Shown one piece after another: positions 1 through 64,000 of a DNA stretch of 64,000 bases. The notes beneath the pieces were generated by a model, which saw nothing but the letters and a program-made list of their open reading frames with translations, was not told where the DNA came from and ran no database searches. Source of the DNA: Rikenellaceae bacterium (GTDB lineage Bacteria > Bacteroidota > Bacteroidia > Bacteroidales > Rikenellaceae); NCBI GenBank assembly GCA_015059785.1, contig SUZS01000004.1, forward strand, positions 1-64,000. Reading direction: 5' to 3'. The position numbers were made by a program, and so were the translations under genes. Position 1 is the stretch's first letter, and every line of letters starts with the position of its first letter.

Positions 1-85
1 CTTCGTCAAATGGTTCCTTTTTCTGCAAAGTAATCAGGGTAAAGCAAGCAAAAAATAGGGTGAGAAATACTGCGTTTCTCGCCAT
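1..85 (-). CDS. Partial CDS (5' end only), N-terminus MARNAVFLTLFFACFTLITLQKKEPFDE..., likely secreted/signal-anchored protein
   Basis: Open frame from ATG at 85 (minus) running off the left edge; hydrophobic signal-like N-terminus; lies downstream of the rplT terminator. Confidence 0.55.
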   Translation of the reverse strand, partial: MARNAVFLTLFFACFTLITLQKKEPFDE

Positions 86-132
86 TTATTTACTCTCTAA
101 AAAGCGCCACTTTTGGCATCATTACCAAAAAA

Positions 133-166
133 AGTGGGTGACTATTTTACTTTATAGTCACCCACT
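133..166 (-). terminator. Rho-independent terminator of rpmI-rplT
   Basis: AGTGGGTGACTAT...ATAGTCACCCACT inverted repeat followed on minus strand by a T-run. Confidence 0.85.
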
Positions 167-187
167 CATCTTTTGCGACGCAAAAGG

Positions 188-532
188 CTATTTAACTGCG
201 TTTACAATTGCCTCGAATGCTTTCGGCTCGTTCATCGCCAGGTCTGCCATAACCTTACGGTTAAGAGCGATACCCTTAGCGTTTACTTTACCGATGAACT
301 CCGAATAGGTCATACCGTAAGCACGGACTGCCGCATTGATACGGGTGATCCACAGCGAACGGAATGTACGCTTCTTAAGGCGGCGGTGTGCATATGCATA
401 CTGCAGACCCTTCTCGACAGTATTTTTGGCTACTGTCCAAACATTTCCCCTTGAACCAAAGTTACCCTTGGCAAGCTTCAAAACCTTTTTTCTTCTTGCG
501 CGTGACGCAACAGCATTGACTGAACGTGGCAT
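188..532 (-). CDS. rplT: 50S ribosomal protein L20
   Basis: [55 protein letters not shown] is L20. Confidence 0.97.
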
Positions 533-636
533 ACTTAAAAGTTTTTGATGAAGTTAACAGCGGTACGATTCTCTCGCACTCTTTAGGGCTGTTTCACTCC
601 GGTTAATAAAAAATTGTTAACTTGCTCGGCTGCTAA

Positions 637-831
637 TTACTTAACAAGCAGAGTCTTGATCTTTGCCTCATCGGCTGGTGAAACGATACCTGAATAGCAG
701 AGGTTACGCTTCTGTTTCTTAGTCTTTTTTGTCAGGATGTGACTGTGATAAGCGTGCTTACGCTTGATCTTACCTGTGCCGGTGAAAGTAAAACGCTTCT
801 TTGCAGCGGCATTAGTTTTCATTTTTGGCAT
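637..831 (-). CDS. rpmI: 50S ribosomal protein L35
   Basis: [36 protein letters not shown] is L35. Confidence 0.97.
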
Positions 832-949
832 AATTGTAAAATATTTTTAGTTAAACATAGCGTGCAAAGATACAGATTTTTTTTAATTCAACAACCAAAC
901 TTTCAAACTTTTTTGTATTTTTGTAGTGTTAAACCTCAAAATTACTGTG

Positions 950-2557
950 ATGAAACTAAACAAACTTTCAAAGAGCGCACTTTTTGCCGCTGTGCCTACT
1001 GTGGCCGCTGTGCCAATGGCTGCGACAAGTTGCAGCAACGCACCTAAGCAGGGAGATAAACCAAATGTGATATTTATCCTTATGGATGATGCAGGCTATG
1101 GCGACTTTGGCTGTTATGGTCAGACAAAGACCGAGACGCCAAATATTGACGCTCTGGCAAACAACGGCATCCGCTTTACAGATATGTATACCGCGGCGCC
1201 AGTATCCTCTCCATCGCGTGCCTGCCTTATTACGGGTCAGCATATGGGTAACTCTCAGATTCGCGAGAATGTAGAGGGTAGAGTTGAGGATGGTATTTGG
1301 AACTTTGACACCGTAGACCAGAACCCTGCTATTGAGGGTCAGATGGGACTCAAGCCAGGCACTCCGACCCTGGGAACTATGATGCAGCAGGCAGGCTATG
1401 CTACAGGTATGGTCGGCAAGTGGGGTATTGGTAGTCCTGTAGGTGGCTCGGCGCCGTGGGATATGGGCTTTGACTTCTACTATGGCTGTGTTTGTCAGCG
1501 CGTGGCACACAACTACTATCCTGCCTATATGTGGAAAAATGGTAAGAAGGAGTATATCAACGACCCTGCAACGGTTACCCATCCGGGAACAAAGCTTGAC
1601 CAGGGCGCAGACCCATACAACCCAGCAAGCTATGATAAGTATAGCGAGGGTAAGGTATACGCTCCAGATAAGATGTATGAGAATGTTGTTGAGTTTATCC
1701 GCCAGAGTAAAGCGGACGACAAACCATTCTTCCTTATGTGGACAACTCCATTCCCACACTCTCCACTACAGGCTCCAAAGGAGTGGGTAGAGAAGTATGT
1801 TGCAAAGTATGGCGATGAGGAGCCGCTTGTGGGCGAGAAGTGTCAGCTAAATGGTTGGCCACACAACTACTACCCTTGCCGTTACCCTCACGCAACATAC
1901 TCTGCTATGATTTCATACTTTGACTATCAGGTAGGACTGCTTGTTGAGGAGCTGAAGGCACAGGGACTCTATGAGAATACGATTATTATGTTCTCATCAG
2001 ATAATGGCCCTGCAAATAACGCCTCTTCGCCTACCGTATGGATGGATAGCGCAGCACCTTATCGCTGTGGCAAGGGCTGGGGTAAGCGAACACTCAAGGA
2101 GGGTGGTATCCGTATGCCATTTATCGCCTCTTGGCCTGCAAAGATTAAGAGTGGCGTTGTGAGCGACCATATTGGAAACTTCGCCGATGTAATGCCTACA
2201 GTGTGCGAGATTGCGGGTGTTGAGGCTCCAAAGAATGACGGAGTGTCGCTTCTACCAATCCTCTCTGGTAATCCAGAGGCTCAGCAGGAGCATAAATATC
2301 TCTACTGGGAGTACCCTGCTGCGGGCGGTATGATTGCTGTTCGTGAGGGTAAGTGGAAGGGCTTTATTGACAATGTTCACGCTGGTAACCGCACAATGCA
2401 GCTCTACGATGTGAGCGTTGCAGGAAAGGATATTGAGACTGCCGACAAGAATGTTGCTGCCGACCATCCAGAGATTGTTGAGCGTATGTGGGGCTATATA
2501 GAGGAGAGTCACCACCTTGCTGAGTACGAGCCGTTTAATGTGGATATTACACGATAA
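950..2557 (+). CDS. Sulfatase (arylsulfatase family, Ser-type), lipoprotein-like signal
   Basis: N-term PNVIFILMDDAGYGDFGCYG; active-site SSPSR motif; GKWGIG; lipobox-like AATSC; start at 950 preferred because a TATTTTTG promoter-like element lies at 916-923. Confidence 0.95.
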   Translation: MKLNKLSKSALFAAVPTVAAVPMAATSCSNAPKQGDKPNVIFILMDDAGYGDFGCYGQTKTETPNIDALANNGIRFTDMYTAAPVSSPSRACLITGQHMGNSQIRENVEGRVEDGIWNFDTVDQNPAIEGQMGLKPGTPTLGTMMQQAGYATGMVGKWGIGSPVGGSAPWDMGFDFYYGCVCQRVAHNYYPAYMWKNGKKEYINDPATVTHPGTKLDQGADPYNPASYDKYSEGKVYAPDKMYENVVEFIRQSKADDKPFFLMWTTPFPHSPLQAPKEWVEKYVAKYGDEEPLVGEKCQLNGWPHNYYPCRYPHATYSAMISYFDYQVGLLVEELKAQGLYENTIIMFSSDNGPANNASSPTVWMDSAAPYRCGKGWGKRTLKEGGIRMPFIASWPAKIKSGVVSDHIGNFADVMPTVCEIAGVEAPKNDGVSLLPILSGNPEAQQEHKYLYWEYPAAGGMIAVREGKWKGFIDNVHAGNRTMQLYDVSVAGKDIETADKNVAADHPEIVERMWGYIEESHHLAEYEPFNVDITR

Positions 2558-2560
2558 ACG

Positions 2561-3778
2561 ATGAGGCGCAGTGTAGAGTTTACATACGAAGATATTGTCA
2601 AGCGCAATGAGCGACGGGGCTTTACCACAATGGTTAAGCCCGTCGGCTCACTTTGTAATATGCGCTGCAAGTACTGCTACTACCTTGATAAGGCAGAGCT
2701 ATATGGCGGTGTTGAGATAGCTATGGACGACAGACTGCTTGAGCAGTATATCCGCGCCAATATTGAGGGTAACAACTCGCCAGTAATTGCCTTTGCGTGG
2801 CACGGTGGCGAGCCACTGCTTGCGGGTAAGGATTTCTTTCGTAAGGCTGTGGTGCTGCAGCAGAAGTATGCAGGGGGCAAGACCGTTGAGAACTCTATAC
2901 AGACAAATGGACTGCTTGTAGATGACGAGTGGTGCGCAATTTTTAGGGATAACAACTTCCTTGTTGGCGTATCTATAGATGGACCTGAGAGCATCCACGA
3001 TGCTCACCGCGTAGATGTTGGCGGACAGCCGACCTTTGCCCGCGTGATGAGGGGCATAGAGCGTCTGTACCGTAACCGCGTGGAGTACAACACCCTAACA
3101 ACGGTAAATGTCCATAGCGAGGGCCGTGGCGCAGAGGTCTACAACTTCTTGCGTGGCATAAGCGTATTTATGCAGTTTCTGCCCGTAGCAGAGCTTCTAT
3201 CGGATGGCCGTGTGCAGTCGCCAGATAACGAAGGGGCTGACATAGCTCCGTGGTCGGTTAGTGCCGAGGGCTTTGGTCAGTTTATGTGCGATATTTTTGA
3301 TATTTGGGTCAAAAAGGATGTGGGTAGACGCTATGTGCAGCTCTTTGATGCTACACTTGCCCTTAAGGTGGGCGTTCAGCCGTCAGTCTGCTCGCTCTGC
3401 GAGACCTGCGGTAGTGGACTTACTGTAGAACATAATGGCGATGTATACTGCTGCGACCACTTTGTATACCCAGAATATAAAATAGGTAATATCTACTCCG
3501 ACCGCCTCGCTGACCTTGCATACTGTGACCGCCAATTTGAGTTTGGAGTGGCTAAGCGCGCCCTTCTTCCGCATCAGTGTCGCCACTGCCGCTACTATAA
3601 ACTCTGTCACGGCGAGTGCCCTAAGCACCGCTTTATTACTGACAATACGGGCGAATATGGAAAGAACTACCTCTGCGAGGGGTATAAGATGTTCTTCGCC
3701 CACACAGAGGTAGCTATGGATAAAATGGCTCGCCTAATTCTTGATGGCAAACCGGCAGCCGAGATAATGAATGATTAG
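2561..3778 (+). CDS. Anaerobic sulfatase-maturating enzyme (radical SAM/SPASM)
   Basis: CNMRCKYCYY radical SAM motif, WHGGEPLLAG, C-terminal SPASM Cys clusters; adjacent to sulfatase. Confidence 0.93.
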   Translation: MRRSVEFTYEDIVKRNERRGFTTMVKPVGSLCNMRCKYCYYLDKAELYGGVEIAMDDRLLEQYIRANIEGNNSPVIAFAWHGGEPLLAGKDFFRKAVVLQQKYAGGKTVENSIQTNGLLVDDEWCAIFRDNNFLVGVSIDGPESIHDAHRVDVGGQPTFARVMRGIERLYRNRVEYNTLTTVNVHSEGRGAEVYNFLRGISVFMQFLPVAELLSDGRVQSPDNEGADIAPWSVSAEGFGQFMCDIFDIWVKKDVGRRYVQLFDATLALKVGVQPSVCSLCETCGSGLTVEHNGDVYCCDHFVYPEYKIGNIYSDRLADLAYCDRQFEFGVAKRALLPHQCRHCRYYKLCHGECPKHRFITDNTGEYGKNYLCEGYKMFFAHTEVAMDKMARLILDGKPAAEIMND

Positions 3779-4470
3779 AGTAGTGACTTGATATAGCCTA
3801 CTACAATATGCCACCAACTTACAAGTGCTGACCAGTACTCTGCTGCTAATGTCTTAAACGCATCTATTACACCGTAGCGGATAGAGAGCAGTAGTATTGT
3901 AAGGTTTACTGTCCACATCGCAAAGATAAAGAGGTAGGAGCGGAGAACGCCTACGCTTGTGATATCTGTCTGGTGTGTGCCTATCTGGCGGCGGAAGCAA
4001 CCGATATGAAATGCGGCGGTAAAGCCAATCATTATATCAAAGATATAGAGCGAGTTTTGCGCGCCCAACTCTCGTAAAAAGAGCAGCAGGTATGTAAATA
4101 TCGGCAGACAGTATGGCGCAAGGGAGATAAAAATTGTTCCGAAGCGCAAGCCTCCGCTATGGCTCATCTCGCCCTCGCCCTCGCCAGCCTCAAAGGAGTG
4201 AATCTTACGCAGAAACATCATACCTACAATGGTGTGTGACAGCTCGTGCGAGAATGTTCTAAGCCACTCAAGATTTTTGTTAAAAATTCGGATAATAGAT
4301 AGAACAAAGTATGCCGCCATACCTACGCCGACCCACTTATATATAATATAGTGTCCAATGCTCCACTTGATAACGGGAATAATCTCTGTTACACCCAGGG
4401 CAATAAGCAGTATAATGAGCGGAAAAGATAGTAGTCTTAGCATAGTCGTTATTTTTCGGCAAATATACAA
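3775..4470 (-). CDS. M50-like membrane metalloprotease
   Basis: Multiple hydrophobic segments and FSHELSHTIVG (HExxH). Confidence 0.65.
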   Translation of the reverse strand: MYICRKITTMLRLLSFPLIILLIALGVTEIIPVIKWSIGHYIIYKWVGVGMAAYFVLSIIRIFNKNLEWLRTFSHELSHTIVGMMFLRKIHSFEAGEGEGEMSHSGGLRFGTIFISLAPYCLPIFTYLLLFLRELGAQNSLYIFDIMIGFTAAFHIGCFRRQIGTHQTDITSVGVLRSYLFIFAMWTVNLTILLLSIRYGVIDAFKTLAAEYWSALVSWWHIVVGYIKSLL

Positions 4471-4473
4471 AAA

Positions 4474-4499
4474 AGTCGGGAAAGATAACTCTCCCGACT
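4474..4499. terminator. Terminator hairpin
   Basis: AGTCGGGA...TCCCGACT flanked by A/T runs. Confidence 0.75.
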
Positions 4500-4517
4500 C
4501 ATATTATTAACTACCTA

Positions 4518-5459
4518 CTAATGGAAGAAGATAGATGAAATCTCCTTATAGTTGTGTACACGCTCGATAACCTCAGCGAAGATGTCTGCACAAGAGAGAA
4601 CAGTAAACTTGTGAAGATCAGCCTCTGGGTTGAGTGGAATTGTATCAGATACAATAACCTCAGTAAGCGCGCTCTCGTTGATGCGGTCATAGGCCTTACC
4701 AGAGAGAACTGGGTGGGTAATAGCAGCACGAACAGACTTTGCACCGCGCTCCATAAGCATATTTGCAGCCATACAGATTGTGCCAGCAGTGTCAATCATA
4801 TCGTCTACGATAAGAACATTTCTTCCCTCAACATCGCCAATAGCGGTCATAGAACCAACGACATTTGCCTTTGCGCGCTCCTTGTGTGAGATGATAATAG
4901 GAGTGCCGAGAAGCTTTGCATAAGTTCCTGCGCGCTTTGCACCACCCATATCAGGAGCTGCGATAGAGAGGTCCTCAATACCAAGACTCTGAATGTAAGG
5001 GACAAACATACCACTTGCATAGAGTGCATCTACTGGAACCTCAAAGAAGCCCTGAATCTGGTCTGCGTGAAGGTCCATAGTCATCACACGGTCAACACCC
5101 GCTGCTGTGAGCATATTAGCCACGAGCTTTGAGGTAATTGGAACGCGAGGACGATCTTTACGGTCCTGACGAGCCCAACCAAAGTAAGGGATTACGGCGA
5201 TAACCTTATATGCCGAGGCACGACGAGCAGCGTCTATCATCATCAGCAGCTCCATAAGGTTGTCAGACTTTGGGAAAGTAGACTGGATAATAAATACAGT
5301 ACAACCGCGGATAGACTCGGCATAGCGTGGCTGGAACTCGCCATCGCTAAACTCAAGACACTCACAGTCACCAAGAGTTGTGCCATAAGCGGCAACGATC
5401 TTCTCTGCAAGGTAGCGTGATGAGCGACCTGCGAAGAATTTAATTTTGTGGATAGCCAT
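4518..5459 (-). CDS. prs: Ribose-phosphate pyrophosphokinase
   Basis: FAGRSSRYLAEKIVAAYG, DLHADQIQGFFEVPVD, VLIVDDMIDTAGT PRPP loop. Confidence 0.96.
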   Translation of the reverse strand: MAIHKIKFFAGRSSRYLAEKIVAAYGTTLGDCECLEFSDGEFQPRYAESIRGCTVFIIQSTFPKSDNLMELLMMIDAARRASAYKVIAVIPYFGWARQDRKDRPRVPITSKLVANMLTAAGVDRVMTMDLHADQIQGFFEVPVDALYASGMFVPYIQSLGIEDLSIAAPDMGGAKRAGTYAKLLGTPIIISHKERAKANVVGSMTAIGDVEGRNVLIVDDMIDTAGTICMAANMLMERGAKSVRAAITHPVLSGKAYDRINESALTEVIVSDTIPLNPEADLHKFTVLSCADIFAEVIERVHNYKEISSIFFH

Positions 5460-5520
5460 AGGAATGTGTATTTAGTGTTTAGTTTACCTATTCGGGTACA
5501 AATGTAGTGAAAAAAGTCTA

Positions 5521-6162
5521 TTATTCACCATCTTTATTAAAATCTTTTAAGATAGTCTCAATATATCCCACTATCTCCTCTCTGCCGTCGCCCCTCTCTG
5601 ACGAGCTGACAAACATCGGCGGAAGGGTCTCCCACTGCTCCAAGAGTGTCTGCTCATAGCGAGAGACACTGCGAGTGAGCTGTGCTTTTGAGAGTTTATC
5701 TGCCTTGGTGAAGATAATGCCAAAGGGTACACCATTGATACCAAGCTGCTCTATAAACTCAAGGTCTATACGCTGCGGCTCAAGGCGCGAGTCTACAAGG
5801 ACGAAGAGAAAGTGCATCTTACTGCACTTGAAGACATAGTCTGTAATAATCTTTGCAAAGCTACCTCGTGTGCTTTTAGATGTGCGGGCATATCCGTAGC
5901 CTGGAAGGTCTACAAGATACCAGCTATCGTTAATGGTAAAGTGGTTGATAAGGCGGGTCTTACCCGGGGTTGCAGAGACCTTTGCCAGACCCTTATGCTG
6001 TGTCAGCATATTGATTAGCGAACTCTTGCCCACATTGCTTCGTCCGATAAAAGCGATGTCAGGAAGTTTGTCCTTCGGTACTTGAGAGATTCTCTCCGAA
6101 CTGCACTTAAAAGTTGCCCGTGTTATCATCGTACTAATACTATTTAACCTCTGTAAGCTCAA
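5521..6162 (-). CDS. engB: Ribosome biogenesis GTPase YihA/EngB
   Basis: FIGRSNVGKSSLINML, TPGKTRLINHF, DLPGYGYA. Confidence 0.94.
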   Translation of the reverse strand: MSLQRLNSISTMITRATFKCSSERISQVPKDKLPDIAFIGRSNVGKSSLINMLTQHKGLAKVSATPGKTRLINHFTINDSWYLVDLPGYGYARTSKSTRGSFAKIITDYVFKCSKMHFLFVLVDSRLEPQRIDLEFIEQLGINGVPFGIIFTKADKLSKAQLTRSVSRYEQTLLEQWETLPPMFVSSSERGDGREEIVGYIETILKDFNKDGE

Positions 6163-8371
6163 GAATTATGCTTCGGCAGTCGTTTCCGGCGCGAACCTCA
6201 CCCAGAGGAGCATTCTTTGTATATCCCTTAACAAGCTCTGGGATAACAATGCCCTCGTTCATAAGGAACTTACCGCTAACAACCTTGCCGCTAATAGCTG
6301 CCGGCTTATCAGCCACCTCTGGAGCCACCTCGCGGATGCGGTACTTGGCATCTGGGTTAAGACCCTGCAGTCGGATGACGATGTTTGACATTTCGTGCTT
6401 AAAGAAGTGACGGTATGCAAACAGCACAGCCTTATCCTTTGCCTCGTTTACATACATAAGAGATGTAAAGTCACGCTTGCCCTCGTATGGCGATACAAGG
6501 CGGTAGAGGTCTCCCTGCTGAACTACTGGTCGGATAACCTTGTACTCAGCAATGGCGCGCTTTGCATACTCGCGCTCGGCATCGTTGAGCTTTGCAGGTA
6601 CCATCTCCATACCCAGACGGCACATAGAGGCAACATCAAAGCGGTACTTGATAGGGATAAGTCGTTGTGTGTACTTGCTATATGCCGAGCCAACATGCGC
6701 TGCCAGCATATTTGATGGGTAGAAGTTCATTGCACCCCACTGTATAAGCACGCGGTGGTAGGCGTCTGTCTGGTCAGAGGTCCACATCTCCTGGAAGTAT
6801 GGCATAAAGCCGTAGTTAAGTCGGCCACCACCAGAGGCGCAGAGCTGAATAACTACATTTGGATACTTAGCGCGGATGCGCTTAAGAACTTTCTCAAGGG
6901 CGAGCGTATAGTCTACATAGAGGTTGCTCTGAAGCTCATTTGGCAGATATAGGCTATGTGCGTTGTGCATAGACATATTGTTATCCCACTTTATGTAGTA
7001 GATGTCTGGATATGCAGTGAGCAGATCGTCTACAACCTTGAATACATGGTCCTGAACCTTTGGATTTGTAAGGTCAAGGATGAGTTGTGTCTTGCCACGA
7101 CCATATGTAGGCTCAAAGTCTGGATGGCGAAGTACCCAATCTGGGTGTTTCTCATACAGCTCACTTGGAGTATTAACCATCTCTGGCTCAATCCAGATGC
7201 CGAACTTCATTCCATTGTTGTGCGCAAGGTCAATAAGCGGACGGATGCCGTTTGGAAGCTTCTTTGGAGCAATCATCCAGTCTCCAAGGGATGTAGTGCC
7301 GTTGTCGCGCGGATACTTGTCGCCAAACCAGCCATCGTCTACAACAAACATCTCGCCACCAAGAGCCGCAAAGTCGCGGGTCATATCGACCATACTTGTC
7401 TCGCTAATATCAAAGTGAACGCCCTCCCAAGAGTTGAGAAGTATCTCGCGCTGCTTTGTGCCATCAAGAAGTTGGTGCTTACGAGCCCAGCGATGTAGAG
7501 AGCGAGTAGCATCGCCCTTACCATTTGATGAGTATGTGAATACCATCTCTGGGGTTGTAAGAGACTTGCCACCTGCAAGGGTGTAGTCGCTCGCTGCAGG
7601 GTTTATACCACCCATAAAGAGTGTTGGAACGCGAGAAACAGGGGTGTTGTAGAACTCAAAGTGGGTGTTGCCCATCCACACTAATGTACCTGCAATAACA
7701 GGACAGTTCTGCTCCTCAAGCTTGCCATCAAGACCGAGCATAAACGAAGCGTTGAAGTACTGCGCCACGCGAGAGGCGGTTGTGGTAGAGATGTTGTATG
7801 TACCCACTGGAAGAGGCATAACAACTTCGTTATTCTCATTCTTAACATTACCCTCAAGCTGCATCAGTACACAGTTGTCAGACTGTATAGGCAGCACGGC
7901 AGACATATACTTCTGCAGTACGATAGGCTTCTTGCCATTGTTGAAGTACTCTGTGTTAATCTTCACAATATCGCAGTCGTCATAAGCTCTGTAATTTACC
8001 TTAACAACAAGGTTTGGGTGTGCTACATCCTTAAGCCAAAACGACAGGGTAGAGACTGGGCTGCCAGAGCTCTGCTCAACCTTGTCAACGACAAACTTTG
8101 TAGCATTGTCGCCATCGTGCTGCTTTACAAGCGAAGCATAAGGGGCATCGCAACGGGTACCAAAGGCAGGGTAGGCGTCATACTTGAGCATACGGCCTGC
8201 TGCTCGAACATCCGCAGCCGTAGCCTTAGCTCCGTAGTAGCGGAAGTTGAGCTGCTTGCCCTCCTCGGCACTGAGGATAATTGTTGTGTTTGGCGTTGAG
8301 AGCGTATACTCCTTTGCGACTGCAGCACCAAACGACGAGAGTAGTACAATGGCGGTTAATAGTCTTTTCAT
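6140..8371 (-). CDS. Alpha-galactosidase (GH36)
   Basis: Signal peptide; NSWEGVHFDI, FVVDDGWFG, GIWIEPEMVN, YIKWDNNM. Confidence 0.93.
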   Translation of the reverse strand: MKRLLTAIVLLSSFGAAVAKEYTLSTPNTTIILSAEEGKQLNFRYYGAKATAADVRAAGRMLKYDAYPAFGTRCDAPYASLVKQHDGDNATKFVVDKVEQSSGSPVSTLSFWLKDVAHPNLVVKVNYRAYDDCDIVKINTEYFNNGKKPIVLQKYMSAVLPIQSDNCVLMQLEGNVKNENNEVVMPLPVGTYNISTTTASRVAQYFNASFMLGLDGKLEEQNCPVIAGTLVWMGNTHFEFYNTPVSRVPTLFMGGINPAASDYTLAGGKSLTTPEMVFTYSSNGKGDATRSLHRWARKHQLLDGTKQREILLNSWEGVHFDISETSMVDMTRDFAALGGEMFVVDDGWFGDKYPRDNGTTSLGDWMIAPKKLPNGIRPLIDLAHNNGMKFGIWIEPEMVNTPSELYEKHPDWVLRHPDFEPTYGRGKTQLILDLTNPKVQDHVFKVVDDLLTAYPDIYYIKWDNNMSMHNAHSLYLPNELQSNLYVDYTLALEKVLKRIRAKYPNVVIQLCASGGGRLNYGFMPYFQEMWTSDQTDAYHRVLIQWGAMNFYPSNMLAAHVGSAYSKYTQRLIPIKYRFDVASMCRLGMEMVPAKLNDAEREYAKRAIAEYKVIRPVVQQGDLYRLVSPYEGKRDFTSLMYVNEAKDKAVLFAYRHFFKHEMSNIVIRLQGLNPDAKYRIREVAPEVADKPAAISGKVVSGKFLMNEGIVIPELVKGYTKNAPLGEVRAGNDCRSIILELTEVK

Positions 8372-8391
8372 ATAGGTTAGTTTTTTAGGTG

Positions 8392-10239
8392 TTACTCAAC
8401 AGTCACAGACTTGGCAAGGTTGCGTGGCTGGTCCACATTTCTACCCTTGTTTACAGCAATGTAGTAGGCAAGGAGCTGAAGTGGAATAGCTGTAAGCAGC
8501 GGAGTGAGGCACTCTGAAATCTCTGGCACCTCAATAACATAGTCGGCCATATCGCGAACAATAGTATCGCCCTCGGTAACAATAGCTACAACCTTTCCGC
8601 CACGAGCCTTAACCTGCTGGATGTTGTTCACAGTCTTGTCGTATACATTGTCCTTAATGGCGATAACCACTGACGGCATATCGTTGTCAATAAGGGCGAT
8701 AGTTCCGTGCTTCATCTCAGCTGCAGGGTAACCCTCTGCGTGGATATACGAAATCTCCTTGAGCTTAAGCGCACCCTCAAGCGCAGATGGGTAGTTATAT
8801 CCGCGACCTAAGTAGAGGAAGTTGTGCGCGTAAGTGAATATTTTTGCAAGATCCTCAATCGTCTCGCTCTGGTTAAGGATTTCCTGAATAAGGGTCGGGA
8901 TGCGACGAATATCGTTAGCAACTGTTGAGAGTGTCTGCTGGTCTACAATGCCCTTCATCTGACCAATGAGCAGAGACATCATTGCAAGAACTGTCACCTG
9001 GCCGGTAAATGCCTTTGTAGATGCAACGCCAATCTCTGGGCCAACATGGATATAGCAACCGGAGTGTGTTGCGCGCGGGATTGATGAGCCGATAACATTG
9101 CAAATGCCGAATACAAATGCTCCGTTAGCCTTTGCAAGCTCAAGAGCAGCAAGGGTGTCGGCAGTCTCTCCAGACTGAGAAAGGGCAATAAGAATATCAT
9201 TCTCTCCGACTACTGGATTGCTGTAGCGGAACTCACTTGCATACTCTACAACAACAGGTATGCGGCAGTAGTCCTCAAACAGATGCTTACCGATAAGGGC
9301 TGCGTGCCAAGATGTTCCGCAGGCAACAATAATTATGCGGTTAGCATTGAGGAAACGCTCTTTGTTTTCAATAACACCAGAGAGGGTAATAGTCTGACCA
9401 TCAGCGGAAATGCGGCCACTGATGCAGTCGGCAAGCGTGCGAGGCTGCTCAAAAATCTCCTTGAGCATAAAGTGTGGGTAGCCGCCCTTCTCAAGCTGCT
9501 CAATAGACATCTGAAGCTCGGTAATCTCAATCTTGCTGCTCTCTGTGCTCTTTGCGTCGTAGACCTTAAGCTCCTCTCCGCGCTCAATTACTGCAATCTC
9601 GCCATCGTTAAGGTAGACAACCTTGTTTGTGTACTCAATAATTGGCGTAGCGTCAGAGGCGAGGAAATACTCGCCTTCGCCAATGCCGATAACCAGCGGT
9701 GAAGACTGCCTTGCAGCGATAATCTGATTTGGATTCTCGCTGTCCACTACGGCTATGGCATATGCACCGACAATCTTCTTTGTAGCTTCTGTAACGGCCT
9801 CAAACAGAGTACAGTTGTTCTTCTTCATAATGTACTCAATAAGCTGTACGGCAACCTCTGTATCTGTCTGACTTACAAATGTATATCCGTGCTCTGAAAG
9901 AGCTTGCTTGAGTACCGTATAGTTCTCAATAGTGCCATTGTGCACCATTGCAATTCTACCAGACTGAGAGTAGTGAGGATGGGCGTTTGTGTCGTTTGGC
10001 TCGCCGTGTGTCGCCCAGCGGGTGTGCGCAATGCCGATGCTTCCGCTCAAGTCCTTGCTCGCCGCAAAGTGCTCCAACGCCTCAACCTTTCCCTTTGACT
10101 TATATATGTTTAACTCGCCAGTGTCTGCAATCATTGCCACACCTGACGAGTCATAACCTCTGTACTCCAATCTGTGTAATCCCTGAATTAAAACATCGTA
10201 GGCTCTCCTTTGGCCTATATATCCAACAATTCCGCACAT
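8392..10239 (-). CDS. glmS: Glutamine--fructose-6-phosphate aminotransferase (isomerizing)
   Basis: MCGIVGYIGQR N-terminal glutaminase and SIS domains; C-terminus LAKSVTVE. Confidence 0.98.
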   Translation of the reverse strand: MCGIVGYIGQRRAYDVLIQGLHRLEYRGYDSSGVAMIADTGELNIYKSKGKVEALEHFAASKDLSGSIGIAHTRWATHGEPNDTNAHPHYSQSGRIAMVHNGTIENYTVLKQALSEHGYTFVSQTDTEVAVQLIEYIMKKNNCTLFEAVTEATKKIVGAYAIAVVDSENPNQIIAARQSSPLVIGIGEGEYFLASDATPIIEYTNKVVYLNDGEIAVIERGEELKVYDAKSTESSKIEITELQMSIEQLEKGGYPHFMLKEIFEQPRTLADCISGRISADGQTITLSGVIENKERFLNANRIIIVACGTSWHAALIGKHLFEDYCRIPVVVEYASEFRYSNPVVGENDILIALSQSGETADTLAALELAKANGAFVFGICNVIGSSIPRATHSGCYIHVGPEIGVASTKAFTGQVTVLAMMSLLIGQMKGIVDQQTLSTVANDIRRIPTLIQEILNQSETIEDLAKIFTYAHNFLYLGRGYNYPSALEGALKLKEISYIHAEGYPAAEMKHGTIALIDNDMPSVVIAIKDNVYDKTVNNIQQVKARGGKVVAIVTEGDTIVRDMADYVIEVPEISECLTPLLTAIPLQLLAYYIAVNKGRNVDQPRNLAKSVTVE

Positions 10240-10480
10240 AATATATTTTTTTTCAGTTAAATGCTATTATTAATCCTGGCAAAGATACGCGATTTTTTCT
10301 ATAAAACCAAATATGCTATTTATTGTATAAATACCCGATTTACAATCTGAATATTTAGTTGTAAATCTGAAATATCTATGCGATTGTGTGGGTGGATTTT
10401 AAGGGGTTTAGGGTTGGTTAATAAGTAATTTTTGGATTGGTTAATGGTGTCCTGCGCGGTTTTTTTGCAAGGTTTTTTTG

Positions 10481-10795
10481 GATTGGCTACTACGCAGGTA
10501 ATTGCTGTTTGGTGCTGGTAGATAATCTGCGAAGTAGGGCGTTCTGCGTAGCAAAGTGGTAAGTATCCTCCGCTGTTTTTGCAAGGATAATGGATTGGCT
10601 ACTACGCAGGTAAATTGCTGTTTGGTGTTGGTAGATAATCTGCGAAGCAGGGTGTTCTGCGTAGCAAAGTGGTAAGTATCCTCCGCTGTTTTTTGCAAGG
10701 TTGTTTGGATTGGCTACTACGCAGGAAAAACTTGTGTTTGGTTTTGGTAGATAATCTGCGAAGCAGGGTGTTCTGCGTAGCAAAGCCCCCTTTAC
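10481..10795. repeat. About three imperfect tandem copies of a ~112-115 bp unit
   Basis: GATTGGCTACTACGCAGG begins at ~10481, ~10593 and ~10708, each followed by GGTAGATAATCTGCGAAG(C/T)AGG...TTCTGCGTAGCAAAG. Confidence 0.9.
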
Positions 10796-10804
10796 AGAAA
10801 GGGG
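10783..10804. repeat. Short perfect palindrome CCCCCTTTACAGAAAGGGGG
   Basis: Inverted repeat seen directly. Confidence 0.75.
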
Positions 10805-10879
10805 GTTTGGGGGATAGGTAACACACTTATCCTCCGCAGACAACAAATAAGGCTGATGAGCATTCATCAGCCTTGTCTG

Positions 10880-10966
10880 CGGAGGATACTGGATTCGAAC
10901 CAGTGGATACCTTACGATATCGGCAGTTTAGCAAACTGCTGGTTTAAGCCACTCACCCAACCCTCC
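10880..10966 (-). tRNA. tRNA-Ser (anticodon GCU)
   Basis: Minus strand GGAGGGTTGGGTGAGTGGCTTAAACCAGCAGTTTGCTAAACTG...GGTTCGAATCCAGTATCCTCCG; acceptor stem GGAGGGT/ATCCTCC pairs; long variable arm; no encoded CCA. Confidence 0.95.
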
Positions 10967-11110
10967 TTTAGTATGTCTGACCTTTCGGTTTCGGATTGCA
11001 AAAGTAGACAATTTTTCTTAATCTGCAAAATTATTTCCAACTTTTTTTGAAAAAGTTACTATTTGTGCGATTTATACCTCTTTATATATGGATTGTTGGA
11101 GAAAAATTTG

Positions 11111-11118
11111 TATCTTTG
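11111..11118 (+). promoter_or_regulatory. Bacteroidetes -7 promoter element TATCTTTG upstream of sufB
   Basis: TAnnTTTG match just upstream of ATG at 11126. Confidence 0.55.
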
Positions 11119-11125
11119 CGCGATT

Positions 11126-12574
11126 ATGAATAAGAATAGTGAACAAGATATTTTACAGAGTCTTGAGAGTCGTGAATATCAGTATGGTTTTACCTCTGAT
11201 ATTGAGACTCACGACTTCCCTGCGGGGTTAAACGAGGAGATTATCCGCGCAATCTCGGCTCGCAAGCAGGAGCCGGAGTGGATGACTGACTATCGTCTCA
11301 AGGCCTTTGCCCATTGGCAGACAATGTCTCTGCCGCAGTGGGCGCACCTTAATATTCCACCGATAGATTTTCAGAAGATTATCTACTACGCAGAGCCGAA
11401 GGTTCGTAAGCCTCTGAACTCTATGGATGAGGTTGACCCCGAACTTAAGCGCACCTTTGACAAGCTCGGTATTCCGCTTGAGGAGCAGATGGCTCTGGCT
11501 GGTGTGGCTGTAGATGCGGTGCTTGACTCTACATCTGTTAAGACAACCTTCCGCGAGACGCTTGCTCAGAAGGGTATTATCTTCTGCTCTATGTCGGAGG
11601 CGCTGAGGGACTATCCAGACCTTGTGCGTAAGTACTTAGGCTCGGTGGTAAGTTATGCCGATAACTTCTATGCGGCACTAAATGCGGCGGTTTTCTCGGA
11701 TGGCTCCTTCTGCTATATCCCCAAGGGTGTTCGTTGCCCTATGGAGTTATCAACATACTTCCGCATAAATGCACGCGGCACAGGTCAGTTTGAGCGTACG
11801 CTGATTGTTGCCGATGAGGGCTCGTATGTGAGTTACCTTGAGGGTTGTACCGCTCCGCAGCGCGATGAGAATCAGCTTCATGCAGCGGTTGTGGAGATCG
11901 TTGTTGAAAGAGATGCGGAGGTTAAGTACTCTACGGTGCAGAACTGGTATCCGGGCGATAAGGAGGGTCGCGGAGGTGTATATAACTTTGTGACTAAGCG
12001 CGGTATCTGTCACGAAAATGCGCGTCTGTCGTGGACGCAGGTGGAGACTGGCTCGGCGATAACTTGGAAATATCCGAGCTGTGTGCTTGCGGGCGATAAC
12101 TCGGTGGGCGAATTCTACTCTGTGGCGATGACAAATAACTATCAGCAGGCCGATACGGGAACAAAGATGATACATCTGGGGCGAAATACCCGCTCTCGTA
12201 TTGTCTCAAAGGGCATTAGCGCAGGGCGAAGCGAGAACTCATATCGCGGACTTGTCAAGATTGCACCGAAGGCGGAAAATGCGCGTAACTACTCGCAGTG
12301 TGACTCGTTACTTATCGGCGATAAGTGTGGCGCACACACCTTCCCGCATATAGATTGCCGTAACCGCACGGCGATGCTTGAGCACGAGGCTACAACATCC
12401 AAGATATCGGAGGAGCAGCTCTTCTACTGCAATCAGCGCGGTATATCTACGGAGGATGCGGTAGGTCTTATCGTGAATGGATATGCCCGCGAGGTGCTTG
12501 CAAAGCTGCCTATGGAGTTTGCCGTTGAGGCGCAGAAACTATTAGCTATAAGCCTTGAGGGCAGCGTGGGGTAG
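11126..12574 (+). CDS. sufB: Fe-S cluster assembly protein SufB
   Basis: [57 protein letters not shown]. Confidence 0.97.
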
Positions 12575-12576
12575 CG

Positions 12577-12614
12577 AGCTATTAGCCATTAGCTATTAGC
12601 TATTAGCTATTAGC
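12577..12614. repeat. Short tandem repeat (AGCTATT)n-like, GCTATTAGCTATTAGC
   Basis: Repeated AGCTATTAGC/ATTAGCCATT in the sufB-sufC gap. Confidence 0.8.
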
Positions 12615-12732
12615 CTTGTATAGGTGTCGGTAAACCGACAGATATATAAAGGGCGCTAATAAGAAAGAAATTTGAATGTTAAAAATGGTTGCCGGAAGCC
12701 AAAGGCCAACGGCCAATAGCCAAAAGCTAAAT

Positions 12733-13485
12733 ATGTTAAAGATAGAGAATTTACACGCCACAGTGGGCGATAAAGAGATACTTCGAGGGATAAACCTTGA
12801 GGTTAAGGCGGGAGAGGTCCACGCCATAATGGGACCTAACGGCTCGGGAAAGAGTACTCTTGCATCGGTGCTTGCGGGAAATGAGAAGTTTACCGTAACA
12901 GAGGGTCAAGTGACCTTTATGGGCTCAAATCTTCTTGAGGTGCCTATTGAGCAGCGCGCCCGTATGGGTCTTTTCCTTGGTTTTCAGTATCCTGTTGAGA
13001 TTCCAGGAGTTACGATGGCAAACTTTATGAAGATTGCCGTTAATGAGAAGCGTAAGTATGAGGGTCTTGAGCCGCTCACTGCATCGGAGTTTTTGAAGCT
13101 TATGCGCGAGAAGAGTGCTATCGTAGAGCTTGATAGTAAACTTACTGCGCGTGCTGTGAACGAGGGATTTTCTGGTGGAGAGAAGAAGAAGAACGAGATT
13201 TTCCAGATGGCTATGCTTGAGCCGAAGCTTGCTATTCTTGATGAGACCGACTCGGGCCTTGATATTGACGCGCTGCGCATTGTAGCTACGGGAGTTACAC
13301 GACTTAAGAGTCCAGAGAATGCGACAGTAGTTATTACCCACTACCAGCGACTGCTTGACTACATTGTGCCAGACTATGTCCATGTGCTTTATAAGGGTAG
13401 AATTATCTACTCGGGCGATAAGAGCCTTGCACTCAAGCTTGAGAAGGAGGGTTACGATTGGCTTATAAACGATTACCGAGAGTAG
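12733..13485 (+). CDS. sufC: Fe-S cluster assembly ATPase SufC
   Basis: GPNGSGKST Walker A, FSGGEKKKNEIFQ signature, LDETDSGLDIDAL; start at 12733 preferred. Confidence 0.97.
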   Translation: MLKIENLHATVGDKEILRGINLEVKAGEVHAIMGPNGSGKSTLASVLAGNEKFTVTEGQVTFMGSNLLEVPIEQRARMGLFLGFQYPVEIPGVTMANFMKIAVNEKRKYEGLEPLTASEFLKLMREKSAIVELDSKLTARAVNEGFSGGEKKKNEIFQMAMLEPKLAILDETDSGLDIDALRIVATGVTRLKSPENATVVITHYQRLLDYIVPDYVHVLYKGRIIYSGDKSLALKLEKEGYDWLINDYRE

Positions 13486-13486
13486 T

Positions 13487-14308
13487 ATGACCATTGCTGA
13501 GTATATATCTTCGGGAACTTTTACACCTTTTAAGGGTGGTGTGGTTGAGTGCAATACTGAGTGCTCAACGCCACTGCTATTGCTTAACCCCAAACACATG
13601 GAGATTGCGGTGGCTAAGGGTGTTAAGGCACACCTTATTCTTCTCTGCACAGAGTCTGTAACTGCCTCTGTTGAGGTTAAGTTGGCAGAAGAGGCGGAGC
13701 TGGATATGGTGGAGCTATACCTTAAGGATAGCCATGTGGCAATCTCTGTGCACCAGAGCGAAAATTCACAACTGCGTAGCTTCTCGGCATTGCTGAGTAG
13801 TAGTAATGTAGGCTACACATACTCTCTTGAGGGTGCTGGGGCAAGCAATAGTCTTAGCTGTCTATATATTGCTACGGGTAGCGACCACGCGACAGTGAAC
13901 CTCAATACACGCCATAATGTTGGTCAGTGCACAAGCCGCTCGCTTATTAAGGGTATTGCTGCAGGAAGGGCTACGGGAGAGTTTCGCGGACTGGTCTATG
14001 TTGCACCAGATGCACAGCAGACCGATGCACAGCAGCAGAATCGTAATATAGAGCTTGACAATGCTCATATTGTCGCTCTGCCACAGCTTGAGATTTATGC
14101 TGATGATGTGCGCTGTTCACACGGCTCTACGGTGGGCTATGAGGATAAGGATGCGCTCTTCTATATGCGCCAGAGAGGTATTGACGAGGCTACGGCTCGT
14201 AGACTACAGATAGAGGGCTTTGTGCAGGATGTTGTAATGCACTGCTCACTGGAGCCAGTATGCTCTCTTGTGCACGATGCTGTAAGTGAAAGACTAACAA
14301 CCATTTAA
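13487..14308 (+). CDS. sufD: Fe-S cluster assembly protein SufD
   Basis: GEFRGLVYVAPDAQQTDAQQQNRNI and YADDVRCSHGSTVGYEDKDALFYMRQRGI; position in operon. Confidence 0.94.
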   Translation: MTIAEYISSGTFTPFKGGVVECNTECSTPLLLLNPKHMEIAVAKGVKAHLILLCTESVTASVEVKLAEEAELDMVELYLKDSHVAISVHQSENSQLRSFSALLSSSNVGYTYSLEGAGASNSLSCLYIATGSDHATVNLNTRHNVGQCTSRSLIKGIAAGRATGEFRGLVYVAPDAQQTDAQQQNRNIELDNAHIVALPQLEIYADDVRCSHGSTVGYEDKDALFYMRQRGIDEATARRLQIEGFVQDVVMHCSLEPVCSLVHDAVSERLTTI

Positions 14309-14310
14309 CT

Positions 14311-15531
14311 ATGGATACTGAGAGACTTGTAGAGGAATTTCGCAGTAACTTTCCTATTCTGCAGAGTAGTGTCTACCGTAAGCCACTTGTATATCTTGAT
14401 AGCGCTGCTACGGCACAGAAGCCACTGCAGGTGCTGGAGTACGAAAAGAGCCTCTATACTACATACAACGCTAATATTCACCGCGGGGTACACTACCTTT
14501 CGGACCAGATGACATCTATCTATGAGCAGGCGCGAAAGAGAGTCGCACGGTTTATAGGTGCTAAGGAGGAGGCGGAGGTTATCTTTACGGCTGGTGCTAC
14601 TGCTTCGCTCAACCTTGTGGCATATAGTTGGTCAGAGGCGTTCCTTCGTGCGGGCGATGTGGTGCTTGTTAGCCAAATGGAACACCACTCCAATATCGTG
14701 CCTTGGCAGCTTGCGGCAGCGCGCCGAGGAGCTGTTGTGCGTGCTATACCTATTACCGATAGTGGTGAGATAGATATGGCGTGCTACGAGCGTATGCTGC
14801 AGTATGGCGTTAAGATGGTAGCTATCACTCAGGCCTCTAATACTTTAGGTACTCGCCCAGACCTTAAGGCAATGATTGCTCTTGCGCATCGTCATGGTGC
14901 TGTGGTTACTGTAGACGGCTGTCAGGGGGTTGTTCATGGTGGGGTAGATGTAGTGGATTTGGACTGCGACTTCTACGCCTTCTCGGGTCATAAACTCTAT
15001 GCTCCTACGGGTATTGGTGTGCTATATGGAAAGAGGGAACTGCTGGATGCTATGCCTCCATATATGGGTGGCGGAGATATGGTTGATAAGGTCACTTTTG
15101 AGGGTACTACATACGCTCCACTGCCACTGAAGTTTGAGGCTGGTACGGCGAACTTTGTCGGTGCTGCAACGCTTGCTAAGGCTATTGACTTCTTGGCAGG
15201 GTATAGCGACCTGATTGAGTATGAGGATACTCTGCTGCGCTATGCTACAGAGAGACTGCAGAGCATTGAGGGGCTGAAGATTTACGGAGTGGCGGAGAAT
15301 AAGACTCCTATAGTATGCTTTAATGTTGAGGGGTGCAACCACTACGATATAGGTATGATACTGGATAAGATGGGCATCGCCATTCGTACAGGTCACCACT
15401 GCGCAGAGCCAGTTATGGATAGATTCTCTGTTACGGGAATGTGCCGCGCATCGTTTGCAATGTATAATACAAAGTCCGAGATTGACGCACTTGTCAGTGG
15501 CGTTGATAGGGCGGTTAAAATGTTAAGATAA
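14311..15531 (+). CDS. sufS: Cysteine desulfurase SufS
   Basis: YLDSAATAQKP, SQMEHHSNIVPWQ, DFYAFSGHKLYAPTGIGVLYGK, RTGHHCAEP. Confidence 0.97.
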   Translation: MDTERLVEEFRSNFPILQSSVYRKPLVYLDSAATAQKPLQVLEYEKSLYTTYNANIHRGVHYLSDQMTSIYEQARKRVARFIGAKEEAEVIFTAGATASLNLVAYSWSEAFLRAGDVVLVSQMEHHSNIVPWQLAAARRGAVVRAIPITDSGEIDMACYERMLQYGVKMVAITQASNTLGTRPDLKAMIALAHRHGAVVTVDGCQGVVHGGVDVVDLDCDFYAFSGHKLYAPTGIGVLYGKRELLDAMPPYMGGGDMVDKVTFEGTTYAPLPLKFEAGTANFVGAATLAKAIDFLAGYSDLIEYEDTLLRYATERLQSIEGLKIYGVAENKTPIVCFNVEGCNHYDIGMILDKMGIAIRTGHHCAEPVMDRFSVTGMCRASFAMYNTKSEIDALVSGVDRAVKMLR

Positions 15532-15534
15532 GAT

Positions 15535-16230
15535 ATGTTTATTGTTCTGGAGGGTTTAGACGGCGCTGGCAAGAGTACGCAGATTAAGCAGCTGCGCGCA
15601 TTGCTTCAGGAGCGAGGTATAGAGAGCTGCTATGTTCACTTTCCGCGCTTTGAGGCTCCAGTTTATGGAGAACTTATCGCCCGCTTTTTGCGTGGCGAGC
15701 TGGGTAGTGTTGAGAGTGTTGACCCCTATATTGTTGCACTGCTTTTTGCCGGCGATAGGGCAGATATGGCTGCGCAGATTCGCCAGTGGCAGGCCGAGGG
15801 TAAGGTTGTTATTGTAGACCGCTATGTATACTCAAATATCGGATATCAGTGCGCCAAGATTGCCGATACGCAGGGGCAGCAGCGTCTTAAGGAGTGGATT
15901 CTTCAGACCGAGTATGGGTACTATAACATCCCGCGTCCAGACCTCTCTATCTTCCTTGATGTGCCATTTTCGTTTACCGCTAAGTCCCTTACAGAGCAGC
16001 GTACGGGTGACGATAGAGCATATCTAAATGGGCAGAGCGATATCCACGAGTCGTCACTTGACCTTCAGCAGCAAGTGCGCCGAGTATACCTTGAGGCGGC
16101 AGAGACAGATGATACACTGAAGGTTGTCGATTGTAGCAATTGTGAGGGTGGTATGGATAGCCCAGAGGGTATCTTTGCCCGTATTGAGGCGCTTGTTTTA
16201 CCTCTTCTAAATCGTGCTGAAAATGAGTAG
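15535..16230 (+). CDS. tmk: Thymidylate kinase
   Basis: MFIVLEGLDGAGKSTQIKQL, DRYVYSNIGYQ. Confidence 0.95.
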   Translation: MFIVLEGLDGAGKSTQIKQLRALLQERGIESCYVHFPRFEAPVYGELIARFLRGELGSVESVDPYIVALLFAGDRADMAAQIRQWQAEGKVVIVDRYVYSNIGYQCAKIADTQGQQRLKEWILQTEYGYYNIPRPDLSIFLDVPFSFTAKSLTEQRTGDDRAYLNGQSDIHESSLDLQQQVRRVYLEAAETDDTLKVVDCSNCEGGMDSPEGIFARIEALVLPLLNRAENE

Positions 16231-17344
16231 TGTAACATTAAGAAATCGTCGTGCCTTTCGTATGCTGACTCACTTCTGTAGAGTCATTGTCGCCCTGACC
16301 TTTGTCTTCAGTGGCGCAGTGAAGGCTATTGACCCGTGGGGTACGGCTCTTAATGTGAATAACTACCTTGTAACATATGGTCTTGAGTGGTTTGAGCCAC
16401 TTGTGATGGCCTTCTCTATATGGCTCTGCGGTGCGGAGCTGATGATGGGATGTATGCTGCTTTTTAAGGTAAGAATTAGGATGTGTTCTACCTTTGCAAG
16501 TGTCTCTATGGTATTTTTTACTGTGCTGACATTTCTCAGTGCTACATTTATCCCTGTTGAGGATTGCGGATGCTTTGGCGAGGTTATAAAACTATCGCCT
16601 ATGCAGACATTTATAAAAAATCTTGTGCTGCTGCCGATGATACTTATTGTCTGGTGGCGCTACCGCCCAGATAGGATGTTTGCCTTCTCGCGCCTTGAGT
16701 TTGGTATGGCATGCTTCTTCTTCCTTTTCAGTATGGGCGTGGGTACATACTGCTACCTGCACCTGCCGCCAGTAGACCTTCTTCCATATCGTGAGGGTAC
16801 AAATATCGCGCAGGCTATGGACGAGGCTCGCAACCGACAGCTTGATAGCGAAGTGGTGCTTGTCTATCGTAACCGCCGTACGGGTAAGCTGCGTGAGTTC
16901 TCGCTGGATGATAAGGCGTGGCATAATGAGAAGCGTTGGGAGTGGGTAGAGACCCGCGTGTCTGACGATGTGGCTGATAGTGTTGAGCCGATGATTCTGG
17001 AGTTCTATATTGCCGATGAGCAGGGGGAAGTTACTGATAGCCTGCTTAATATCAAGGGCAACCTATATATGATATGTGTAACAGATCGCGATAAGGTCTC
17101 TAAACGGTGCGAAGAGCGCCTTGCCAAGGTCGTAGGACAAGCTGCAGCGGAGCAGGCAGCCGTTGTCTGCCTCACACCGCAGCCAATCACTCGCCCTACA
17201 TACCATTCGTTTGCCGGCAGTGAGACAGTCCGCTGTTATAACATCGATTCCAAGACTATGAAGACTATGCTTCGCGCGAATACGGGCATTGTTGTTCTCA
17301 CTGACGGCATAGTGACCAGAAAGGCTAACTGCCGCGATATATAA
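16214..17344 (+). CDS. DoxX-like membrane protein
   Basis: Hydrophobic N-terminal half RVIVALTFVFSGAVKAIDPWGTALNVNNYL; soluble C-terminus. Confidence 0.75.
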   Translation: MLKMSSVTLRNRRAFRMLTHFCRVIVALTFVFSGAVKAIDPWGTALNVNNYLVTYGLEWFEPLVMAFSIWLCGAELMMGCMLLFKVRIRMCSTFASVSMVFFTVLTFLSATFIPVEDCGCFGEVIKLSPMQTFIKNLVLLPMILIVWWRYRPDRMFAFSRLEFGMACFFFLFSMGVGTYCYLHLPPVDLLPYREGTNIAQAMDEARNRQLDSEVVLVYRNRRTGKLREFSLDDKAWHNEKRWEWVETRVSDDVADSVEPMILEFYIADEQGEVTDSLLNIKGNLYMICVTDRDKVSKRCEERLAKVVGQAAAEQAAVVCLTPQPITRPTYHSFAGSETVRCYNIDSKTMKTMLRANTGIVVLTDGIVTRKANCRDI

Positions 17345-17350
17345 TACACT

Positions 17351-17761
17351 TTACTCGGTGCTAACTATTGCAACCTCCTGTGTTAATGAGGCTATGCGGC
17401 GCAACATCTGCAATGTTCCGCAGTACTTCTCTGTCGTCAGATTTACAGCACGGCCAACCTTTGTATGCTCCGTAATGCTGCTGCACTCTATGCGGTAGAG
17501 GATGTTGAATGAGCGGTAGATGCTTTTTGCTGTAACAGTCTCTGTGTCAAGATCTCCCGATATTTCAATCTCAAACTGCTTTGGAGCAATATGCTCCTTG
17601 TCCAAAATACCCTTTAGGGTCAGCGCAGCGCAGTATGCTGCCGAGTAGAGTAATAGCTCCTTGGGGTTCATTTGGTCTACCTTTTTGGCGACAGGCTGAA
17701 CCTCTCCCTTGTTGTTAATCTCAATAGTAACTTTTACCTTCATAACATTAAATTTTACCAC
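17351..17761 (-). CDS. OsmC family protein
   Basis: MNPKELLLYSAAYCAALTLKGIL and HTKVGRAVNLTTEKYCGTLQML; start may be at 17743. Confidence 0.8.
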   Translation of the reverse strand: MVKFNVMKVKVTIEINNKGEVQPVAKKVDQMNPKELLLYSAAYCAALTLKGILDKEHIAPKQFEIEISGDLDTETVTAKSIYRSFNILYRIECSSITEHTKVGRAVNLTTEKYCGTLQMLRRIASLTQEVAIVSTE

Positions 17762-17834
17762 TACTTTTGCAATTTCTGTTCCAGAGTTGCAATATTTTTT
17801 CAGAAAGGGACTCTATATAAATAAATTATATACT

Positions 17835-18368
17835 ATGGAACAGGTATATCAAGTTGGGGATTACTACGACGACGGAGTAAAGCAGGGTGTCGTTGTAGAG
17901 GTAGATGGCCTTCACGGTAAAATTGTAAGCCTCCAGCAGCGCTTTTGCTGTTGGGCAATGGGTCTTGAGGCTGTGCGTTCTGAAATAGGGTCCTATGATA
18001 AGTGTGATGGAGCAAAAAATCAAGCCATTGCTATGGAGCAAGATTGCTGGCAGGAACGCTATCCTGCATTCGCTTTTTGTGCCTCTCTTGGAGAGGGGTG
18101 GTATCTACCGACATTAGCAGAAATGCGAGCCTTTACTGTTGATAATTTGCCTGTGCTTAATGCTGTAAATGAGCGACTTGAGCAGATTGGTGCACCGATT
18201 ATTAAGGGCGAGTATTGGACATCAAACGAGTGTGGATATTTTGACTATGACGAACAGTATCTGGTGGCAATGGTACTTATTGAAGAGTTCAAACGCCCGT
18301 GGATTAATCGTGTTCGCGAAACAGAGAAGGGCGAAGCAGGATATGCGCGGGCAGTGGCTCGCTTTTAG
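17835..18368 (+). CDS. Hypothetical protein
   Basis: ORF MEQVYQVGDYYDDGVKQGVVVEVDGLHGKIVSLQ; GEGWYLPTLAEM and YWTSNE suggest a DUF1566-like fold. Confidence 0.6.
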   Translation: MEQVYQVGDYYDDGVKQGVVVEVDGLHGKIVSLQQRFCCWAMGLEAVRSEIGSYDKCDGAKNQAIAMEQDCWQERYPAFAFCASLGEGWYLPTLAEMRAFTVDNLPVLNAVNERLEQIGAPIIKGEYWTSNECGYFDYDEQYLVAMVLIEEFKRPWINRVRETEKGEAGYARAVARF

Positions 18369-18497
18369 TGAGAACATTGTCTTGACTACTCAAACGGCAA
18401 GTTAAGTAGTCTTTTTTATCTCTGTATGGTTGATTTTCCTACGGAAAATTAGGTGGTCTTGTTTGAAATTGTTATTTTTGCAACAAATTGTGTAGAT

Positions 18498-21479
18498 ATG
18501 TTTAGACGAGTAAAGATACTATTTGTGATGTTGCTTGCCACGGTCGTTTGTGGGCAAGCGATGGCTGATAATAGCGAACAGATACTCTTTGCAAGGGCGA
18601 AGAGTCTGCTGGAACACGGGCGTTATGCCGATGCAAGGCACGCATATTTGCGACTAAAGGATATGGTGGCCACTGACGATGTGGCGGCAGTGCATAGCGT
18701 GGAGTATGGACTTACTGTCTGTGCGGCGATGCTTGATGATAATATTGCCGAGCAGCGTATGAGGGCATTTCTGATGAACTACCCAGGCTCGGTACACGCG
18801 GCAGATGTCCGCTTTCTGTTGGCCCTGCACTATTGCGAGACTGAGGAGTTTGCTCTTGCTAAGGAGCAGTTTGAGGGTGTGAACTACAAGTCGTTGAGTC
18901 GCTACGACCGTCAGCGATATGATATCCGCATGGGATATATAGAGTTTAACGACGGCAATATGGATAAGGCATTGGAGTATTTCAATCGCATATCTGCGCT
19001 CTGTGAGGTTGCCGACCACGCCGCTTACTACAAATCATACATTGCCTATAGCCGTGGCGAGCTGGATAAGGCCTACAATGGTTTTAAGTCCTTGGAGAGT
19101 AGCGAGGCATACTCAAAGCTCATACCCTTCTACCTTCTTCAGCTTGAGTTTGAGCGCGGAAATTATCGCTATGTAACTCAGAATTGCGACTCTCTGCTTG
19201 AGACTGCGCAGGACCAGGAGCGTACGGCGGTTATGCGCCTTGCTGCTGAGTCGTGGTTCCGCCTTGAGGGGTATAATAAGGCTCTGCAGTATATTACAGC
19301 CTATGCTAAGAGTAGTGGCAAGATGAGCCGCGAGGATAACTATCTGCTTGGTTATACCGCCTATCGCACAGCGGACTATGCAAGTGCTATTGAGCCGCTT
19401 AAGGCAGCTTGTAATGGTACAGATAACCTTGCGCAGAACGCCTCTTACCACCTCGCCGACTGCTATATCCGTCTGGGAGATAAGCGTAATGCAATCCGCG
19501 CATTTGCTATGGCGGCAGATGAAAGGTATAATAACGAGATTGCCGAGGATGCGCTATTTAACTACGGAAAGCTACTCTTTGATACCGGCGGAGGAACTTT
19601 TAACGAGTCTATAAATGTACTTGCGCGATACCTTAACCGCTATCCAGATACGGCCCGTACTGCCGAGGCAAAGGAGCTACTTATTGCTGCATACTACAAC
19701 TCAAAGGATTACGATATGGCATACGACGCTATCCGCGCCTTCCCAAATCCTGATGGCGGTATGAAGACTGCACTGCAAAAGATTGCATATTTCAAGGGCG
19801 TTGAGGCCTTTGAGACGGGGGATTATGCCCTTGCAAAGCTGTCTCTGGAGGAGTCGCTTGCTGTGGGTGTTAGTCCAAAGTATAATGCACTGTGCGCCTT
19901 CTGGCTTGGCGAGGTGGCATATCAGAGTGGCGATATGGAGCAGGCTGTCTATCAGTATAACTACTACCTTAAGCGCGCGCCGCGCTCGGCTGCTGAGTAT
20001 AAGCTGGCACTCTATAATCTTGGCTATGCAAATATGGCTCGTGGCGATAATAGTGCGGCGCAGAGGGCTTTGGATGGCTTTATTTGGCTCTACAAGCAGC
20101 GCGATGAGCTGCGTGCAGATGGATTTAATCGCTTGGCTGATGTCCACTTCTTGCAGCGTGACTATCAGAGCGCTGTAAAGAACTACGAGGGTGCTATTGC
20201 CCTTGCACAGCCTCAGAGTCACTATGCGAGATATCGACGAGCTATCTCTCTGGGTCTGCTTGGTAAGGAGCAACCGAAGATTGATGCTCTCAAGAGTATA
20301 ATTACAAAAAATGAGGGCGACTATGTAGATGATGCCTCTTATGAGCTGGGTCGTACATATCTCACTGCGGGTAGGTATGGCGATGGCGCAAAGACTCTTG
20401 AGGCTCTACTTGATAGCTTTCCAACAACCCCATATCATACGGCAGCAATGCTCGATTTGGGACTTATGTACTTTAACCTCGGTAACTCTGATAGGTCTTT
20501 GGAGTGCTATGATAAGGTTATCTCTGCCGCTCCACAGTCACAAGCTGCCCGCGATGCAATAAACAGTGTGCGAGAGATTTATGTCGCCAAGGGCGATGTG
20601 TCGTCCTATTTTGCCTATGCTGAGCGTACGGGCGTGGAGTGCGACTTGAGTGCCGTTACGCGTGACTCGCTGAGCTACCGCACTGCCGAGAAGATATACC
20701 TTGCCGGCAAGACCGACGAATCTATATCTCATTTTGAGAACTATATCTCATCTTATCCAAAGGGCTACTATATTGACGATGCGCTCTTCTGCTTGAGTGA
20801 TAGTTACCTTAAGTGCGACTCGCTTGACCGCGCGTTAGAGCGAATGAAGCGACTCTCTGACCGCCCACAGAGCAGATATACAGTGCCTGTGTTGGAGAAG
20901 TTGGCTACAGTGACTTACGATAATAAGATGTATGCCGAGTCGGCATCGGCCTTTCGCCGCCTATATGATGTTGTAGAGGAGGTAGATACTCGCCGAAAGG
21001 TTATAAAGAGATATGTTGAATCAACGATTTTGGTTGGCGAGGATAATCTGACTCTTGCTATGGCTGACGATATTGATACTCTGGCAGATGTTGAGACGGC
21101 TGTTGCGCGTAAGGCTCGCCATAGCCGCGCGAAGGTATATACAACGCAGGGTCGTAGGGACGATGCACTGGCGATATATCGCAATCTGAGCTCTGATAAG
21201 AGTGATGTGGTAGGTGCAGAGTCGGCATACCACATTATCCGCTACCACTTTGATGCGGGCGAGCACGATACTGCCGAGAAGCTTGTCTACGAGCTTGCAG
21301 ATAGCAAGACTCAGCATAGCTACTACCTTGGTCGCGCGTTTATCATTCTGGGTGATATCTATGCCGCTAAGGGGGATGCGTTCCAGGCTCGCGCAACATA
21401 TCAGAGTATTATAGATGGTTACTCTCCAGCTGATGATGGTGTAGTGGATGAGGCTAAACAGAGAATAGAGAAGTTATGA
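18498..21479 (+). CDS. Tetratricopeptide-repeat protein, signal peptide
   Basis: Many TPR-like helical repeats; signal-like MFRRVKILFVMLLATVVCGQAMA. Confidence 0.88.
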   Translation: MFRRVKILFVMLLATVVCGQAMADNSEQILFARAKSLLEHGRYADARHAYLRLKDMVATDDVAAVHSVEYGLTVCAAMLDDNIAEQRMRAFLMNYPGSVHAADVRFLLALHYCETEEFALAKEQFEGVNYKSLSRYDRQRYDIRMGYIEFNDGNMDKALEYFNRISALCEVADHAAYYKSYIAYSRGELDKAYNGFKSLESSEAYSKLIPFYLLQLEFERGNYRYVTQNCDSLLETAQDQERTAVMRLAAESWFRLEGYNKALQYITAYAKSSGKMSREDNYLLGYTAYRTADYASAIEPLKAACNGTDNLAQNASYHLADCYIRLGDKRNAIRAFAMAADERYNNEIAEDALFNYGKLLFDTGGGTFNESINVLARYLNRYPDTARTAEAKELLIAAYYNSKDYDMAYDAIRAFPNPDGGMKTALQKIAYFKGVEAFETGDYALAKLSLEESLAVGVSPKYNALCAFWLGEVAYQSGDMEQAVYQYNYYLKRAPRSAAEYKLALYNLGYANMARGDNSAAQRALDGFIWLYKQRDELRADGFNRLADVHFLQRDYQSAVKNYEGAIALAQPQSHYARYRRAISLGLLGKEQPKIDALKSIITKNEGDYVDDASYELGRTYLTAGRYGDGAKTLEALLDSFPTTPYHTAAMLDLGLMYFNLGNSDRSLECYDKVISAAPQSQAARDAINSVREIYVAKGDVSSYFAYAERTGVECDLSAVTRDSLSYRTAEKIYLAGKTDESISHFENYISSYPKGYYIDDALFCLSDSYLKCDSLDRALERMKRLSDRPQSRYTVPVLEKLATVTYDNKMYAESASAFRRLYDVVEEVDTRRKVIKRYVESTILVGEDNLTLAMADDIDTLADVETAVARKARHSRAKVYTTQGRRDDALAIYRNLSSDKSDVVGAESAYHIIRYHFDAGEHDTAEKLVYELADSKTQHSYYLGRAFIILGDIYAAKGDAFQARATYQSIIDGYSPADDGVVDEAKQRIEKL

Positions 21480-23170
21480 GAAAGATAGTACTTACAATAG
21501 CGGCAATGTTAGTGGCTCTTACGGCATTGGCGCAGGTAGAGCGAGAGGTTGAAGTGACAAAGCAGTATGTGCCAAAGTTGCCACCTGCTCGCAAGATGGA
21601 TATGACACCAGATAGGGTAGATACTGTATCTATCCGCCCCGAGATTGACTATACAATAGCTCCAAAGTCGTTTGCCTCGGCACTCGCTTCGGAGAAGTTC
21701 CGCCCCGCAAAGGTTACATACTGGGAGTATACAAAATCCTATCCGTTCTATATCAAGGCGGGTGTAGGTTATCCCCTTGTTAGTGAGGTAGATGCCTACG
21801 CCTCGACAAATCGTGCCGATGTGGGGTACTTTAGTGCCTATGTAAACCATAGTGGTAGCTATTCGGATATTAAGACCGCCAACCCAATCTCTGGCGAGGA
21901 GTTTAAGAGTAACTCGCAGCAGATGACAAACCGCATTGGGGTAAATGGAGGTAAGTATATTGGTCGCTACACCTTTAATGGCGATGCCTACTACCACTCT
22001 GATATCTTTCACCGCTATGCTCAGACCGAGAGTGAGGGTGGTGTTAATGAGATAAACTATGAAGATGTTGCCCTTACGCTATCCTTTGGCGATTCGTTTG
22101 CCGATATGAGCAAGCTAAACTTTAGTCTCTTTGCCTCAGTAGACTACTACAATGATAAGTCTGACCAGCTACCGCTTGCCGATATGAAGCGAAAGATGCA
22201 GCAGTTTAATGCTGCCGCAGGGCTGAGGATGGGTCGTAATGTGGGTGCAAGAGCTCGCCTCTATGCAACATTTGACTATCAAGGTCACTATGGATTTCAA
22301 TATATAAAAGGGTATGGCAATACTATTTTTAGCGGTGCTGTAAAGTTTGATTATAACCTCAAGTCACTGCTTGATATAAAGGCAGAACTTAAGTATAGCA
22401 ACGATAAAGTTGCAGGCCAAAAGAGCCGCCACCGCATCCTGCCAAATGTATATGTGGGATTTAATGTGGGTAAGAGGGGTGTCTTTGTTCCGTATGTAGA
22501 GGTTGATAGCCACATTGAGAACAACTCCTACCAGTCGCTGCAGGGTGTAAATCCATATATTCTGCTTCGCGAGTCGCAGTACACTTCTGTGCCAAATACG
22601 GCGGTGTATAATCTTCGCGTAGGTTTTACGGGTCATACAGTGAACAATAAGTTCAGCTACCGCCTCTATGCAAATGCGGCAATTATGTCCGATGCACTCT
22701 ACTGGGTCAATGTTGATAATATCGGCTTTGATGTGATAACCGATAGTCAGAATATCATCTCGCTCAACGCATCGGTAGAGTATAAGCCATTCTCGTCACT
22801 GCTTCTGGGCGCGGGATTTAAGGGTATGTACTACGATGCTAAAGCTGATGTTGAGTGTGGCAAGCCTGCATTTTTGGCAGACTTTGCAGTAAGATATACC
22901 CACCGCAAGTTCGCTATTGGTGCTACGGCCGAGGCTATGGGTAGCAGAAGTTGGACATTTATAGATACTACAGCGGCTAATGGCGAGGATATTAGTAGCC
23001 ATAAGTATCCTGCTTGTGTAGACTTGGGACTTACTTTTGACTGGTTTGTGGCAAAGCAGTGTACAGTATATATTGAGGGTCGCAACCTCGCAAATGCAAA
23101 GATTTACGACTGGGCACTCTATCGCCGATTGGGTGCAGGTGCTGTTGTGGGTATAAAAGTTCAATTCTAA
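21476..23170 (+). CDS. Outer-membrane beta-barrel (TonB-receptor-like) protein
   Basis: Signal peptide, alternating beta-strand pattern, C-terminal aromatic GIKVQF; overlaps TPR gene by 4 bp. Confidence 0.75.
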   Translation: MRKIVLTIAAMLVALTALAQVEREVEVTKQYVPKLPPARKMDMTPDRVDTVSIRPEIDYTIAPKSFASALASEKFRPAKVTYWEYTKSYPFYIKAGVGYPLVSEVDAYASTNRADVGYFSAYVNHSGSYSDIKTANPISGEEFKSNSQQMTNRIGVNGGKYIGRYTFNGDAYYHSDIFHRYAQTESEGGVNEINYEDVALTLSFGDSFADMSKLNFSLFASVDYYNDKSDQLPLADMKRKMQQFNAAAGLRMGRNVGARARLYATFDYQGHYGFQYIKGYGNTIFSGAVKFDYNLKSLLDIKAELKYSNDKVAGQKSRHRILPNVYVGFNVGKRGVFVPYVEVDSHIENNSYQSLQGVNPYILLRESQYTSVPNTAVYNLRVGFTGHTVNNKFSYRLYANAAIMSDALYWVNVDNIGFDVITDSQNIISLNASVEYKPFSSLLLGAGFKGMYYDAKADVECGKPAFLADFAVRYTHRKFAIGATAEAMGSRSWTFIDTTAANGEDISSHKYPACVDLGLTFDWFVAKQCTVYIEGRNLANAKIYDWALYRRLGAGAVVGIKVQF

Positions 23171-23670
23171 TGGCTCGCGAGAGGGTATATACACTTCCGT
23201 TTGTCTGGAGTAAGACGGTCTGGGCATACACTCTGATATTTTTTGCCGGCTCGGTGATTTATATCGGTATGCTTGTCTATCTGATTTTCAATGGTACTAC
23301 CGTTGCGGCTGTTGCGGGCCTTGTTGTGGCATTGCCCGTACTTGTTGGTATTATGATATTTTGCGAGGGCTACTCGCCACAGCGTCTTGAAATTTCAGAG
23401 TCTCAGATAACCGTTTTGCGTAGATATGATAGCATAACAATACCTCGCTCTATGATAGTGTCGGTTGTCAAGTTAGAGCCTAAAGATATGAAACGGGTAT
23501 ATACTGACGGCGGTTGTGCAGGGCTATTTGGCTACTTCGGAGGGTTTAGAAGTAAACAGTTGGGACGCTTCAAGATGTATAGCACATCAATGGATAATCT
23601 CTATCTACTTACCCTGTCTGACAGTAGAAAGATTGTCATTGGATGTACAGAACCAAAATTATTATTGTAA
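23170..23670 (+). CDS. Membrane protein, PH-like domain
   Basis: Two hydrophobic segments then ESQITVLRRYDSITIPRSMIVSVVKLEP. Confidence 0.6.
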   Translation: MARERVYTLPFVWSKTVWAYTLIFFAGSVIYIGMLVYLIFNGTTVAAVAGLVVALPVLVGIMIFCEGYSPQRLEISESQITVLRRYDSITIPRSMIVSVVKLEPKDMKRVYTDGGCAGLFGYFGGFRSKQLGRFKMYSTSMDNLYLLTLSDSRKIVIGCTEPKLLL

Positions 23671-23725
23671 ACCTTTGCCTTTTTTGAATTGTTTTATAAC
23701 TTTGTGCCATTAAATATAGTATAAA

Positions 23726-24562
23726 ATGAGAGCATTTTCTACCGTATCAGAGTTGCGAGAGGCGCTGCTTCCGCTTCGTGATAAGACAATAGGCTTTGTG
23801 CCTACTATGGGTGCGCTGCATCAGGGTCATATCTCTCTTGTTGAGCGCGCACGCCGTGAGTGCGATACTGTCGTGGTATCAGTCTTTGTAAATCCAACAC
23901 AGTTTAATGATAAAAACGACCTTAAGCACTATCCTCGTACCCCAGAGGCTGATGCAGCAATGTTAGAGGCTGCGGGTGTGGACTATGTCCTCTTTCCAAG
24001 TGTTGAGGAGATATACCCAGAGCCAGATACTCGCGTTTTTGACTTTGGTCAGATAGATAAGGTTATGGAGGGCGCAACTCGTCCGGGTCACTTTAATGGC
24101 GTTGCGCAAGTTGTTAGCCGACTCTTCAATATCGTCGAGCCTACAAAGGCTTACTTTGGCGAGAAGGACTTTCAGCAGATTGCTGTTGTTCGCGCAATGG
24201 TGGCTCAACTCGGTATAGATGTGGAGATTGTAGATTGTCCAATTATTCGCGACACAGACGGCCTTGCTCGCTCATCGCGTAATACGCTGCTTACAGCAGA
24301 GCATCGTGCTGCAGCGCCTCATATCTACGAGGTACTCTCAGCGGCAGTAGCTAAGGTTGGTCAGATGAGCCCCGCAGAGCTTACTGCATGGGTTACAGCT
24401 GAGGTGGAGAAGAACCCGCTGCTGAAGGTTATCTACTTTCAGGCTGTGGATGCCTTTACAATGCAGAGTGTTGCGAGCTGGGATGAGTGCAGTCGTATTC
24501 AGGGTTGCATTGCTGTTCAGGCGGGCGAGATTCGCCTTATTGACAATATAAAATTGAAGTAA
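23726..24562 (+). CDS. panC: Pantoate--beta-alanine ligase
   Basis: [37 protein letters not shown]. Confidence 0.97.
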
Positions 24563-24563
24563 G

Positions 24564-24917
24564 ATGACTATTGAAGTACTCAAATCCAAGATTCATCGCG
24601 TAACAGTCACACAGGCAAATGTGGATTATGTGGGTAGCATTACTATCGACAGCAATCTTCTTGAGGCTGCAAACATTATCCGCGGCGAGAAGGTGCAGGT
24701 TGTCAATGTTACAAATGGCGAGCGTTTGGAGACCTATGCTATCCCAGGGGAGGCTGGTAGCGGAGTGATTTGTCTTAATGGTGCAGCTGCACATAAGGCA
24801 TCAGTGGGTGATGTGGTGATAATAATCTCCTATGCAGCTATGGATTTTGAAGAGGCTAAGAGCTTTAAGCCTTGGGTGATTTTCCCTGATACGACAACAA
24901 ACAAACTTGTAAAATAA
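24564..24917 (+). CDS. panD: Aspartate 1-decarboxylase
   Basis: [42 protein letters not shown]. Confidence 0.97.
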
Positions 24918-25429
24918 TGGATATTCTGCTCTCTGTGCTCGCAGTGCTATTTGTCTTGGTGGGCGTTGTGGGCTGTATTGTTCCTGTGCTACCAGGACCG
25001 TTTCTCTCTTATGGAGCCGTTTTGTGTTGTTACTTCTGCTCCTACTCACAAATTTCTACCCGTGCGCTGTGGATATACCTTGCTCTTACTGTGGTAGTTA
25101 CAGTTTTGGACTTTGTGTTGCCGGCATACTTTACAAAGCTCTCGGGCGGAAGTAAGGCTGGCGAGCGTGGTGCTACAGCGGGTCTTATTGTGGGAATGCT
25201 TTTGGGTAGCCTCATTGGTGCTATTATCGGTCCATTTATTGGTGCTGTGGTGGGTGAGATGATTAAGGATAGCTCTAATTTTGGTCGCGCACTTAAGTCT
25301 GGCTTCGGCTCGTTTTTATCCTTCTTGGTTGGTACAGGCTTTAAGCTTATATTGTGCCTGGCTATGCTTATAGATATCTTCGGCGAGATTTTCCCCGCAT
25401 TAGGAAGTTGGTTTTCAAATTTATTTTAG
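24917..25429 (+). CDS. DUF456-type membrane protein
   Basis: VLPGPFLSYGAVL and Gly-rich GLIVGMLLGSLIGAIIGPFIGAVVGE. Confidence 0.82.
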   Translation: MDILLSVLAVLFVLVGVVGCIVPVLPGPFLSYGAVLCCYFCSYSQISTRALWIYLALTVVVTVLDFVLPAYFTKLSGGSKAGERGATAGLIVGMLLGSLIGAIIGPFIGAVVGEMIKDSSNFGRALKSGFGSFLSFLVGTGFKLILCLAMLIDIFGEIFPALGSWFSNLF

Positions 25430-25431
25430 AT

Positions 25432-28335
25432 ATGAAGCAGTTTAGATTAATTTTGATGGCAGTGGCTCTTTTTGCTCTGTCGTCTTGTTCGGATTATAGT
25501 TACCAGAGTGTCAAGGATGACCCGATGAATGTGCGTATCTATACGCTTGATAATGGTCTGAAGGTCTACCTTTCGGTAAATAAGGAGCAGCCACGCATCC
25601 AGACAATGATTGCTGTGCGCGTGGGTGCAAAGAATGACCCAGCAGAGACTACTGGTCTTGCTCACTACTTTGAGCACCTTATGTTTAAGGGTACAGAGAA
25701 GTTCGGCACAAGCAACTATGAGGCTGAGAAACCAATTCTTGACCAGATAGAGGCGATGTTTGAGCTATATCGCAAGAGTGAGGATGAGGCGGAGCGTAAG
25801 AGTATCTATGCAAAGATTGATAGTCTGTCACAGGTGGCTGCATCGTATGCTATACCAAACGAGTACGACAAACTGGTGCAGAGCATTGGTGGCGATGGCT
25901 GTAATGCTTGGACTTCGTATGATGAGACAAGCTATATGTCCGAGATATCTTCAAATCAGGTTGAGAATTGGGCAAAGATAGAGTCTGACAGATTTAAGAA
26001 TGCCGTTATTCGTGGCTTCCACACAGAACTTGAGACTGTCTACGAGGAGTATAATATGAGCCTTACACGCGATTCGCGCAAGGTGCTTGATAAGTTCCTC
26101 GCCCTGATGATGCCAAATCATCCATACGGTCAGCACTCTGTACTTGGTAAGCAGGAGCATTTGAAGAATCCATCTATTACCAATATCAAGAACTACTACA
26201 AGACCTACTATGTGCCAAATAATATGGCTGTATGTATGTCTGGAGATTTTGACCCAGATGAGGTTATTAAGATTATTGACGCATATTTTGGCGATATGAC
26301 ACCAAATGAGAATCTGCCACAGGGTGTTGAGGGTAGTGTTACGGCTGTCACTGAGCCTCGTCGTGCAGAGGTATATGGCCTTGAGAGCGAGATGCTCTAT
26401 GCAGGTTGGCTTACCGGTTCGGCAACGAGTGACGATGCACTGATGCTTGAGATTGTCCCTCAGATTCTTAGCAACGCTTATTGCGGAATTATTGACCAGA
26501 ACCTTATTCAGGAGCAGAAGGTTCTCTATGGTGGTGCGTCAGGCGATCAGCTATCAGATGCGGGCTTTATGGTGCTTGTGGGTATGCCAAAGGATGGGCA
26601 GACACTTGAGCAAGTTGAGGCTCTGCTGCTTGAGCAGGTAGAGAAACTAAAGAGTGGCGAGTGGGATGAGAGTATTCTTAATGCTATTATCGCCAACTAT
26701 AAGCGTGAACTGATGACCTCTTATGAGGATAACTTTGACCGCTGCTACTCTATGGTGCTCTCATTTATCAATGGACAGAGTTGGGAGAATGTAGTGACAA
26801 CGCTCGATAGAGTAGGTAAGATTACAAAGGCCGATGTTGTTGCTTGGGCAAATGAGAAGCTTACAGAGAAGAGCCTTGTGACTGTCTACAAGCGCCAGGG
26901 AGAGGATAAGAATCAGAAGAAGATTGCCAAGCCACACATTACACCTATCCCAAGCAATCGTAACAGCCAGTCGGCGTTCCTCACAGAGATTGCAAACAGC
27001 AAGGTTGAGCCTATTACTCCTCGCTTTACAGACTATGAGCGCGATATGGATATTGTGGCTATGGATAAGGGTGTAGAGTTGCTCTATAAGCACAATGAGC
27101 TCAACGACCGCTTTGAGCTTGTATATCTCTATGACTTTGGTACCGAGTCAGACCCTGCACTGGCATTCTTGGGCAGATATATGGCTATGCTCGGCACAGA
27201 GAGTAAGAGTCTAAAGCAGATGCAACTTGAGCAGTACAATCTCGCTTGCGATGTATCTCTGTCGGCGTCAAAGACAAATCTCTATGTTTCTATCTCTGGT
27301 CTTGCTGAGAATATAGACAAGGCTGTGGCCCTTGCTGAGGAGTATTTGTCAAATATTAAGGGCGACGAGGGTGTGCTTGCCGAGATTAAGCGCGATATTC
27401 TTCAGGAGCGTAAGAATAATTTGAGCAACCAGCGTGCAAACTACTCGGCTCTCCAGCGTTATGCAACCTATGGTAGCGACTATGTCGAGCGCACAACACT
27501 CTCAAACGCAGAGCTTGAGGCACTTACCTCGGATGACCTTGTAGAGAAGATTAAGGGTCTGAAGAACTATCAGCACCGCGTACTCTACTATGGCCCACAG
27601 AGCAGTCGTGAGGTCGTTTCATTGCTCGGTAAGCACCATACACTTGCAAAAGAGCTTATCCCTGTAGAGTATCAGAGCACTCCAACTATCCCTGTTACCG
27701 AGCCAAAGGTTATCTTTGCTCAGTACGATGCAAAGCAGATTTACTATATGCAGTATACTTGCGGAGATGATATGTTTGATGTGACTCTTGACCCTGTTGT
27801 ACGCCTCTATAATGAGTATTTCAGTGGTGGTATGAATGCTATTGTGTTCCAGGAGATGCGCGAGTCCCGCGGCCTTGCATACTCATCATACGCATATCTG
27901 GGTCAAGGAAATACCTGCAAGGAGCCATACTACTTCTACGCCTTTATCGCAACGCAGAACGATAAGATGCAGCAGGCTATCGAGGCCTTTGACTCGATTA
28001 TTGAGGATATGCCACAGTCAGAGGCAGCCTTTGAGCTTACTCGTCAGGGTATTATCACAAATATGGGTACTGGTAGAACTACAAAGATGGATGTGCTGTG
28101 GAAGTATGTTGGCGACAGTCGCTTTGGTATTACTGACTTTAACCGTACAGAGGCTATCTATAACGCTATTCAGACAATGACCCTTGAGGATGTTGTAGCC
28201 TTCCAGCAGAGCCATATTAAGGGCCGCAACTACCTCTACTGCATCCTGGGCGACCGCAACGATGTAGATATGAAGTACCTCAAGAGATTAGGCAAGATAG
28301 AGTTTGTGACTCCAGAGCAGATTTTTGGCTACTAA
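25432..28335 (+). CDS. M16 family insulinase-like metallopeptidase, lipoprotein
   Basis: GLAHYFEHLMFKGTEKFG (HxxEH), lipobox LSSCSD; two M16 lobes. Confidence 0.95.
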   Translation: MKQFRLILMAVALFALSSCSDYSYQSVKDDPMNVRIYTLDNGLKVYLSVNKEQPRIQTMIAVRVGAKNDPAETTGLAHYFEHLMFKGTEKFGTSNYEAEKPILDQIEAMFELYRKSEDEAERKSIYAKIDSLSQVAASYAIPNEYDKLVQSIGGDGCNAWTSYDETSYMSEISSNQVENWAKIESDRFKNAVIRGFHTELETVYEEYNMSLTRDSRKVLDKFLALMMPNHPYGQHSVLGKQEHLKNPSITNIKNYYKTYYVPNNMAVCMSGDFDPDEVIKIIDAYFGDMTPNENLPQGVEGSVTAVTEPRRAEVYGLESEMLYAGWLTGSATSDDALMLEIVPQILSNAYCGIIDQNLIQEQKVLYGGASGDQLSDAGFMVLVGMPKDGQTLEQVEALLLEQVEKLKSGEWDESILNAIIANYKRELMTSYEDNFDRCYSMVLSFINGQSWENVVTTLDRVGKITKADVVAWANEKLTEKSLVTVYKRQGEDKNQKKIAKPHITPIPSNRNSQSAFLTEIANSKVEPITPRFTDYERDMDIVAMDKGVELLYKHNELNDRFELVYLYDFGTESDPALAFLGRYMAMLGTESKSLKQMQLEQYNLACDVSLSASKTNLYVSISGLAENIDKAVALAEEYLSNIKGDEGVLAEIKRDILQERKNNLSNQRANYSALQRYATYGSDYVERTTLSNAELEALTSDDLVEKIKGLKNYQHRVLYYGPQSSREVVSLLGKHHTLAKELIPVEYQSTPTIPVTEPKVIFAQYDAKQIYYMQYTCGDDMFDVTLDPVVRLYNEYFSGGMNAIVFQEMRESRGLAYSSYAYLGQGNTCKEPYYFYAFIATQNDKMQQAIEAFDSIIEDMPQSEAAFELTRQGIITNMGTGRTTKMDVLWKYVGDSRFGITDFNRTEAIYNAIQTMTLEDVVAFQQSHIKGRNYLYCILGDRNDVDMKYLKRLGKIEFVTPEQIFGY

Positions 28336-28390
28336 ACTGCTATTTGTTGTTTGGCAAAAGTTTGCTAACTTTGCACTGAATTATAATATT

Positions 28391-29005
28391 ATGGTAGTAG
28401 ATACAATAAACGAATACTTAAAGAGCAACCGCAGGCTTATAATACCCTCTTTTGGCGCATTTGTCGCAAAGGAGGATGGGCAGGTTATATTCTCTGAGCT
28501 ACTGAAGAAGGATGACGGAGTTTTGCGCGGTTTGCTTGTGGCTAAGGGTATGCGAGAGATTGAGGCTGCTGGAAAGATTGACCGCTTTATCTTTGAGATT
28601 CGCCACGCACTTATGCAGAGTAGTATCTGCCCAGTTGCAGACTTAGGAACATTTTATCGTACAGCAGAGGGTGTTATTACCTTTGACTCTACAAAACCCG
28701 CTGCAGTGGCTATTCCTACTACTCCAGCGGCAGCAGAGCCTGTAGTGCCAACGCCTGTAACACCAACCACGCCTATAGCGCCTACGCCAGTTGCGCCTTC
28801 AGCACCATCTGCTCGTAAGCCAAGGCGAGAGGGTCGTGGTGGTGGCTTTGTGATGTGGTTTGCCGCTATTGTAATTGTTGGAGCTCTACTTGCTTTGGCA
28901 TATGGCATCTACACTATGGTTACAGTGCCAAATGATAATTTAGATAAACAGATGGATGCCCAGCGTATACCAAGGATGGAGATTCCACAAAATGGGGGAG
29001 AGTAG
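28391..29005 (+). CDS. HU-like domain + C-terminal TM protein
   Basis: INEYLKSNRRLIIPSFGAFVAK resembles Bacteroidetes HU/CCDC81-like domain; TM FVMWFAAIVIVGALLALAYGIY. Confidence 0.65.
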   Translation: MVVDTINEYLKSNRRLIIPSFGAFVAKEDGQVIFSELLKKDDGVLRGLLVAKGMREIEAAGKIDRFIFEIRHALMQSSICPVADLGTFYRTAEGVITFDSTKPAAVAIPTTPAAAEPVVPTPVTPTTPIAPTPVAPSAPSARKPRREGRGGGFVMWFAAIVIVGALLALAYGIYTMVTVPNDNLDKQMDAQRIPRMEIPQNGGE

Positions 29006-29008
29006 AAT

Positions 29009-30196
29009 ATGGCAGATTTAGTCTCTATAAAACAGCGATTTGGCATTATCGGTAACTCTGAGCTTATCAATCGTGCCCTTGAGATAGCACTTCGTGTTGC
29101 ACCTACAGACCTTACGGTGCTTATCACTGGAGAGAGTGGTGTCGGTAAGGAGTTCTTTCCGCAAGTTATCCACTCCGCTTCGGCGCGTAAGCACGGCAAG
29201 TATGTGGCTGTAAACTGTGGAGCTATTCCTGAGGGTACAATAGACTCTGAGCTTTTTGGTCACGAGAAGGGTGCTTTTACGGGTGCTGTAGACTCGCGTA
29301 AGGGATACTTTGAGGAGGCAGATGGAGGAACAATCTTCCTTGACGAGGTTGGCGAGCTGCCACTATCAACTCAGGTGCGTCTGCTGCGCGTGCTTCAGAC
29401 GGGAGAGTTTATCCGTGTAGGCTCGGCGCGGGTGCAGAAGACCAATGTGCGTGTCGTGGCGGCTACAAATAACAATCTGCTGCGCTCAATTAGTGAGGGT
29501 CGCTTCCGTGAGGATTTGTACTACCGATTAGCCACTGTGCCAATCTCAGTGCCAGCACTCAGAGAGCGTCCAGAGGATATATACCTACTTTTCCGTAAGT
29601 TTGCAACAGATGTGGCTGTGAAGTATCGTATGCCCGCCATCACTCTTGATGCCTCTGCAAGAAATATGCTTGAGCGCTACTCTTGGCCAGGTAATGTGCG
29701 ACAGTTGAAGAATGTGGCAGAGCAGATATCGGCAATCGAGACAGAGAGAGATATTACAGCCTCTATTCTTGAGCGTTATCTGACACCAAATAGTAAGATG
29801 GCTACGCCGTCAGTTACTAATGCGGCGTCGTTTGATGATTTGAATACCGAGCGAGAGATTCTTTATAAGATTCTCTTTGATATGCGCGCAGATATAAACG
29901 AGATGAAGCAGATGCTCTATCGTATGGGTGGCTATGGTGCTATGCAGCCGATAAGTAAAGAGCCTCGCCATGAGGTTGCGGCTCTTCTGCCATCAACGGC
30001 TTCGCAATCAGTAGAGTATGCCGAGGAGATTGTCGATGATGTGCCACAGCCCGCTACAAAGGCCGATATGCAGCGAGAGCAAATTATCCGCGCACTGCAT
30101 CGTAACGGAGGCTCTCGTCGTGCGGCAGCAGCAGAGCTATTTATGTCAGAACGCACACTCTATCGTCGTATAAAGGAGTTGGGTATTGAGGAGTAA
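29009..30196 (+). CDS. Sigma-54-dependent transcriptional regulator
   Basis: GESGVGKEFFPQVIH, GAFTGAVDSRKGYFEEADGGTIFLDEVGE, C-terminal Fis HTH. Confidence 0.95.
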   Translation: MADLVSIKQRFGIIGNSELINRALEIALRVAPTDLTVLITGESGVGKEFFPQVIHSASARKHGKYVAVNCGAIPEGTIDSELFGHEKGAFTGAVDSRKGYFEEADGGTIFLDEVGELPLSTQVRLLRVLQTGEFIRVGSARVQKTNVRVVAATNNNLLRSISEGRFREDLYYRLATVPISVPALRERPEDIYLLFRKFATDVAVKYRMPAITLDASARNMLERYSWPGNVRQLKNVAEQISAIETERDITASILERYLTPNSKMATPSVTNAASFDDLNTEREILYKILFDMRADINEMKQMLYRMGGYGAMQPISKEPRHEVAALLPSTASQSVEYAEEIVDDVPQPATKADMQREQIIRALHRNGGSRRAAAAELFMSERTLYRRIKELGIEE

Positions 30197-30206
30197 AATG
30201 TTTGTT

Positions 30207-30713
30207 ATGAAGAGAATATTATTGTTATTTATCGCCGTCCTTACACTGGTAACAACAGCTTGTACGGTAAAGTACTCGCTCTCTGGAGCATCTATTCCGC
30301 CAGACGCGAAGACCTTTAGTGTGGCCTATTTCCCAAATAATGCGCCTATGGTTGCGCCAATTTTGAGTGCTACGCTTACCGATGAACTTACTCAGCGCTT
30401 TGCAAGCCGAACATCGCTTGTGCAGGTTGAGGATGGTGGCGACTTTGCCTTTGAGGGTGAGATTGTGGGCTATAGCTCTACAACATCTTCTGTGTCAAGT
30501 GGCGACTATGCACTGCAAAACCGACTGACAATATCTGTTAAAGTAAAGTTTACAAACGCTATTGACGATAAGATGTCGTTCAATCGCAACTTCTCAGCCT
30601 ATGCGGACTACGACTCTACAAAGCTTCTTACAGAGGTTGAGAGTGAACTTATACCTCAGATTGTTGAGCAACTTGTGACAGATATTTTCCAAGCGGCAGC
30701 ATCAAATTGGTAG
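30207..30713 (+). CDS. lptE: LPS-assembly lipoprotein LptE
   Basis: Lipobox VTTACTVKYSLSGASIPPDAKTFSVAYFPNNA, position after sigma-54 regulator. Confidence 0.85.
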   Translation: MKRILLLFIAVLTLVTTACTVKYSLSGASIPPDAKTFSVAYFPNNAPMVAPILSATLTDELTQRFASRTSLVQVEDGGDFAFEGEIVGYSSTTSSVSSGDYALQNRLTISVKVKFTNAIDDKMSFNRNFSAYADYDSTKLLTEVESELIPQIVEQLVTDIFQAAASNW

Positions 30714-30716
30714 GCT

Positions 30717-31157
30717 ATGGAGAGTTTGAAGAGTCTTGTGAAAAAATATCCAGCGGAGAGATATCCGTGGTGTACCGTTCTTCGTGCTGTGGAGGATAAC
30801 CATAGCCCGCTACAGAGTCTGCTATCTACGGCGCGAAATATCAGCTCGCTTGAGCTTTGTCAGATAGATGTCGATTCACTTTCTCAGGTTACAAGTAGCC
30901 AGCTTATAGACCGATTTTTGAAGGTCGGAGACTACCGCGTTGTGGCTGAGCAAGGGGAGTGTGACGAGGATGAACAGATAACTACTGAGGCGGAATTTGA
31001 CGAGGAAGATGACCTTGTGAGCGAAGAACTTGCAGAAATTTACGCTCAACAGGGGCTAAAAAAGGAGGCAATTGAAATATATCGCAAATTAAGTTTGCTA
31101 AATCCGAAAAAAAGTGCTTACTTTGCAGACCAAATAGAAAAATTGAGAAATTTATAA
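30717..31157 (+). CDS. Hypothetical protein with TPR-like C-terminus
   Basis: ELAEIYAQQGLKKEAIEIYRKLSLLNPKKSAYFADQIEKL. Confidence 0.75.
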   Translation: MESLKSLVKKYPAERYPWCTVLRAVEDNHSPLQSLLSTARNISSLELCQIDVDSLSQVTSSQLIDRFLKVGDYRVVAEQGECDEDEQITTEAEFDEEDDLVSEELAEIYAQQGLKKEAIEIYRKLSLLNPKKSAYFADQIEKLRNL

Positions 31158-31172
31158 ATTTAAGTTAATAGT

Positions 31173-31532
31173 ATGTATACACTTTGTATTGTATTGGTTC
31201 TTATTGCAAGCGTACTTATGGTGCTTGCAGTACTTGTTCAGAATCCTAAGAGCGGTATGGCCTCTAACTTCGGTGCTTCAAACCAGGTTATGGGTGTTCG
31301 CCAGACAGCTGATTTCCTTGAGAAGGCTACTTGGGGTCTTGCAGTTGCAATCTTTGCACTCAGCCTTTTTGCAACACTTGCAATGGACACTAAGCCAGCT
31401 CAGAGCCCTGCAGCTGCAGAGGCAGCAGCACTTGTTGAGGATATCGCAGCTCCTGCAGAGGGTGAGGTTGTTGTTCCTCAGACAGAGGTTCCTGCAGAGA
31501 ATGCTCAGCCAGAGACTCCTGCTCAGAATTAA
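31173..31532 (+). CDS. secG: Preprotein translocase subunit SecG
   Basis: LVLIASVLMVLAVLVQNPKSGMASNFGASNQVMGVRQTADFLEKATW. Confidence 0.94.
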   Translation: MYTLCIVLVLIASVLMVLAVLVQNPKSGMASNFGASNQVMGVRQTADFLEKATWGLAVAIFALSLFATLAMDTKPAQSPAAAEAAALVEDIAAPAEGEVVVPQTEVPAENAQPETPAQN

Positions 31533-31557
31533 TTAGGTATTCTGCAGTTAGATATTA

Positions 31558-31580
31558 GTCGGGTAATGCTACCCGACTTT
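31558..31580 (+). terminator. Terminator after secG
   Basis: GTCGGGTAatgcTACCCGAC hairpin followed by T-rich sequence. Confidence 0.8.
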
Positions 31581-31653
31581 ATCTGTTTATTCGGAAATAG
31601 GAATTATTGTTATATCCTATTTTCGAATAATTTTTTTGCTATAAACTCTGCAA

Positions 31654-31685
31654 TTTGGTGGTATATGTTATTTTTTATATCTTTG
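31654..31685 (+). promoter_or_regulatory. Bacteroidetes promoter (TTTG ... TATCTTTG)
   Basis: TTTG at 31654-31657, 20-nt spacer, TATCTTTG at 31678-31685. Confidence 0.7.
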
Positions 31686-31689
31686 CAGT

Positions 31690-31932
31690 GTCATTTTGAC
31701 AGACATATTATGATGAAAGTGTATTAGCTTTTGTCCTTGCGTAGAAATCTGGAAAATTTCAAATGACCAAGGAGAGCAACACACTCGTCACCTTGTATTG
31801 GTATATGTACATTATGGCGGCATTCTCTTTGCCCCATTTCCAATACGGGTGTGGGGTATTGTTTATTTGGTCATAGGTATTCCAGAACCTCTACGCAGAT
31901 GAACTAATGGACTCCACACTTTCTTTTTTTTA
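31690..31932 (+). ncRNA. ssrS: Highly self-complementary ncRNA, probable 6S RNA
   Basis: No good ORF; closing stem GAAAGTGT(31715-31722)/ACACTTTC(31916-31923), GTCC/GGAC, GCGTAG/CTACGC, TCTGGAA/TTCCAGA, ATGACCAA/TTGGTCAT, GTATTGG/CCAATAC; T-run at 3' end; own promoter. Confidence 0.6.
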
Positions 31933-31971
31933 TAATGCCGCGCAGGAGTCTAACGGCATAATTGTTCACCT

Positions 31972-32772
31972 ATGAAGAAAAATTTTTTGTTAGCACTACT
32001 TGTGCTAATGGTCTCCTGTACAAGCAGTGAGACTCCTACCGAGCCTCTGCCAAACGATGAGTTTAGTTTGCCAGATGGTATGTTTTTAACATCTTTAGTA
32101 GATACCTATGACGAGGACACTGTGTTCCATAACCTCACTTATGATAGCAATGGAAGGGTGTCCAAATTAAATATAAAGGATGAGCATAATTTTACTCTTC
32201 AATACTTTTACAATCCTGTGAGTGTAGTATCAGAAAGTGATGAATATGGGAGAATTGAGATTGATGTTACACAAAATTCTGAAGGATTGGTAACAGCATT
32301 GAGCTATATTGATAAATACGGTCGCACTTGTAGCTATAATATGAAGTATAACGGTAAAGAGTTAGTGCAGCTATTGTATCAAGTCGGCGATTACACTGAA
32401 ACAACTACTTTATATTGGGATAATGGCAATATTATAAGAATTATGTATATAGAGCCAATAGATAATTATGGCATTTGTGAAGAATTTGAATATTCCGAGC
32501 AAGAAAATACATACAATCAATTTATATATCCAACACAATATATTGTGAGTTATTATGACTTTGAGGATGGTCTATTGGGTCTATTCTTAAATGGTCAATT
32601 GGGCGTTTCTACGAAAAAATTGCCGAATAAAATTACATGTTATGAGATAGGCTATGAGCAATATAAAAATGTTGAAAATATTGAATATCAGCTTGATTCT
32701 AAAGGTGTAATTTTATCTGAAATTATAGACGGCGATGTCTCTTTACGATATAACTATAGTACTATTAAATAA
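31972..32772 (+). CDS. Hypothetical lipoprotein
   Basis: Lipobox LMVSCTSSE; repeats resembling YD/RHS-like beta strands. Confidence 0.7.
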   Translation: MKKNFLLALLVLMVSCTSSETPTEPLPNDEFSLPDGMFLTSLVDTYDEDTVFHNLTYDSNGRVSKLNIKDEHNFTLQYFYNPVSVVSESDEYGRIEIDVTQNSEGLVTALSYIDKYGRTCSYNMKYNGKELVQLLYQVGDYTETTTLYWDNGNIIRIMYIEPIDNYGICEEFEYSEQENTYNQFIYPTQYIVSYYDFEDGLLGLFLNGQLGVSTKKLPNKITCYEIGYEQYKNVENIEYQLDSKGVILSEIIDGDVSLRYNYSTIK

Positions 32773-32791
32773 CAACTAATTTTTTACAATT

Positions 32792-33181
32792 ATGAAGACT
32801 AAATTTTTACTTTTAGCTGTTACGGCAGTGGCATTTATTTTCTCTGGATGCGAGAAGATTGACCTCACAAATATTAAGGCAGAGGTAAAGTTGCAATGTG
32901 TGGACAAGGATTATAGTGATAGTGATAGCTATCCCAATTGTACTTTTGTATGTTCGGGGTATATTGGCGGATTTACTGGACCTGCATCAATCGTGATTGG
33001 ACCTAATGAATATAACCATTGGTATAGTAAGAGCGATTTTATTACAGTGTCTGGAGATGCTACTTCGTTTAATTTTTCGTTTGAAAGATATCGTGTAAGT
33101 GAGGGCATACATAATGTTGAGATTGAGATTAGCTCTAATGGACAGACTGTTTTCCAGTCAGTTTGTGTAATAGAGATATAA
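32792..33181 (+). CDS. Hypothetical lipoprotein
   Basis: Lipobox FIFSGCEK. Confidence 0.7.
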   Translation: MKTKFLLLAVTAVAFIFSGCEKIDLTNIKAEVKLQCVDKDYSDSDSYPNCTFVCSGYIGGFTGPASIVIGPNEYNHWYSKSDFITVSGDATSFNFSFERYRVSEGIHNVEIEISSNGQTVFQSVCVIEI

Positions 33182-33200
33182 AATGTAAGGAAGTGAAGTT

Positions 33201-33563
33201 ATGAAAGCTAAAATCGTTTTAGTCCTCTCGCTTTTAGTAGCTTTGATGTTTTGTCCCGCGTGCGACAAAGAGGGGTCGGAGGGTTCGTCTCTGATAGTTG
33301 GTACTTGGTATAATAGCAAATACAACGGCGGTATTACTCAGACTTTCTATAAAAATGGAAAGTGGGAGTATTCTGATAAGTACTACCCAATGTCTGGCTC
33401 TTATTCGTACGATGCAAAGTCGGGAGTGTTGGTTATAGATGTAGTTCCAAGCTCTTATAATGGAGGTGGAATGCGAACATATTTTGTGCTTTCGCTAACA
33501 TCAACAACGCTTACCTATACTGACGCGGGTGGCGTTATAAACAATTTTTCTCGTGTGAACTAA
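33201..33563 (+). CDS. Hypothetical lipocalin-like lipoprotein
   Basis: MFCPACDKEG lipobox; VGTWYNSKYNGGITQTFYKNGKWEYSD. Confidence 0.65.
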   Translation: MKAKIVLVLSLLVALMFCPACDKEGSEGSSLIVGTWYNSKYNGGITQTFYKNGKWEYSDKYYPMSGSYSYDAKSGVLVIDVVPSSYNGGGMRTYFVLSLTSTTLTYTDAGGVINNFSRVN

Positions 33564-33575
33564 TATTGTAAAGCA

Positions 33576-34202
33576 ATGTTTAATATGAAGAAACTGTTAA
33601 TTTTAGCGATTACCCTTATACTGGGCGCAGGAGTGTCATTGGCACAGCAAAATACAAGGAATGAGAGTAGCACAAACAATAGTACTAATTTATCGGCAAA
33701 TAATAGGTTCGTAAATTTCAATAAGTCAAAATTGTTGCGATTAGGGGGATTCTATAATGTCAATATGATGTTTATGTCTGATAAACCAGACGATGTGTGG
33801 TCTTTAGGATGTCTGTTTGAGGGTGGTGCATCTGTTTATGTGGCTGATATATTGTATCTTGGTGCAGGATTGGGCTATTGGGGGCAGTCGTACAAGTATG
33901 AGCGTATGGATGTCTCAAATAACCATCTATATATCCCCATACAGATAGGCCTCCAGTACGACTTCAATAACAAAATTGGTGCGTTTTGCAATACAGGACC
34001 GCAGCTGGGTTGGTTAGTCAGTGAGAAAATTGAAGATGAGAAGGTTGATTTGGATGGCGAAGATACTGGATTTACAAATTGGACTGTTAGGTTTGGTTTG
34101 AGATTGTGGGGCTTTGAGGCTTATGCACTCTACCAAAAAGGCATCTCAGGCTTTAACGAAGATGCAAAGTTTTGGGGTGTTGGCATAGGCGGGCATTTCT
34201 AA
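33576..34202 (+). CDS. Outer-membrane beta-barrel protein
   Basis: Signal peptide, amphipathic strands, C-terminal GIGGHF; start may be 33585. Confidence 0.7.
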   Translation: MFNMKKLLILAITLILGAGVSLAQQNTRNESSTNNSTNLSANNRFVNFNKSKLLRLGGFYNVNMMFMSDKPDDVWSLGCLFEGGASVYVADILYLGAGLGYWGQSYKYERMDVSNNHLYIPIQIGLQYDFNNKIGAFCNTGPQLGWLVSEKIEDEKVDLDGEDTGFTNWTVRFGLRLWGFEAYALYQKGISGFNEDAKFWGVGIGGHF

Positions 34203-34227
34203 CAAGCTTTTTCAATTTTATTTCTAA

Positions 34228-34270
34228 AAACAACCACTTTCTGCCACTTTTTGGCAGGAAGTGGTTGTTT
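34228..34270. terminator. Strong hairpin terminator
   Basis: AACAACCACTTTCTGCCA/TGGCAGGAAGTGGTTGTT. Confidence 0.85.
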
Positions 34271-34318
34271 CTTTGCGGGAAATTAGTTAACTTTACCAGT
34301 GAAAAAATAGTTGAGACT

Positions 34319-35221
34319 ATGTCGGCAATGTTATTTAATAGGTATATATGGTTAGTAAATACCATTTCGCGGCGTGGGAAGATTTCGCTTGAGCAGATTA
34401 ACGAGTGCTGGTTATCTTCGCCATACAACGAGTCGCACGATACTATCCCAGAGAGGACTTTTCATCGACACAAGGAGGCGATAAAGAGTCTATTTGATAT
34501 TGATATATGTTGCGACCGTAGTGACGGTAATCGCTACTATATTGCCAATGAGCAGGACTTAGAGAATAACTATATGCGTAAGTGGCTGTTAGAGACTTTT
34601 GCGGTAGATTTGCTTACGCGCGAGGCAAAGCACCTTAAGGAGCGTATACTGTTTGAGGATATACCTTCTGGCCAGCACTTTTTAGAGCAGATTATTGAGG
34701 CTATGCGCGATAATCGCACACTGAGGTTGCACTATCGCACCTTTGGCGACTCGTTTAGCAATACTGAGGTAGAGCCGTACTGTGTTAAGGTATATGCCCG
34801 TCGTTGGTATATGCTCTCCAGAAGTCTCTCTGACCGTAAGTTGAGAATATATGCCCTTGACCGCGTTGTTGAGTTGCATACTACTGAGAACAGCTTCTCT
34901 TTGCCGCAACAGTTTGATGCAAAGTCATTCTTTGAGGGTAGTTACGGCATTATCGTAGATGAGAACTGCAAGAGTGAGACTATTCGCATTCGTGTTGATA
35001 GCTACCAGCGCAACTACCTTCGCACCCTACCTCTGCATAGCTCCCAGCAGGAGGTTGAGACTACAGAGGAGAGCTCACTATTTGAGTTTTTTGTCCGCCC
35101 GACTATTGACTTCCGTCAGGCGTTATTGAGCCTTGGCGATACTGTAGAGGTGGTATATCCAGCCCATTTTAGGGAGCAGATGCACTCCGTAATCCAGAGA
35201 ATGAACAATTTATATAAGTAG
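34319..35221 (+). CDS. WYL-domain transcriptional regulator
   Basis: MSAMLFNRYIWLVNTISRRGKISLEQINECW...; NRTLRLHYRTFG...VEPYCVKVYARRWYMLSRS...RIYALDRV WYL core. Confidence 0.88.
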   Translation: MSAMLFNRYIWLVNTISRRGKISLEQINECWLSSPYNESHDTIPERTFHRHKEAIKSLFDIDICCDRSDGNRYYIANEQDLENNYMRKWLLETFAVDLLTREAKHLKERILFEDIPSGQHFLEQIIEAMRDNRTLRLHYRTFGDSFSNTEVEPYCVKVYARRWYMLSRSLSDRKLRIYALDRVVELHTTENSFSLPQQFDAKSFFEGSYGIIVDENCKSETIRIRVDSYQRNYLRTLPLHSSQQEVETTEESSLFEFFVRPTIDFRQALLSLGDTVEVVYPAHFREQMHSVIQRMNNLYK

Positions 35222-35224
35222 TAT

Positions 35225-37129
35225 ATGAATAGCATAGATTTAGTGCCTATTGGGGCGTTGAACTCAAAGAGGTTCTTAATACCCTCATACCAGCGAGGCT
35301 ATCGCTGGACAGAGCAGGAGGTCGTAGATTTGTTAGACGATGTTCTTGAGTTCCATAATCGAGGTCAGAAGGGTATCTACTGCATACAGCCGTTGGTCGT
35401 AGGCTCTACTACAGAGAGTAGACTGACTGGGTGCTGGGATGTTATTGATGGACAACAGCGATTGACGACTATATATATCATTCTGAAGTACTTAGGCGTC
35501 CAATTATACACTATAAGCTATCAAACTCGAGAGGGTAGCAGAGAGTTTCTCGAGAGCTTAGGAGAGCAAAGCACCATGAACGATAGCAATATAGACTTTT
35601 TCTATATGAGTGGTGCCTACAAGTGTGTAGAGAGTTGGTTTGAGGGTGGAAAGTGTACTATCTCGCGTGAAAAGTTTCTTGAACTATTGCTTGAGAAGGT
35701 CTGCTTTATATGGTATCAAACGGCGGAGAGAGATAATATTGAGATATTTACACGACTCAACATAGGCAAGATTTCGCTCACAAATTCGGAGCTTATAAAG
35801 GCACTTTTTCTCAATAAGGGCAACTTTGACCGCGTAGCAAACCACGAGCAGCTGACACTTCATCAGACAAAGATTGCTGTAGAGTGGGAACAGATGGAGC
35901 GCGAGCTGCAGTGTGACGAGTTTTGGGCATTCTTTAACAAGGGAAGCTATCGCCCTGATACACGCATAGACTTTATCTTTGAGCTTATTTGCGCCTTAGA
36001 TGGTAAATATTTCGCCGAACGCCATAGTTATGCTACCTTCCGACACTTCTACCGCCTCTTTAAGTGGGATTGTAATATTGACCTTATGCAGGTGGTTACT
36101 GTTACTTGGCAGAGGATAGTCTCGCTATTTAATATTCTGCAAGAGTGGTATAACTCGGCTGAGTGTTACCACTATATAGGATTTTTGGTAGAGAGTGATG
36201 TGGAGCGTAACTCGGTGGCTTGCGTGGCTGAATATATCAAGCTATGGCAGAGAGAGGGTATGGATAAGGCTAAGTTTGTAGACGAGTTGTGCTGCAAGAT
36301 TGCAACCCTTCTTAAGAGTCGCAAGTGTGACAATTTAGACCGACAGTATACTATTCAAAATAAGCGTGAGGCTATGCCACTACTATTGCTCCACAATGTA
36401 GAGAGTGTTGTGGCGCAGATTCGCGAGCAGCAGATAAGCCAGATAGGTCAGCAGAGCCTATTCTACCGCTTCCCGTTCCATCTATACAAGTCGCAGACCG
36501 AGTATGGAGGCTGGGATGTGGAACATATAGCCTCCTCGGTGGCTAACGACCTTAGCTCCAATGCAGATAAGATAGAGTATCTTGTAGCCACGCTGATCTA
36601 TCTTGAGTGTGAGTGCGAGGGTAGATATGCGGAGCTTACAGCAAGCGTTAAGGGTGCATTGCAGCAGTTGCGCACAGAGCCTAAGGGGTTCCGTGGCGAG
36701 GACTTTGAGGCTGTGCGCACTCAGGTTGCCGAGCAGCTGGGTGTCAAGGAGATATCTGAGGGACAAGATGATGCTGGAAATATAGTAGACAAAAAGAATA
36801 TGGTGTGGAACTACGCACTACTTGATAGTGCAACGAATCGTGGTTACGGAAATGCTCCATTTCCAGCCAAGCGTCGTATTATTATAGGTAAGGAGCAGGG
36901 TGTGACATATAATATTGAGTATACTGAGCAGGGTGGCTTTAAGCTTGACACTAAGGTGTGTCTAACACCCTTTGTGCCGCCAGCAACGCGTAATGTATTT
37001 TTGAAGTACTATACTGTCGGCGCTGCGGCTGTTGCAGCGTGGACAGAGCAGGATGCAGAGTGCTACAAAAAGAGTATGTATCGTCTGCTTCATAAGAGAT
37101 TTGGTGTAACAGGAACAATCGTAGAGTAG
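35225..37129 (+). CDS. DUF262 protein (GmrSD-like) with DUF1524-like C-terminal region
   Basis: IPSYQRGYRWTEQEVVDLLDDV, VIDGQQRLTTIYII; GGWDVEHIASS resembles the EHI motif of DUF1524. Confidence 0.88.
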   Translation: MNSIDLVPIGALNSKRFLIPSYQRGYRWTEQEVVDLLDDVLEFHNRGQKGIYCIQPLVVGSTTESRLTGCWDVIDGQQRLTTIYIILKYLGVQLYTISYQTREGSREFLESLGEQSTMNDSNIDFFYMSGAYKCVESWFEGGKCTISREKFLELLLEKVCFIWYQTAERDNIEIFTRLNIGKISLTNSELIKALFLNKGNFDRVANHEQLTLHQTKIAVEWEQMERELQCDEFWAFFNKGSYRPDTRIDFIFELICALDGKYFAERHSYATFRHFYRLFKWDCNIDLMQVVTVTWQRIVSLFNILQEWYNSAECYHYIGFLVESDVERNSVACVAEYIKLWQREGMDKAKFVDELCCKIATLLKSRKCDNLDRQYTIQNKREAMPLLLLHNVESVVAQIREQQISQIGQQSLFYRFPFHLYKSQTEYGGWDVEHIASSVANDLSSNADKIEYLVATLIYLECECEGRYAELTASVKGALQQLRTEPKGFRGEDFEAVRTQVAEQLGVKEISEGQDDAGNIVDKKNMVWNYALLDSATNRGYGNAPFPAKRRIIIGKEQGVTYNIEYTEQGGFKLDTKVCLTPFVPPATRNVFLKYYTVGAAAVAAWTEQDAECYKKSMYRLLHKRFGVTGTIVE

Positions 37130-37130
37130 T

Positions 37131-39518
37131 ATGGAGAGCTTAAAGTCATTCTGGGAGTTTTTAGATACTCCAGATATTAAAATAGTTATACCTAAGATTC
37201 AGCGAGATTATGCGCAGGGGCGTATAGGCAAGGAGAACCTCCGTTCTCGCTTTATCAGCTCAATAGTCAAGAGTTTGGTCAGCAAGAAGAGTCTTGTGTT
37301 GGACTTTGTATATGGCAGCCAGGAGAGCGATATGTCCTACTACCCACTTGATGGTCAGCAGCGACTTACAACACTCTGGCTTCTGCATTGGTATATAGCC
37401 TTTCGTCTTGATTTACTCACTGATGAGAGCATTAGAGAGCATTTGCTCAGCTTTAGCTATCAGATACGCAATAGCTCTGAACTCTTTACAAGTAGACTCT
37501 GTACGCTCAGCCATAAGGAGTACCTCACATATCAGAGTGAAGTGCATAGTGCAGTTGAGGATAGTCAAAACAGTGCCAATCTGCTAACAGCACGCCGCAG
37601 TCACCGTAGGGAGCGAGATATATACGACCGCCAGCTGCGCCGATTTATCATTTCGCGCACTTGGTTTGTCTCTGCTTGGCTTCAGGACCCAACGGTGAGT
37701 GCGATGCTCAATATGATTTGCGGAACAAATATCGAGGGTAGCGATAGATGTGATATTGTTGATGGATTGGATGAGGCTCTGGGCTCATATACAAATGAAG
37801 AGTTAGATGAATTTTGGCAGCTCCTTACATCGGAGAGTTGCCCCGTGCGCTTCTATACCCTTAATGTCAAGAGTGATAGTATGCAACTGACCGACGACCT
37901 TTATATCAAGATGAATGCCCGTGGCAAGGCTCTGACAGACTGGGAGAACTTCAAGGCAGATTTGCTGGGATATGTCGGTGGGGGAGTGCTTGGCTCTGAG
38001 GAGCAGAAGAGGTGTATGGTTGAGTTGGCTTCGCAGATAGACAATCGTTGGGGTGATATCTTCTGGATAAATCACCTTGAAAGTGATGATAGCCAAACAA
38101 ATGGACGCATAGATGAGCTGTGTATGGCATTTGTCAATCGTTATATACTTTGCGAACATCTGGCACTAACAGACTCTTTTAGTCAGAAGTCGCAACTCTT
38201 TGCCCTCTATGGCGATAAGAGCAATGATTGTAATGTGGAGTATAAGGATTTCGGGCGTTATCGCTCTGATGAGAACTCCTTGGCAAGCCTACATAGCAAA
38301 ACTCGCCTACCTCGGCTGATGGAGCGTCTGTACACTCTGTGCCGTAATGGCGAGCAACTGAGTCGCTTTGAGGATATGTTGCAGTGTCATTGGGGCGCAG
38401 CAGACCGCTTCTATTTTATACCTCGCTATCAGGATGGCGTTGTAACGGCAATTAAGCAGGCTCAGAGGCTTGTGTTTTACGCTGTTGCTCAATATTTAGA
38501 GCGTGTGGAGTCGCTCGATAGTCTTGACAAACTGGAGTGTGTTCAGTTTAGAGATTGGGTTCGCTTTGCGTGGAATATCTCGCAGTATATGCGTGTTGAG
38601 GCTTTAGATAACGCCTTCAAACTTATAGCTATGTATGCCGACCACTGCTCAGATATTGTGGCATATCTTGCGACGATGCCAAGACCCGCGAAGCAGTCGT
38701 TTGCCTACGAGCAGGTGTGCGAGGAGATTGTAAAGGCTAAGAAGATAGTCAGTGATAGCTCGTTTAGAGATAAGATTGTGGCGGCAGAGCCTACAATGGG
38801 ACTCAATGGAAGAATAGCGTGCCTCTTTACAGACGAAAATGGCGAAGTGCGCTGGCGTGATTTCGATGAAAAGTTGACTATGCTCACTAAAGTTGTAAGC
38901 GCAGATATTAAGGCTAAGAATCGCGATTTTTTACGCCGCTACCTATCATTTTGTAACTGCACAGAGCATATACTCTCTGAGAATGGCCGTAATCGCTATA
39001 TCTACGACTTTGATCTTGAGTGGTGGCGTAGTATGCTTAGTGATGTGGGCAATGCCTATCCGGTACACCATATTCTGACGCAATCAGTGGCAAATCCAGC
39101 GGTAAAGTTTGAGGGAGATAGCCCAATACTTAATCAGGTATACCAGTGGTTGCTCAGTAGCGAGCTTATGAGCCTTGTTGAGGATAAGTGTTGCTACCTG
39201 CGCCGAAATCCAAATTATAACCTCTCGCTCTATCGTAAGGGTTGGGGTGTTATGCTTGAGCGTGAACAGCGAGATAGTATCTTGCACTCTCTAACAACGG
39301 ATAAGCTTATTACCATAGATAATAAAACCTACTATAGTCCAGAGTTCTCCCGCCTCTTTATTGTCGGCTGGGATGTGGTCTTTGTCTATAAAGAGAAGAG
39401 TGTGGTCTGGTCGTGGGATAACTTCCTTAAGTGCCAGACTCGTAAAGTGAAAATAGAAGAGACGGTAGGTAAGAGCGATATAATTGCTATGCTTGATAAG
39501 ATAATTACAGAGGAATAA
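37131..39518 (+). CDS. DUF262 protein (second paralogue)
   Basis: IPKIQRDYAQGR, PLDGQQRLTTLWLLHW. Confidence 0.87.
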   Translation: MESLKSFWEFLDTPDIKIVIPKIQRDYAQGRIGKENLRSRFISSIVKSLVSKKSLVLDFVYGSQESDMSYYPLDGQQRLTTLWLLHWYIAFRLDLLTDESIREHLLSFSYQIRNSSELFTSRLCTLSHKEYLTYQSEVHSAVEDSQNSANLLTARRSHRRERDIYDRQLRRFIISRTWFVSAWLQDPTVSAMLNMICGTNIEGSDRCDIVDGLDEALGSYTNEELDEFWQLLTSESCPVRFYTLNVKSDSMQLTDDLYIKMNARGKALTDWENFKADLLGYVGGGVLGSEEQKRCMVELASQIDNRWGDIFWINHLESDDSQTNGRIDELCMAFVNRYILCEHLALTDSFSQKSQLFALYGDKSNDCNVEYKDFGRYRSDENSLASLHSKTRLPRLMERLYTLCRNGEQLSRFEDMLQCHWGAADRFYFIPRYQDGVVTAIKQAQRLVFYAVAQYLERVESLDSLDKLECVQFRDWVRFAWNISQYMRVEALDNAFKLIAMYADHCSDIVAYLATMPRPAKQSFAYEQVCEEIVKAKKIVSDSSFRDKIVAAEPTMGLNGRIACLFTDENGEVRWRDFDEKLTMLTKVVSADIKAKNRDFLRRYLSFCNCTEHILSENGRNRYIYDFDLEWWRSMLSDVGNAYPVHHILTQSVANPAVKFEGDSPILNQVYQWLLSSELMSLVEDKCCYLRRNPNYNLSLYRKGWGVMLEREQRDSILHSLTTDKLITIDNKTYYSPEFSRLFIVGWDVVFVYKEKSVVWSWDNFLKCQTRKVKIEETVGKSDIIAMLDKIITEE

Positions 39519-40012
39519 TGAGAGATTTTGCAGCGATAGATTTTGAGACGGCTAATGGCAACCCGTCAAGCGTCTGCTCTGTGGGTATTATTGTTGTTCG
39601 CGATGGGGTAGTGGTAGACAAATTTTATAGCCTTATACGCCCTATGCCAGATTACTACACCTGGTTCTGCCGTCGTGTGCATGGACTTAGTAATGTTGAT
39701 ACCTGCACAGCACCAACCTTTCCGCAGGTCTGGCAGCAGGTCGAGCAGCGTATTGCAGACCTTCCTCTCGTTGCACATAATGCTCGTTTTGACGAAGGAT
39801 GCCTTCGTGCGGTTTTCGGTTGTTACGGCTTGGAGTACCCAGAGTACCGCTTTTATGATACATTGGCAGCCTCGCGCAGAGCCTTTGGTCATCAGCTGCC
39901 TAACCATCAGCTGCAGACTGTTGCTGCAGAGTGTGGATATATACTAAACAACCACCACCACGCCCTTGCAGATGCAGAGGCGTGCGCAGCGATTGCTATG
40001 ATGTTGCTGTAG
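39518..40012 (+). CDS. DnaQ-like 3'-5' exonuclease
   Basis: FAAIDFETANGNPSSVCSVGIIVV, PLVAHNARFDEGCL, HHALADAEACAAIA. Confidence 0.93.
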   Translation: MRDFAAIDFETANGNPSSVCSVGIIVVRDGVVVDKFYSLIRPMPDYYTWFCRRVHGLSNVDTCTAPTFPQVWQQVEQRIADLPLVAHNARFDEGCLRAVFGCYGLEYPEYRFYDTLAASRRAFGHQLPNHQLQTVAAECGYILNNHHHALADAEACAAIAMMLL

Positions 40013-40013
40013 C

Positions 40014-41300
40014 CTATAGTAAGAATCTGAGCAGGAAGATTGCTGCAAGAACAATCATACCAGTAGATACCCTCTTGTAGTTACCAGAGCAGAGGTTTAT
40101 GGCAACATATGCCAGGTGGCCGAAGATAATACCATTTGAGATACTGTATGATAGTGGCATAAAGATTATGCAGACAAATGCTGGTACAGCATCGGCAAAG
40201 TCCTCAAAGTTAATCTTTGTTACAGACCCCATCATCATCACGCCCACAAGAATAAGCACTGGAGCCGTTGCCGCGCTTGGGATAGATAGGAAGAGCGGCG
40301 CGAAGATAAGTGCCACAAAGAAGCAGATAGCCGTCACAAATGCAGTAAGTCCGCTTCGTCCACCCACGCTCACGCCAGTAGCACTCTCGGCAAATGTTGT
40401 TACGGTGCTTGTACCCATAACCGCACCAAGGGTTGTGGCAATGGCGTCTACTAAAAAGGCCTGCTTGAGGCGCGGAATCTTGCCATCAGGGGTGTATATA
40501 TTCGCCTTGTTACATACACCGATAAGTGTACCCATAGTGTCAAAAAGGTCAAGGAAGAGCAGTGTGAAAACAATCAAAAGCATATCTGTTGTAAAGATAT
40601 TGCTCCACTGCATCTTGCAGAAAATAGGCTCTATAGATGGCGGAGTGCTAATTACACCCTGCATTGTGGTTATGCCACAAGGAATACCAATAACAGTGAT
40701 TAACAGAATGCCGATAAGCAGCGCACCCTTGACATTCTTCACAAGCAGAACGGCTGTGATAATCGTTCCGATAACTGCCAATATAGGCGTTGCACTGCCA
40801 AGGTCTCCAAGAGCCACCTGTGTGGCGTTGTGACCTACGATAATGCCCGCATTCTGTAGTCCGATGTAGGCGATAAACATACCTATACCTACACTTATGG
40901 CGTTCTTTATGCTGTCACTAAGACAGTAGACCATCATTTCTCGTAAGTTTGTCACTGTTAGCAGTATAAATAATATACCCTCAACGAACACCGCTGTGAG
41001 GGCAAACTGCCAAGAGTAGCCCATTGCTAAACATATTGTGTAGGCAAAAAAGGCATTTAATCCCATACCAGGAGCAAGGGCAAAAGGTAGCTTAGCGATA
41101 ACAGCCATCATCAGCGTAGCAATAGCTGCAATCAGAGCCGTTGTTGTAAAAAGTGCACCTTTGTCCATACCTACATCACCCAAAATGGCAGGGTTAACAG
41201 CAAGGATGTAGGCCATAGTGAGGAATGTCGTCACACCAGCGACAATCTCAGTACGAACAGTCGTAGACTTTGGGTCAAAACCAAAAAGTTTTGTTAGCAT
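40014..41300 (-). CDS. NCS2 family (AzgA-like) purine permease
   Basis: TVRTEIVAGVTTFLTMAYILAVNPAIL, FALAPGMGLNAFFAYT, ATTLGAVMGTSTVTTFAESATGV. Confidence 0.95.
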   Translation of the reverse strand: MLTKLFGFDPKSTTVRTEIVAGVTTFLTMAYILAVNPAILGDVGMDKGALFTTTALIAAIATLMMAVIAKLPFALAPGMGLNAFFAYTICLAMGYSWQFALTAVFVEGILFILLTVTNLREMMVYCLSDSIKNAISVGIGMFIAYIGLQNAGIIVGHNATQVALGDLGSATPILAVIGTIITAVLLVKNVKGALLIGILLITVIGIPCGITTMQGVISTPPSIEPIFCKMQWSNIFTTDMLLIVFTLLFLDLFDTMGTLIGVCNKANIYTPDGKIPRLKQAFLVDAIATTLGAVMGTSTVTTFAESATGVSVGGRSGLTAFVTAICFFVALIFAPLFLSIPSAATAPVLILVGVMMMGSVTKINFEDFADAVPAFVCIIFMPLSYSISNGIIFGHLAYVAINLCSGNYKRVSTGMIVLAAIFLLRFLL

Positions 41301-41374
41301 AGTTATGAAGTTTTATCTATATTGCCAAATTGACAGCCAAAGGTACAAATAAAAAACATTCTGCCAAAAAAAAC

Positions 41375-41406
41375 AGGCTGACCAAAAACTACTTTTTAGT
41401 CAGCCT
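41375..41406. terminator. Bidirectional terminator hairpin at left end of minus-strand block
   Basis: AGGCTGAC...GTCAGCCT flanked by A and T runs. Confidence 0.75.
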
Positions 41407-41432
41407 ATAGGCTGGGATAATATTTTAGGGCT

Positions 41433-41783
41433 TTATTGAATGCTTGCTCCGAACCATTTGTCTAAAACGCCTTCAACCTGCATTTTGGTTTCTGGTGTTA
41501 TATGGTGTTTTACCCGATTATATGCAACAGCCAAGGTCGCAATATTGTCAGCAAGACCTAATACTCCCAATTTTTTGCTACTCAATAAATCCTTAGGTAA
41601 AAGCTGGTATGCCAATGCACCAAGTATGATAGATTTGTCAATGACTGGCGTTGTTGGGGCTTTAACCACATAATATAATTCAAGCACCATTCGTGTCGCT
41701 TCTCTACCAGCCTTCACAGCGTACTGCTTAATATACTGCCAAAGTTGATCTGGGTTTGCTAAAATGTTTGTAAGTGTATCCAT
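41433..41783 (-). CDS. YkvA/DUF1232 family protein
   Basis: VIDKSIILGALAYQLLPKDLLSSKKLGVLGLADNIATLAVAYNRVKHHITPE. Confidence 0.82.
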   Translation of the reverse strand: MDTLTNILANPDQLWQYIKQYAVKAGREATRMVLELYYVVKAPTTPVIDKSIILGALAYQLLPKDLLSSKKLGVLGLADNIATLAVAYNRVKHHITPETKMQVEGVLDKWFGASIQ

Positions 41784-41844
41784 ATATCCGATGTTTTATA
41801 ATGACATTTTCCTATATATAATCTGTCACAAGAAAATCTATCTT

Positions 41845-42141
41845 TTACTTAAAATCAAACCCCAATGCGCGACCTTTTCTTCGCCACTCCTCATCATCTT
41901 TTTCAAACTGATCCAACATCTTCTCAGTCTTGGTTATAAGGTCATCTGTTTGGCTCAACAATGCGGCTGTATGGAGCCTAAGTTCTATGCGCTGCTTGAC
42001 AAATGAAGCTTCAGATTCACTTGCTCCGATTTCGTTCACGACCCTGCGAAGGCAGGCATCTGAATTATCCAACTTGACACCACACAGCTCAATAGCACGG
42101 TCTAAAGACTTTTGTCTATCTGTTAAACTATTCCAGCTCAT
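41845..42141 (-). CDS. Hypothetical helical protein
   Basis: ORF in operon context; coiled-coil-like C-terminus. Confidence 0.65.
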   Translation of the reverse strand: MSWNSLTDRQKSLDRAIELCGVKLDNSDACLRRVVNEIGASESEASFVKQRIELRLHTAALLSQTDDLITKTEKMLDQFEKDDEEWRRKGRALGFDFK

Positions 42142-42147
42142 ATCGTT

Positions 42148-42582
42148 TTATCTTTTTATTATTAGTCGAACAATCTTGTATAAGCAGTACACCAAATATA
42201 CTGGGGTTATAAAGAACCCTAAAAACATTGATATTGCAAGTTTAATTAAGTAATGCCAGAATACAGCTTCTAATGTAAACCATACGAATATCATTGGTGC
42301 GAACTGGTTGATTGCCTTCCATCCGCCATATGCACACATCAGCATATACGCACCAAAGCCATGATCAGGTCCCAATATCTCTATGTTATACCCTATAACA
42401 AAAAGGATTATACAGATAATAAATGGCTTTATATAGTGAGCTAAATTATCACCACGCCTTTTATTATTACATTCATCACATATTGGAATAGTATATTTAT
42501 GTGCACACGCTCTACATAACCCCTTATGGCAATCAACACATTGGGCCACTGCTGGACGTGTCGAATGATAGTAGCAATTCAT
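42148..42582 (-). CDS. B-box zinc-finger-like membrane protein
   Basis: MNCYYHSTRPAVAQCVDCHKGLCRACAHKYTIPICDECN plus several hydrophobic segments. Confidence 0.8.
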   Translation of the reverse strand: MNCYYHSTRPAVAQCVDCHKGLCRACAHKYTIPICDECNNKRRGDNLAHYIKPFIICIILFVIGYNIEILGPDHGFGAYMLMCAYGGWKAINQFAPMIFVWFTLEAVFWHYLIKLAISMFLGFFITPVYLVYCLYKIVRLIIKR

Positions 42583-42583
42583 T

Positions 42584-43012
42584 TTAATCTATAACTTTTG
42601 TATTAACCGGATGACCTGCAAGTCTATCAAATTCGCTCTGAATTTTATCCATAACAAGTTTATCCAGTTTGTTCTGTTGTATCATTCCCCAAATCTGAGT
42701 GATAGCAAACGGCCACCAAACACATACGGTCAAAATAGTTGGAATAGCTTGCTGTCCAAAGATGCCAACGCCAGCCTTAACATATACATGTGGGTTTGTT
42801 GGCGAAATAGAAATCTTTAGAGCAGACTGTAGACCTAATATTGCCTTAAACAGGTCTCCTTTCTTAATAGATATATCCCAATTGCCGTTAGGTAGCTTTA
42901 CTCCGTTAACTTCAAAACCATCATAACGCATTGAAGACATTAAACTATTTGCAACGACATCAGTATGAGCCACTACATCACAAAATAACTTAGCTGATTT
43001 GAAAAGTCCCAT
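42584..43012 (-). CDS. Hypothetical protein
   Basis: ORF tightly spaced with neighbours; hydrophobic segment TILTVCVWWPFAITQIWGMI. Confidence 0.65.
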   Translation of the reverse strand: MGLFKSAKLFCDVVAHTDVVANSLMSSMRYDGFEVNGVKLPNGNWDISIKKGDLFKAILGLQSALKISISPTNPHVYVKAGVGIFGQQAIPTILTVCVWWPFAITQIWGMIQQNKLDKLVMDKIQSEFDRLAGHPVNTKVID

Positions 43013-43129
43013 AATGTTTTTATAATGTTTTTATTTTTATAGACGATATGAGACTCATAAATCTATCATTATTCTATAACAAACATTACAAAGAAAATAA
43101 TGCATTTATAGGTGCTTATAATCTAAGAA

Positions 43130-44120
43130 CTAGCTAAAACTCTCACAATACGCAACAATCAATTGGATTGCAGACTCGACATCTCTAAGGTCGCATACTT
43201 CTACAGGTGTATGCATATAACGGCAAGGAATCCCTATAGAAACTGTTTTTACACCACATTGAGAAATCTGAATACGAGAAGCGTTGGTCCCACCAAACGC
43301 ACAATGCCTTGCCGTAATTTGATAAGATATACCTTTTTCTTTCGCAATAGCTTCAAGTCGTTGATGCTGCTCTATGTTGCTGTCTGCGTTATACGATATA
43401 ACTACTCCTTCTCCCATGAGTACATTGCCATATTGATTTGGTTGACAATCTGGGACATCGGTCGCAAAATCTAAATCTACGGTTATTGAAATATCTGGAC
43501 GAATACTGTATGTCGCAATCGCAGCTCCGCGTCCTCCTAATTCTTCTTGTACAGTAGCTACACCATATATGGTAGATTTTGTTTGTTTTCTGCTAGCAAT
43601 AATTTTTATCGCACGCATTACTACGAATAGCCCTAATTTATTATCAAGAGCTTTACAAGCAATTCTGTATTTCCCTAATCTGACTAGATTGGGAGATATC
43701 ACGACGGGATCGCCTATTGATATTTGAGATTTAACCTCATCTGCTGAGAGTCCTGTATCAACCCATACTTGATGCATTTTCAATGAATGACATTCATCTT
43801 TACTTGTTAAATGAATCGGCTTTTTACCAATCACACCAGGTATAATCGTCTTATTCCTTGTTTGGATTAAGACATGTTGTCCAATAATACACTGTTCATC
43901 AATACTACCATTCTTACGTATATATATGCCCAGAATCAGTAATATATAAAACTTGAAAACCAATTTCATCGGCATGTGCTTCGAGCATAATTTGGGGATA
44001 TGCTACGTCACCATCAACTATGGTTATGGCATTCCCCATACTATCAATCTGTGATTGATTTACATCATTTCTTAAGTGTTTTATAAATAAACTAGATATA
44101 TCTTGTTCGAACCCCGACAC
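43130..44120 (-). pseudogene. M42 family aminopeptidase split by a frameshift (ORFs 43914-44120 and 43130-43975)
   Basis: MLEAHADEIGFQVLYITDSGHIY joins ...IYIRKNGSIDEQCIIGQHVLIQ; downstream RIACKALDNKLGLFVVMRAI, ATVQEELGGRGA; junction at TATATATAT 43919-43927. Confidence 0.8.
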
Positions 44121-44182
44121 ACTTATTGTATTGAGAAGATATGGATATCAGTACTATTGTCACATTTCATATCGAATTATAT

Positions 44183-45487
44183 TTAAGAGAAAATTTCTTT
44201 AAAACAAGATAAGGCTTCTGACACTACATGGATACTTCCACCAATATAAACTAAGTCATCCGATTTGCTATTACATTTATAATATTTAATAGCATCCTTT
44301 ACTGAATCTGTTATAATACCTGGTAATCCAATCTCTTTAGCCAATTCTCTCGATTTAATATAACTTTTTGCCTCTGTATATATGTAGAAAGCATTTGTTG
44401 GCAAGTATTTTTTTATGGAAAGTTTTCGAGAACTTGTTAAACCTAAAATTATCACTAAACGTTTATATTGAGTATCGTACATCATTTCAAGTTGTTTCAT
44501 ATTCAATTCTATCCCCTGTGCGTTATCACAAACATCCACTATAATCTTTGGCTTATTCGAGATAACTTCCCACCTTCCCCTAAAATTCATAATTTTTGAG
44601 GTTTCTTTAAGTGTCTGAATTGTTTTAATGTGGTTGAATTGGTGAAAAATATTAGGATAAGTTTTATTCAATAGCCATAATGTGCTCAATGTGGTTTGTA
44701 TATTTCTTAATTGGTAATAACCTGATAGATCAAAGTCAAAGTTAGATTCTATTTGTGTGTCTGTTATAGTAGGATAAAGTTCGTCTGAAAAATATACAGA
44801 TGATGACACTTTTTCAGCAGATTGTTTAATTTGCTGTTTTATATCATCATTAACATATCCAACGACAACTGGCGAGTGCTTTTTTATTATACCGCATTTT
44901 TCTGCTGTAATCCTATAAACACTTTCTCCAAACAACTCAGTATGAGCAAGTCCAATAGAGGTAATAACACTGATTAATGGTGTTTCAATTATGTTTGTAG
45001 GATCTAGTTTCCCGCCTATTCCTGTCTCAACAATGGCAATATCAACATTCTTTGTATAAAAATATAGAAATGCCATTTCGACAAACACTTCAGAGTATGA
45101 TGATATTTTAATTGAAGCATTGGCATTGGCGGTTATCAAGATTTGTTGTGCCAATGAAATCATATCTTCTTCTGAAATCAACTCTCCGTTTATTCTAATT
45201 CTTTCTCTGATATCAAATAGTTGTGGAGAAGTATATGTACCAACCTTAAAGCCATTTGCTATGAGCGCTGTAGCTATAAAGTTACAACATGAACCTTTCC
45301 CATTAGTTCCTGCAATATGTATAACTTTCAGTTTTTGACTTGGAGAACCTAGATATTGGTCAAGACGCCGCATTGAGTCTAGTGGCCATTGATAATGCTT
45401 ATCATTAACAACAAATGTAGGATGTTTTAATGATGATAAATAACTAAGTAAGTCATCAAAACTATTTATCACTCGCATTGTCTGCAA
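44183..45487 (-). CDS. FolC-like Mur ligase (folylpolyglutamate synthase family), divergent
   Basis: VIHIAGTNGKGSCCNFIATAL P-loop; YTSPQLFDIRERIRINGELIS; ETGIGGKLDPTNII. Confidence 0.85.
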   Translation of the reverse strand: MQTMRVINSFDDLLSYLSSLKHPTFVVNDKHYQWPLDSMRRLDQYLGSPSQKLKVIHIAGTNGKGSCCNFIATALIANGFKVGTYTSPQLFDIRERIRINGELISEEDMISLAQQILITANANASIKISSYSEVFVEMAFLYFYTKNVDIAIVETGIGGKLDPTNIIETPLISVITSIGLAHTELFGESVYRITAEKCGIIKKHSPVVVGYVNDDIKQQIKQSAEKVSSSVYFSDELYPTITDTQIESNFDFDLSGYYQLRNIQTTLSTLWLLNKTYPNIFHQFNHIKTIQTLKETSKIMNFRGRWEVISNKPKIIVDVCDNAQGIELNMKQLEMMYDTQYKRLVIILGLTSSRKLSIKKYLPTNAFYIYTEAKSYIKSRELAKEIGLPGIITDSVKDAIKYYKCNSKSDDLVYIGGSIHVVSEALSCFKEIFS

Positions 45488-46769
45488 TATATAGTTTAAC
45501 TCTTTCTATCAATTCTTGTTCAGTCATTGCACAATGTGTATTTTGCATACTGCCTGTATGTTTTAAACATCTATACGCACAATCAGATGCACAGGCCGGC
45601 AATAATTTACACCTCTTACACAGTTCTGAACGAAATGGAGACCAAGATAATTGTTCATAATACTGTGAATTTCTTTTAATAAATCCATTTTGTATTCTTC
45701 CTACAGAATATGCTGCTTCTCCAACTAAGTTTTCACACTTATACACATACAATTCTGGATCTATAACATAACAACCTATGCGATTCATCGCACATGGTCT
45801 CTTCTTACCGAAAGCAATGTTATGGAGTTCCTTTTTGTACTTCTTTAAAAAAGGCTTGAACTTCGGACGAATATTTATATGATATTCATTATCTGTAATA
45901 CATTCATTTGTACGACAGCTATTATTACCAGCAGCCCTTAATAATCCCACATATAAATATCCACACAAACTATGAAAACCGTTGAATACATCTTCAACGC
46001 AATCGAGGTTGTCTTTGTCAATATTCAGACGTAAATCAATAAGGTCCTTGCACCCATTGTTGTTTAACAAATGTATTACCTCATTTATTTTATCATAACT
46101 TCCATCCCCGGATTTGTATCTTCGTCTGCTGTCATGTACATCTTTATTACCATCCAAGGTTATTTGAATACGCATGTTATTCGGGATGATAAGATTTGTA
46201 ATGACATCTTGATTAATAAGAGTTGCGTTTGTTATAATTTTTGATGTAAAAATCAGGCTTTTCTCATTTGCGATTTTAGAAATTTTAGATGTTAGTTCAA
46301 TACACACATTCTTATATAACAAAGGTTCTCCTCCGAATAATATCAATAGAATTCTTTTATATGCCCTATAAGGCAAACTTAATTCATTTTCAACAAAAGC
46401 AATTATTTCAGATATATCATCATCCGTTAAATGACTTTTGGCTGTATTACAATTCTCAAAACAATATGAGCACTGTAAATTACAATTATAAGTTGGTAAA
46501 ATTACTAATCTTAATTCTTCGGGATTAGAGCAATATTGGATAGAATTATAATAATGTTCATATATTGCACCTTCATTAGTATCGAATTTCACCACCATGC
46601 CATTCTTTTTTAGAATTTCAAGGCCATGCTCATCAATGTTATCAATAGAATTGGATTTAAGGTGAGAAATTACATCTTGAGGAACAGCCAAAATAGATGT
46701 GCTTAATGTGTTGTAAATGTAATATTTATCTTCGATGTTAAAGAAAATATTATAAAACGATGATTTCAT
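45462..46769 (-). CDS. Radical SAM/SPASM peptide maturase (rSAM2)
   Basis: YNCNLQCSYCFENC; LFGGEPLLY; SPASM-like Cys cluster CKRCKLLPACASDCAYRC. Confidence 0.92.
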   Translation of the reverse strand: MKSSFYNIFFNIEDKYYIYNTLSTSILAVPQDVISHLKSNSIDNIDEHGLEILKKNGMVVKFDTNEGAIYEHYYNSIQYCSNPEELRLVILPTYNCNLQCSYCFENCNTAKSHLTDDDISEIIAFVENELSLPYRAYKRILLILFGGEPLLYKNVCIELTSKISKIANEKSLIFTSKIITNATLINQDVITNLIIPNNMRIQITLDGNKDVHDSRRRYKSGDGSYDKINEVIHLLNNNGCKDLIDLRLNIDKDNLDCVEDVFNGFHSLCGYLYVGLLRAAGNNSCRTNECITDNEYHINIRPKFKPFLKKYKKELHNIAFGKKRPCAMNRIGCYVIDPELYVYKCENLVGEAAYSVGRIQNGFIKRNSQYYEQLSWSPFRSELCKRCKLLPACASDCAYRCLKHTGSMQNTHCAMTEQELIERVKLYIADNASDK

Positions 46770-46825
46770 GCAAGTACTTTTTAATAGGGTGGACTTTACT
46801 TTTTAAAATCCACCCCTGAGTAAGA

Positions 46826-46927
46826 TTAGTCACAGAAATTATTACAAGGGTTGCAATAATCATCACCCATTGTAAATCTCACATCAGTGCTTTCATAAGC
46901 AACGGCAGGTTTAATTTCTTCAATCAT
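46826..46927 (-). CDS. Small ORF (33 aa), putative RiPP precursor: MIEEIKPAVAYESTDVRFTMGDDYCNPCNNFCD
   Basis: Read from sequence (not in ORF track); immediately upstream of rSAM2; Asp/Glu-containing N-terminus and C-terminal CxxCxxxC. Confidence 0.7.
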   Translation of the reverse strand: MIEEIKPAVAYESTDVRFTMGDDYCNPCNNFCD

Positions 46928-46998
46928 AACTCTTTAAATTAAAGTTTTTCCTACTCTATTAAAGCTTTTCGGATTCCGCTTAATTCATTATGACAGTT

Positions 46999-47391
46999 TT
47001 AAACTACTTGCAACGCTAATTCAATTCGATCATAGTGGATATTGAAATACCTAAAATAACACCGCCCACCAAAAGAACTCAGAAGTTTTAACTTCGTTGG
47101 AACAATAGCGATTGTCTTAGCGGCTTTGTCTATCACAATGCCATCAGGGAGAAACGAGAAGAAATTTACAGCGGACAACATAAATGATGACGCTCCCGCT
47201 ACTTCATATCTGAATGGAACATAGTTCTTATCAAAACCGCACTTGCGTAATTTCATTGTCACATTGGGAAGTAATGCTCCTGGATTATATGTAAGCTCAA
47301 AAGTATTCTCTCCAAGCCCTCTTAGTTTTATACCAGTATTTGCTGCTTCAAGAAATTTGTTTAGGTCATACAACTTTATAGAAACATCCAT
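46999..47391 (-). CDS. Hypothetical protein in RiPP-like locus
   Basis: ORF in operon context. Confidence 0.7.
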   Translation of the reverse strand: MDVSIKLYDLNKFLEAANTGIKLRGLGENTFELTYNPGALLPNVTMKLRKCGFDKNYVPFRYEVAGASSFMLSAVNFFSFLPDGIVIDKAAKTIAIVPTKLKLLSSFGGRCYFRYFNIHYDRIELALQVV

Positions 47392-47397
47392 AATTCT

Positions 47398-47889
47398 CTA
47401 TAGTGTTTTGGACATATAGACTTTCTTGTCATCTTCTCTGCAAGCACAAAAGCCTAATTGTTGCAGGAGGTTTATAGATATGCTATTATTCTTATAGATA
47501 TCTGTACTTATCGTTCGTACTACCTTGTGGTTACTTAAATAATCAAGAACATTCTGCAAGGCATCCTTCATATATCCACAAGAACGATAGTTTGGGTGCA
47601 TCGCATAAAATAAAGTTGTGTCGCATGAAATATCCATTACTGCCACAAAGCCAACTATTTCGCTGTTATGTTTAATCCCCCATAAATATCCTTCATCATT
47701 CTGTGCATATAGATCAAAGGTTGAAGTAAATCTATGAAGACCATCTGGGGTATCTAATATTTCATATAACTCAGGGAGAAACCTTCTAGTCTCAGCATCT
47801 TCAAAGATTTCTTTAAGAATGCCCAATGCATCCTCGGATATGCGAGTAAGCACACTGTGCCTTGCATAAATTTCTGGGAAAGTCATCAT
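47398..47889 (-). CDS. GNAT-family N-acetyltransferase
   Basis: IVGFVAVMDISCDTTLFYAMHPNYRSCGYMKDALQNVLDYL...NNSISINLLQQLGF; overlaps rSAM1 stop. Confidence 0.82.
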   Translation of the reverse strand: MMTFPEIYARHSVLTRISEDALGILKEIFEDAETRRFLPELYEILDTPDGLHRFTSTFDLYAQNDEGYLWGIKHNSEIVGFVAVMDISCDTTLFYAMHPNYRSCGYMKDALQNVLDYLSNHKVVRTISTDIYKNNSISINLLQQLGFCACREDDKKVYMSKTL

Positions 47890-49115
47890 TTTATCAAACC
47901 CCTTTCCGCCATTTCACAAAACAAATACATAAACACGCGAGTATATACTTGCTCGTTGTGACACAGGATATCCCATTGTTCATCAGTATGCTCCATAGCA
48001 GTCAAGCACATGTTACACATTCTAATGGCAGAACAATCTTTACAGCGATTAATTCGTCGATTGTAATAATCATGGACAATGGTATTTGCTCTGTCCCAAT
48101 CAATTCCATCGTTGATATTTCCAATGCGATAGTTATCCGCCATCATCTCACAGACACCTATCTGAAGCTTGGCGTCAATGTATAGTTTAGTATTATTGGG
48201 TAGACATGTTGCCATTGGTACAGCCGATGAAGGGTTAAAGATAGGTCGCTCTTTCCAATATGCAATACAAGCTTCTAACAACTTTTTCAATACAATCCAA
48301 TCTCGGTGCTCTGTGTATGTGTCAAGTAATTTAGTATAGAACCCTTTTACCTCGTCGTAGTCAGCACAATCAACGCCGTGACTGAAATTTGGAGCCAAAG
48401 AGTTCATCATAGTAGGCGACATGTCGTGTAAGATATCATCATTATGCCAGGCCTCTGCTATGTCAATAATCTTGTCTAACGACGCAAGTGTCATAATTAG
48501 AACCAAATCCTTTACATATTCGGGATAAGTCAATTTTATGTAAGATAGAGACTCGTAAAGTTTGGAATATGAGCCATTGCCTAAAGCATCAACTCTGTGG
48601 CGATCGTGAAATGGTTTTGTGCCATCAATGGATACGGCTAGTATAACATTGTTTGCCACTAACCAGTCTATTCGTTCTCTAGTCAAAGTCGTACCATTTG
48701 TGGAAACAGTGAAATTCACATCATTTTTCCATAACTTACGAGCCTCGACAATAGCATATTGAACTAAGTCGTAGTTGAGTAATGGTTCGCCACCGTATAT
48801 GAATATTTTAATAGGACGCTTGCTCGTAAATGAATTTATATAAGCAAAAATCTTATCAATACCATTATAGTCCATTGAGGCAGTACTATGGACTCGTTTG
48901 TTTGCATATTTTCCAGAGTAGCAACAATAAGTACAACGCAGATTGCATTGCTCTGTCAAACCTAATATAAAGGAGTCAACTTTGGGCAGTGACTTAAATG
49001 AAACAAAAGGCGCAAAATCCCACTGAGGAAGTTGCGCACCCAACGAACCGCTATGGATTTCACCGGTCTGTTTGTTATACGAATAGATATTGCCTAGGCT
49101 TGTTTGTATCTCCAT
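47886..49115 (-). CDS. Radical SAM/SPASM peptide maturase (rSAM1)
   Basis: LTEQCNLRCTYCCYSG; IYGGEPLLNYD; C-terminal SPASM NRCKDCSAIRMCNMC. Confidence 0.93.
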   Translation of the reverse strand: MEIQTSLGNIYSYNKQTGEIHSGSLGAQLPQWDFAPFVSFKSLPKVDSFILGLTEQCNLRCTYCCYSGKYANKRVHSTASMDYNGIDKIFAYINSFTSKRPIKIFIYGGEPLLNYDLVQYAIVEARKLWKNDVNFTVSTNGTTLTRERIDWLVANNVILAVSIDGTKPFHDRHRVDALGNGSYSKLYESLSYIKLTYPEYVKDLVLIMTLASLDKIIDIAEAWHNDDILHDMSPTMMNSLAPNFSHGVDCADYDEVKGFYTKLLDTYTEHRDWIVLKKLLEACIAYWKERPIFNPSSAVPMATCLPNNTKLYIDAKLQIGVCEMMADNYRIGNINDGIDWDRANTIVHDYYNRRINRCKDCSAIRMCNMCLTAMEHTDEQWDILCHNEQVYTRVFMYLFCEMAERGLIK

Positions 49116-49118
49116 TCT

Positions 49119-49325
49119 CTAATAATTGATCTTGTAGGAGTGCTGACTGTGTTTACCACCGCGTCCGTGTCCCGTGCAGCATTTATAGGTCATACAAGCC
49201 ACATTACAAGACCCTAGCCCCATAACTAGCATTGCATCTTTCTGACTCTCTTCCTTGATAATATTGTTGTTTAATATCGCAAGGATGTTTTTTTGATTGA
49301 CTTGATGGTTTGCTCTTGTATTCAT
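49119..49325 (-). CDS. Putative RiPP precursor peptide (68 aa), Cys-rich core GLGSCNVACMTYKCCTGHGRGGKHSQHSYKINY
   Basis: 4 bp upstream of rSAM1; leader-like polar N-terminus, Cys/Gly/His-rich C-terminus. Confidence 0.8.
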   Translation of the reverse strand: MNTRANHQVNQKNILAILNNNIIKEESQKDAMLVMGLGSCNVACMTYKCCTGHGRGGKHSQHSYKINY

Positions 49326-49349
49326 AACAGCTATTTTTGAGTTTAACCT

Positions 49350-50174
49350 TTATCTTAGAGATTTACTTTTATTCAAAATTCTATCATACTCTCCCGACTG
49401 ATACCATATTAATAACTCTGCAGCTCGTTGTACAAGCCAAGGCATACAGGCGGCATTGATAGAGAGATATTTTACCATCTCATCAAATAATCCAGAATGG
49501 TTCTTGTTAAAATCTATTGCCTGCTGAATAAATGACTTGATATGAATCTGGTTATGGTATTTCTTTGGTAATCCCGCCATCTTTATCATTGTCTTTATAG
49601 CAACCTCAATATCTTGGCAGCATAAAAGTCCCATGCGGTCAGCCGTAAAGTCAGACACACGATACCAATTAAGCAGAGGCATCTTAATCAAACTCATTAT
49701 AACACCCATTTCGGTGCCTACTATCGGACGATACATAGCCTCAGTCAACATATGATATGTTTTATGACCGCACTTCATATGCCCCAGTTCGTGACCAATC
49801 AAGAAGTTTAGCTCCTCGGCTGTCAATAAATCTATTGAACCAGATGGGAAAACTATTCGTTTACTCTTTTCGCCAACAGAAAAAGAACCAATATGATAAA
49901 ACCAGTTTATAGAGCAATTTGGAATCTCTTCCATATCAAGTATTCTGCAAGCTTCTCTAATCTGACTATTCAATGTGGAAAGGCATTGTGTTGATACATT
50001 TATACCCTCTCCCGAATATTCTATAGCTGCATACTTCTCCATAACACTGCCGACTGTTTTTTCAACAACGGTCTTAAACCCTGGAATCTTTTTCAGGGTA
50101 TCCATCGTTGATTTGTCTTCAGGATGTAGAATAGTTGAAACATCTAATCCTTTTATGGCTGTTCTTAGTTTCAT
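49350..50174 (-). CDS. M48-like metallopeptidase
   Basis: LNFLIGHELGHMKCGHKTYH; SDFTADRMGLLCCQD. Confidence 0.88.
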   Translation of the reverse strand: MKLRTAIKGLDVSTILHPEDKSTMDTLKKIPGFKTVVEKTVGSVMEKYAAIEYSGEGINVSTQCLSTLNSQIREACRILDMEEIPNCSINWFYHIGSFSVGEKSKRIVFPSGSIDLLTAEELNFLIGHELGHMKCGHKTYHMLTEAMYRPIVGTEMGVIMSLIKMPLLNWYRVSDFTADRMGLLCCQDIEVAIKTMIKMAGLPKKYHNQIHIKSFIQQAIDFNKNHSGLFDEMVKYLSINAACMPWLVQRAAELLIWYQSGEYDRILNKSKSLR

Positions 50175-50258
50175 ATCTAATGTGATTTTACTATTACAAA
50201 TATCAACATACTGTCTATCAAGTTGCTTGTGATTCTATGGGAGAGATAGATTAAGATG

Positions 50259-50777
50259 TTAAAATTTCAATAGCATCAAAAACTGTTTCCAACCTAAGCT
50301 GTCAAGTTTTCGTTGCATAAGACGAAAACCGTCGCCATATATTTCATCAGCAAAGTCTCTAACGGCTATTGCTTCATTATTACCCTCTTTTGTAAACTCT
50401 GTTCTAAGTACATAATACGACAATACTTGGCAGAATCCTTCGTTCTCTACTTCAGTGACTTTAATATTGTTTTGGCATATCCATGCATGTCCTATTTCAT
50501 GAGCTAGCGTAGATATTGTACATAACAAAGATTGCTTTTCAACAACCCATATTTTACTTCCAAAACCTAGATTAAAATGTAATCCTATAGCCCTTTTGCT
50601 ATGTTCGTCCATTTGTTCGCGGGTTACTATTTCAAATTTAATGCGTTTTCTTTCGGGGACAATACCTACATTGTCCAATAGCCGCATTGCTTTGTCTATA
50701 GCTTCACCAAAAAGCTTAGTATCAGTGATCGTAAGAATCTGATTCAGTCGTTTGTCCGATGACTCGAAGTAAAACAT
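50259..50777 (-). CDS. DA1-like zinc peptidase domain protein
   Basis: TLAHEIGHAWICQNNIKVTEVENEGFCQVLSYYVL...YGDGFRLMQRKLDSLG matches the HExxHAW / EVEEGxCQVL / YGxGFR pattern of DA1 peptidases. Confidence 0.75.
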   Translation of the reverse strand: MFYFESSDKRLNQILTITDTKLFGEAIDKAMRLLDNVGIVPERKRIKFEIVTREQMDEHSKRAIGLHFNLGFGSKIWVVEKQSLLCTISTLAHEIGHAWICQNNIKVTEVENEGFCQVLSYYVLRTEFTKEGNNEAIAVRDFADEIYGDGFRLMQRKLDSLGWKQFLMLLKF

Positions 50778-50792
50778 CCTTAGAAAATATAA

Positions 50793-50829
50793 AGAGCCCG
50801 TCTAATAACTAACCAGTTAGACAGGCTCT
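50793..50829 (-). terminator. Hairpin terminator downstream of Hsp70-3
   Basis: AGAGCCcGTCTAA...TTAGACaGGCTCT. Confidence 0.8.
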
Positions 50830-50839
50830 AATAAATCTG

Positions 50840-52357
50840 CTATTTATCCTTAGAATTATCCAAATTTAACTCTATGTATGTTTTCTCAATATGCGACTTG
50901 TGTTTTGCATAGAATTGAGTCCATAAATCCCAATCAATAACAGTAGTCTTTTTATCTTGATTATTACATAGTGCCTCAATATCGTCTAATAATGATGCTA
51001 CTATTTCTATTTCATATGTCTCAAAACTTAGTATACCTGAATTATCAAGTTTGAACACTGTTATAACTACATGCTCTCCAGAGTACTTTAGATTAATTTC
51101 TATTGAATCTAGTAGGTTGTTATCATCAAATTTCTCCTTATCACCTTCGCACACACCACTAACCAACTTATGTTGTCCATTCTGTATGAATGCAATGCTT
51201 GCGACTTGAGTAGGCAATTTCGTTCCTGCTTTAATTAAGATGGCGTTAAATTTTACGCCAGTCTCATAGTTATAAACATCAGTTCCCAGTGACATCGAAC
51301 AAACAGTTTTAACGATACCAGGATGAGGATGTGGAGTTGTTAGCATGTGATGATTCCAAGCTGCACCCTCTGCAACTACTGTGTCCAAATTGGTTGAAGC
51401 AAAAGGTTCTTTTCCTACACATTCTGCAATAGTCTCTCTGATAATAGGGTGCTTACAAGATCCTCCTACAAGGATATACCTGTCAATCTCATCTAATGAT
51501 TTTCCAGAGTTTGCGACAGTCGTTTTTATGGTGTCACAAATCTGTTTCAGATAGTCTTTAATAAGGTTTTTGTATTGGTCGCGAGAAAGAGTCGTCTTAA
51601 CAAATGGACAGTCAATCTCTGCAACATCAGCTGATGCCAAATCTATTTTTGCCTTTTCAGCATAAACTTGCAACTCTAATTTATCCTTAAACCCTTTAGC
51701 TCCCTCTTCCTTAATGAGCCAATCAACGATGCATCTGTCAAACACAACGCCACCTAAGCAAGGGTCTCCACCAGGTGTGCCCAATACCTCATAAACTGGC
51801 TCTTCGTTCTCTTTGTGATAATGAAGGACAGCAACATCAAAAGTGCCACCACCAAGATCAACGACAACTAATGTTTGTTCACTTTGGCGATTCTGGGCAT
51901 AGCATATTGCGGCTGCGACTGGCTCTGGGACTAGTAAAAGCGGCTTTAGCCCCGCATTTAATGCAGCTTCGTAAGTTGCATTTTTCGCCTTAGTGCCGAA
52001 ATAAGCAGGAACTGTAATTACTACATCATTAACAACATCGTTTAACTCTGCCTCAGCCATTTGCTTTAATTTCTTAAGAATTAGGCTGGCTGCCTTCATT
52101 GGAGTTATATCTTTTCCTTCTTTATGATATACGACATCCTTGCCCATATCTCTTTTTGTAGACTCTAAGATCTTCTCAGGGACAATGGCCATGCGATTCT
52201 TAGCTTTGTGGCCAACTTCAATCTTGTCACCATCAAAAAGTAATACAGACGGAGTTGTTGTGTGTCCTTCTAACGAGAGGACTTTGACCCTTCCATCCTT
52301 GTAATAGCTCACAACACTATTAGTTGTGCCAAGGTCAATACCAATAATTTGACTCAT
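50840..52357 (-). CDS. Hsp70 family protein (Hsp70-3), no canonical alpha-lid
   Basis: IGIDLGTTNSVVSYYKDG; LVVVDLGGGTFDVAVLHY; ILVGGSCKHPIIRE; 505 aa. Confidence 0.93.
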   Translation of the reverse strand: MSQIIGIDLGTTNSVVSYYKDGRVKVLSLEGHTTTPSVLLFDGDKIEVGHKAKNRMAIVPEKILESTKRDMGKDVVYHKEGKDITPMKAASLILKKLKQMAEAELNDVVNDVVITVPAYFGTKAKNATYEAALNAGLKPLLLVPEPVAAAICYAQNRQSEQTLVVVDLGGGTFDVAVLHYHKENEEPVYEVLGTPGGDPCLGGVVFDRCIVDWLIKEEGAKGFKDKLELQVYAEKAKIDLASADVAEIDCPFVKTTLSRDQYKNLIKDYLKQICDTIKTTVANSGKSLDEIDRYILVGGSCKHPIIRETIAECVGKEPFASTNLDTVVAEGAAWNHHMLTTPHPHPGIVKTVCSMSLGTDVYNYETGVKFNAILIKAGTKLPTQVASIAFIQNGQHKLVSGVCEGDKEKFDDNNLLDSIEINLKYSGEHVVITVFKLDNSGILSFETYEIEIVASLLDDIEALCNNQDKKTTVIDWDLWTQFYAKHKSHIEKTYIELNLDNSKDK

Positions 52358-52381
52358 AATAAAAATATTTTAAGTGAATAT

Positions 52382-54478
52382 TTAGAAATTAGGAATTGAA
52401 ACAATCGCTTTACGATTATATGCTGGGGTCAAAGATTGAATCTTTACTCCAACCTGTATAATATCAACGATTAAGTCGTTTTCCTTACTATATGCTAAGC
52501 GCATTTCCTCGCTGATAGAAAAGAGCCTGAAAACATCACATCTTGAATCAAATGTATGTATCTGATCATTCATTCTGTCAACAAATAGGCGAGGATAGAT
52601 AATCTCAATGCCAAAGTCGTTAAATAACATTGTTAGGCGATTGAAAATCTGCTCAATCTTATCAACATTAAATTTGTTTCCAATTAAAATTTCATTAATC
52701 CAATCAGCTTGTATATACATATATAGTTTGGCTAACTTGCTAAATGTATCACCTTGGGCGAGATTTTTAAGGAAACTTGATACAAGTTTGGTTTTAACTT
52801 CACTGTTGGTCATTTCGTATAAATCTTTGCCAAAGAACTGGGTCGGATTATTCATCACTTGTTGTCTCCAACGGCTATAGTAAGTTGTAACACCTTCATC
52901 TACATCCTTGACACCATTTAGTATTGGATGTACTAGTTTTCTCTTAAGTTCACCCTCTTCAACATCTTTTAACGCATCCAAAATGTCCTCACTTACCTCT
53001 TTAAGAGTGTCGTCTATTTGGAGTAAGTACATGTTTTGGCGGTCTATACTTGATAGTTTATTTTTAAGTCTGGCAATTTCGTTTTGAAGTAGGCTGATTT
53101 GCTGGAGTTTTTCTTCGATAATTGATCTTAGGCTAGCAATTTCGCCATTCAACTCGTTAATATTCTGCTTGAGATTCTCGTTCTCTAATTTGAGCTTTTG
53201 CTTCTCTTCAATAGCCTTAGATAATTTGCTCTGCAAACCGGCCATCTCAGCAATTTTCTTCTCAATTTGCTCGTCTCGCTCTTTGAGCATCGTCTCTAGA
53301 GTAGCAATCTTAGCATTTAGACTTTCTACATCTGGGTTGTCATGAGGCTCTTTAGATATAGAGTCTGGAGTTGCTTCAAGATTGAGAATTTGAAGAACTC
53401 TCTGTTTGAAGTCATTATCAATGTTAGACAGTAAGCTGCTAAGTAGAGAGATCTTCTCCTCTTCATTGTCATTAAGTCTGTCTCGATACTCTTGTTCGAA
53501 CTTACCTCGATCTTTATCAATTCTTGTCTGCTTCTTCTTGTCGATAAAATTAGTGATTCTCTTGCGAAGGATAAATACAAGCAATGCCAGAATAATTATT
53601 CCTGCAATACCCCATATTAAGAATTTGTTCTCCTTGCAGAAGTTACAGACACCACAGAGAGATGTTTCTTCTGATGTTATGTTTATTGTTGTAAGTATCC
53701 TATTCTCTATTTTGTGACCAAAATACTCATCTTCATACTCTGCGCAATAATATACATTAATAGTTCCTTTTGAGGCTAAAGAATCCTTGCTTATTATGAT
53801 ATCCCCCTCTTCATTAGGCTCAATATCCCGACCGTCAATAGTATACCCAATTTCAACTTTATTGTTTTTTACATCAATCACAGGTATTGGAATATCATTT
53901 TTAAGCGTATCTTTGCTAATATTTATGGTATCGGCCTCAGGAAGTTTAACCCTTAATCTATTTTTCCAAACAGCCTTTTGAGCAGCGTCATCACCATTAT
54001 CAAATGACTTTACTTTATACTCTTTTTCATTAAAAGTTAAAGTAGGCAAAGAGCCCTTCTTGATGATAATGTGAGAACGTGACAAGTCATTTCCACTACA
54101 GTCATTTACCATTGTACCGCTGTGTTTTTCGGCATCTTTTGTTTTAGTCGTCGTTTTGCCATCTTCGTTCGTCTTATATGCTCCAATGAATATTGCCTCA
54201 TTTGCGTACATTAATTGATTAAGACGATCTGTTCTAGTTCTAGTGGTACCGTCTATCAGGTCTTTATAAGCAACTATTCTAGGATATATTTTTAACTCTT
54301 CATCATTATTAAAACTAATGTATATAATATTATTGTCTATGTCCTCAACAATGCGATCACTCTTCCATTCAAGTGTTGAGTTGCCTATAACCAAAGAATC
54401 CTTAAGTTTTGTAGCGTCGCTAGCAAAAACTTCGCTTATTGTTATAGATAATATGAAAAAGAATAATAGTTTTTTCAT
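52382..54478 (-). CDS. Signal peptide - extracytoplasmic domain - TM - long coiled coil - C-terminal domain protein
   Basis: MKKLLFFFILSITISEVFA; CGVCNFCKENKFLIWGIAGIIILALLVFILRKR; heptad-like Glu/Lys/Leu run. Confidence 0.85.
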   Translation of the reverse strand: MKKLLFFFILSITISEVFASDATKLKDSLVIGNSTLEWKSDRIVEDIDNNIIYISFNNDEELKIYPRIVAYKDLIDGTTRTRTDRLNQLMYANEAIFIGAYKTNEDGKTTTKTKDAEKHSGTMVNDCSGNDLSRSHIIIKKGSLPTLTFNEKEYKVKSFDNGDDAAQKAVWKNRLRVKLPEADTINISKDTLKNDIPIPVIDVKNNKVEIGYTIDGRDIEPNEEGDIIISKDSLASKGTINVYYCAEYEDEYFGHKIENRILTTINITSEETSLCGVCNFCKENKFLIWGIAGIIILALLVFILRKRITNFIDKKKQTRIDKDRGKFEQEYRDRLNDNEEEKISLLSSLLSNIDNDFKQRVLQILNLEATPDSISKEPHDNPDVESLNAKIATLETMLKERDEQIEKKIAEMAGLQSKLSKAIEEKQKLKLENENLKQNINELNGEIASLRSIIEEKLQQISLLQNEIARLKNKLSSIDRQNMYLLQIDDTLKEVSEDILDALKDVEEGELKRKLVHPILNGVKDVDEGVTTYYSRWRQQVMNNPTQFFGKDLYEMTNSEVKTKLVSSFLKNLAQGDTFSKLAKLYMYIQADWINEILIGNKFNVDKIEQIFNRLTMLFNDFGIEIIYPRLFVDRMNDQIHTFDSRCDVFRLFSISEEMRLAYSKENDLIVDIIQVGVKIQSLTPAYNRKAIVSIPNF

Positions 54479-54507
54479 GGGTTTGATATTTTGATTTATT
54501 GTCTTCA

Positions 54508-57500
54508 CTATAAGTATGGCCACATACTTTCATTAAAACTCTTGCTATCTGTTACATCGATTCGTAATGGAGCAGTTGCTTCGTCGTGAATCATACCTGC
54601 ATAGAATAACATTTCGCCATCAGCATTTACGACTATTCTTACAGGAACACTCCTTAATTCAGAAGCTGTTGCTACAGTTTGACGAGTGTTGAATGGGTAC
54701 ATCTCTGTTATTAAGTCGCGGCATCCAGCATCCCAATCTTTCGCAGTGTCATTTGAATAACTTTGAACAAAATACGCCACAGAACCACCTCTAAGGTCTA
54801 GTTTGATCTCTCTCCTATCATGGGCATTATATCTGTCAGTATCGTACTGGTAGATGTACACGCCATTTGTGGAATTATCATCAAGGTTAGGTGCTTTTGT
54901 TGGCCTCGTCTTCGGATTTAATAACTCGCAATAAGCAGTCTGACCATTTGGTGTTGTGTAAACAACTCCATATGATGCATACAAGTTGCGATTGCGAATT
55001 TTTACGATACTTGCTGTGTCAGAGTAGATGGTTGCAAAATACAGCGCACCTTCTGATACAATGGTCTTTAGAGTATCGCCTTGTAGTTTGATCTTATAGC
55101 TTGTAACTCCACCGTTCCACTTTTGAACAGCCTGCATAACATTCTCTTCAATGCTCGAACTACCGTTACCGAATTGTACACTTCGTCCTGACAAAATTAC
55201 GGTATCAATAGGGGTCTCTCCCTCTTCATATCCGTTAACCTTAAAGAAATTGTCTAACAAATTATGTGTTACTTCTGTAATGAATTCACTAATTAAGCGG
55301 TGACCTCTAATTCTTCTCAGGTCAATAGGAATATTGTCAATCGTCGTTTCCTTTAACATTTCTCCATTCCACTCGCTAAATGTTATTTCATCTTCGCTGA
55401 ATAATGAAACTTTTAGTTTGGTCTTAATGAAATGTTTTAACTTACTAGCAAGTCTTTGAAGATTAGTGTCATTTCTAACATAACTTGGTGTTATTATGCT
55501 CTCAGGAAAAATTGGATGAGTGTCAATCAATACTCGTGCTAAAATGTAATCGAGGTAATTTCCTGCTTTGTTTAGACCAATTTTCGCCTTAATCTCAAGC
55601 TTCTTACATTCATCATCGTCTGGCTCAATAGAAAAATATGTAACATCGAGTGTTCCTGCTCCCATATCAAACGCAAGGATATGTTCACTCTCGTTTCTAA
55701 GTTGGTCTCTCTCTTCCTCACTCCTATCTCTGTTTAACTGTTGCCATTTGTGTATATAGTAACATGCAATAGCATCAGATTCACTAACAAACCATATATA
55801 TTCTGGTCGTATTTCTGGCAATGTATCTACAACAATACGACGAATGTAGTCCATATGGCGAGAAGTATATGTGTTTGGTACCGTAAGAACCAGCTTATTC
55901 GCTCTCTTATTGAGCTTATTTATGGATGGTAATATGAAATCTCGGAAGAGACTATCATATGTTGCCTTGAAAATCTGCTCAATTGTTAATTCAGCGTCAG
56001 CCATACTAACAACACTCTCATCATCTTGATTAATCTTGTATTGCAAAGTAGAATATGATGAAATATTTGGCAGATGGTTGTATCCTACAAGGGCTTTCAT
56101 ATATGGTAACATCATGCCATTGTTGCCCTGAAATTGAGGCTCTGATGGGGATAACCAGAGCAGTCGCTTATCATACTGGTGGGCGTTCAATACTCCAGCA
56201 ATAGACCTAAATATAACATTTGAGGACAGGAATGGAGTCCCTTCCTCAAAACGGGGAGATTGTAGTACAGGAGCCACATTCTGAAGAAGCTCGAGTAGTC
56301 TTTCATCTAGGTTGAGAACCTGTGTGTTTCTGTAACTTCCGTCTCCAAATGCCGCAACAGATGCAGAGGTGCCATAATCAACACAGAGCCAGTCACATCC
56401 AGGATCTTTTTCAACATCAAAGTCTAGTATTCCGCAGAAGTGGGACATAGGGGTTTCGTCTTCTATGTACTCTCCGTCTATGTCCTCAAAGTAATCAAAC
56501 TCAAGTCTAGCTGAAATACTAACTCTGTTTTCATTCATGTTTGAGACCTTATTATGCTCTAATTCATAACAAATTGTTTCGTATGAATTAGGAGCATTGT
56601 AGAATTTGTCTAAAACAGGGACATTTGTTGGCGTTAAAGCTTCAATAATAGCTTTGCTTGTTTCGGAACTAGATATAAAACTTAGATTAAAATTGCGTAT
56701 AATTACTGATGCATATGCACAATTGCTAACAGATGAGGCTGCATTTCCAATCTGTATTTTAATAATCTCGCTTCCTCCAGCAAAACGATTCTGAGTTCCA
56801 GCTCTAAACTCAATCCACTTAAATAAACCCAGGTGGAGTTCATTGTCATTCAATAAGTCCATGCCATTAATCTTTACTAAGAGCTGAGTTTGCTGAGTGT
56901 CTTGTTTTATGGTAAACGGCACTATCTTATTCTCTATGTTCGATGTATTGAGATTCTTGATAGATAAACCCATTGAGGTATTTAGAGGTCTGGCTGTTGG
57001 GTTACCGATTCGTTGCATATCAATGTATATGGGAATACGAATTTCATTCTGTGCAACAATATTCTGTAACATTAATTCATCAATATCAATTGTTTTTATA
57101 AGTGATGAATGTAATTCATTATGACATAGGCCAGAGTTTACATCATAGAAAGGGTTGCTTTCAGTTATCTCAGACACATCTCCCCATGAAACAATGTCGG
57201 CATCAAACCTGTCGTTATATCGTAGGGAAATTCCAATGTTTAAGTTTTCAGCATATCTGACTGGAGTGTTGTTTAGAATACATAAGTTGCCTAATAAAAC
57301 TCGGTCAGAGTTTGTAAAAGTTAATTGGTCTGTTTCTACGAACTCGAATCTAGTATTTAAGCTTGGAGTGGACTTGTGCATACGGATATGTACTACATTT
57401 GAGACAGATGTTTCAATGCCACCATTGTCCTTAATGCCATGGATGGTATATTTTACATCAAACTCTGTCAGCTTAACATCGCTGCAGTCTACTATAGCAT

Positions 57501-57789
57501 TTGGAGCAATAATAACTTGATAGTTGTTATCATAGCTTGTCAAATTGATTTGTGACAAAACGGCTCCTCTTAGATTATTATTAGAGCCCGTGAAATGCAA
57601 TAAAAATAGGTCTCCGCTAATGCTAATTGAGTCGGGTATGTAATCAATAGTTATCCAAAGTTTATGATAAACGATGGATAAGGCTCTTAATTGTCCAAAA
57701 ATGTTGTACTGTTTCTCAATGGATAGCGTTCTGACATCCAAAATTTGTTCTTGAGATTGCTGACCAAAATATCGTGTTATTTCGCTCAT
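54508..57789 (-). CDS. Giant Hsp70/actin-fold ATPase-like protein (1093 aa)
   Basis: DWLCVDYGTSASVAAFGDG (phosphate 1), HILAFDMGAGTLDVTYFS (phosphate 2), TVILSGRSVQFGNGSS (adenosine motif); ~460-aa N-terminal extension. Confidence 0.85.
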   Translation of the reverse strand: MSEITRYFGQQSQEQILDVRTLSIEKQYNIFGQLRALSIVYHKLWITIDYIPDSISISGDLFLLHFTGSNNNLRGAVLSQINLTSYDNNYQVIIAPNAIVDCSDVKLTEFDVKYTIHGIKDNGGIETSVSNVVHIRMHKSTPSLNTRFEFVETDQLTFTNSDRVLLGNLCILNNTPVRYAENLNIGISLRYNDRFDADIVSWGDVSEITESNPFYDVNSGLCHNELHSSLIKTIDIDELMLQNIVAQNEIRIPIYIDMQRIGNPTARPLNTSMGLSIKNLNTSNIENKIVPFTIKQDTQQTQLLVKINGMDLLNDNELHLGLFKWIEFRAGTQNRFAGGSEIIKIQIGNAASSVSNCAYASVIIRNFNLSFISSSETSKAIIEALTPTNVPVLDKFYNAPNSYETICYELEHNKVSNMNENRVSISARLEFDYFEDIDGEYIEDETPMSHFCGILDFDVEKDPGCDWLCVDYGTSASVAAFGDGSYRNTQVLNLDERLLELLQNVAPVLQSPRFEEGTPFLSSNVIFRSIAGVLNAHQYDKRLLWLSPSEPQFQGNNGMMLPYMKALVGYNHLPNISSYSTLQYKINQDDESVVSMADAELTIEQIFKATYDSLFRDFILPSINKLNKRANKLVLTVPNTYTSRHMDYIRRIVVDTLPEIRPEYIWFVSESDAIACYYIHKWQQLNRDRSEEERDQLRNESEHILAFDMGAGTLDVTYFSIEPDDDECKKLEIKAKIGLNKAGNYLDYILARVLIDTHPIFPESIITPSYVRNDTNLQRLASKLKHFIKTKLKVSLFSEDEITFSEWNGEMLKETTIDNIPIDLRRIRGHRLISEFITEVTHNLLDNFFKVNGYEEGETPIDTVILSGRSVQFGNGSSSIEENVMQAVQKWNGGVTSYKIKLQGDTLKTIVSEGALYFATIYSDTASIVKIRNRNLYASYGVVYTTPNGQTAYCELLNPKTRPTKAPNLDDNSTNGVYIYQYDTDRYNAHDRREIKLDLRGGSVAYFVQSYSNDTAKDWDAGCRDLITEMYPFNTRQTVATASELRSVPVRIVVNADGEMLFYAGMIHDEATAPLRIDVTDSKSFNESMWPYL

Positions 57790-57810
57790 ATGTGAATTAT
57801 TTTTTTTATT

Positions 57811-59034
57811 TTATATTGTGTGGTCATCTGTTTTACTCTTATATTGAGTAGATTTCCATATGATAAATATCATTATTCCTAGAAATATGAGGAAAAAAAT
57901 TACCCGCCAAGTCGCTGCTGCTACATTTTGGTTATTAGTCCAGAATGAAATGTTATACAAACCATCAGTTAGTGGGATAAAACTTAATATTTCCGCATCC
58001 TTTTCCAACACAATCTTTATGCTACGATTAAGTCCCTCAGCTCCTCGAAGCTTATCACCATCAGGAGATAGAATAGTGTGATTATAAACATTATCAATTA
58101 GTTGAACCCACGTTCTAAAATTAATAGATATATTATCTTTACCAAGTTGTTCTACCAAACTTTTAGGAATGTCAAATATCACATCTTGATTCAATTTTAC
58201 AGAACGTATTTCATTGTGCCCTTCAACAGGAAGAAATGCGTCAGATGATATAAAACGATAATTTGGATTGTCTAGTTGATTAATCTTGAATACCGCCTTA
58301 TAGCCATCTTTTGTACGAGTTGCTGTTATTATATGAGGAAAATCTAGTACTGATTCAATAGAAAAATATTGTTGTATAGGAATTACCTCAAACAAGGAAA
58401 TATACCCCTCTCTATTATTTTTTGATATGTTTTTTTCACCTATAAGATTGTAAAAATAATTTTGTTGAACATTAATCATGTTCTGCATTATTTCCTTTTT
58501 AATTCTTTTAATACCTGTTGGTGAAGCCTCCTCAATCTCTTTACCGTAATTATCATTACCATTGTAGTGATTATCCGTGACAAGGAATAGGTAAGTCTTA
58601 TTTACTAGCGGAGTGTCTTTAAGATCCATAAATCTCAAAATTGAGTATGGCCTTGAGATTGTAAGCAAAGAATACCCGTCTGTATTATTGCCACCTTGAT
58701 TCCTCATCTCGGCAAGTTTAGTTGCATCAAATGAATTTAGAATATTGTCATTGCTACTAAATTCAGCAAAAGTACAGAATGGCTTGATATATTCATCCAG
58801 ATTTTTAGCGTTTTCGCTCACAGAGAATCCTTGTATTGACGCGTATCCGCTATTTATGCCTTGCTCTGTGAGCATTTGGGAAATACATATCGTCATTTCG
58901 TTAATGATATGTTTTGTTTCGCATTTTACAATATCTGTTTTTAGGTCTATAGATACTATAACATGATTATCGTTATTACAATAACTACTGAAGTGCAATA
59001 GGCATAATACTGAAATCAACAATATTTTTTTCAT
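57811..59034 (-). CDS. Secreted/TM-anchored hypothetical protein, possible vWA-like domain
   Basis: Signal peptide; HVIVSIDLKTD... TYLFLVTDNHYNG; C-terminal TM WRVIFFLIFLGIMIFIIWK. Confidence 0.75.
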   Translation of the reverse strand: MKKILLISVLCLLHFSSYCNNDNHVIVSIDLKTDIVKCETKHIINEMTICISQMLTEQGINSGYASIQGFSVSENAKNLDEYIKPFCTFAEFSSNDNILNSFDATKLAEMRNQGGNNTDGYSLLTISRPYSILRFMDLKDTPLVNKTYLFLVTDNHYNGNDNYGKEIEEASPTGIKRIKKEIMQNMINVQQNYFYNLIGEKNISKNNREGYISLFEVIPIQQYFSIESVLDFPHIITATRTKDGYKAVFKINQLDNPNYRFISSDAFLPVEGHNEIRSVKLNQDVIFDIPKSLVEQLGKDNISINFRTWVQLIDNVYNHTILSPDGDKLRGAEGLNRSIKIVLEKDAEILSFIPLTDGLYNISFWTNNQNVAAATWRVIFFLIFLGIMIFIIWKSTQYKSKTDDHTI

Positions 59035-59038
59035 ATGA

Positions 59039-60691
59039 CTACAATTTGATTGTTTCGTTGATTATTAAATCTGTTTTATCTTGGTTCACGCCGTCAGCAA
59101 TAATTTGAGCTTCTAGATTAGTAGCGTCGGCTTTGAATGTGACTTGAAATGGGATGTCTTTTAGGTCTCTATCGTGAGTATAAAGTTGATACTTGCTCAA
59201 ATCAATTCTTCCCACTAGCTCAACATTCTCTGAGGAGGTAGTTCTCCCCTCTCCTTGGTATAGCTCAATAGTTGATAATTTTATAAACTGCTTACTTGCG
59301 TCGCTACGTGTTGCATAGAATCTTTTTGTTGCTTTGTATGGTGCTGGAGAATTTGAGTTAATTAACTTAACCAGTCTCCCATCGTACATCGCAACTGAGA
59401 GAGAGTGTGCTACACGCATTTTTATTGAGATATCGTGTATTGATTGACCTAATGGATGCAGGTTACGCTGGTCGTGTAGCGCTGAATATATTGCAGCACC
59501 ACGTGCAACGCTAACTTGCGAATCAATATTTGGTAAATTAACATGCTCACTATCTGGATAATTGTCCTTTACAACTTTCTGTACAACTGGTATTGATGAT
59601 GTGCCACCTATAGGTAATAACAAGTCTACTTTTACATTATGAGTCTTTAATTTTAGCCGTTTTATAGCTGCGTCCAGTGCATCAATTACAGAGTCATTTT
59701 TTTTAGGCCTCTTTTGATTTCTAAGAATGTCATTCAATACTTGCCTTGTGATTACCGTATCAATATTAATATACGAGTTATTAACATATAGAGATGGTCG
59801 TACTAGATTGTAATCTTCCTGTATTGATAGACTCTCTTTTACACTACGGGCATCATCTAAAAGAGTTGCTATAGTTTTGGTGTATCTAGGCTCAGAGTGT
59901 AACTTATCAATATCTATATTGTTTTCATTGCAAATGTACTCAAACAATAGATGATCAATATCATCACCGCCTAATGTTTCGTCGCCATCAATACCAAGTA
60001 CTTCAAATTCTAACCGACTACCTGACAATGAGTATCTTACTATGGTTACATCGCAAGTACCTCCTCCGATATCATAAATTAGAATAGTCTGAGATATATT
60101 GCGTCTTGTATTTCTATTGCATATATAATCAATGGCAGCGGCAACAGGTTCGGGGATAACCTCTATTTTATATTCTTTCCCAAATACATCATTAAAGGCC
60201 TGCTTTGCGGCTTGTTGTAATCGATAGTTTTGTGATTGCTTAAAATAATAAGGTACTGTCATCGTAATGACAGTTGGCATCATGGTTAACTCAGTAGATC
60301 GGACTTCTCTCAATAATCCAGAAATTATATAAGACATTAAGTCAATTGGTGATACATTTCGCCCAGCTATATCAATATATTCTAGTGAAATTTTTCGTTT
60401 TATGGATGTTGCGACTGCTTCTGATTCTATTAATTGTCGTATCTTGGCTGCAGTGCCTGTTTCATATCTGTTTTGTTCATTGTTATAATAAACAATTGAG
60501 GGAAAAACATTGCCTCCGTTTAATAGAGGGAGGGCATAGGCATATGCCCCCCTCCGATGAAACTCATCGGTATAATGTGCTAACACTGAATTACTCGTGC
60601 CAAAGTCTAACCCAATAGGCGGATATTCAACAGTGTTTTTTGCATCTTGTACATCTTCACGAGATGGCAGATATAAATTATCATTGTCCAT
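59039..60691 (-). CDS. Hsp70 family protein (Hsp70-2), no alpha-lid
   Basis: IGLDFGTSNSVLAHYTDEF; ILIYDIGGGTCDVTIVRY; LLLPIGGTSSIPVVQ; 550 aa. Confidence 0.93.
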   Translation of the reverse strand: MDNDNLYLPSREDVQDAKNTVEYPPIGLDFGTSNSVLAHYTDEFHRRGAYAYALPLLNGGNVFPSIVYYNNEQNRYETGTAAKIRQLIESEAVATSIKRKISLEYIDIAGRNVSPIDLMSYIISGLLREVRSTELTMMPTVITMTVPYYFKQSQNYRLQQAAKQAFNDVFGKEYKIEVIPEPVAAAIDYICNRNTRRNISQTILIYDIGGGTCDVTIVRYSLSGSRLEFEVLGIDGDETLGGDDIDHLLFEYICNENNIDIDKLHSEPRYTKTIATLLDDARSVKESLSIQEDYNLVRPSLYVNNSYINIDTVITRQVLNDILRNQKRPKKNDSVIDALDAAIKRLKLKTHNVKVDLLLPIGGTSSIPVVQKVVKDNYPDSEHVNLPNIDSQVSVARGAAIYSALHDQRNLHPLGQSIHDISIKMRVAHSLSVAMYDGRLVKLINSNSPAPYKATKRFYATRSDASKQFIKLSTIELYQGEGRTTSSENVELVGRIDLSKYQLYTHDRDLKDIPFQVTFKADATNLEAQIIADGVNQDKTDLIINETIKL

Positions 60692-60696
60692 TATAA

Positions 60697-62277
60697 CTAA
60701 TTATAAGCATATACAGCAACGGTAGACATGCGAATGATCTTAAAATTACCATTTCCTTCTAAATAGTAGAAACCATGCTCTCTAATAGATTCAACATACC
60801 CTTGGAGCTCTTCAGTTGGAGCCTCTACTCCAACTGATACCTCTGCAAATGTGAAGAAATCTATAGGCTTGCCTCCTATAATGTACTCAGTATTTGCATA
60901 ATGAGACTTTCCAACTTCTAATTTTGGAGATGGATTGATGTTCAGATTCCCTAAAAAATTAGTAATAGTTTCCGCTAATTCCTCAAGAAAAGAGCACCAT
61001 GTCTTGGTATCTTCAGATTCTCCGTATTTTTGAAATATATAGTCGATTGCCAATCTAATACCATCATAAATTTCATATATAGGCTTTAGATCTTTAGTGT
61101 AAATATCCTCGAATAGAGTCGTTTCTAGGTGTTTTTTTACCTTTTTATTAGCTTCATACTGTTCAGAGTAATGTAAATGAATATCTTCTAGTCGCTCACT
61201 AAATTCTTTAATATGCTTCTCAATATTTTGAAGGGTATTTAATAGTGATTTCTGATCAGCTGTTCCTGAATAATTTGAGCATTCTTCAATATAATTCTCT
61301 ACATATTGAAGAATCGACTCCTCCATTGCAATCTTTTCTAGATTGAAATCAGCATAGTTAGACTTAAAATATCTATCATCCTTAGTCCCTGGAAATTCAA
61401 CAGAAAGCCAGCGATCTTTTAGTGATAGGGTAAAATTTTCAATCTTTTTGAGCCACGTGTAGATCATACTTGACTGACTAACAATAATAGTCCTTGCTTC
61501 TTTGAATAAATCATCTTTAATGCGCAGAAATGGGGTTTTCAGTGATAATGTGAAGGTCCCAGGGTTTGCCAGTCTATGATTCAGTAATGCTTTAATTTTT
61601 TTGTCCTCTTTATTAACATCCTCAATCGATGTATCCAGGGATTCCCTCAAGGCTTTACTCCACTCTAATGCTTCTGTAGAATCGTTGGCTCTTCCATATA
61701 GGCATATAGCATCATAATATGAGTCAAACCATTCTGTTTTTTTTATATTGCCCAAAAAAGTGTCCGAGAATTGTTTAGCACATTTGTTAGCATACTTAAG
61801 TTTATCTATAGCAACTTTACCAATTTGATTCCTAATCTCTTGAAAGAGGTCATTATTTAGCTTTATTGTCTTACATAAGGATTTGAATGTTTCGTTACCC
61901 TCTAACTCTTGAATTTTTGAGACTATTGACAATCGTAGATCCTCAATTGATATTACAGGATCATCACCGTCTTGGGTTGATAAAGGCGCAACTATTGCTG
62001 AAATATTTATATCTGTTTCGCTTACCTCTATATTCAGTTCTTCTTCTGTTGTTATTTCGCCCTCGATATTTGGTTCTACAACTTCAACCATAGCGTCTGT
62101 CTTGCATAATTCATCAGGCACTATTGTTGTGGCCTCGCTTTCTTCTGAGACCTCCGAGCCCTGCGAAATTATATCTGTTGTCGCAGTATAAACCTCACTT
62201 GACGGGGTATCTTGTCGTGATGCCACATCAAGCTGTTTGTTTTTTTTAGATTTCATATTGATCTTATATTTTATCAA
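60697..62277 (-). CDS. Acidic/helical hypothetical protein of Hsp70 cluster
   Basis: Low-complexity acidic N-terminus then long predicted helices; start may be 62256. Confidence 0.75.
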   Translation of the reverse strand: MIKYKINMKSKKNKQLDVASRQDTPSSEVYTATTDIISQGSEVSEESEATTIVPDELCKTDAMVEVVEPNIEGEITTEEELNIEVSETDINISAIVAPLSTQDGDDPVISIEDLRLSIVSKIQELEGNETFKSLCKTIKLNNDLFQEIRNQIGKVAIDKLKYANKCAKQFSDTFLGNIKKTEWFDSYYDAICLYGRANDSTEALEWSKALRESLDTSIEDVNKEDKKIKALLNHRLANPGTFTLSLKTPFLRIKDDLFKEARTIIVSQSSMIYTWLKKIENFTLSLKDRWLSVEFPGTKDDRYFKSNYADFNLEKIAMEESILQYVENYIEECSNYSGTADQKSLLNTLQNIEKHIKEFSERLEDIHLHYSEQYEANKKVKKHLETTLFEDIYTKDLKPIYEIYDGIRLAIDYIFQKYGESEDTKTWCSFLEELAETITNFLGNLNINPSPKLEVGKSHYANTEYIIGGKPIDFFTFAEVSVGVEAPTEELQGYVESIREHGFYYLEGNGNFKIIRMSTVAVYAYN

Positions 62278-62280
62278 ATA

Positions 62281-63924
62281 CTACTTTGATGAACCAGAAA
62301 GCATTAATGTCTCCGTTACAACTATGTCGGTTTTGTCTTCATTTCCTTGCTCTACTGTGATCTTAGAAACCACTTGAGTAGACTCTGCAATGAATTCAAC
62401 TTGAATACGAATCTCGCTTGGCTGACGACCGTGGGTATATATTGTTGGCATTTTAACAAAACCTACATTAGCCCACTTGCTGCCGCCTCCTTGGTAGACA
62501 TCAATGGTTTGAACAATAGCTACTTTACCATCTTCACTTAACTCGGTAGGAGTAAAATACTTAATTCCTCGAGCTGGAGTTGCTGCATTCTGCTTGATAA
62601 TAGTACTATACCCTTTATTCGTTTTTACACCAAGATTATGAGCGGTATTCTCCAAGATGATTATCTCGTTCCATCTGCACATATATTTAGGTTCTTCACC
62701 TCGCTCAATTGCTCTCTTATCTAACTCATATGCCGCAAGTAATGATGCTCCTCTAGCAACACCCTCTGAGATTCTGCCCATTACTACTTTTGTTGTAGAG
62801 AAAATCTCCTCAAGCATCCTTCGGATACATGGAATCTTACAGGACCCTCCAATTAGCACACATCGATCTATCTCGCCAAAACTTATGCCTGCCATTTCAA
62901 AGGCATTTGTCAGTCGATCTTTTATGTCCGAAAGATAATCAATTCGTGTTCCTCGTTTACCTGCTAAACACTCTTCAAAATCTTTGCGTGTAACGTTTTT
63001 TTCAAGGGGTTGTGTCTTAATGAAATAAGGGACAGATATTTCTGCACTCTCAGAATTACTGAGATCACATTTAAGCGTAGTGCATTTTGCCGCAAAAGCA
63101 ACCCTAGCGTCATTATTGGATATCTCAGCTTCATTATATCCTTCGTCTTCAATAATAAAAGTTTTTAGTGTTGCATCAAAGTCCTCTCCACCTAATCTGT
63201 CATCTCCATCCGTCGCTAGAGTTTTGAATGTGACTTTGCGATTTGCTAGGTCATTGTCAACTTCAAAAATCGTAATATCAAAAGTACCACCTCCTAGATC
63301 AAATATTACAATTTTCCCATGCCCAATGTCGTTGGGATGTTGAAAAACATAGTCAAGTCCTGCCGCAACTGGTTCTGGAATAAGTCTTAAGAAAATATTC
63401 TCATTATAACCGTTTCGACCTTCAAATTGTCTTTTAATTGCATTTTTAATTGCCTCGGTCGTATTGGAATTTTGTCTATTATTGAAGTAAGCAGGCACAG
63501 ATACAACAATCCCCTCAGGAACCCATGTGCCATGACCTTCCTCGTCTTCTGCAATAGCTAATAATTTCTGTAGAACAACAGTAGATAATTCTACTGGAGT
63601 TATTTTGAACCCACCATCTCTCTCTATAACAGCATTATCATCCATGCCACGCTTAAAGGCTGAAAAGTAGAGATTTGGTCTAATTATGCCTCTTCCTATT
63701 GCGGGTTCTCCAATTATTGGCTTTTTATTATATGTGTTATCATAACCAGTCAATGGTGCATCAATATGTTCGGCCTTTTCATAATATACTTTTGATGCCA
63801 TTTCATATTTACTGTCATCATTTATGTAGTATACATGAGAATCAATCGAGTTGGGTTTGACCTCCCATTTTGCTATTGCGCTATATGTTGTTCCTAAATC
63901 TATACCAATTGGTAACTTTGCCAT
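62281..63924 (-). CDS. Hsp70 family protein (Hsp70-1), no alpha-lid
   Basis: IGIDLGTTYSAIAKWEV; IVIFDLGGGTFDITIFEVD; VLIGGSCKIPCIRRM; 547 aa. Confidence 0.95.
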   Translation of the reverse strand: MAKLPIGIDLGTTYSAIAKWEVKPNSIDSHVYYINDDSKYEMASKVYYEKAEHIDAPLTGYDNTYNKKPIIGEPAIGRGIIRPNLYFSAFKRGMDDNAVIERDGGFKITPVELSTVVLQKLLAIAEDEEGHGTWVPEGIVVSVPAYFNNRQNSNTTEAIKNAIKRQFEGRNGYNENIFLRLIPEPVAAGLDYVFQHPNDIGHGKIVIFDLGGGTFDITIFEVDNDLANRKVTFKTLATDGDDRLGGEDFDATLKTFIIEDEGYNEAEISNNDARVAFAAKCTTLKCDLSNSESAEISVPYFIKTQPLEKNVTRKDFEECLAGKRGTRIDYLSDIKDRLTNAFEMAGISFGEIDRCVLIGGSCKIPCIRRMLEEIFSTTKVVMGRISEGVARGASLLAAYELDKRAIERGEEPKYMCRWNEIIILENTAHNLGVKTNKGYSTIIKQNAATPARGIKYFTPTELSEDGKVAIVQTIDVYQGGGSKWANVGFVKMPTIYTHGRQPSEIRIQVEFIAESTQVVSKITVEQGNEDKTDIVVTETLMLSGSSK

Positions 63925-63945
63925 GTCTTAATAAATTTTAAGTGA

Positions 63946-64000
63946 TTAGTATTTCCAGATAACAGGCGTCTCTTTCCCTTCAGCTGTTGCAATGACCTCC
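63946..64000 (-). CDS. Partial CDS C-terminus ...EVIATAEGKETPVIWKY, continues beyond right edge
   Basis: Open minus-strand frame ending TAA just upstream of Hsp70-1 start. Confidence 0.45.
   Translation of the reverse strand, partial: EVIATAEGKETPVIWKY

Follow-up and report, generated by a model that had tools for sequence, protein, structure and literature searches.

Does a 33-codon reading frame lying just ahead of a radical-SAM gene in a Rikenellaceae bacterium encode the substrate of that enzyme? A sequence-only reading of the window, the whole 64,000-nucleotide stretch of DNA analysed here, had picked out by hand a 33-residue minus-strand peptide with a CxxCxxxC core, 56 bp upstream of the gene that we call rSAM2, and had proposed it as a RiPP precursor bearing a radical-SAM modification. 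The description proved exact: positions 46826–46927 (minus strand) translate as MIEEIKPAVAYESTDVRFTMGDDYCNPCNNFCD* (33 residues; hereafter pep33), comprising a putative leader of about residues 1–23 and the core YCNPCNNFCD, with its cysteines in the pattern C25-x2-C28-x3-C32-D33, and 56 nt separate its stop from the rSAM2 start at 46769. Because an in-frame TAA stands three codons 5′ of the ATG, the frame cannot be longer than this. It is a short ORF beside a modifying enzyme, with modifiable residues in a CxxCxxxC core, as is characteristic of RiPP precursors. The precursor part of the proposal is well supported by the motifs of rSAM2, its kinship with CteB, the Cys-containing ORFs upstream of its relatives and an RNA element that several of them share. 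Our best explanation is that pep33 serves as a RiPP precursor on which rSAM2 acts, probably, we infer, by forming thioethers at the cysteines of the peptide, a reading to which we give a probability of roughly 0.72. If it is right, a hand-read 33-codon ORF leads to a RiPP cluster that is open to testing and has an unusual set of enzymes.

The pep33 reading frame and its RNA element

The gap between a hypothetical gene, ORF130, and rSAM2 in which pep33 lies measures 229 nt; elsewhere in the cluster, neighbouring genes mostly overlap or are 3–84 nt apart. pep33 might be no more than a fortuitous frame in untranslated sequence: when the gap was resampled 20,000 times under a first-order Markov model, 13% of the resampled gaps contained an ATG ORF of 30 residues or longer. 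The cysteine pattern is far harder to obtain in this way, however: 0.3% of resampled gaps gave an ATG ORF of 25 or more residues with three cysteines in its last 12, and 0.035% gave one (again of 25 or more residues) with CxxCxxxC, figures that are optimistic in that the motif was picked after it had been seen. Scored per codon against the codon usage of the surrounding genomic island, pep33 also exceeds all 89 shadow ATG ORFs of 25–80 residues in that island, on the small sample that 33 codons provide. With its ATG at the usual distance from the RNA element described below, and the rSAM2 start 178 nt from that element, we regard a chance frame as very improbable.

The strongest evidence that pep33 is a real gene is this RNA element, a predicted DUF805b cis-regulatory RNA (RF02914; 46948–46982, minus strand) that scores 51.6 bits with the Rfam covariance model against a gathering score of 35.6 and ends 20 nt before the ATG. 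The spacing is typical of other DUF805b sites, an ATG following at about 17–38 nt in nearly all copies inspected, and the start codon of pep33 is independently supported because it stands at this usual distance. The reading frame is confirmed as sequence and supported as a gene. Seven copies of the element show covariation in its 4-bp stem, with changes on both sides in three of the four pairs.

A survey of 11 genomes with rSAM2-like genes returned 12 DUF805b elements over the cut-off, half of which (the copy in the window and those at G012:C7, G212:C1, G229:C7, G004:C54 and G004:C98) lie within about 2 kb upstream of an rSAM2-like gene on the same strand, where position alone would predict about 0.01. 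The genomes were picked for having such genes, though what is tested is position inside each genome; the G004 pair are paralogues, which leaves the six sites not fully independent and the significance overstated. At most of the six, the first gene 3′ of the element encodes a short peptide with cysteines and a GG leader, starting 18–24 nt away, the exceptions being the G212 peptide, which starts 156 nt from the element, and the G004:C54 copy, which looks degraded. Further copies lead a DUF805 gene (PF05656) or ORFs resembling those of secreted proteins. Because it also precedes non-peptide genes, DUF805b is not exclusive to peptides, and what it signals is the beginning of a gene, not a precursor as such.

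The Rfam name suggests an association with DUF805 genes only, and a literature search on the DUF805b RNA found no report; in several genomes of the family, at loci L155, L156, L157, L158 and L159, we observe it ahead of peptide-led operons with rSAM2-like enzymes. An orphan RNA is in this way tied to peptide-led radical-SAM operons, and may offer a convenient marker in Bacteroidales for precursor genes that are overlooked by ORF callers.

Between pep33 and rSAM2, at approximately 46780–46819 (minus strand), the transcript is predicted to form a 13-bp hairpin of −18.9 kcal/mol (z about −4), a stability that no shuffled sequence equalled. Stable hairpins are common between the precursor and enzyme genes of RiPP operons. 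The possibility that this one is an intrinsic terminator was rejected: it has no U-tract and is absent from the list produced by a terminator scan.

The radical-SAM enzyme and its relatives

The rSAM2 gene (45462–46769, minus strand) encodes a predicted radical-SAM/SPASM peptide maturase of 435 residues (PF04055), with a CX3CX2C cluster motif (C96/C100/C103) and seven SPASM cysteines (C326, C345, C384, C387, C393, C397 and C413); across 27 homologues, C384 is retained in at least 90% and every other one of these cysteines in all 27. Its closest solved structure, by profile (E 6e-53) and by fold, is CteB, the maturase of a SCIFF ranthipeptide. AlphaFold gave a weak model (pLDDT 52), the whole-chain fold of which matches CteB; residues 8–55, a possible PqqD-like RRE (leader-binding) domain, are predicted, at low confidence, to run strand-strand-strand-helix-helix. 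With NCBIfam models, nearly full-length alignments were obtained to CefB (222 bits against a cut-off of 600), Clo7bot (181 against 600) and TIGR04463 (178 against 525), and because these scores reach only about one third of the cut-offs, rSAM2 is, judged by sequence, a member of none of the three equivalogs. In the sets searched at genus, family and order level, homologues share only about 25–37% identity, with no close orthologue among them, and pattern scans for relatives across genome contigs and viral contigs gave two remote radical-SAM proteins or none.

The surroundings of these relatives bear on the role of pep33. Of the 35 loci whose flanks were complete, 21 have, upstream of the enzyme gene, an ORF bearing three or more cysteines close to its end, as against 6 downstream and 6 antisense (upstream versus downstream, p = 0.0002), and several relatives combine such an upstream ORF with a C39 peptidase ABC transporter. 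The sequence-only reading had made its proposal depend on conservation of the ORF upstream of homologous maturases. That expectation holds for the position of the ORF, as a class, and not for the sequence of pep33, since a search of its own genome (beyond pep33 itself) and of plasmids found no homologue.

At three other loci (L103, L104 and L105, from G463, G654 and G398), an rSAM2-like enzyme has one neighbour that carries a thioredoxin-like CPPCE motif and another that resembles the N-terminus of an arsenite methyltransferase; at the first two of these (also recorded as L041 and L044), a short ORF ends in AQCCAKxSKxxxGCHD, possibly marking a distinct RiPP-like system. A reading of the pep33 locus as a defence system was considered and rejected, its matches being only to generic viperin-like radical-SAM proteins.

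Set against known systems, pep33 and rSAM2 recall ranthipeptide loci (SCIFF CteA/CteB; PapA/PapB) in pairing a short Cys peptide with a radical-SAM/SPASM maturase, the N-terminus of which may in rSAM2 likewise be RRE-like. Ranthipeptides carry a thioether from a Cys sulfur to a non-alpha carbon, sactipeptides one to an alpha carbon. Yet rSAM2 scores far under the relevant cut-offs (SCIFF, 73 against 425 bits; PapB, 118 against 340), and pep33, the linkage of which is a presumed one, shows no CX3D repeats and lacks the six-Cys pattern of SCIFF. The CefA/CefB, Clo7bot and TIGR04463 radical-SAM RiPP systems account for the top three NCBIfam hits obtained with rSAM2, and Clo7bot loci similarly place many short Cys-rich peptides upstream; unlike theirs, the enzyme here is below cut-off and its peptide matches no precursor model. 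Bacteroidota clusters of the GG-leader type (TIGR04149) share with this locus the enzyme clade and a Cys peptide immediately upstream, and several of them the DUF805b RNA as well, but pep33 lacks a GG leader and, unlike those of most relatives, its cluster contains no C39 protease, C39 peptidase ABC transporter or other exporter, a FolC-type gene (FolC2) standing next instead.

Two further explanations accept pep33 as a gene and differ over what becomes of it. It might be the substrate of rSAM2 and yet yield a product other than a thioether, for example a three-residue cyclophane closed by a C–C bond, in which case the cysteines would stay free and perhaps bind metal. Y24-C25-N26 and F31-C32-D33, read directly in pep33, fit an aromatic-X-X motif, and among the lower-scoring NCBIfam matches of rSAM2 are many maturases that form cyclophanes, GrrM and YhhB for instance; the stronger matches (CefB, Clo7bot, TIGR04463 and PapB), by contrast, are families paired with Cys-rich peptides, and the nearest solved structure, CteB, points the same way. 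We consider a cyclophane unlikely, and would rank the chemistries with thioether first and cyclophane second.

Less likely again is that pep33 has another role, as a leader peptide, a regulatory peptide or a small protein that binds metal, and that rSAM2 acts on some other protein or on pep68, a second Cys peptide nearby (49119–49325, minus strand; 68 residues, with CNVACMTYKCC). A pep33 with no GG leader, exporter or sequence homologue, behind an RNA that leads non-peptide genes too, would suit such a role, but it occupies the very position that Cys-rich short ORFs take in the relatives of rSAM2, and pep68 has a closer partner in another radical-SAM gene, rSAM1, from which 3 nt separate it.

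Proposed pathway and the second FolC

On the preferred reading, with pep33 as the precursor on which rSAM2 acts, one message would carry DUF805b, pep33, the hairpin, rSAM2 and FolC2, and the hairpin may cause more peptide to be made than enzyme. The putative RRE-like N-terminal region of rSAM2 would bind the leader of pep33 (about residues 1–23), and the enzyme would connect the sulfur of Cys25, Cys28 and/or Cys32 with residues close by (Cys28 with Asp33, for instance), 2 Da being lost for each thioether. Links from Cys28 or Cys32 to Asp33 are conceivable because PapB accepts Cys-to-Asp spacings of zero to six (PMC9413430). More tentatively, FolC2 might attach an amino acid, perhaps Glu, to a carboxylate at the Cys-Asp end of the modified peptide, and a GNAT-family enzyme or peptidases might complete the product.

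FolC2 (44183–45478, minus strand), which overlaps rSAM2 by 17 nt, matches the FolC model TIGR01499 over its full length at 262 bits, above the cut-off of 162.65, and like FolC (folylpolyglutamate/dihydrofolate synthase) it retains the P-loop and the EKxGI motif. It departs from FolC in being a second copy in its genome, set beside a peptide maturase; the ordinary housekeeping gene, of which nearly all genomes of the genus have one, is at C4:163422–164705. It departs also in its C-domain, where the housekeeping FolC of the same genome and eight other Bacteroidales FolCs have D-T-[AG]-H-N-x-x-G and FolC2 has DVCDNAQG, the otherwise invariant His of D-x-x-H-N being replaced by Asp (HN to DN). The only relatives found were ordinary FolCs, at about 40% identity. 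We infer from these motifs that the amino-acid or acceptor site of FolC2 has changed, and suggest that the enzyme is plausibly a tailoring ligase.

Extending this to a new type of RiPP, in which a radical-SAM enzyme would cross-link pep33 and a diverged FolC, a member of the Mur-ligase superfamily, would add at least one amino acid to its C-terminal Asp, all under the DUF805b RNA, gives a proposal that we consider unlikely. Were it true, amide ligation on a ribosomal peptide by an enzyme of the FolC fold would be, to our knowledge, new RiPP chemistry; full-text literature searches, incomplete in their coverage, returned no report of a FolC-fold ligase acting on a peptide. The locus owes its novelty chiefly to the lack of a GG/C39 pair, to its FolC paralogue and to its DUF805b leader.

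Neighbouring genes and the low-GC island

Upstream of DUF805b lies ORF130 (46999–47391, minus strand), a hypothetical protein with no family match, whose membership of the pathway is uncertain; a joined query of three proteins from the island or its neighbourhood, ORF130, a 172-aa peptidase-like protein and u407, gave only weak matches across 393 Bacteroidales genomes, confined to the peptidase-like part. Beyond ORF130, and on the same strand, a tight second gene set comprises the GNAT-family acetyltransferase gene (47398–47889; PF13302), whose product could be a tailoring enzyme, rSAM1 (47886–49115; PF04055) and pep68. The rSAM1 product resembles a radical-SAM peptide maturase, its best NCBIfam match being CcpM at 187 bits against a cut-off of 500, and pep68, which has a codon score that is not distinctive, is a possible second precursor, paired with rSAM1 in the same cluster. 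On the other side, 3′ of FolC2, an M42 aminopeptidase-like gene (43130–44120, minus strand) is split between two overlapping frames, through either a frameshift or an assembly error.

The whole cluster lies in a low-GC stretch (about 0.32–0.41 GC, with flanks mostly at 0.42–0.50) that spans roughly 41.1–72 kb of contig C33, as traced through window positions 41100–64000 together with locus L118. No flanking repeats above chance were found at its ends. A tyrosine integrase gene is located at the far end of the island, and its other same-strand genes encode a NusG paralogue, a phosphopantetheine-carrier protein, M48 peptidases, several Hsp70-like proteins and large uncharacterised proteins.
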